Positions 1 to 26,924 of a stretch of DNA of 26,924 bases are shown one piece after another (positions within the stretch are counted from its first letter, which is position 1; every line of letters starts with the position of its first letter). The stretch comes from a virus: the IMG/VR virus record IMGVR_UViG_3300010151_000117, positions 1-26,924 of that record; one strand, written 5' to 3'. The position numbers and the translations under genes are program-made. Below the pieces are notes generated by a model that saw only the letters and a program-made list of their open reading frames with translations, was not told the origin of the DNA and made no database searches.

Positions 1-185
1 GAAATAAAAATCGTAATTACATATGGGCTTTAGAGGAAGTAAAATCAGATTCAAAACATGAGCGTAAAGATGGACAAAAGATACTAGATGATTATCATCC
101 GATTAGTAGGGGTAGAATAGAGGGTGGAGAACACTTTTATTCTTGGGAAGGTCAATTCGCAGATATGAAGAGGGATAGACAATGA
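1..185 (+). CDS. C-terminal end of an upstream gene (possibly large terminase subunit)
   Basis: An open frame with codons starting at position 3 enters from the left edge, encodes about 60 residues and stops at TGA 183-185. The visible end is hydrophilic and charged, with the stretches NYIWALEEV and GGEHFYSWEGQF, and shows no catalytic motif. Its stop overlaps the portal start as ATGA, which implies translational coupling. In tailed viruses the gene directly before the portal is most often the large terminase, the packaging ATPase and nuclease. That assignment rests on position only, since the ATPase and nuclease motifs would lie outside the window. Confidence 0.6.
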   Translation, partial: NKNRNYIWALEEVKSDSKHERKDGQKILDDYHPISRGRIEGGEHFYSWEGQFADMKRDRQ

Positions 186-1837
186 CAGAAAAAAGAAGAT
201 TTAGTGTGGCTAATCTGTTTAGGCGGGCTACACCAACACCTAAAGATGCAAAGGTGTTTAATCCTGGTATTCAGGAAAAAGCCACAGATTATATGATTAC
301 GTCTCCTGTGTTGTATCATGTTGCTCAACAATCTGTTATTGTTAGAACTTGCACAACACAATTAAAAAATGAAATATTTAGAAGAGGTTATTTATGGGAA
401 GAAGCATTTGCATATAAATGTGGTGATTGTGGGCATAAACACAAAGAGCCTGTTCCATCTTGCACTCAATGTAAATCTATTAAATTAACTAAACCTGATA
501 GGTCACAATTGAAATACTCTCATAAATTCTTAGAGGGATATATTAATGATTCTGACCAAATGTTTATTGATGTATTAAAAGAACTAGAAGATGACCTTAA
601 TATTATGGATGATGCTTATATTATATTAAAGAAAGAATATTATCTTACTAATGATGGAGAAATTAAACTTCATAAAATTAAGGAAATGTATAGGGGCGAC
701 CCCGTTACTATGGCTATTTATACAGATGAGAATGGTGAAAAAGGAACACAAGGGTTTACTTGTTTAAATCATAGAAGCCAAATAACAGAAAACCCTGTTG
801 GTATGTGTGATGATTGTGGTTCACCAATGCATCCAATATATTATATAAATAGATGTAATGGAGAAGAACAACATTATATTAAAGGTGAAGTATTACATTT
901 CAGTAAATATAACCCAAGTAGATTATATGGTTTATCACCAGTTCTTACTTTGTGGAATCATATAACAACTTTACTTGCTATGGAAAATTATGTAAATTCT
1001 TCATATTCAAAGAGTAGAATGCCGAGAGGACTATTAGCAGTTCAAACTAGAAACATAGAATCTATGAAATCCTTTTGGCGTGGGGTCAAAGAGAAGATGG
1101 AACAAGACCCTCACTTTATTCCTGTGATGGGTATTGAAGCAGAAAATGGTAAGGGTTCTATTGAATGGATTAAGTTTATGGATAGCCTAAAAGAGATGGA
1201 TTATGTTGCTGTTAAAGATGATTTAAGGGATAGAATTTCTGGCTTTTATGGTGTTAGTAAAGTATTTATGTCAGATAATTCTGCTAGTGGTGGATTAAAT
1301 AATGAGGGCATGCAAATACTTGTTACTAATCGTGCAGTAGAAATGGCCCAAACAATTTATAATAATTATGTATTCCCTTTTATAATGAAAGAATTTGGAA
1401 TTACAGATTGGGTGTTAAAACTACCACCTTCTGAAGAAGAAGATGAAATATTTAAATTAAGAGTGAGAGAAATGGAAGTTCAAGTAGCGGGTGCAATAAA
1501 GAACTTAGGCTTTGAAGTTGCTATGGATGATAAAGGCAGGTTTTCTTATTCTAAAGAAAAACCAGAACCACAAAAACCTACGAAAGAAGGGGGAGAAGTT
1601 GAATTAGACCCATACGCAGGAACAAATATAGACCAATCACAATTAGGACAAATGATGGAAGCAGGTAGTAAACCTAGTATGGCAGAAGCAGGGGTTCCTG
1701 AAAAAACTAAATCAGAACCTCCAAAAACAAGAAATAAAGGCTCTATGGAAACAGGGCCAGATAAAAGATTTAGTGGCTTACCCACAAAAGCAGGTAATCA
1801 AAATGTAGATTCAAGAACCGAAAGGAGGATACCCTGA
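182..1837 (+). CDS. Portal protein with two zinc-knuckle insertions
   Basis: This is the portal, the dodecameric ring at one capsid vertex through which DNA is packaged and which seeds head assembly. The family call rests on the core at about residues 235-430: VLHFSKYNP, RLYGLSPVL, a long helix with AMENYVNSSY, a DDLRDRISGFYGVSKVFM region and the segment GGLNNEGMQ, in the usual portal order. Two putative metal sites precede the core: Cys80, Cys83, Cys94, Cys97 (CxxC-x10-CxxC) and Cys194, His197, Cys209, Cys212 (CxxH-x11-CxxC). The last 85 residues or so are polar and probably disordered, and include MAEAGV at 500-505, a possible maturation cleavage site. At 551 aa the length is normal for a portal. 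The start at 182 overlaps the previous stop. The zinc sites are read from cysteine spacing and are untested. Confidence 0.9.
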   Translation: MTEKRRFSVANLFRRATPTPKDAKVFNPGIQEKATDYMITSPVLYHVAQQSVIVRTCTTQLKNEIFRRGYLWEEAFAYKCGDCGHKHKEPVPSCTQCKSIKLTKPDRSQLKYSHKFLEGYINDSDQMFIDVLKELEDDLNIMDDAYIILKKEYYLTNDGEIKLHKIKEMYRGDPVTMAIYTDENGEKGTQGFTCLNHRSQITENPVGMCDDCGSPMHPIYYINRCNGEEQHYIKGEVLHFSKYNPSRLYGLSPVLTLWNHITTLLAMENYVNSSYSKSRMPRGLLAVQTRNIESMKSFWRGVKEKMEQDPHFIPVMGIEAENGKGSIEWIKFMDSLKEMDYVAVKDDLRDRISGFYGVSKVFMSDNSASGGLNNEGMQILVTNRAVEMAQTIYNNYVFPFIMKEFGITDWVLKLPPSEEEDEIFKLRVREMEVQVAGAIKNLGFEVAMDDKGRFSYSKEKPEPQKPTKEGGEVELDPYAGTNIDQSQLGQMMEAGSKPSMAEAGVPEKTKSEPPKTRNKGSMETGPDKRFSGLPTKAGNQNVDSRTERRIP

Positions 1838-1838
1838 A

Positions 1839-2519
1839 ATGGCTTGGTTTACTATTATAAAAGGTGGTTTAGACCCAAAAGAAGGAAAACAGGGAAAACA
1901 TATGACTAAAATGTTTATGTTTCTTCATAGATTCTTTGGTAAGCCTGCTTGGGGGGTTGAAACAACAATTAGTTTTGATAAAGATACTAGAGATTCACCT
2001 AGTTTTGATAAATATTACGCCACATTTGAACAATTAAATAGTCCTTTTGTTAGATGGGAAACAGAACGGTTTTTAAGGGAAATAGAATCTATGGAGAGTT
2101 GTTATAACTGGGAAAGTATAAATTGGGATGGTGTAGACTTTAAAACTAGAATGCCTGGTGAGCGAATTCCAGGATTAGTGTTTAGTTGGCACAGGCCGTT
2201 AAATAATACTATTGTTACTGTAACGTTTGATAAAGAAAGGCACATAAAGGTTAGGGATAATATGTATCGCAATTTGGAGAGCAAGCAACAGAAGAATATG
2301 GAAAATAATAAAGGTGTTTACAACGTAAATATAAAACAACCTTTTCGTTTCAGACCACAAAGTAAAGAGGAATTAGAAGTATCTGGGGCTTATAGGGACA
2401 GAAATAAAATTGGCGCCGGAGAATATGGAAAATATGAAAGGTGTTTACAACGTAAATATAAAAATATGGAAGAAAAGGTTAAAAGGACAAAAATGTCAGT
2501 ATATTTTCATAGCGAATAA
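1839..2519 (+). CDS. Uncharacterised 226-aa protein containing an out-of-frame duplicated segment
   Basis: I do not recognise a family. The protein is rich in aromatic and basic residues, with MTKMFMFLHRFFGKPAWGV near the N-terminus and a WERF/EIESMESCYNW region in the middle, and it has no membrane segment. The C-terminal third (from about residue 145) is very basic. A 43-base DNA segment occurs twice in this part, in two different reading frames, so one copy gives GVYNVNIK and the other ERCLQRKYK. The start lies 1 base after the portal stop, behind a strong AGGAGG. Its place between portal and protease suggests a head-assembly or accessory virion role, but this is positional only. Confidence 0.7.
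   Translation: MAWFTIIKGGLDPKEGKQGKHMTKMFMFLHRFFGKPAWGVETTISFDKDTRDSPSFDKYYATFEQLNSPFVRWETERFLREIESMESCYNWESINWDGVDFKTRMPGERIPGLVFSWHRPLNNTIVTVTFDKERHIKVRDNMYRNLESKQQKNMENNKGVYNVNIKQPFRFRPQSKEELEVSGAYRDRNKIGAGEYGKYERCLQRKYKNMEEKVKRTKMSVYFHSE
2294..2336 (+). repeat. Direct repeat copy 1 (43 bp, 41 identical to copy 2)
   Basis: The segment begins GAATATGGAAAAT and ends AACGTAAATATAAAA. It matches 2421-2463 at 41 of 43 positions; the two differences are adjacent, near base 15 of the repeat. It lies inside the 226-aa gene and reads GVYNVNIK there. Confidence 0.9.
2421..2463 (+). repeat. Direct repeat copy 2 (43 bp, different reading frame)
   Basis: This copy starts 127 bases after copy 1. Because 127 is not a multiple of three, the same DNA is read in another frame and gives ERCLQRKYK. 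Conservation at the DNA level without protein conservation points to a recent duplication, or to selection on the nucleic acid. Confidence 0.9.
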
Positions 2520-2533
2520 ATGGAGGATAAAAT

Positions 2534-2752
2534 ATGACAGATAAAGTAAAAGATTTAGAGAAAAAATTGAAGAAAGCAAGAAATGAGATGAGGAATAGTA
2601 ATCCTATAAATACCAGCAATAAATTTGATTTTATTGGGGTAGACCCAGATGCAAAGAAAATAGAACGGCCTGCTAGTAGCGATGTTCCCGATTATATCGG
2701 CAAACCAAAGAAAAAGGTTAGTAAAAAATTACAAGACAGTTTACCTTATTAG
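2534..2752 (+). CDS. Small charged hypothetical protein (72 aa)
   Basis: A short, lysine-rich protein. An N-terminal helix of heptad-like character (KVKDLEKKLKKARNEM, about residues 4-19) is followed by a polar, proline-containing segment with DFIGVDPDAKK and DVPDYIGKP. There is no membrane segment or cysteine. It starts 7 bases after a GGAGG (2522-2526) and ends 8 bases before the next gene. Family and function are not recognised. The helix could mediate oligomerisation with a neighbouring head protein, which is a guess from composition. Confidence 0.7.
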   Translation: MTDKVKDLEKKLKKARNEMRNSNPINTSNKFDFIGVDPDAKKIERPASSDVPDYIGKPKKKVSKKLQDSLPY

Positions 2753-2760
2753 GTGTTAAT

Positions 2761-4386
2761 ATGGATTTCTTAGATGGGTTTTTAATTCGCAAAGAAAGAT
2801 TGAAAGGCAAAAGCGTTCAAGAATTATTTGAAGAAAAATTAAATTCGGATGAATTTAACACCTCATCTGAGTTTAGCACTAAAGAAATAATAGATTTGGT
2901 TGATAAAGCAAAAGCAACAACAAAATCACCTATTTTTAATAAAATATACGCAAGAACTTTAGAAGACTCAAATATTAAAAATGAAAGGGGTTTTCTTACT
3001 AATCCTAAAATGTCAACAGATGCTCATAATACAATAGGAAGCGAAGATAGTTCTAACATTGATGACATAATAGTAAGTGCATTAAGAGAAATACAAAGAG
3101 AGTTTTTATTGAATGAACCAAAAGATGAAACAGAAAAATTATTCTTTCATTTAATTACACAATTTGACAAACCGAAAAAACGCAGAAATGCTCCTACTAG
3201 AATAAAAGGAAAAACACAGAACATAATAGTTAGGGTATTACAAAATTTGATTGCTGGACATGATATAAGTGATGAACTTCAAAATATAATGCATGATGAA
3301 GGACTAATTAGTTTAAACTTTTTATTACAGTTGCAAGACATTAAAGAAGGAACTACTACTTTAAACCCTGACGTTAATCGTAAATTTGAAAGGAATCCTG
3401 AACTGTTAGATAAATTAATTGCTTTAATTGAAGAACTATCTGGTTATTCTTCTCCTAAAAGAAATGATTTAATTGCTGAACTTAAACGTCTACAATCTAA
3501 ACAATCAGCCGCAGAAGAAATAAGGGTAGGAACAATATTATCAGACACATATAAATATAGTAGGTCTTCCATAAAACAAATGTCTAAATTAAGAAGAAAA
3601 TTAAATAGATTAGTTGATAATTGGGATAATGTAAAAAACAAGTTTTATTCTAATACTGATATTGTATCAGAAGGAGGAGAAGAAATAATAGAAGAAGTAT
3701 GGGGAACTAAAGCCTTACAACAGAACCTTGTAGACGAATGGCGGGATGTTGCAAATATGCATGGTATAGAAATTGAAGAACATTTATCAGTAAATATTAA
3801 AGAAGAAATAGAAAGATTACTTAAGGCATGGCTTCAAATTGAGGAGATATTAACAGCAGGTGCTAAATTAGAAAGATTAATTAATGAAAAAAATCCACAT
3901 GAACTTACATTTTTAGATAAGGAATTAGAAACTAGAGTAGAAAAAATAGAAACAGAACTACAATTGATACAAGATGGAACTGAAAATTATGAAGCGTTTA
4001 AAGAAGAAATACTCAGAGAGATAAAAGGCGATTTAAATAAAATGTTAAATGTCCAACTTATTAAAGCATATAGCCCTATGTTAGATAAGGCAAGCCCTAA
4101 AAAACAAAAAAAGATTAAGAAGGTTTTACAATCCTCTCAACCCTCAGAATATATGGGTCAAGATTTTACTAAGTTAGGAAGTTTATTATCAGAATTACAA
4201 GATTTAGATACTAATAAATCCGATAAAAAAATGAGGAAAAAATTTGAGAGTTTTGAAGAAAGGAATTTAAATTTAGTTTCTAGAGCGTCTGAATTAAGGA
4301 AAGACTATGAATTATTGTATAGACAACTTAGAGGAATGGTTTATCCTAAGAGTCAGGGAGATTTAGGAGAGGAAAAAGATGAGTAA
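2761..4386 (+). CDS. Large helical hypothetical protein (541 aa)
   Basis: The protein is almost entirely predicted helix, dominated by Lys, Glu, Leu and Ile, with long stretches of coiled-coil character (for example around residues 265-300 and 370-410). It has no recognisable catalytic motif, no signal peptide and no membrane segment. A GGTG lies just before the ATG (TAGGTGTTAATATG). The end overlaps the next gene by 8 bases. Its position between the portal and the protease-scaffold gene suggests an internal head protein, a minor capsid protein or a packaged ejection protein. I cannot choose among these from sequence. Confidence 0.75.
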   Translation: MDFLDGFLIRKERLKGKSVQELFEEKLNSDEFNTSSEFSTKEIIDLVDKAKATTKSPIFNKIYARTLEDSNIKNERGFLTNPKMSTDAHNTIGSEDSSNIDDIIVSALREIQREFLLNEPKDETEKLFFHLITQFDKPKKRRNAPTRIKGKTQNIIVRVLQNLIAGHDISDELQNIMHDEGLISLNFLLQLQDIKEGTTTLNPDVNRKFERNPELLDKLIALIEELSGYSSPKRNDLIAELKRLQSKQSAAEEIRVGTILSDTYKYSRSSIKQMSKLRRKLNRLVDNWDNVKNKFYSNTDIVSEGGEEIIEEVWGTKALQQNLVDEWRDVANMHGIEIEEHLSVNIKEEIERLLKAWLQIEEILTAGAKLERLINEKNPHELTFLDKELETRVEKIETELQLIQDGTENYEAFKEEILREIKGDLNKMLNVQLIKAYSPMLDKASPKKQKKIKKVLQSSQPSEYMGQDFTKLGSLLSELQDLDTNKSDKKMRKKFESFEERNLNLVSRASELRKDYELLYRQLRGMVYPKSQGDLGEEKDE

Positions 4387-4627
4387 CGAAAAAGAAGAAA
4401 AAGAAGAAATGCTAATGTTATTGAAGGCATTAGTAGAAAAAATAAATAGGTTGGAGAATGCGGTGTTTAATGAGGATAATTTATTAATGAAATCAGGATA
4501 TGTTATTTCTGAAACACCTACACCAATAATTGCTACATCAGTTGATAGTGATGTAGATAAAATTGCTAAGATGGAATGGAGCGAAATTAGCGATATGGTT
4601 TCAAAAATAGAAAGCGGTGGTTATTAA
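4379..4627 (+). CDS. Small hypothetical protein with N-terminal coiled coil (82 aa)
   Basis: An acidic and lysine-rich start (SNEKEEKEEMLMLLKALVEKINRLE, given in part) forms a clear amphipathic heptad pattern over residues 8-28. A linker follows with ISETPTPIIA, then a second helix with MEWSEISDMVSKIE. It overlaps the preceding gene by 8 bases and the following one by a single base (TAATG), so the three are translationally linked. No family is recognised. The coiled coil may bind the 541-aa protein encoded just upstream. Confidence 0.7.
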   Translation: MSNEKEEKEEMLMLLKALVEKINRLENAVFNEDNLLMKSGYVISETPTPIIATSVDSDVDKIAKMEWSEISDMVSKIESGGY

Positions 4628-4842
4628 TGCCAGAAAAAGTAACAAAAGACGAAAAGATAGCAGAATTGCTAAAGAAAGCAACAGAAAAAGCAGTGGAATT
4701 AATCGGCAATAAAGATGATTTCAATGAAGATGATTTAACAGGTGAAACTGTTAAGTTAAGTAGGCCAAAGGCACAAAAAGTTCCTGATGCTAAAGGTAGC
4801 GATGAAGAAAAGACTAAAATTAGAGATGAGATTGGGGAATAA
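4627..4842 (+). CDS. Small charged hypothetical protein (71 aa)
   Basis: A highly charged small protein with an N-terminal helix (KDEKIAELLKKATEKAVELI, about residues 6-25) and an acidic, probably disordered C-terminal half. There are no cysteines or membrane segments. The ATG shares a base with the preceding TAA stop, and the next gene begins 2 bases after its stop, so it sits in a tight translational relay ending at the ligase. Function unknown. Confidence 0.65.
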   Translation: MPEKVTKDEKIAELLKKATEKAVELIGNKDDFNEDDLTGETVKLSRPKAQKVPDAKGSDEEKTKIRDEIGE

Positions 4843-4844
4843 AT

Positions 4845-7352
4845 ATGCCTATATCTGGTGTCTTTGATAAACAAAAAAACTCGCTTGCAAAGCGGGTGCT
4901 AGACTTTTATGAAGATGCTAGATATAATTATTTATCTGCAAGAGAAGACTCTAAAACCTATGGTAAAAATTGGAAGAAATCTGTTAAGAAAATAAGAGAT
5001 GACTTTGATGGATTAAATGAATTCTCAACTGAAATGAAAAAATATTTAGATGAAAAAACAGTCTTTGATGATAATGTGTCGGATGCTTCATCAGTCCAAG
5101 CAAGAGAATTATTTAAACAAATTAAAGATTTAAGATTTAATTCTGAAGAACTTAATGACCCGTTTGCTAAACAAATGGGAGAAGATGTAATAGATACTTT
5201 ATTAGCAGAAGCACATGTATATGCTAAATTTTGTCATTACGCATTAAGAGCACATAGCGGTGCTATACCTGATGAAGCATGGCAACAACATAAATTGCCT
5301 CCTGACACAATTACACCTAGCGTAATGGGATTAGATTTAGCCGTTAGTGATATTCCATTATATATTATAGAACACTATGGCGATGATAAGGACACTAAAA
5401 GAATTAGACCAAAATTCAAGGCTGCTCTTGAACTCTTAAAAAAGGTGTATATGACTAATAACTCAGAAGAAAATTGGAATAAGTTAATTCAATTAGAAAT
5501 TAAAAAAAACGATGAGAATGAAGAAAAAGCAGAAATAGATTTTATAGTACCAAATAAACCAATGTATAGAATATTTGAAATAAACGATATAAAAGAACTA
5601 AAGGGATTTAGTGGTGACTGGTTAGTTCAAGAAAAATACGATGGTATTAGAATACAAATCCATAAAATGGATGAAAAGGTTAAGATATTTACCTATAACA
5701 AAAAAGATATTACAAGCCAATGTAAAAACATTGTAGATAAATTAAAAGCAAAACATTTTGGTGATGTGATTTTAGATGCAGAATTAATATTATATGATAA
5801 TGATGAACCACTACATAGAGCAGATACAATTGCTCATCTATTCAAAGGAAAATATAAGGGTGCAGAATTAAAGGCAAGGGTCTTTGATATTATGCACCAT
5901 GAAGATAAAGACATATCTGATTATCCATTAAAAGAAAGAATAAACATAATGTTTTATCAGTTTAGTCAGCATTCTTCAGACGATTTAGGTTTCCCTAATA
6001 AAAAGAATTCAAAGATAGCAGATTCTATTAAAGAAGTAGAAAAATATTCAGAAGCAATAATGCAATCTAGAACTTCAGAGGGTGTAGTAATTAAAGATAT
6101 GGAATCAACTTATTACATAGGAAGCAAGAAAAACCCTAAATGGATTAAATGGAAAAAGTTTGTAGATTTAGATGTTATTGTTTTAGATAAGAAAAAAACA
6201 AAGTCTAATTTATATTCATATTCTGTTGGTGTTGGGCCATTAACAGGAGAAGAAACTAGAGAACATAATGTTAAGGAGATTGACGGTAAATCTTATTTGC
6301 CTGTAGGTAAAGCATTAAACACGAAACAAAGTGTTGAAGTAGGCTCTATTATAAGAGTAAAGGTCGATGAAGTAAAAAGAAAAGGAAAAGGATATAGTTT
6401 ATTTTCCGCTAAAGTAATTGAAATACCTGAAGTAGAAACACCTGAAAAATTAATTACTTTAGAATTATTAGCAAAGGATAGTAAGAAATCCCTTGCTTAT
6501 GATGTTCAAGATGCGTTATTAAAATATACTATAACTGATGGTATTCATGGTAAAGCGGATATTATTTTAAAGGGTGATTATGAAGGGTTTACTATATATG
6601 GTTTTAATGGAGATTCTTTAATGGAAAAGAATGCTTTAACAGATATAGATGATTGGAAAGACCAATTAATGGAAATAAATAAAACTAAATCTTCTGAAGC
6701 AAGAGGGATTATTAAGAACTTTTTAATTGAAAAAGACCCAAATAAAGATGGTGTGGAAATAGAAGAAATATTTAAATTTATCAAAAAACAAAGACCCGAA
6801 GAAACTAATATTTTATGGACTAATCAAATAAATAAATTAAAAAATTGGATGAATGATTATGATGAGTTTATTCCTATTGGTGCTAATAAGTTTACTTACA
6901 ATGATTCACATATAACAAAAAAAGCACCAAAAGAAGAACATGGGAAGTTTGCATTATATATGAGAAAGGACAAAAACATTAATTTAGTTATTGATTATGA
7001 AGATAAAACATTGGCTTGGATTATAAATGTAGAAGACACAGAAGACATTTTTAATTTGTTTGGTAAAGCAGGAAAGTTCCCAGCCGAAATTGCTAATAAT
7101 ATAGATAGAGAAGAATTATTAGATAAGGGCAAGATTGAATTAGGTGTTCAAAGACATGGTTATCATGAATATAGGATAGATGGAAATCGTTTTGATACTA
7201 GATTACACTTTAGAGTTGTTCCTGTTAATAAAAAAGATACATGGATAGTATGGACAGGCTATAAACAAGAAATGCTAGATAAGAAAGAAAATGAAGATTT
7301 ATGGGATATTACCCAAGATAGGTTTAAAAAATTAACCATGCAAATTGAATAA
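4845..7352 (+). CDS. ATP-dependent DNA ligase with long N- and C-terminal extensions
   Basis: It seals DNA nicks through a lysyl-AMP intermediate. The nucleotidyltransferase signature is complete: motif I KYDG with Lys264 as the adenylated lysine, followed by IRIQIH; the acidic DAELILYD segment near 311-318; VFDIM at 346-350; EGVVIK at 412-417; and WIKWKK at 433-438. An OB-fold region follows to about 540. The first 240 residues are mostly helical and could be a DNA-binding domain. Residues of about 545-835 are an extra C-terminal part ending with the segments ELGVQRHGYHEY and DTRLHFRVVP. By eye these recall the 3'-phosphoesterase domain of LigD-type ligases, but I could not verify that. At 835 aa it is larger than the usual 550-600 aa archaeal enzyme. 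Its place between portal and protease genes is unusual for a replication or repair enzyme and suggests late expression or packaging. Confidence 0.92.
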   Translation: MPISGVFDKQKNSLAKRVLDFYEDARYNYLSAREDSKTYGKNWKKSVKKIRDDFDGLNEFSTEMKKYLDEKTVFDDNVSDASSVQARELFKQIKDLRFNSEELNDPFAKQMGEDVIDTLLAEAHVYAKFCHYALRAHSGAIPDEAWQQHKLPPDTITPSVMGLDLAVSDIPLYIIEHYGDDKDTKRIRPKFKAALELLKKVYMTNNSEENWNKLIQLEIKKNDENEEKAEIDFIVPNKPMYRIFEINDIKELKGFSGDWLVQEKYDGIRIQIHKMDEKVKIFTYNKKDITSQCKNIVDKLKAKHFGDVILDAELILYDNDEPLHRADTIAHLFKGKYKGAELKARVFDIMHHEDKDISDYPLKERINIMFYQFSQHSSDDLGFPNKKNSKIADSIKEVEKYSEAIMQSRTSEGVVIKDMESTYYIGSKKNPKWIKWKKFVDLDVIVLDKKKTKSNLYSYSVGVGPLTGEETREHNVKEIDGKSYLPVGKALNTKQSVEVGSIIRVKVDEVKRKGKGYSLFSAKVIEIPEVETPEKLITLELLAKDSKKSLAYDVQDALLKYTITDGIHGKADIILKGDYEGFTIYGFNGDSLMEKNALTDIDDWKDQLMEINKTKSSEARGIIKNFLIEKDPNKDGVEIEEIFKFIKKQRPEETNILWTNQINKLKNWMNDYDEFIPIGANKFTYNDSHITKKAPKEEHGKFALYMRKDKNINLVIDYEDKTLAWIINVEDTEDIFNLFGKAGKFPAEIANNIDREELLDKGKIELGVQRHGYHEYRIDGNRFDTRLHFRVVPVNKKDTWIVWTGYKQEMLDKKENEDLWDITQDRFKKLTMQIE
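4879..4897 (+). other. Possible RNA hairpin near the start of the ligase gene
   Basis: ACTCGCTT pairs with AAGCGGGT around a GCA loop (8 pairs, one of them U-G). It follows a run of A and lies 34 bases into the ligase coding sequence. It may affect translation, or be chance; nothing else supports a role. Confidence 0.35.
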
Positions 7353-7370
7353 TAGGGTGGGGTTGATATA

Positions 7371-8588
7371 GTGAAAGAAGAAAGAAGAATTATGCAGGCC
7401 GACTTAGTTATTAAGTCGGACACAGAAGGCAAGTTTGATATATTAAAGTCAGATGATTTGATAATTGGTGGATATGCGTCTATTGAAGTTGTAGATAAAC
7501 AAAATGATTTAATTACATTATCTGCATTAGAAGAAGCAGTAGAAAAATATATGGAATCTAAGAAATTTAGAAACGTAATGTCTAATCATTCTAATGTTCA
7601 AGTAGGAGAAGTAGTAGATTCTTATAGAGATAAAAATGGATTACTTCATAAAACAGCAGTAGATGATGTAGGTTTTTATGTTGTTATTAAATTAAGAGAC
7701 GATATAGAAAAAGCAAAAGAAATTTCAAGAGGGATTAGAAAAGGAACTCTCCGTTCATTTAGTATAGGTGGTCAAGCCTTAAGTAAAAGAAAGAAAAATA
7801 ATGATGAATTAGGTAAATATAACGAAATTGACAAATTAGAACTCCATGAAGTAACAATCTGTGAAAAAGGAATAAACCCAGAAGCAAAGTTTGATATTTT
7901 AAAGGAGGAACGTGATACAATGACAGAAAGGTTAGATGAAACGTTAAATGAGATTAACGAGTTGATGAAACAAGTTAATGCTCTAAAGAAGGATGACGCG
8001 GAGGAGGAAACAGAAAAGGCTGAGTATATGGATTCTGATGAAGAAGAAATAGGCAAAGATGATTATGAAGCCCCCGAAAGCGATGAAAGCGAATTGGAAT
8101 TAAGTGAAACGCTTGATGACGAAAGAAAAGGCAGAACTGGCCCTGAAGGGTTTGTTGAAGCCGGTTTAATGGGAGAGGAATCTCAAGGAAAGAAATTACC
8201 TCAATCAGCACAAGTTGGCCCATTATACAAGGAATGGACTAATGAGGAATTTTCTACATTAGACCTAACAAATGAAAACGTAGAAAAGGCGTATGAGGCT
8301 TTTAAGGCTGAACAGTTGGAAAAGTTAGCATACGATTCATTAAAGAAGAAGTTTGAGTCACGCTTCTCTAATGAAACTTCTATGAGAAAGGCGCATGTTG
8401 CTCGTAGTGAGTATGATGCGAAGAATGAGGTTGAAACACTAAGAGAGGAATTCGCTACTCTTAGAAAGAGCCTTCAGACAAAGAATGATGAAATCATTAA
8501 GGCACAAACTGTTGAGATTCCATCAATTGATGTAGATAATATGTCATGGGGAGATATACATAACTACATGGCTCAATTTGAGGAATGA
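7371..8588 (+). CDS. Prohead maturation protease fused to scaffolding domain
   Basis: An XkdF/HK97-type head maturation serine protease (residues 1 to about 178) is joined to an acidic, helical scaffold (about 184-405). Expected catalytic positions are visible: His73 in SNHSNVQVGEV, Ser131 in RSFSIGGQA and an acidic residue in LELHEVTI (Glu160 is likely). The scaffold would direct shell assembly and then be cut away. FVEAGL at 261-266 may be a self-processing site. I take the GTG at 7371, preceded by GGTGG and GGTTGAT; an in-frame ATG at 7392 is the alternative. An in-frame ATG at 7920 behind AAAGGAGG should also give scaffold alone. The gene lies directly before the capsid gene, the classic order. 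Confidence 0.88.
   Translation: MKEERRIMQADLVIKSDTEGKFDILKSDDLIIGGYASIEVVDKQNDLITLSALEEAVEKYMESKKFRNVMSNHSNVQVGEVVDSYRDKNGLLHKTAVDDVGFYVVIKLRDDIEKAKEISRGIRKGTLRSFSIGGQALSKRKKNNDELGKYNEIDKLELHEVTICEKGINPEAKFDILKEERDTMTERLDETLNEINELMKQVNALKKDDAEEETEKAEYMDSDEEEIGKDDYEAPESDESELELSETLDDERKGRTGPEGFVEAGLMGEESQGKKLPQSAQVGPLYKEWTNEEFSTLDLTNENVEKAYEAFKAEQLEKLAYDSLKKKFESRFSNETSMRKAHVARSEYDAKNEVETLREEFATLRKSLQTKNDEIIKAQTVEIPSIDVDNMSWGDIHNYMAQFEE
7903..7922 (+). promoter_or_regulatory. Internal ribosome-binding site and start for free scaffold
   Basis: AGGAGG at 7903-7908 and GTGAT at 7912-7916 (both parts of the anti-Shine-Dalgarno complement) precede an in-frame ATG at 7920-7922, codon 184 of the protease-scaffold fusion. 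This is among the strongest ribosome-binding sites in the window although it lies inside a gene. Confidence 0.7.
7920..8588 (+). CDS. Scaffolding protein from internal start (nested, in frame)
   Basis: Initiation at ATG 7920 would give a 222-residue protein equal to the scaffold half of the fusion. It starts MTERLDETLNEINELMKQ with a clear heptad pattern, then a very acidic stretch (about 30-70), the FVEAGL motif (residues 78-83 here), and a helical C-terminus that would contact the capsid protein. Nested protease and scaffold products from one frame are well known, for example lambda C and Nu3, where scaffold is needed in excess of protease. The evidence here is the internal ribosome-binding site plus the domain boundary falling at the same point. 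Expression is inferred. Confidence 0.6.
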   Translation: MTERLDETLNEINELMKQVNALKKDDAEEETEKAEYMDSDEEEIGKDDYEAPESDESELELSETLDDERKGRTGPEGFVEAGLMGEESQGKKLPQSAQVGPLYKEWTNEEFSTLDLTNENVEKAYEAFKAEQLEKLAYDSLKKKFESRFSNETSMRKAHVARSEYDAKNEVETLREEFATLRKSLQTKNDEIIKAQTVEIPSIDVDNMSWGDIHNYMAQFEE

Positions 8589-8594
8589 TGAAAT

Positions 8595-9998
8595 ATGGCA
8601 AATAACTATATTAAAACAATGAAAGATTTAGAGGCCGCAACCTACGGTGGTAGGGGCGGTATGGGTGGTAATGCTTTGCTTAAATCCGCTGGTGTTGTTG
8701 CAGGTTTGCATGGACATCACGATGGAGCAAGTGCTGGTTCTAATTTAGGAACAGGCACAACTGCTGCATCAGGCTTAACTAGCCTTTACAACCTTGTTTA
8801 TGGAAAAAAGGTTTGGTCTATGCTAAACCAAGAAGTGAATGCTTTGGCTATGTTGGCTAAAAGACCCTATACATCAAGTGGATGGAGAATAATGACTGAC
8901 CGACCTGCGGGTGGTTCAGCAAGCACATTCTCTACAACATTAGGTGGTGCGGGAACTTCTGCTGCTGCTGAAGGTGGTGCTTCTCCACGAACAGATAAGA
9001 TTGGTGGTGTTGCTGAGAATGCTAAGTTAGGAACTGATTTAGTTGCACAAGCACCTTCTTACACAACGCTATACACAAGCCCAAAAACAGTGGCTCATAT
9101 GTTTGAGTTCTCTGAATTGGCTTTAGAAATGGCGAAGATTGATGATGGTGTTGGTGATTTACGCGCTTTAATCCGTGAGGATATGGGCAAGCACCATGCT
9201 GAAACACAGAATAAGATGCTATTAATGCCTCTTGAAGCGTATGACCAGACAGAAAACAACAGTGATGGCGGAACAACCGTAAACATGGATAAGAATTATA
9301 CCTCCTTGTTAAAGATTGTTTCTTCATCACAAGAGTTAGAAGCAATGGTTGATGCATCAATGACTGATGATTCAGCAAGCACAACAGGTGGACTAGTTGC
9401 ACAGTTTGTAACGCTTTACGGTAATTCAGACCGTCAATTAGTGTCTAACGCATACAATACATCCTTTATGGATGCACAGGTAGATTATGGCGCAGGTTAC
9501 GCATCAGGAGATGCACGACCATTGACCCTAACTATACTAAACAGTATGTTAAGGCAACTAAGAGAGAATGGAGGAAGCCCAAAGGTTATCCTAACAGGCT
9601 ATGATACCATTCAGCACTTAGGAGACCTATTACAAAGCCAAGAGAGGTTTTTAGACCGAAAGGAAATTATCCCTACTCATGGCGGCGTTAGAGGTGTAAA
9701 GGGTTCAGAAGTAGGTTTCCGTGTGGCGACTTATTATGACATACCCCTTATTCCTTGTAAGGATATGCCCAAAACTGGAAATGGCTCTAATAAACTTAGC
9801 GATATGCTTGTCTTAGATACCGACCACTTATGGTTGTCTGTTCTAAAACCAACCCAATACTTTGAGGATGGAATTGATAACGGAAACCCATTTGGTGTAG
9901 GAACACTAGGTAATCAAGCAATGTATAGAACAATTGCTGAAACCGGTTGCTCTTTCTTTAAAGGGCAAGGGAAAATTACGAACATAACAAGTGCATGA
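8595..9998 (+). CDS. Major capsid protein, HK97 fold
   Basis: The main shell protein. Evidence is position directly after protease-scaffold, 467-aa length, and family-like segments: LYNLVYGKKVWSMLNQEV (N-arm to core), an E-loop-like Gly/Ala/Ser-rich region at about 100-140, and late segments ILTGYDTIQHLGDLLQSQ, RVATYYDIPLIPCKDMP and MLVLDTDHLWLSVLKPTQYF, typical of the A-domain and P-domain strands of HK97-type capsids. The first 60 residues are Gly/Ala/His-rich and flexible. The gene looks less AT-rich than its neighbours, with more C-ending codons, consistent with very high expression. AAAEGG near residues 126-131 resembles a processing site but falls in the probable E-loop, so I do not propose cleavage there. 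Confidence 0.93.
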   Translation: MANNYIKTMKDLEAATYGGRGGMGGNALLKSAGVVAGLHGHHDGASAGSNLGTGTTAASGLTSLYNLVYGKKVWSMLNQEVNALAMLAKRPYTSSGWRIMTDRPAGGSASTFSTTLGGAGTSAAAEGGASPRTDKIGGVAENAKLGTDLVAQAPSYTTLYTSPKTVAHMFEFSELALEMAKIDDGVGDLRALIREDMGKHHAETQNKMLLMPLEAYDQTENNSDGGTTVNMDKNYTSLLKIVSSSQELEAMVDASMTDDSASTTGGLVAQFVTLYGNSDRQLVSNAYNTSFMDAQVDYGAGYASGDARPLTLTILNSMLRQLRENGGSPKVILTGYDTIQHLGDLLQSQERFLDRKEIIPTHGGVRGVKGSEVGFRVATYYDIPLIPCKDMPKTGNGSNKLSDMLVLDTDHLWLSVLKPTQYFEDGIDNGNPFGVGTLGNQAMYRTIAETGCSFFKGQGKITNITSA

Positions 9999-10009
9999 GG
10001 TGATTAAGT

Positions 10010-10363
10010 ATGGCTTTAGCATATACGGTAACACTTTTGGCTGACCATAAGGGTATGACTACACCAAGAGTTCATGGTGATGAATACTTTGTGGATGCCT
10101 TAGTAGATGTAACATCAATAGTAGCGGCAGGTTCAGTAATACCTGCTTCTGCTTTTGGTTTAAGTAGAATCAATACTGTATTGATTACAGGTTCTGATAA
10201 TGCTAATGCAGTGTTACCTTCAGTGGAAACAACTGCGGCGGGTGCTTATGAGAGTGGAACTTCTTTCGCTCTTATGTTTACCTCATTAGATGGAACAAAT
10301 GCTACTTTGGCTAACGATGCTAATGGCGGAAGCACTAGAGTTCGTGTTTACGGCATACTCTGA
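10010..10363 (+). CDS. Probable capsid decoration or minor capsid protein (117 aa)
   Basis: A small beta-rich protein with alternating hydrophobic segments (YTVTLLADH, YFVDALVDVTSIVAAGSVIPAS, INTVLITGSDNANAVLPSV, GSTRVRVYGIL), no cysteines and no membrane segment. It follows the capsid gene by 11 bases behind GGTGAT with 5-base spacing and shares the capsid gene's less AT-rich composition, suggesting high output. Small beta proteins in this slot usually decorate the shell. The call rests on position and composition; a minor tail or fibre role cannot be excluded. Confidence 0.65.
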   Translation: MALAYTVTLLADHKGMTTPRVHGDEYFVDALVDVTSIVAAGSVIPASAFGLSRINTVLITGSDNANAVLPSVETTAAGAYESGTSFALMFTSLDGTNATLANDANGGSTRVRVYGIL

Positions 10364-10373
10364 TTATTCAGAG
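10358..10373 (+). other. Short hairpin overlapping the stop codon
   Basis: CTCTGA pairs with TCAGAG around the loop TTAT (6 perfect pairs). The TGA stop of the decoration-protein gene (10361-10363) is in the 5' arm. It stands 5 bases before the larger hairpin at 10379-10420. Confidence 0.6.
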
Positions 10374-10378
10374 ATAAC

Positions 10379-10420
10379 GTGGGTTCTGTCTCCTTGCAAT
10401 AGCAGGGAGGCGGAACTCAC
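10379..10420 (+). terminator. Strong 19-bp RNA hairpin after the capsid genes (terminator, processing or stability element)
   Basis: The arms 10379-10397 and 10402-10420 pair along 19 positions without a mismatch around the tetraloop AATA. Four of the pairs are G-U. These pair in the + strand transcript but would be C-A mismatches in a minus-strand RNA, so the structure belongs to the + strand message. No U-run follows, which argues against a plain bacterial-type intrinsic terminator. Partial termination, a 3'-end stabiliser or an RNase processing site for the abundant capsid message are all possible. Confidence 0.75.
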
Positions 10421-10438
10421 AACATTAGGTGATTAATA

Positions 10439-10822
10439 ATGGCAAAATTAACTTATTTAGGAATTGAGCGCAAACGCTCTTTAATTAAAAGAATGTCTAT
10501 TGGAGCAGGAGAAACCATAGACATTAATCCGATTCACGCTTTAACATATTTAGGTGATGATGATTTCAAAATACTATTTGAAAAGTCAGACAAAGAAGCA
10601 TTAGAAAATTGTAGTGATGGTCAACAAAAGAGATTAATTCATGAATTTAATTGTAAAAACTTAAAGGAAGTTTTAAATACAATGTATCCAAAATCAAAAC
10701 CATCAGTTTTTAAACAAAAAGAAACAAAGAAAACTACGGTGGTTAAACCAATTAAAAAAATAGAAAAGAAAGAAAAGCCTGTAGTAATCCCAACGAAAAC
10801 GGCTTTTGCTACGGAAGATTGA
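10439..10822 (+). CDS. Hypothetical virion-region protein with Lys-rich tail (127 aa)
   Basis: The N-terminal 85 residues mix strands and helices (LTYLGIERKRSLIKRMSIGAG, with a GAGETIDI turn). The last 40 residues are Lys/Thr/Pro-rich (for example KKTTVVKPIKKIEKKEKP) and probably disordered and nucleic-acid or surface binding. The start is decided by GGTGAT at 10428-10433, 5 bases upstream. It sits just after the hairpin pair. Family not recognised. It could be a head-completion protein, but the classical adaptor candidates lie further downstream. Confidence 0.65.
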   Translation: MAKLTYLGIERKRSLIKRMSIGAGETIDINPIHALTYLGDDDFKILFEKSDKEALENCSDGQQKRLIHEFNCKNLKEVLNTMYPKSKPSVFKQKETKKTTVVKPIKKIEKKEKPVVIPTKTAFATED

Positions 10823-10861
10823 TATACCCAACCGATGTGAAGGATATTAGGAGGAACTGAT

Positions 10862-11212
10862 ATGGGAAGTAGTAGTGTATGCACAAAAACACACGCTTTT
10901 TCATCTAACGCATCTGATGCTACAATAGATGGAACAGCAGGAAGACAACAAAAACAATTATTTATTGGGAGACAAAAAATACAGTCTTTAAAAGTAAGTA
11001 ACAATCAAACAACCGCTATGACTATTGATTTTTATGATGGCGAAGGCGTATCAGCATTTAATGGAAAATTAATCCATAGAGTGCATGTTGGTGCAGTTAG
11101 AGAAAATTTAGATTTTGATATGCATGGTTGTGTTGTAAATAGTGGATTATATGTTCTAGTTAGTGGGGCAGGAACTAAAGTAAATGTATCAGTTTCTGCT
11201 CAATATAATTAG
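10862..11212 (+). CDS. Small beta-sandwich-like virion protein (116 aa)
   Basis: A beta-rich protein: IQSLKVSNNQTTAMTIDFYD, NGKLIHRVHVGAVRENLDFD, GCVVNSGLYVLVSGAGTKVNVSVSAQYN. The pattern of a short strand pair, an LDFDMHGC turn, then NSGLYVLVSG and a final strand ending at an aromatic residue is one I associate with small structural proteins near phage capsid genes, possibly decoration or turret proteins. It has two cysteines and no signal peptide. It starts behind AGGAGG. The function is inferred from fold impression and location. Confidence 0.6.
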   Translation: MGSSSVCTKTHAFSSNASDATIDGTAGRQQKQLFIGRQKIQSLKVSNNQTTAMTIDFYDGEGVSAFNGKLIHRVHVGAVRENLDFDMHGCVVNSGLYVLVSGAGTKVNVSVSAQYN

Positions 11213-11220
11213 GTGAAATA

Positions 11221-11640
11221 ATGCCGGCATTGGAAAAAGACACAAAATTAGTAATGACAATATTGTTCGTAGGAGCAATATGTGGCGTAAATGTATTCTT
11301 TTACGCCGAGTTCGGCCATTTGTTGGCCTTCTCAGCCTACTCACATGCAGTAGTTTTCTCATTAATGACTATTGGTGGGATATTAGTAATGAAAGCAATA
11401 TTTGACTTAGCATTAAATGATTATATAGAAATGACCTTATTAGATAGGAGAATTTCTGCTTATTGGGCACGAAGACAAAAAGACGAAAAGCAAAGAGAAA
11501 GAATCAGGCAAAGTCTTCAACAATATAATCAACAATGGGGCATGAATCCTCAAGGAAATGCCTTTTTAAGTGCTGCTCCTCAATCTCAACCAAAAGAACC
11601 AGTTGAGACACCTTTCTTTGAATTTCCTAAAATACAGTGA
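11221..11640 (+). CDS. Two-pass membrane protein of the GTPase cassette (139 aa)
   Basis: Two hydrophobic segments, about residues 9-28 and 41-64, are linked by a short AEFGHLLAFSAYS turn. A charged helix follows (RRQKDEKQRERIRQSLQQYNQQ, in part) and then a Gln/Pro-rich tail ending FFEFPKIQ. With this charge pattern the long C-terminal tail probably stays inside the cell or particle. It starts behind GGTGA and leads a run of closely spaced genes that includes the GTPase. It looks like neither a canonical holin nor a spanin, though a lysis role cannot be excluded. DNA inside the hairpin-forming part (11284-11328) is locally richer in G and C than the rest of the gene. Confidence 0.7.
   Translation: MPALEKDTKLVMTILFVGAICGVNVFFYAEFGHLLAFSAYSHAVVFSLMTIGGILVMKAIFDLALNDYIEMTLLDRRISAYWARRQKDEKQRERIRQSLQQYNQQWGMNPQGNAFLSAAPQSQPKEPVETPFFEFPKIQ
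11284..11328 (+). repeat. Three chained inverted repeats inside a coding sequence
   Basis: GGCGTAAA/TTTACGCC (11284-11291 with 11300-11307), GCCGA/TCGGC (11305-11309 with 11312-11316) and GGCCA/TGGCC (11314-11318 with 11324-11328) are all perfect. Neighbouring repeats share bases, so the middle hairpin competes with the other two. They lie in the coding sequence of the two-pass membrane protein. Confidence 0.6.
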
Positions 11641-11648
11641 GGAATTAG

Positions 11649-11873
11649 ATGCTAGAACAAGTATTAATGGGATTTGATGAAACCACTTTAGCATATGACT
11701 TACAACGTGCTCATTCTGCTGATGTATGGTTTTTAAGGGCTAGGTTCTTCATTTGGGGAACTGTGGCTACCATAAGTTCTTTTTTATTAGGACAACTCTT
11801 AACCATATTTGGTGTTAATGTTGTATTATCATCATGGGAGGGTTTTTGGAATTTTATCTATACCTATGTCTGA
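11649..11873 (+). CDS. Small membrane protein of the GTPase cassette (74 aa)
   Basis: An N-terminal soluble stretch of about 30 residues (GFDETTLAYDLQRAHSADVW) is followed by a hydrophobic segment at about 33-55 (FFIWGTVATISSFLLGQLL) and a second hydrophobic aromatic end (58-74, SSWEGFWNFIYTYV), so one or two membrane passes. It begins 8 bases after the preceding stop behind GAGGA and ends 9 bases before the GTPase gene. Function unknown. With the 139-aa protein it could form a membrane platform for the GTPase. Confidence 0.65.
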   Translation: MLEQVLMGFDETTLAYDLQRAHSADVWFLRARFFIWGTVATISSFLLGQLLTIFGVNVVLSSWEGFWNFIYTYV

Positions 11874-11882
11874 GGGAATATT

Positions 11883-12551
11883 ATGTCCTTGATGACAGGC
11901 TTTGTTATTGTTGTAATGGAACAAATAGGATTATTTTGGAAAAAAATGAACCCTCATCCTTTTGGTGTATATGGAGCAACACAAGTAGGTAAAACAACAT
12001 TACATCACCAATTAAGAACAAGAGGAGATGTACCACAAATTAAAAATAGAACTAAGGGTAGGGAAAAAGCAACAAGAAAAACAATTAAAATAGATGGAGA
12101 TACCCACACAATAAGAACAGCAGATGTAGGAGGAGAATCGCTTTATTGGGGAGAATGGCTACACGACATGAAAAAAAGAAAAGTAGAATACATTATTTTT
12201 ATGATTGATGATAGACATTTAGCAAAACATATAGATATAGAACAACAATTATGTTGGAAGTTTTTAGTGGATACAATAATTTCGCCTTATTGGGATATGA
12301 TTAATAAAAGACAAAAAAAACATAGAAATGATTATCCAAAGGGAATAGGCATATGGGCAAATAAATTTGATTTATGGAAAGATACATATTCTTATAAAGA
12401 TATACAAAGCCATCCAATTTTTGGAACATTTGAAGATGGACTACAAAAATTAAATGATAAAGGAATACCTACACATAAATATATAGTTAGTGCAAAATCA
12501 GATTCAGAAATGGTTTATAGAGGAATCACAACAATGATAGAAGATTATTAG
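11883..12551 (+). CDS. Arf/Ras-like small GTPase with hydrophobic N-terminus
   Basis: A TRAFAC-type small GTPase in which nearly the full G-motif set is visible: P-loop GATQVGKTT at residues 31-39 (Lys37), switch II DVGGE at 81-85 followed by a Trp-containing helix, G4 NKFD at 160-163 and G5 SAK at 203-205. Candidate G2 threonines lie at about 57-67. DVGG followed by W...  and then IIFMIDD is the Arf, SR-beta and MglA-like pattern. Arf proteins have Gln after DVGG; here it is Glu85, suggesting slow intrinsic hydrolysis or a different activation mode. Residues 1-18 are hydrophobic and could anchor it to a membrane. Two membrane-protein genes precede it and a Cys-rich peptide and a zinc-binding protein follow. 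It is far smaller than packaging ATPases and lacks their motifs. A GTPase in a virion operon is not something I know as standard. Confidence 0.85.
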   Translation: MSLMTGFVIVVMEQIGLFWKKMNPHPFGVYGATQVGKTTLHHQLRTRGDVPQIKNRTKGREKATRKTIKIDGDTHTIRTADVGGESLYWGEWLHDMKKRKVEYIIFMIDDRHLAKHIDIEQQLCWKFLVDTIISPYWDMINKRQKKHRNDYPKGIGIWANKFDLWKDTYSYKDIQSHPIFGTFEDGLQKLNDKGIPTHKYIVSAKSDSEMVYRGITTMIEDY

Positions 12552-12562
12552 GAGAAGATAAA

Positions 12563-12646
12563 ATGAAAAAAATAAGTTATTTTAAAAATTGTTCAGGCAG
12601 TATACTGTGTGAATTATATGAGCATAAATGTTGGTGTTTAGAATGA
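12563..12646 (+). CDS. 27-residue Cys-rich peptide (small ORF)
   Basis: ATG 12563 lies 8 bases after GGAG (12551-12554). The reading frame gives 27 residues with four cysteines at 10, 16, 23 and 25 (including HKCWC), and its TGA overlaps the next ATG as ATGA. The ribosome-binding site and coupling favour a real gene that fills the only gap in the cassette. The cysteines could bind zinc or form disulphides. Because it is so short, chance cannot be excluded; conservation in relatives would settle it. Confidence 0.45.
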   Translation: MKKISYFKNCSGSILCELYEHKCWCLE

Positions 12647-13317
12647 GTATGCAGTTTAACCCACCTAGTTTAATTGGTGCAACTAATGCTAGTGTTGCAA
12701 GTTCTTTTTTACCACCATTAAAATATGCAAGAGCACCTGGCTCTATTATAAAATATGAATATAAAAGCAGCAAACAAAAAAAACAATTAAAAGAAATGAT
12801 TAAAGTCCTTTGGCCTGAAAAAAAGACATTTTTAAAGATGCCATTTGGTTTTAAGTTTAATACTAAAGATAGATGTGTTGTATGTGGAACTCATAAAATA
12901 TGGGATTATTCAGACCCTGCTAGACCAACTATACCTTTACATAAAGTTAGAAAGGGTTATCCAATGAGAGGAACTTATTGTGATAAACATGCAGCATTAC
13001 ACAAACAATATGAAATGTTAGAACAACAAATTTTAGCAGAAGAACATGGGCTTTCTTTTAGTGCTTACATTCCTAAGCCAAGAGTGCCTAAAATTTTAGC
13101 ATCTGCACCGCTAACTTCATTAAGGCAATCCGATATTGAAACATTATCGGCAGGTGGTTGGACAATACGACCCCCTCAAATGAGCGTTGAATCATCAGAA
13201 GATGAATTATTTAGATTAACAATGGAAAGTCATGCCATCAATAATAGAATATTAGGTTTAATGACCAAAGGAACTAAAGTAGTTACACAAGAAATTAAAG
13301 AAATAGAGGTAGAATAA
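12643..13317 (+). CDS. Putative zinc-binding protein (224 aa)
   Basis: I choose ATG 12643 over the in-frame ATG 12628 because GGTG at 12633-12636 is 6 bases before it and it overlaps the preceding TGA. Cys78, Cys81, Cys113 and His116 (CVVC and CDKH) make a candidate treble-clef or HNH-like zinc site, with conserved-looking His100 and a WDYSDPARPTIPLHKV segment between. The HNH resemblance is weak and no nuclease activity is claimed. A helical region follows (about 117-140), then a linker with ETLSAGGWTIRPPQ. The N-terminus is hydrophobic and Ala/Ser/Pro-rich. It closes the GTPase cassette and runs straight into the next gene, which starts 1 base after its stop. Confidence 0.65.
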   Translation: MSMQFNPPSLIGATNASVASSFLPPLKYARAPGSIIKYEYKSSKQKKQLKEMIKVLWPEKKTFLKMPFGFKFNTKDRCVVCGTHKIWDYSDPARPTIPLHKVRKGYPMRGTYCDKHAALHKQYEMLEQQILAEEHGLSFSAYIPKPRVPKILASAPLTSLRQSDIETLSAGGWTIRPPQMSVESSEDELFRLTMESHAINNRILGLMTKGTKVVTQEIKEIEVE

Positions 13318-13318
13318 T

Positions 13319-14023
13319 ATGGGCGTATTTGGAACAAGTAATAGCAATTTAGCAACACAAATGGATGCACAAAGTGCTGCACATTTTAAAGTAACTAATA
13401 ATTTATTAACGTTACAAACAAATCATGTAGAAGAATTTTTTGAATATCATGGACAAAATTTCTTTATTGCATTAGAAAAGATGATGGAAGATGTTACAGA
13501 ACGAGTAGTAAGTCAAATGCTATCTAAATTAAGATTTACACAAGGTAGTAGTGGAGAATTAGTAGTTCATTCAGATTGTTTACGTGATTATGAACAAATA
13601 ACTGCTGAAAATATACAATTAGATATTAATAATATGCTTGCAGCGTGTATGAATACTGAAGTTATTATGCAAAGAAAGATGGCTAAGCAACAATATTTAG
13701 AAACACAAGGCTTTGCTTCTCAAATGCCTCAACAACAAATGTCACAGCAAATGGGTGGTATGCCTAATGCTGGAGGATTAAACCCTGCACAGATTAGTGG
13801 TGGTAATCCTGTTATGCAAGCAAATAATATGATGATGCAACAACAACAAGCATTTAATAATCCATCAGGTTATCCTGTTCCACCGGCAGGTAATGATACA
13901 ATGGGTAATCCTTATTGGATTGACCCAAATACAGGACAACCAACCTATACACCGCCTGGTTCTGGTGTTGGATTAACAGGTTTAATACAGAAAGGTGCTG
14001 CTTGGGCGGCTTGGTTAGCATGA
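13319..14023 (+). CDS. Gln/Met/Asn-rich hypothetical virion protein (234 aa)
   Basis: Residues 1-135 are helical, with repeated helices (NLLTLQTNHVEEFFEYHGQN, EKMMEDVTERVVSQMLSKL). Residues of about 135-215 are low complexity, rich in Gln, Met, Asn, Gly and Pro (QQQMSQQMGGM, NNMMMQQQQAF), and include DPNTGQPTYTPP. The C-terminus ends in a short hydrophobic stretch, GLIQKGAAWAAWLA. Such composition is seen in phase-separating or surface-adhesive proteins, and the hydrophobic end could insert in membranes or pack in a pore. No family is recognised. It starts 1 base after the zinc protein and may belong functionally with the cassette or with the head-tail genes that follow. Confidence 0.65.
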   Translation: MGVFGTSNSNLATQMDAQSAAHFKVTNNLLTLQTNHVEEFFEYHGQNFFIALEKMMEDVTERVVSQMLSKLRFTQGSSGELVVHSDCLRDYEQITAENIQLDINNMLAACMNTEVIMQRKMAKQQYLETQGFASQMPQQQMSQQMGGMPNAGGLNPAQISGGNPVMQANNMMMQQQQAFNNPSGYPVPPAGNDTMGNPYWIDPNTGQPTYTPPGSGVGLTGLIQKGAAWAAWLA

Positions 14024-14032
14024 GTGAGTTAA

Positions 14033-15901
14033 ATGGCTATTTCTATTCCGCAACAAATATCCCTCAATAGACGGGATTATTCTATTGGACAAGCCATAGA
14101 ATTGGATGAGGGTGATTTGCCTGCTACCAAAGACCATCCACTTGTTGTCTTAGCATTTAAATATATTGCTGCTCCTGTTCATAGTGTGTATGGACAGATA
14201 GAAGACCATTTTATAACCTATTTAGATTCTTCTTTAATGGAAAGGATAGCAGAAGATGATGTTGATTTTGATTTTGACAAATCTGAATATGATAGACATT
14301 TAACTTCTCTTAAAGAATATATGGAAAAATTAACTCTTAAGTCATTGATAAAAAAACTAAAAAAATATGTTGGTAAGGATAATCAAAAATGGCTTGGTGC
14401 TAATATAAGAAGTACAGAAAAAGAAGGATTGGAAACTTTAATATCTGAATTTGGTGATATAAAGGGAAGGGAAAAGGCATTAAGTTTTAATACAAGAGGA
14501 GAGGTTGCTTCTAAAATAAATCAAGCAATTAAAAGAGACATACCTTATTATCCCATATTAGAATATTTTACTGATAGAGGACACAATTCAGATAAAACAC
14601 CAAAAAATGAAAATATTAATATTGAATTAGAAGAAATAGAAGATGCTATAGTTTTTAAACATGTTAGAACTGACAGATACTTAATATCTCTCACAGATAG
14701 AAAAACTAAAATTCCGATTATGGCTGAGTTTTATAGTTTAACAATAAATATGGGAAAAGTATTTGATAAATTATTAATAGAACAAGACATTAAACCCATT
14801 CCACAAAACGTAAAACGTTTACCTTCTTTCAAAAAAGCATATAAAAAATTCACGTTTCATCCAGATAATACACTGGGTAGCCCTAGAATAGAAGAAGCAA
14901 TAAATGCTATTTATGAATTTAATGAAATATTAGCAAGTAAAGTATTTGATACTGATGTAGATGGAATAGAATTAACCGAAGAAAAAAGAAAAATGGCATT
15001 TCAAGAAGGGGAATTTGACGAAGAATTAAAGATATTAGATAAACTTCTACAACTTAATATGATAACTAATGAAGTATATAATGACTTTAAAGAAGGAAAA
15101 AGATTCACTAGTTTTAAAATAGATGAAGGATGGAAAAATTTTATACTCAATAATATAAATTTTAAAGCAAACCTCAAAGAAAATAAAAATAAAGCACCAA
15201 AGGATTATTGCAACGAAATAGAAATGTTGTTTCAAAAGCAAAAGGCAAAGAAAAAACAAAAAAAAGCAATAGATGATGCTAAAATTCAAGAGACCAAAAT
15301 AATAAGTGCGCCACCTAATTCTACATATAGTGAAAGAAACCTTTTTATGAATGAAAGTTGGAAAACGCCAGAGAATGTAAAATTAAACTTTGACGCATTA
15401 AAATATAATAGAAAATTATATGAAGCATTTAAATCAATTCTAATTCCTAGCGATAGTTCCTTAATGATAGATTTATTAATAACACCAAAATTAGGCCAAC
15501 AAACTAACTTATTGTTGACGCAAGCAGATTCGGAGGAATGGAATAATAAATGGATAAACGTGGTTAGATTAATTGATTATACAACTACTTCTAAAAAATA
15601 TTATGCTAATACTTTAAGAGAAATACGGCCTTCCTATATTACTAACACCAGAGCATTAGAAGATACAAGTCAAAAAAGAAAGATGCCGAGTAAGCAAGGT
15701 ATAGTAGAAGTTAGCGGAACAGATGATGAAGGAGAGGACAAATCAGGCAAAGTAATAGCAGCAGAAAAGGCTAGGGGCGTAGTTGAGGCAGGATTACCAA
15801 GAACAAATTATAGTCAGGATTTAAACGCTTTCATGTATTATATTATGAGACAAACAAATAAATTAGAGAGGTATTTAGGTGGGCAAATTATCAAAGAGTG
15901 A
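14033..15901 (+). CDS. Large hypothetical protein with possible maturation cleavage site (622 aa)
   Basis: A long, mostly helical, Lys/Glu/Ile-rich soluble protein. It contains no motif I know, no cysteine cluster and no membrane segment. A very basic patch lies near residues 405-415 (KQKAKKKQKKAIDD), which could bind DNA. An acidic linker near 560-575 (VSGTDDEGEDKSGK) leads to VVEAGLP at 583-589, matching motifs in the portal and the protease-scaffold. Cutting after Glu585 would release the last 37 residues. The 3' end overlaps the adaptor gene by 23 bases. An internal or ejected head protein is the best guess. Confidence 0.7.
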   Translation: MAISIPQQISLNRRDYSIGQAIELDEGDLPATKDHPLVVLAFKYIAAPVHSVYGQIEDHFITYLDSSLMERIAEDDVDFDFDKSEYDRHLTSLKEYMEKLTLKSLIKKLKKYVGKDNQKWLGANIRSTEKEGLETLISEFGDIKGREKALSFNTRGEVASKINQAIKRDIPYYPILEYFTDRGHNSDKTPKNENINIELEEIEDAIVFKHVRTDRYLISLTDRKTKIPIMAEFYSLTINMGKVFDKLLIEQDIKPIPQNVKRLPSFKKAYKKFTFHPDNTLGSPRIEEAINAIYEFNEILASKVFDTDVDGIELTEEKRKMAFQEGEFDEELKILDKLLQLNMITNEVYNDFKEGKRFTSFKIDEGWKNFILNNINFKANLKENKNKAPKDYCNEIEMLFQKQKAKKKQKKAIDDAKIQETKIISAPPNSTYSERNLFMNESWKTPENVKLNFDALKYNRKLYEAFKSILIPSDSSLMIDLLITPKLGQQTNLLLTQADSEEWNNKWINVVRLIDYTTTSKKYYANTLREIRPSYITNTRALEDTSQKRKMPSKQGIVEVSGTDDEGEDKSGKVIAAEKARGVVEAGLPRTNYSQDLNAFMYYIMRQTNKLERYLGGQIIKE

Positions 15902-16970
15902 TTATGTAGCGGGTAGTGCAGCAAACTACTCTACTGGTATAGGTTACTATACAAGACATGATGATGTATCAGAACTACTACAATGTGGTGAATTTACTGA
16001 TTCTACAACACCAAGTAAAGGTGCTATTGGTAGCATAATTAAAAGAGTAGAAGGAAAAATAGATGATTCTTTAAAGGTGTCTTTTAGACCTGAAATAATA
16101 GAAAAAGAAGTTCATAATTTTGACCCCTTTATCCAAAGCCAATACCCTGTTGTGCCATATAAAGACTATGTTGGTTTTATACAACTCACCAGTGAAAAGA
16201 TTAAAAAGATTTTAAGATTAGAAGTTTGGCAAGGAGATAATTATGTTGATATGGCTTCTGCTTCATACACATATACCCCTCCTACAACAGCACAAACAGC
16301 AGCATACACTTTGAAATTTGACATTGGTTCTCCTGTTACTGTTTCTTTTACCTTAACAGAAAACACCGCTAATGGCTTTTACGACCAATTTGGACAAAAA
16401 ACAACAGTATTAGAAATATGTGCGGCTATAAATGAAATATTCCCTCATGCTACTGCTGATTTTACACAGCAAACAAGCGCAAAAGCAACTGCTGCATCAA
16501 CCGGCTCAGGAAATATCTCTGATTTTTTCTATGCTTGCCCGACAGAAGACGGCAAATCGGTTTATATTTCTTCTAAATTACCATCAGATGCAGGCACAAT
16601 TTGTAGTTTAATTGAAACTATTGATGGAACAAGTCAAACTTTTTCCTTTGTTGATAACGAAACAAAGGGAAGAAACGAAGAATTTTGGACAATAAAAGAT
16701 GAAGGGAAAATATTTTTCAGAACTAATTATCCATATTTAACTAAACATTCAATTAGAATTACATATATTAGAGGTAGTTCTAGAATACCATCTGCTATTC
16801 ATGAAGCAGCAACAAAATTAGTTGCGGCAGAAGTGTTATTAACTGATGATAACACCATATTAATTGCAGAAACTGGTAATATAGACATTAATAAAAAGCA
16901 TGAAATTCTTGTTACTGAAGCAAAAGAAATAATAGAAGGAAAGAAAAATCTAGTTTATTTGATTGATTGA
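15879..16970 (+). CDS. Head-tail adaptor (connector) protein with inserted beta domain
   Basis: A probable head-completion adaptor that docks under the portal. The N-terminal part (DYVAGSAANYST, DDVSELLQCGEF, then GAIGSIIKRVEGKIDDSL) and the C-terminal helix (IPSAIHEAATKLVAAEVLL) match the usual adaptor plan of a helix, an IDD-type turn and a final helical bundle. In between, about residues 110-275 form a beta-rich insertion (SYTYTPPTTAQTAAYTLKFD, DGKSVYISSKLPSDAG) with flagellin-like Thr/Ala/Ser content. At 363 aa it is about three times the usual adaptor length, explained by this insertion. The start is GTG 15879 behind GAGAGGT, overlapping the previous gene. It stands exactly before the small and terminator genes, as expected. 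Confidence 0.65.
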   Translation: MGKLSKSDYVAGSAANYSTGIGYYTRHDDVSELLQCGEFTDSTTPSKGAIGSIIKRVEGKIDDSLKVSFRPEIIEKEVHNFDPFIQSQYPVVPYKDYVGFIQLTSEKIKKILRLEVWQGDNYVDMASASYTYTPPTTAQTAAYTLKFDIGSPVTVSFTLTENTANGFYDQFGQKTTVLEICAAINEIFPHATADFTQQTSAKATAASTGSGNISDFFYACPTEDGKSVYISSKLPSDAGTICSLIETIDGTSQTFSFVDNETKGRNEEFWTIKDEGKIFFRTNYPYLTKHSIRITYIRGSSRIPSAIHEAATKLVAAEVLLTDDNTILIAETGNIDINKKHEILVTEAKEIIEGKKNLVYLID

Positions 16971-16971
16971 T

Positions 16972-17181
16972 ATGTTTAATACAGAAATGCTTAAAATAAT
17001 TGGTTCTTTGCAAGAAATTGCTGAAAAATGGGAAGAAAGACGAAAATTAGAAGAAGCACTTGGCATTCCAACATCTAAGGCGTTAACCGAACAATTTATT
17101 GTAGAAGAAGTAACAAGTAAACTAGCAAAACAAGTATTAATAGACTGTAATAAAGCAATAGGTGGATATAATGGTAGATGA
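16972..17181 (+). CDS. Small helical hypothetical protein (69 aa)
   Basis: I take ATG 16972, one base after the adaptor's stop; TTG 16963 is in frame but weaker. The sequence is helical and charged (MLKIIGSLQEIAEKWEERRK, then TEQFIVEEVTSKLAKQVLID) with a single cysteine and no membrane segment. There is no clear ribosome-binding site, so translation probably depends on coupling to the adaptor gene. It overlaps the next gene by 11 bases. Small proteins here can be head-closure or neck proteins, but I cannot assign one. Confidence 0.6.
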   Translation: MFNTEMLKIIGSLQEIAEKWEERRKLEEALGIPTSKALTEQFIVEEVTSKLAKQVLIDCNKAIGGYNGR

Positions 17182-17677
17182 AGTTACATTTGTCTTAAAG
17201 TTATTAGAAGACAACTGGACTAATAATTTATCTGCCGGTTTAGATGGACATAAGCCTGCTGTATCGGCTGTTAATTTTATTGATATTAGGTCAATAGAAC
17301 CCCAAAAAGGAAGGCGGGTTGATGCTGATGAAAAGGCAATAATTATAGTTTATGAGGACAGTGCTAGTATTACTCACCCTACTATTGATTGGGGGGTCAG
17401 AAACGAAGAATACGGATTTACGATTCATTTGCGAGTTTTGCATCAAAAAGATTGGACTGTCCTAACATATTCAAGAGATAGACTACAAAGTTTATATCAA
17501 GTAGTCCGTAGCATCATCGAGAACGAAGGGCTTAGGCCCACAATAACTGTTGGTTCAAATACATACACAGCAGATTTGATAGAAATTACAAGCAGAAGTG
17601 AGGCTAATGACAGAGGTAAACGATTATTAGGATATAAAATATCAGTTACCATGAAACGGTTTGGAAGAACCACATAG
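17171..17677 (+). CDS. Probable tail terminator or neck protein (168 aa)
   Basis: GGTG at 17161-17164 with 6-base spacing supports ATG 17171 over the in-frame GTG 17162. The fold pattern, an N-terminal helix (VTFVLKLLEDNW), strands (KAIIIVYED, YGFTIHLRVLH), a helix (YSRDRLQSLYQVVRSIIEN) and final strands (ADLIEITSRSE, LLGYKISVTMKRF), resembles gpU-like tail terminators, which cap the tail tube and join it to the head. It lies directly before the tail tube gene, the usual place. The size fits. The assignment is by fold impression and synteny. Confidence 0.65.
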   Translation: MVDEVTFVLKLLEDNWTNNLSAGLDGHKPAVSAVNFIDIRSIEPQKGRRVDADEKAIIIVYEDSASITHPTIDWGVRNEEYGFTIHLRVLHQKDWTVLTYSRDRLQSLYQVVRSIIENEGLRPTITVGSNTYTADLIEITSRSEANDRGKRLLGYKISVTMKRFGRTT

Positions 17678-17697
17678 TTTGTAAGTAGGTGAAAAAA

Positions 17698-19218
17698 ATG
17701 GTAAGTAATGAAATATACACAGGAGCAGGAGCATCAGTAACGTTAGTTCCAGAAATGGAATTTATAATATCGGAAGGATTTGGAACGACAAAAGGTAGTG
17801 TAATTCTTTTAGAAAGAGATACTACTACTAAAACTACATTAAAGTGGACAGTTAATAATTCAAGCCGATTAGTTCCAGATTTATACAAGGGTTGTATGGC
17901 TAAATTAGAAAAATATAATGCTAGTGGCGCATCACAAGACCACACTCAAACTTTAATGATTAAAAGCAATACAGAAGGAACATTAGTATTTGCACAAAAT
18001 ATAGATTCTGATTCTGCTGCACTTTGGTATAAATGCACTATTCTTTCTTTTGGTGCGCCTGTATATTCTCCTGCTGCGATTGGTGGAAAACCCTCGCTTT
18101 TAGCAGATAATTGGTTGGGCTTAGTAAGCACCTTTACTGCTCCAACAGTAACACCACAAATTAAACAAATGAATTTAGCATTGGGTGGAACAAGAAACTT
18201 TGGTTTTCAATTTAATGGCGCAGAAGATATTGGTGAGGCATCTATTGATGTTTCATTAAATAATGGTTCTTGGTTATATTATGCATTAGGAAAAATGTCT
18301 TATAGTGCAACACAAATTAGTTCTAATACATTAAATGCATCTCTTGTAGATGGCTCATCATATGGTCTTGCTTCTAACGGAAGCAAAATACATCGGGTAG
18401 AAGATAGTAAAATTTTACCACCAATTGATGCTGAAGAAACATTAACCGCTTATAAAGAAATAACAGGTTATGTTGATTATACATTTACAGAAAACAATAG
18501 TGGCGATTTGCCTTCTTTTACTTTAGAAGTTACAAATGAAAAAGGCAATGTTACTGATGCTAATTATATGGTGGATTCAAATAGAGAAAAAGTAATGTCT
18601 AGAATATATACAGGTTGTCAAGTTAATACCATGACTCTTAACTTTGAAGAAGGTATGGAAGTTACTGCCAATATTAGTGCTATGAGTAGAAAAGCACAAA
18701 ATGCAGATACAGGGTATGTTCCTAAAAGAAAAGTAAGAACCACATCAGCACTAAAGAATTTTAGTAGTGATAGTGAAGATAACATACCATATATGTATTC
18801 TGATGGAACAATTAAAATGTATGGACAAACACTAGCCAGAGTTAAAAGCGGTAACATTACTATTTCTAATAACTTAACTGCTCAACGTTATATTGGTAAT
18901 TATGATAGGACAATAACAAGTGCTCAGACCGCCGGACAAAGAACTTACGAAATTTCATTAGTTCTATTAATTACAGATAGAACAATTTGGGATGAATTAA
19001 GAAAGCAAACAGAAACTGACAATACTACTGGTTTAATTGAACTTGAGTTTAGTAAGTCATCAACAGATAAAATTGTGTTGAAGTTTAATGATTATATTAC
19101 AACAAGTGTGGATATTCCTTTCCCCGATGATAAGGGCGCGATTGAGGTCGCCATTACCGCATCGGCTCGGACTTTAGACACCTGCACCTATACCGGAAAG
19201 TGGATTATACAGGGTTAA
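17698..19218 (+). CDS. Major tail tube protein (506 aa)
   Basis: This protein would polymerise into the tail tube. GGTGA at 17688-17692 with 5-base spacing fixes ATG 17698; the in-frame GTG at 17689 overlaps that site. The C-terminal half carries the tube pattern: YTGCQVNTMTLNFEEGMEV with a following NISAMSRK, then GNITISNNLTAQRYIGNYDR, EISLVLLITDRTIWDEL and a final beta strand pair ending TYTGKWIIQG. Residues 1 to about 100 form an extra N-terminal beta domain, and the protein is longer than typical tube proteins (150-400 aa), so it may display domains on the tail surface. It precedes the chaperone pair and the tape measure as expected. No sheath gene is seen, so a siphovirus-like tail is likely. 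Confidence 0.8.
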   Translation: MVSNEIYTGAGASVTLVPEMEFIISEGFGTTKGSVILLERDTTTKTTLKWTVNNSSRLVPDLYKGCMAKLEKYNASGASQDHTQTLMIKSNTEGTLVFAQNIDSDSAALWYKCTILSFGAPVYSPAAIGGKPSLLADNWLGLVSTFTAPTVTPQIKQMNLALGGTRNFGFQFNGAEDIGEASIDVSLNNGSWLYYALGKMSYSATQISSNTLNASLVDGSSYGLASNGSKIHRVEDSKILPPIDAEETLTAYKEITGYVDYTFTENNSGDLPSFTLEVTNEKGNVTDANYMVDSNREKVMSRIYTGCQVNTMTLNFEEGMEVTANISAMSRKAQNADTGYVPKRKVRTTSALKNFSSDSEDNIPYMYSDGTIKMYGQTLARVKSGNITISNNLTAQRYIGNYDRTITSAQTAGQRTYEISLVLLITDRTIWDELRKQTETDNTTGLIELEFSKSSTDKIVLKFNDYITTSVDIPFPDDKGAIEVAITASARTLDTCTYTGKWIIQG

Positions 19219-19426
19219 ACCCCCTTAAGACCTAAAGATAGGATAATAAAACATTTTCTGGAAGGGTGGTGGCGAAAATCAAGAACACATCTGTTCATAT
19301 GCGGGTATATTCCCGTTTTGGGTGGTCAAAATTGGCCGTCTTGGGAGGCCCAAAAAGATAATAATTAAGTTATATTCCACTAACAATCGTTTGTTTGTTA
19401 GTATTAAATTGTAGGTGGAAAATAAA
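19219..19426 (+). promoter_or_regulatory. Structured non-coding gap between tail tube and tail chaperone genes
   Basis: This is the longest gene-free stretch in the window and is locally richer in G and C. It holds a series of perfect inverted repeats: CCTA/TAGG (19231-19242), GAACA/TGTTC with loop CATC (19283-19296), CGGG/CCCG (19302-19315), TTTTGGG/CCCAAAA (19316-19322 with 19349-19355, enclosing a further GGUC/GGCC-type stem) and ACTAACAA/TTGTTAGT (19379-19402). A TTATATT at about 19369 could be a weak TATA box. The ATG at 19427 has GGTG 9 bases upstream. Likely roles are termination or processing of the tail tube message and a fresh start for the chaperone genes; a structured small RNA is also possible. 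Confidence 0.55.
19379..19402 (+). repeat. Perfect 8-bp inverted repeat before the tail chaperone start
   Basis: ACTAACAA (19379-19386) and TTGTTAGT (19395-19402) flank an 8-base spacer, 12 bases before the GGTG site of the downstream gene. It could be an operator or an RNA hairpin controlling the chaperone pair. Confidence 0.5.
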
Positions 19427-19783
19427 ATGGAAAACGTAGTAAATGATAAGAGTCGGCTGTTTGCCGCAATAGATACAAAGATGCATCTTTTAAAAGTAGA
19501 TGCTACATCAGATGATGTATTGAAGGTGTGGATTAAAGAACCCACATGGCTTCAAGTAGAACAAGCACTAGGGACAGTAATGAAACTAGATGCAGAAAGC
19601 CAAAGTTTAGATTTGGACTTAAACAAGATGTATAAGTTCATGGTTGAAAACTTTATAGAAAAGACTGAGCCGGAATTAAGTGCAATAGAACTTTTACGGT
19701 TGTCTCCGTTTGTTGGAGCACAGTTAAAGGAAATATTACCTAACCCCTTTGAAGATATTTCAGGGGTTGATAAGGGAAATTAA
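19427..19783 (+). CDS. Tail assembly chaperone, short product (gpG-like)
   Basis: The first of the paired tail assembly chaperones that coat the tape measure while the tail tube grows. It is 118 aa, starting at ATG 19427; the in-frame GTG 19415 sits on the ribosome-binding site itself. The sequence is acidic and mostly helical (TSDDVLKVWIKEPTWLQVEQALGTV, in part), and the middle segment KEPTWLQVEQAL is typical of these proteins. It ends VDKGN, where the last two codons and the base before them make the slippery heptamer GGGAAAT directly before the TAA stop. The identification rests on location between tail tube and tape measure, size, and the frameshift architecture. Confidence 0.85.
   Translation: MENVVNDKSRLFAAIDTKMHLLKVDATSDDVLKVWIKEPTWLQVEQALGTVMKLDAESQSLDLDLNKMYKFMVENFIEKTEPELSAIELLRLSPFVGAQLKEILPNPFEDISGVDKGN
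19774..19780 (+). promoter_or_regulatory. Programmed -1 ribosomal frameshift site GGGAAAT
   Basis: The heptamer G GGA AAT has the X XXY YYZ form in the zero frame and closely resembles the GGGAAAG of phage lambda G-GT. The zero frame closes right after it (TAA 19781-19783) and the -1 frame opens right before it (its last stop is TAA 19771-19773), so the frames overlap only at the slip site. Only a weak GGGT/ACCC hairpin is seen downstream. Confidence 0.88.
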
Positions 19784-19989
19784 AAGAAATACGCAGAGCC
19801 TTAAAGGGTGCAGAATCCAACCCAGTAATAGGTTCTCGTATTATTTTATATTCATATTGTATTGCTTTTGGGGTAAGCCCTTTAGAAGCATACAACACAC
19901 CTGCTGATATTATAGTAAATATGTTATCAATATATGCAGAAGCAAAGAAAATAGAACACGAAGAAATAGAAAAAGCAACGAGGAAGTAA
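19780..19989 (+). CDS. Tail assembly chaperone, frameshift extension (gpT-like)
   Basis: This open frame lies at -1 to the preceding gene and has no usable start: its upstream stop is at 19771-19773 and the first ATG is not until 19921. Slippage at GGGAAAT adds 69 residues (beginning LKEIRRALKGAESNPVIG, ending EEIEKATRK), for a fused protein of about 187 aa. The added part has the expected helical pattern, with PLEAYNTPADIIVNMLSIYA followed by a charged helix, like the T domain that recruits tail tube subunits. It stops 1 base before the tape measure start. A sequencing indel is an alternative, but the exact fit of the slip site makes it unlikely. Confidence 0.85.
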   Translation, partial: LKEIRRALKGAESNPVIGSRIILYSYCIAFGVSPLEAYNTPADIIVNMLSIYAEAKKIEHEEIEKATRK

Positions 19990-19990
19990 T

Positions 19991-21829
19991 ATGTCAGGCG
20001 ATGAAAAAAAGTATTTGAATACTTTAGCAAATGATATGCAAGTTTTGAATCAAGCAACTGAAAGTATAGGAAGGTCTTTTGCTGAATTAGGCGGCACAGG
20101 CAATAAGTTATGGACTATTTTTGCTCGACTATCTTCGGGTTCATGGGCTTGGAAATTACAAGCAAGGCTTAGGTCTGTATCTAACATGTTTGAAGTGTAT
20201 TATAAAATGCAAGAGAAAGCATTAACTGCAACATTAGACACAATAGATGCAAATCAAAAATTATCGACATCGTATAAGAACGTTCAGAAAAGTTATGAAA
20301 TGTTTATGAAAGTGGAAAAGAAATATGACGAAACAAGTTACCCAAACCCTATATATGGCAAAAAAGTTCTGTCACAAAAAGTTTCAAAGAATACATGGGG
20401 AGATTTAACGACTAATCAACGAAGTAATGTAGAAGAAGATGAAAATTTTAAAACCAATCTTCAATATTTTACAGATGAAGGTTTGGAAGAAGAAGAAGCA
20501 AAAGCAAGAGCATATAGAAAAACCCAAGAAATATATATAGATGCAATGGATTCTTTTGAGAAAAGAATGAAAAAGAAACAAAAAGAAATGAGAAAGTCTA
20601 TGCGAAGTGCTCCTAAACACCAATCATGGGGAGAGATTCTTTTTGGAACAAAGGATTCTAAAAGAATAAAAATATTCGAATTTTTCAAAAAAGAACTTAT
20701 TATTCTAGGAGGCCATTTTAAGGAACTTAAAGTTTGGCTAGATAGTGAATTTAATATGACTACCAAACTTAAAAAAGTTGGAGGCTATGTTAAAGACATT
20801 GGAAAGGGCATATTTGGAGGGGCTAAAGCAGTAGGTCAAGGAATACTTGGAAGGGGTGCTGAAGCAAAAGAAGCATTTAAACCATTAACAGGAATTTTTT
20901 CTTCAGCATTTGGTAGAATGGGTAAACAAGCAGCAGGGTCAAAATTTGGTAAAAGATTAGGTAAAATGGGTAGATTAGCAGTTTCAGATGCTAAATGGTT
21001 AGGCAGTAAAGGAATGCAGGCCGGTGGATGGTTAGGTCGCAGAGGAAAAGATTTAGCAGTGGGTGCTGGTGTTTTGGGTAAAGCCACAGGTATAACTAGG
21101 TTGGGAAAATTTACAAAAGACAAAATAGCCAAAAAATTAGAAAAGGTTTTACCTGCGGTAAATGCGATGGCTAAGTCATTCGTCTCAATATTAATTAAAG
21201 CACTAATGGGCTTTATGATATATTTCCCTCTTATTATACTAGTATTTATGGCTCTTAGAAAAGCATTTGGGCCAGTTAAAAAATGGGCAAGTAAAAATAA
21301 AGAACTATTCTTAGAAATAAAAAACCAATTAATAGGCATATTTCATATTGTAAAGGACTTATTCAAAGCAATATGGGATGGAGATTATATGAAAGTATTA
21401 AAAATATGGTTCACTCGATTACTGCCTGCTGTATTTAAATTGCTTTTAAATGTAGTAAAGGTATTAATAAAATTATTATGGGTTATAGTTAAAGAAATTG
21501 TTAAGGTATTGGCTAATATGGCTAAAACAATAATTAAAGGAATTGGTAAGGCTATTAAAGATAGAATACCTGGTTTCCACAAAGGAGGAATTAGTGGGGG
21601 AGGATTATCATTAGTAGGTGAACGTGGCCCTGAATTAGTTAATTTACCAAGAGGTGCTAGAGTCCATTCTAATGCTGATTCTATGAGAATGGGTGGTAAT
21701 ACTATACATGTTCATGTTAGCGGTAGAGTTGGTGCTTCTGATTCTGAAATAAAAGATATAGCAACTAAAGTAGCAAGAGAAATTAATCTAAGAATGAATA
21801 GAACAGGAACAACAGGAATGGGATTCTAA
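19991..21829 (+). CDS. Tail tape measure protein (612 aa)
   Basis: It sets tail length and is later ejected. The N-terminal 240 residues are helical and charged, with many Lys-rich coils. A Gly/Ala/Lys-rich repetitive region follows at about 260-390 (GKGIFGGAKAVGQGILGRGA, FGKRLGKMGRLA), then hydrophobic segments at about 393-424 and 477-515, and the signature C-terminus GERGPELVNLPRGA at 543-556 followed by VHSNADSM and a helix. That C-terminal motif is common in tape measure proteins. At the usual 1.5 angstrom per residue the tail would be about 90 nm, short for a siphovirus. The hydrophobic segments could form a membrane channel on entry. No lysozyme or peptidase domain is seen, in keeping with a host lacking murein, though absence is not proof. 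Confidence 0.88.
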   Translation: MSGDEKKYLNTLANDMQVLNQATESIGRSFAELGGTGNKLWTIFARLSSGSWAWKLQARLRSVSNMFEVYYKMQEKALTATLDTIDANQKLSTSYKNVQKSYEMFMKVEKKYDETSYPNPIYGKKVLSQKVSKNTWGDLTTNQRSNVEEDENFKTNLQYFTDEGLEEEEAKARAYRKTQEIYIDAMDSFEKRMKKKQKEMRKSMRSAPKHQSWGEILFGTKDSKRIKIFEFFKKELIILGGHFKELKVWLDSEFNMTTKLKKVGGYVKDIGKGIFGGAKAVGQGILGRGAEAKEAFKPLTGIFSSAFGRMGKQAAGSKFGKRLGKMGRLAVSDAKWLGSKGMQAGGWLGRRGKDLAVGAGVLGKATGITRLGKFTKDKIAKKLEKVLPAVNAMAKSFVSILIKALMGFMIYFPLIILVFMALRKAFGPVKKWASKNKELFLEIKNQLIGIFHIVKDLFKAIWDGDYMKVLKIWFTRLLPAVFKLLLNVVKVLIKLLWVIVKEIVKVLANMAKTIIKGIGKAIKDRIPGFHKGGISGGGLSLVGERGPELVNLPRGARVHSNADSMRMGGNTIHVHVSGRVGASDSEIKDIATKVAREINLRMNRTGTTGMGF

Positions 21830-21830
21830 A

Positions 21831-22559
21831 ATGGTTGACGCAACAAATAGAGTAATGATTGAATTAAGCAGGAGGGCTTCTGTTAAAGGTGCTGGGCATA
21901 GCATTGGAACAAATAGAATATCTTTAATGTGTGAATCCATTGGTATTAGCACATCAAAAAATGCATTCCCTTTTGATATACCATTTTCGGGTGTGATTTC
22001 AGGAGAATCTGCTTCAATGGTTATGGATTTAGGTTCAGCAAGAAAAGAAATAACATTAACCGGTAAAATTTATGAACAAGAAATTACCAAACATAGAGGA
22101 GGAGATGAAACAGAGGCTGTAACAGTTAAACTAACTTCTTATGAAATTGCTCAAATGTTACATTCATATGTTGATTCTTCATTTGTTCATGAAGACCAAA
22201 ATATTAGTAAGTTAATTATATTAATACCTAGTAGAGCAGATAATAATTATGAATATAGGAATACTACAGATGAAACAGGCCATATTAATGTGACACCAGA
22301 TACCCCATTAGAAGACTTACCACTCATTCCCTTCCATTTCGCTAATAGAAGTTATGACGTTACTTCTTGGTCTTTTGGCCATACAAAGAAAACATTTGAT
22401 TATTTCAAAAATACAGATGATGAAATACAAGGAATTAGAGGATTTGTTTCTTCTTTTAGCACAGATATAGCAGGGGCAGAAACACCCCATATTGGATTTA
22501 ACATGACATTTATTCAGTCAACCACATTAGTTTCAGACCTTATCAACACTACATTTTGA
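21831..22559 (+). CDS. Putative distal tail or baseplate protein (242 aa)
   Basis: A beta-rich soluble protein directly after the tape measure, where distal tail (Dit-like) proteins usually lie. Visible strands include RVMIELSRRA, NRISLMCESIGIS, SMVMDLGSARKEITLTGKIY and a later SFGHTKKTFDYF and HIGFNMTFIQ. The SARKEITLTGKI segment, a strand describing a replaced symmetry axis, is a pattern seen in tail-tip ring proteins. It has one cysteine and no membrane segment. The start is 1 base after the tape measure stop. The role is assigned from position and beta content only. Confidence 0.6.
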   Translation: MVDATNRVMIELSRRASVKGAGHSIGTNRISLMCESIGISTSKNAFPFDIPFSGVISGESASMVMDLGSARKEITLTGKIYEQEITKHRGGDETEAVTVKLTSYEIAQMLHSYVDSSFVHEDQNISKLIILIPSRADNNYEYRNTTDETGHINVTPDTPLEDLPLIPFHFANRSYDVTSWSFGHTKKTFDYFKNTDDEIQGIRGFVSSFSTDIAGAETPHIGFNMTFIQSTTLVSDLINTTF

Positions 22560-22568
22560 GGAATAAAT

Positions 22569-23606
22569 ATGCCAGGGGTATTTGTAGGCAATACAAAATC
22601 ATTAGTGTTTCCTGTGATGTGTGACGGTTATTTACAAATGAATTATGCTGATAAAAATGCCAACACCGGCACACATATAGATTTAAGACAGGGAATTTGG
22701 GGTCATAATGACTCTTTTACTATTGAAGCAATAATTACACCTTATGATGTAAATGGCTTTGGTTCAAAAGGAAGCACAGCAACAGGTGTTACTACTTCTG
22801 AAAAAACACCTCCTAGTGTTAATATTGATAATTCTAATTTAACTCATTACCAAAGTCAGGATTATTTTACTCCTACTCAAAGGAATACACATAAAATGAT
22901 GTTATTCCATAGTGATGGTTTTGAATTATATTTACAAAATACTACTGATAATAATTTTAATCAGCCTGCTGAATATAAATTGTGTGCTAAAGTTGGAACT
23001 GAAACACCAATAGAAACCGGAACTATTATTTCTTCTAGAAATGAATTGTTTGGGTATTCAGATTTAACTGGTATATATAATGGAATTTCTACTTCTTTAA
23101 GACTATTAGATGCAGCCACATTAGATAGTGGGGCTATAATAGCATTAGCCACTGCAAGTAATGTTAATAAAGTAGCAGTAGGAACAGAATTATTTGATAA
23201 TACCGGAACATCAATTGGTAAAGTAACAGTTGTAGATAGTGATAATGGAAAATTAACTTTAGATACTCCCCAATCAACCAGAAGTGTATATTATTCCCAA
23301 CCAAAAGAGGCTACTTATTTAGAGACAATGTATAAAATAACTTGTTGTTTACACATTGATGGGAAAATAAGATTATTTATCAACAATACTTTATTGGTTG
23401 AAGAAAAAGTAACTATTACAGATTTCAATTTTGGCACGACTGATTGCTATATTGGTAGAGACCCAGATTCTGAATTTAATACTCAATTTATGGGAGAACT
23501 TTATGAAATTGCAATGTATAGGAGACCAGAACCTACCCTATCCTCAAGCACATTAAATGTTGGATACAATGATACTATTTTCTATTATAGGTTTGGTGAT
23601 TTATGA
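22569..23606 (+). CDS. LamG/concanavalin-like lectin domain tail protein (345 aa)
   Basis: A probable receptor-binding or adhesion protein at the tail tip. The jelly-roll pattern of LamG-type lectins is visible in two halves: DSFTIEAIITPYD near residue 48, and YKITCCLHIDGKIRLFINNTLL then YIGRDPDSEF and MGELYEIAMYRRPEP at about 255-325. Between the halves, at about 150-250, is an insertion containing GTELFDNTGTSIGKVTVVD, a small beta module that reappears in the next protein. The final segment DTIFYYRFGDL overlaps the following start. Sugar or glycoprotein binding is expected from the fold family; the ligand is unknown. Confidence 0.72.
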   Translation: MPGVFVGNTKSLVFPVMCDGYLQMNYADKNANTGTHIDLRQGIWGHNDSFTIEAIITPYDVNGFGSKGSTATGVTTSEKTPPSVNIDNSNLTHYQSQDYFTPTQRNTHKMMLFHSDGFELYLQNTTDNNFNQPAEYKLCAKVGTETPIETGTIISSRNELFGYSDLTGIYNGISTSLRLLDAATLDSGAIIALATASNVNKVAVGTELFDNTGTSIGKVTVVDSDNGKLTLDTPQSTRSVYYSQPKEATYLETMYKITCCLHIDGKIRLFINNTLLVEEKVTITDFNFGTTDCYIGRDPDSEFNTQFMGELYEIAMYRRPEPTLSSSTLNVGYNDTIFYYRFGDL

Positions 23607-26600
23607 TGGAAAGATATGTATATGTATTAAATAATGATAAATATGGTAATGCTAATGTAGATTATACGTTTGCACTTAAAAGAAATGCATTTACTGATAA
23701 TGTAGCATTTAAGAACACTTCAGTTAATCCTATACTTAAATGCACTAATATTACAGCAGAACATAATGGAATATCTGCTAACTTTTTTGAAATTAGAAAC
23801 ACTCATTATGATGGTGAAATTTCTAATGATAATAAAACTGCAATTGTAAATCGAGTTTATCCCAGCACTAACCCTGCAAATATAGTAACTGATGCTATTT
23901 ATGGTCAAAATCGACAACAGACAGCACCATTTAAAATTAGGACTTATTCTACTAAAAGCGCAACAAATGCTGCTAGTCACGCGAATCAGTTATTAGTTGG
24001 GAATACTAGCATCAATATTGACTTAGATACCAATGATTATTTCGTTCTAATAAATCCACAAATAGCACATTCAGCAACAGATAAACGCCCATCAATAAGG
24101 CCACATTTTGCTAAGATTACAAAGATAGTATCCTTTGATGAGCATGGCGATGGGTTTGAATTTGAACCTAAATATCCAGAAACAATAGCAAGATATACTA
24201 ATTTTGAAATATACAAAGGGCCATTAATAACTGATACTAGCGTAGTTGCTGTAAGTTATGGACTTAGAGGAGATGGAACAGAAATAGGAGGGGCAAGTCC
24301 AAATCCCGCAGCATCAACAGATGATACCAATTTTGATTTTATTACAGATAAATACGATGCTGGCAGTGAAGTATCAACGCCTACTTGGTATTTCTATAAT
24401 GATAGATTACAAAATAAAGACCAATTAGATTATGGCTCAAAATATAATTTAACTACCTGTAGGTGTTTTGATTGGGCTGTTAATGGTGTATCGGGAACTT
24501 CTAATGCTACTGCTTATGGTTCTACTTTAACTATTACTCAAGCAAACGCTAGTTGGATTATTGGACAAAGCCTATTTAGAAATGACACTAAAGCACACAT
24601 AGGAAATGTTGCAAGTATTAGTGGCAATACAATTACATTGGATTATATTAGAAATAATATGCCTGTTGATGGTAATGGATTTCCTGCATCAGTATCTCTA
24701 TCAAAAGGAAGAACAACACATCAATCAGTATTTAGAACTGAAAGAGAATATGGAACTATAATTGAAGATTATGGTCGAATGAATCAAAATGCAGTATTAG
24801 TAGATAATGTATATATTAAAGATGGAGAAATAGGAAGCACTGATAGTCCAACAGATATTGAAATAGATGAGGACTATACTTTTGACCCTTCAAATTGGAA
24901 AGACGCATTTAGAAATTGTAAAAGACAAGCAAATGATTATGCTTCAACTCATAGTTCTTATACTACTGCTAATAATGCTAATGCCCGACATGCCAATTTA
25001 TCAGGGCCAACGAGGTATTTATATTATAAAGACTCACATAAAAAGAATAATGCTGTAAATCCAGTTATAGGGGTTTCTGTGAATAACCCAAAGAATAAAA
25101 TTAGTCAATTTGCTACCACAAATATATTAGATAGTAACGGAATACAATTCTTAAAACTAAAAGAAGACGAAAAATATATTATTAGTAGTTCCCTTCATAC
25201 TGGCAATACATCAGATATTAAATTATCATACACCGGAACAAGTGATTATAACTCAATCGGCCCAACTTTTAATATTGTTTTAAATAACATTAATGAATTT
25301 CCATATCTTGATTTAACTGATGACGATACTGATAATATAATAAAATTAGATTGGCGACCAACAATTGATTATGGAACAAATCAAGTAATTAAAACAGGAA
25401 CAATATTGAAGGTAAACGATATATATTATTATGTTAGTTCAGTGTCTGAGATTTCAGTAGTAAATAAAACACAACATATAAGAATCACATATAAAAAAGA
25501 AATAAAGGATAAAATGTGGTCTGCATTATCTCAACAATCTGATTTACCTAGTTTTACTGGGGCTGATGTATATATCATGGCTTGGAATGGTGGTCTTAAC
25601 ACTAACTGCCCAATAGATACAGAAGTAGTATATGAAAGCAATACATTACAACGATTAACAATAAATGAAAATACTATTAGTAAAAAAGATAATTCACTAT
25701 ACAAAAGAAAATTAATTTTATTAAATCAAGAGTTTTATGGTTATGATATAGAAATAGACTATGGGGATAAATCGCATAATCATATAAAATTATTGACGAG
25801 TAAAACATTATACCAACCAGATAACCAAAAGAAAGAATTTATGTATTATTATCAAGGGGGTTATTGTGTAGAAGAAGATATTTTTAATGGAACTGTTGAA
25901 GATATAGTTTCAAAACATGATAATGGCAATATAACTTATACAATAAATGGTAGGGATAATACAGGGGTATTATTAAATAATACAACTAATAAGAATTTAC
26001 ATAAAACAGATGATATAATATATTCTAGTTTTGCGCCAATTTTTGATACGCCGATTAATAAATTTACCCCTTCTAATAATACAAATCCAATTGAATTTAC
26101 TTGGGCTACAGATAATAATGAATATATACCCTCCTTAATGAAAAAATACGATTTACTGTTTAATGATAGTTGGCAATTATTAGGTGAAATAGATACAATT
26201 ACAGGAACTTCTACACAAGTTGTTACATTAAAGGGTTATACAGGAAATTCAATTACTACAAATGGGGAGGATTCCATTTGGCTAATAAAATTATCAGATA
26301 GCAATTATTTAACAGGAACAAAAGCATTATCTGCTAATATAAAATCAACTAAATATCCTACTGATTTTTCAAGTGTAGGCAACGGTGGATTAATATTTAA
26401 TGATGGAGAAAAAATTGAATATGATTCTTCCTTTGCTTTTTCCAAATTATTAAACACATCTGCTACAGGTTCTTATAAGGAGGATAATACAATTGGTTAT
26501 GATATTACAGATATTAAATCAATAAGTGAAGGGTTAGATTCTAGTTTTGCAATGAAATTAAGTAAAGAAAATAGAGCATCTATTGATTACAAAAACACAC

Positions 26601-26924
26601 AAACAGTTTCTAGTATGCATTTTAATGTTTTAAATATAAATGCTTCTAACAATGAAAATACTATAATTACTCTTGCTCCTAGTTTTCCAGTAGTATTAGG
26701 AAGCGTTGATACTAATGAGGAGGAAGATGCCGTGTATGGTTCCGATTTAAGATATTTATATATGGTTAATTCTAATATTCCATCAGGGGGATTTATTCAT
26801 ACTTTGAAAGATGTTCCTATTGATTATTATACCCCTAATCTTACCTTTAGATATTGGGGAATGCAGAAATTTAAAGAAGGAACTATAAAAGAAACACATG
26901 ATAGTGTTTATGATAATAGTAAGA
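23606..26924 (+). CDS. Giant tail-tip or fibre protein, cut by the window end (at least 1106 aa)
   Basis: A single open frame from ATG 23606 continues past the last base without a stop. GGTGAT at 23595-23600 is exactly 5 bases before it; the overlapping ATG 23603 is also in frame. The protein is beta-rich, rich in Asn, Thr, Ile and Tyr, very poor in Cys, and begins ERYVYVLNNDKYGNANVDYTF (in part), reminiscent of tail hub or fibre proteins. Repeated short modules of the type LF....IG.V....TL occur at 24563-24643 and 26150-26230, and also in the LamG protein. Position at the tail end suggests a hub, fibre or adhesin. A peptidase or glycanase domain could lie beyond the window. Confidence 0.7.
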   Translation, partial: MERYVYVLNNDKYGNANVDYTFALKRNAFTDNVAFKNTSVNPILKCTNITAEHNGISANFFEIRNTHYDGEISNDNKTAIVNRVYPSTNPANIVTDAIYGQNRQQTAPFKIRTYSTKSATNAASHANQLLVGNTSINIDLDTNDYFVLINPQIAHSATDKRPSIRPHFAKITKIVSFDEHGDGFEFEPKYPETIARYTNFEIYKGPLITDTSVVAVSYGLRGDGTEIGGASPNPAASTDDTNFDFITDKYDAGSEVSTPTWYFYNDRLQNKDQLDYGSKYNLTTCRCFDWAVNGVSGTSNATAYGSTLTITQANASWIIGQSLFRNDTKAHIGNVASISGNTITLDYIRNNMPVDGNGFPASVSLSKGRTTHQSVFRTEREYGTIIEDYGRMNQNAVLVDNVYIKDGEIGSTDSPTDIEIDEDYTFDPSNWKDAFRNCKRQANDYASTHSSYTTANNANARHANLSGPTRYLYYKDSHKKNNAVNPVIGVSVNNPKNKISQFATTNILDSNGIQFLKLKEDEKYIISSSLHTGNTSDIKLSYTGTSDYNSIGPTFNIVLNNINEFPYLDLTDDDTDNIIKLDWRPTIDYGTNQVIKTGTILKVNDIYYYVSSVSEISVVNKTQHIRITYKKEIKDKMWSALSQQSDLPSFTGADVYIMAWNGGLNTNCPIDTEVVYESNTLQRLTINENTISKKDNSLYKRKLILLNQEFYGYDIEIDYGDKSHNHIKLLTSKTLYQPDNQKKEFMYYYQGGYCVEEDIFNGTVEDIVSKHDNGNITYTINGRDNTGVLLNNTTNKNLHKTDDIIYSSFAPIFDTPINKFTPSNNTNPIEFTWATDNNEYIPSLMKKYDLLFNDSWQLLGEIDTITGTSTQVVTLKGYTGNSITTNGEDSIWLIKLSDSNYLTGTKALSANIKSTKYPTDFSSVGNGGLIFNDGEKIEYDSSFAFSKLLNTSATGSYKEDNTIGYDITDIKSISEGLDSSFAMKLSKENRASIDYKNTQTVSSMHFNVLNINASNNENTIITLAPSFPVVLGSVDTNEEEDAVYGSDLRYLYMVNSNIPSGGFIHTLKDVPIDYYTPNLTFRYWGMQKFKEGTIKETHDSVYDNSK

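Follow-up and report, generated by a model that had tools for sequence, protein, structure and literature searches.

In archaea, vesicle formation has been linked to a small GTPase. ArvA from Haloferax volcanii resembles Arf by structure, carries an N-terminal membrane helix and is encoded in an operon with ArvB and the Zn-ribbon protein ArvC, which has been suggested to be a GAP; loss of ArvA cuts and its overexpression raises vesicle output, and Pfam PF01926 is its default annotation (PMC10927574). Other reference points are the eukaryotic and Asgard Arf, Arl, Sar1 and SR-beta GTPases, among which SR-beta has an N-terminal membrane anchor, the bacterial polarity GTPase MglA, which lacks the Asp of the G3 motif (PMC4316618) and is paired with MglB of the Roadblock type, and the Rab/Ras-like GTPases of giant viruses. 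Most archaeal viruses use an as yet unknown egress mechanism, and no holin gene had been identified in isolated archaeal viruses by 2015 (PMC4456609). The magroviruses infect one of the commonest groups of ocean archaea, and none has been cultured.

Here, we analyzed a stretch of viral DNA of 26,924 nucleotides (IMG/VR record IMGVR_UViG_3300010151_000117, positions 1 to 26,924; referred to as the window), for which an earlier note had described an Arf-like GTPase, two membrane proteins, a Cys-rich peptide and a zinc protein embedded among virion genes. This observation proved to be correct. The interpretation attached to it, a GTPase of Arf, SR-beta or MglA type that could act with its own membrane partners to steer particles to the membrane, to remodel it for release or to serve entry, is supported in part: a small GTPase that always travels with the membrane genes was found, whereas the assignment to Arf as a family is unresolved, MglA is contradicted, and the proposed roles are inference that was not put to a test here.

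Organization, distribution and origin of the gene block

All five features are present in the DNA, on one strand and tightly packed, between three small head genes and the neck and tail genes (Table 1). The gaps amount to 8, 8, 9 and 11 bases, followed by the overlap of the micro-ORF's TGA with the ATG of the zinc protein gene. This arrangement is far beyond chance. The start of the latter is best placed at 12643 and not at 12628 as in the list of open reading frames. Among 26 window genes, only the two membrane proteins, the tape measure and one borderline segment of d117, a gene flanking the block, pass the TM cut-off. The Cys micro-ORF is real but not universal: it recurs with 19–33 aa in many close relatives and is missing in the divergent clade. 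When the Cys region was examined as a possible RNA structure, nothing emerged (z −1.3).

Table 1. Features in and next to the gene block (residues of Zn229 are numbered from position 12628)
Position	Strand	Feature	Observations
10010..11212		Three small head genes	
11221..11640	+	TM139, two-pass membrane protein, 139 aa (TM about 10-28 and 39-57)	Basic helical tail, variable linker, conserved C-terminal FL motif; F132 invariant, L133 over 90% in the alignment
11649..11873	+	TM74, one-TM protein, 74 aa (TM helix about 38-56)	N-terminal motif AYDLQRAHSAD(V/I)WFLRAR; R20, A21, H22, S23, A24 and R32 invariant
11883..12551	+	Small GTPase, 222 aa	Single copy in each single-genome record tested
11886..11945	+	N-terminal hydrophobic membrane-type helix of the GTPase (residues 2-21)	G6, F7 and E13 invariant; followed by basic residues
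11973..11996	+	G1 / P-loop GATQVGKT (residues 31-38)	G31, G36, K37 and T38 invariant in 143 sequences
12048..12059	+	Putative G2 / switch I R-T-x-G (residues 56-59), assigned by position	T57 and G59 invariant in 143 sequences
12123..12137	+	G3 / switch II DVGGE (residues 81-85); W92 eleven residues after the Asp	D81, G83, G84, W89 and W92 invariant; residue 85 is E in 113 and Q in 30 of 143 sequences
12360..12371	+	G4 NKFD (residues 160-163)	N160, K161 and D163 invariant in 143 sequences
12489..12497	+	G5 SAK (residues 203-205)	S203, A204 and K205 invariant in 143 sequences
12563..12646	+	Cys micro-ORF, 27 aa	Recurs as NCSMxxxCxCxECKE
12643..13317	+	Zn229, CxxC...CxxH putative zinc protein, 224 aa	C83, C86, C118 and H121 invariant in 35 sequences
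13319..14023	+	p234, conserved protein following the block	Absent, like the block, in the block-free relatives; probable further member

Among named viruses, the MCP and portal are nearest to those of the Druskaviridae of haloarchaea. Long relatives of the window are 92–103 kb in size and carry their own family B polymerase. The Magrovirales are marked by a capsid and portal related to Druskaviridae, a genome of 90–110 kb and an own PolB, and by these features the virus belongs to the magroviruses. The host, Poseidoniales, is presumed from the magrovirus literature and was not examined by us, nor was a host homologue of the GTPase sought in Poseidoniales. The polymerase is present in two pieces in seven of nine records with a match, a feature reported for magroviruses (PMC10768690), while the other two gave a single match with stops read through. 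The window has a GC content of 32.6%. The Aoguangviridae (magrovirus clade B) are distinguished by a PolB split into NTD and CTD genes, about 92 kb and a GC content of 31.5%; the type genome was not part of the comparison, and membership in this family is undecided.

A search with the GTPase alone retrieved 64 IMG/VR loci plus one misbinned contig, and a profile gave 367 confirmed relatives. The order TM139–TM74–GTPase was found in 196 of 196 loci with enough upstream DNA, some of them overlapping stretches of one contig. Starting from the capsid instead, every locus of the clade with at least 3 kb downstream has both membrane genes and the GTPase (222 of 222 loci, 150 of 150 with distinct MCP sequences). 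The detection of the GTPase without the membrane genes in other genomes had been named in the earlier note as an outcome that would speak against a joint system; it was not encountered in any locus. The one exception to single-copy occurrence is a 184.7-kb record with two copies 92 kb apart, probably two genomes joined. Over the first set of loci, the median identity of the GTPase to that of the window is 74%, above the 66% of the MCP. Values for dN/dS are 0.12–0.24 for the GTPase and 0.10–0.24 for the membrane genes. Synonymous divergence of the GTPase gene against the closest relatives is low (dS 0.29–0.38 where most neighbors have 0.4–1.0), partly in line with its low GC3.

The block is not universal to all relatives of this capsid. 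A scan with a capsid profile that includes Druskaviridae reached an intermediate marine lineage with records up to 94 kb and an undivided polymerase. In 27 of its loci the capsid, d117 and the neck protein p363 are clear, but TM139, TM74, GTPase, Zn229 and p234 are missing together, and in the loci read in detail the slot holds one protein of 788–1027 aa without a TM segment. This large protein was considered as a fused or degraded form of the block, but profiles of Zn229, p234 and p622 did not match it; the sequence set for the reverse search, with a profile of the slot protein, also took in the DNA ligase, which spoilt that comparison. The GTPase profile found nothing elsewhere in nine records of this lineage or in four druskavirus-type records, several of which are partial, whereas the same profile does find the gene in 15 carrier records. 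In a capsid tree, the carriers form one clade (100/100) that is nested within the non-carriers. One gain as a block is the simplest history, although the tree was rooted at the midpoint and the outgroup branches are long, such that repeated loss is less simple but not excluded. The block-wise presence and absence between the same flanking genes is the best evidence that the genes act together, and it replaces the argument from gene spacing on which the earlier note had relied.

Sequence motifs and predicted fold of the GTPase

The motifs of a Ras-superfamily small GTPase, namely G1 GxxxxGK[ST], G3 DxxG, G4 NKxD and G5 SAK, are all invariant in 143 distinct homologues. Pfam and NCBIfam gave weak small-GTPase hits; in the window, MMR_HSR1 (PF01926) is barely over its curated cut-off (22.3 bits against 21.9), and it is matched by all 37 members scanned. 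A model calculated with AF2 from 37 sequences reached a pTM of 0.73 and a pLDDT of 73, with low confidence around switch I. Foldseek returned over a thousand matches at E below 0.001, the best being Rab33 at 7.9e-8, and the top matches are Ras-superfamily and G-alpha proteins. A fold search that would place the protein with packaging or kinase P-loop families had likewise been specified in advance as evidence against the proposal, and fold and motifs rule these families out. Binding and hydrolysis of GTP were not assayed.

The subfamily is less clear. In a second structural alignment (VIA), Arl6, Arf6, Arl2, Arf1 and G-alpha ranked first with Z 14–15.8 and an rmsd of 2.7–3.2 Å for most rows, the best fit being Arl6 (Z 15.8, 2.7 Å over 162 residues), and no Ras or Rab appeared among the top rows. 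The pattern of T-x-G, D-x-G-G and a Trp eleven residues after the G3 Asp is that of Arf and G-alpha. On the other hand, a profile comparison with single sequences (hhalign) preferred H-Ras (93%) to Arf1 (13%), both query sequences having been entered by hand rather than taken from a database, and Pfam Arf is matched by only 7 of 37 members against 32 for Ras and 32 for SRPRB. Sequence thus leans to Ras and structure to Arf, an Arf-type affiliation by sequence is left open, and we therefore refer to the protein as a small GTPase of unresolved subfamily with an Arf-like fold. In addition, Glu replaces the catalytic Gln of DxGGQ in the window and in most homologues (Table 1).

The first 20 residues of the GTPase are hydrophobic (mean hydrophobicity 0.51–0.78) with a low helical moment (0.12–0.32), that is, hydrophobic rather than amphipathic and unlike a classic Arf helix. 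In the window this segment lies just under a usual TM cut-off (KD19 = 1.29), a small correction to the earlier note, while 32 of 57 homologues pass 1.6; a helix is present, but these values do not settle whether it matches the helix of Arf and Sar1 or the TM anchor of SR-beta. From the flanking basic residues, the G domain, the TM139 tail and the TM74 motif are predicted on the cytoplasmic side, an inference by the positive-inside rule. For Zn229, no Pfam, PDB or fold match was obtained (model pTM 0.49, no Foldseek match).

Possible functions of the module

Our analysis shows that the genes form one co-inherited module that was most simply gained once by the ancestor of a large magrovirus clade and is present in every sampled member, and that its center is a single-copy small GTPase with all nucleotide-binding motifs intact and a hydrophobic N-terminal helix. 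Everything that follows on its action is inferred. In the reading that we consider most likely, though only tentatively, the module is expressed late with the capsid genes, and the two membrane proteins and the N-terminal helix of the GTPase form a complex on the cytoplasmic face of the host membrane. GTP loading would switch this complex between an inactive and an assembled state, the conserved C-terminal peptide of TM139 and the N-terminal motif of TM74 would act as docking sites, and the zinc protein would act as partner or regulator. The most likely output would be local membrane remodeling or tethering of assembling particles, serving assembly at the membrane or release. The module would work like the archaeal ArvA vesiculation system but without its partners. 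The invariant switch and nucleotide residues, together with dN/dS well under 1, argue for a working switch, and the fixed order, the block-wise inheritance, the predicted fold, the hydrophobic helix and the ArvA precedent are in favor of this view. However, no experiment and no complex prediction links the proteins, the ArvB and ArvC families are absent, the zinc protein has no recognizable fold, the N-terminal segment of the window's own GTPase is only marginally TM-like, and the operon position could reflect timing of expression alone. Furthermore, sister viruses in marine samples do without the block, so it is not a general requirement for egress.

The position of the genes between head-decoration and neck genes and their universal presence in the clade are also compatible with an entry module, in which the membrane proteins and the GTPase are packaged in the virion and inserted into the membrane of the new host to open it or to recruit factors. 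We regard this as unlikely, because a nucleotide switch with intact motifs is unusual for a virion structural part and the sister lineage lacks the block; signals for packaging were not examined. The same position, the match of all scanned members to MMR_HSR1 and the dependable single copy would fit an assembly GTPase that times or proofreads head maturation or head–tail joining, much like a ribosome-assembly GTPase, with the membrane proteins serving only as an anchor. This appears slightly less likely still, as it does not explain two co-inherited membrane proteins and a hydrophobic N-terminus, and sister viruses with the same MCP, d117 and neck genes do without the enzyme.

Membrane location, the suitability of a GTPase switch for regulation, the lineage-specific single gain and the occurrence of small GTPases in giant viruses would be in line with a late host-control module that blocks superinfection or reprograms host membrane traffic, secretion or cell division without a role in the particle. 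We consider this as unlikely as the entry module, since accessory host-control genes are usually patchy, whereas this block is in all of 150 loci with distinct MCPs and the GTPase is better conserved than the capsid protein. Least likely is a lysis cassette with TM139 as a holin-like pore former and TM74 and the GTPase as timing control. TM139 has a two-TM, N-in/C-in layout with a basic tail by the positive-inside rule, as in class II holins, and one TM74 member weakly matches a holin family (E 0.12), but no member of TM139 or TM74 gave a significant match to holins or named membrane families, holins are not known to need a GTPase, and the strong conservation of both proteins is unlike that of fast-evolving holins.

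The furthest-reaching possibility, which we consider unlikely, is that magroviruses carry their own Arf/ArvA-type membrane-remodeling machine, a viral GTPase switch with dedicated membrane proteins that shapes the archaeal membrane for virion assembly or release. This would be the first such machine in a tailed virus and a new mode of exit for abundant ocean viruses. In any case, a universally kept module inside the particle-building operon, most simply acquired once, gives the question of how such viruses use the host membrane to assemble or leave a concrete set of four or five proteins. It also adds a viral family to the small GTPases, close in fold to the switches that drive vesicle traffic in eukaryotes, and three partner families with no recognized relatives.

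Comparison with known systems

The earlier note knew of no tailed-virus system of this make-up, and our searches agree. In 50,697 phage records, no relatives were found for the GTPase (only sub-threshold hits), TM139 or Zn229; there were none in plasmids for the GTPase and none convincing in PHROGs. No GTPase is mentioned in the magrovirus and arTV papers searched, although a mention in the founding magrovirus papers (PMC5434244, PMC11706807), which were not covered, cannot be ruled out. The switch itself is of a known kind, while the module, its partners and its fixed place in a tailed-virus particle operon are new as far as tested.

Among viral predicted structures, the 50 best matches are nearly all GTPases of giant viruses. 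These are virus-encoded small GTPases with a similar fold, but they belong to eukaryotic viruses, have no such membrane partners that we are aware of and are not part of a capsid operon. Druskaviridae (HVTV-1, HCTV-16) are relatives by MCP, portal, neck and tail-tube genes but possess no GTPase, TM139, TM74, Zn229 or p234. A 110-aa single-TM protein, HVTV-1 gp124, lies in the same slot and has no detectable homology to the proteins of the block, so a membrane protein at this place may be older than the block.

MglA is likewise a prokaryotic small GTPase, but the G3 Asp that it lacks is invariant here, and no Roadblock protein (PF03259) was found in 12 magrovirus records, some of them partial. 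With the eukaryotic and Asgard Arf, Arl, Sar1 and SR-beta GTPases, the viral protein shares the T-x-G and D-x-G-G motifs, the Trp eleven residues after the G3 Asp and the best structural matches, and its N-terminal helix may correspond to the membrane anchor of SR-beta; its sequence profile does not favor Arf, and it differs in the Glu at the catalytic position in 113 of 143 sequences and in the absence of Gly2 for myristoylation.

The closest working precedent is the ArvABC vesiculation operon, with which the module shares an archaeal small GTPase with an Arf-like structure, an N-terminal membrane helix and an operon with partner genes including a zinc protein. ArvB (PF09846) was not found in 14 records, and for ArvC (PF09845) only two sub-threshold hits appeared, far from the GTPase (80.4 and 75.4 kb against 28.7 and 24.7 kb). 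Sequence homology to ArvA itself was not examined. In the magroviruses, two integral membrane proteins come first, the helix is hydrophobic rather than amphipathic, and the genes are viral and tied to those of the capsid; we therefore regard the resemblance to ArvABC as an analogy of layout and not as membership.

Genes next to the GTPase, among the head genes and at the tail end of the operon

Between the genes for the GTPase and the zinc protein lies a Cys-rich micro-ORF of 19-33 aa (NCSMxxxCxCxECKE), which is conserved in many close relatives but missing from the divergent clade, and which is likely to be an unannotated zinc microprotein. The synonymous divergence of the GTPase gene from the closest relatives is about a third to a half of that of the neighbouring membrane genes; low GC3 may explain part of this difference, and recent exchange of the gene is possible. 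The gene for a protein with an ATP-dependent DNA ligase core sits among the head genes, between portal and protease, and the same place is kept in the relatives. A protein with a weak concanavalin A-like domain, encoded at the tail end of the operon, is a candidate receptor-binding protein.

Coordinates of the features considered here
Record	Position	Feature
window	4845-7352	835-aa protein, ATP-dependent DNA ligase core with long extensions
window	11883-12551	GTPase
window	12563-12646	Cys-rich micro-ORF
window	22569-23606	345-aa protein, weak concanavalin A-like (LamG) domain
L349	8487-11420	slot protein, sister marine virus lineage
L374	8527-11610	slot protein, sister marine virus lineage
L339	8456-10822	slot protein, sister marine virus lineage
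L067	14199-14531	HVTV-1 gp124, 110-aa single-TM protein

Records that are probably joined or misbinned

A record of 184,733 bases (L174) holds two GTPase copies 92 kb apart and probably represents two magrovirus genomes joined in assembly, while a magrovirus contig deposited inside a Maricaulis sp. MAG (L066, NZMJ01000101.1) is probably misbinned.

The corresponding slot in related viruses

Where the window has the GTPase block, a sister marine virus lineage has one protein of 788-1027 aa of unknown function. Druskaviridae have a single-TM protein in the slot where the magrovirus block lies, in the same place but without detectable homology.
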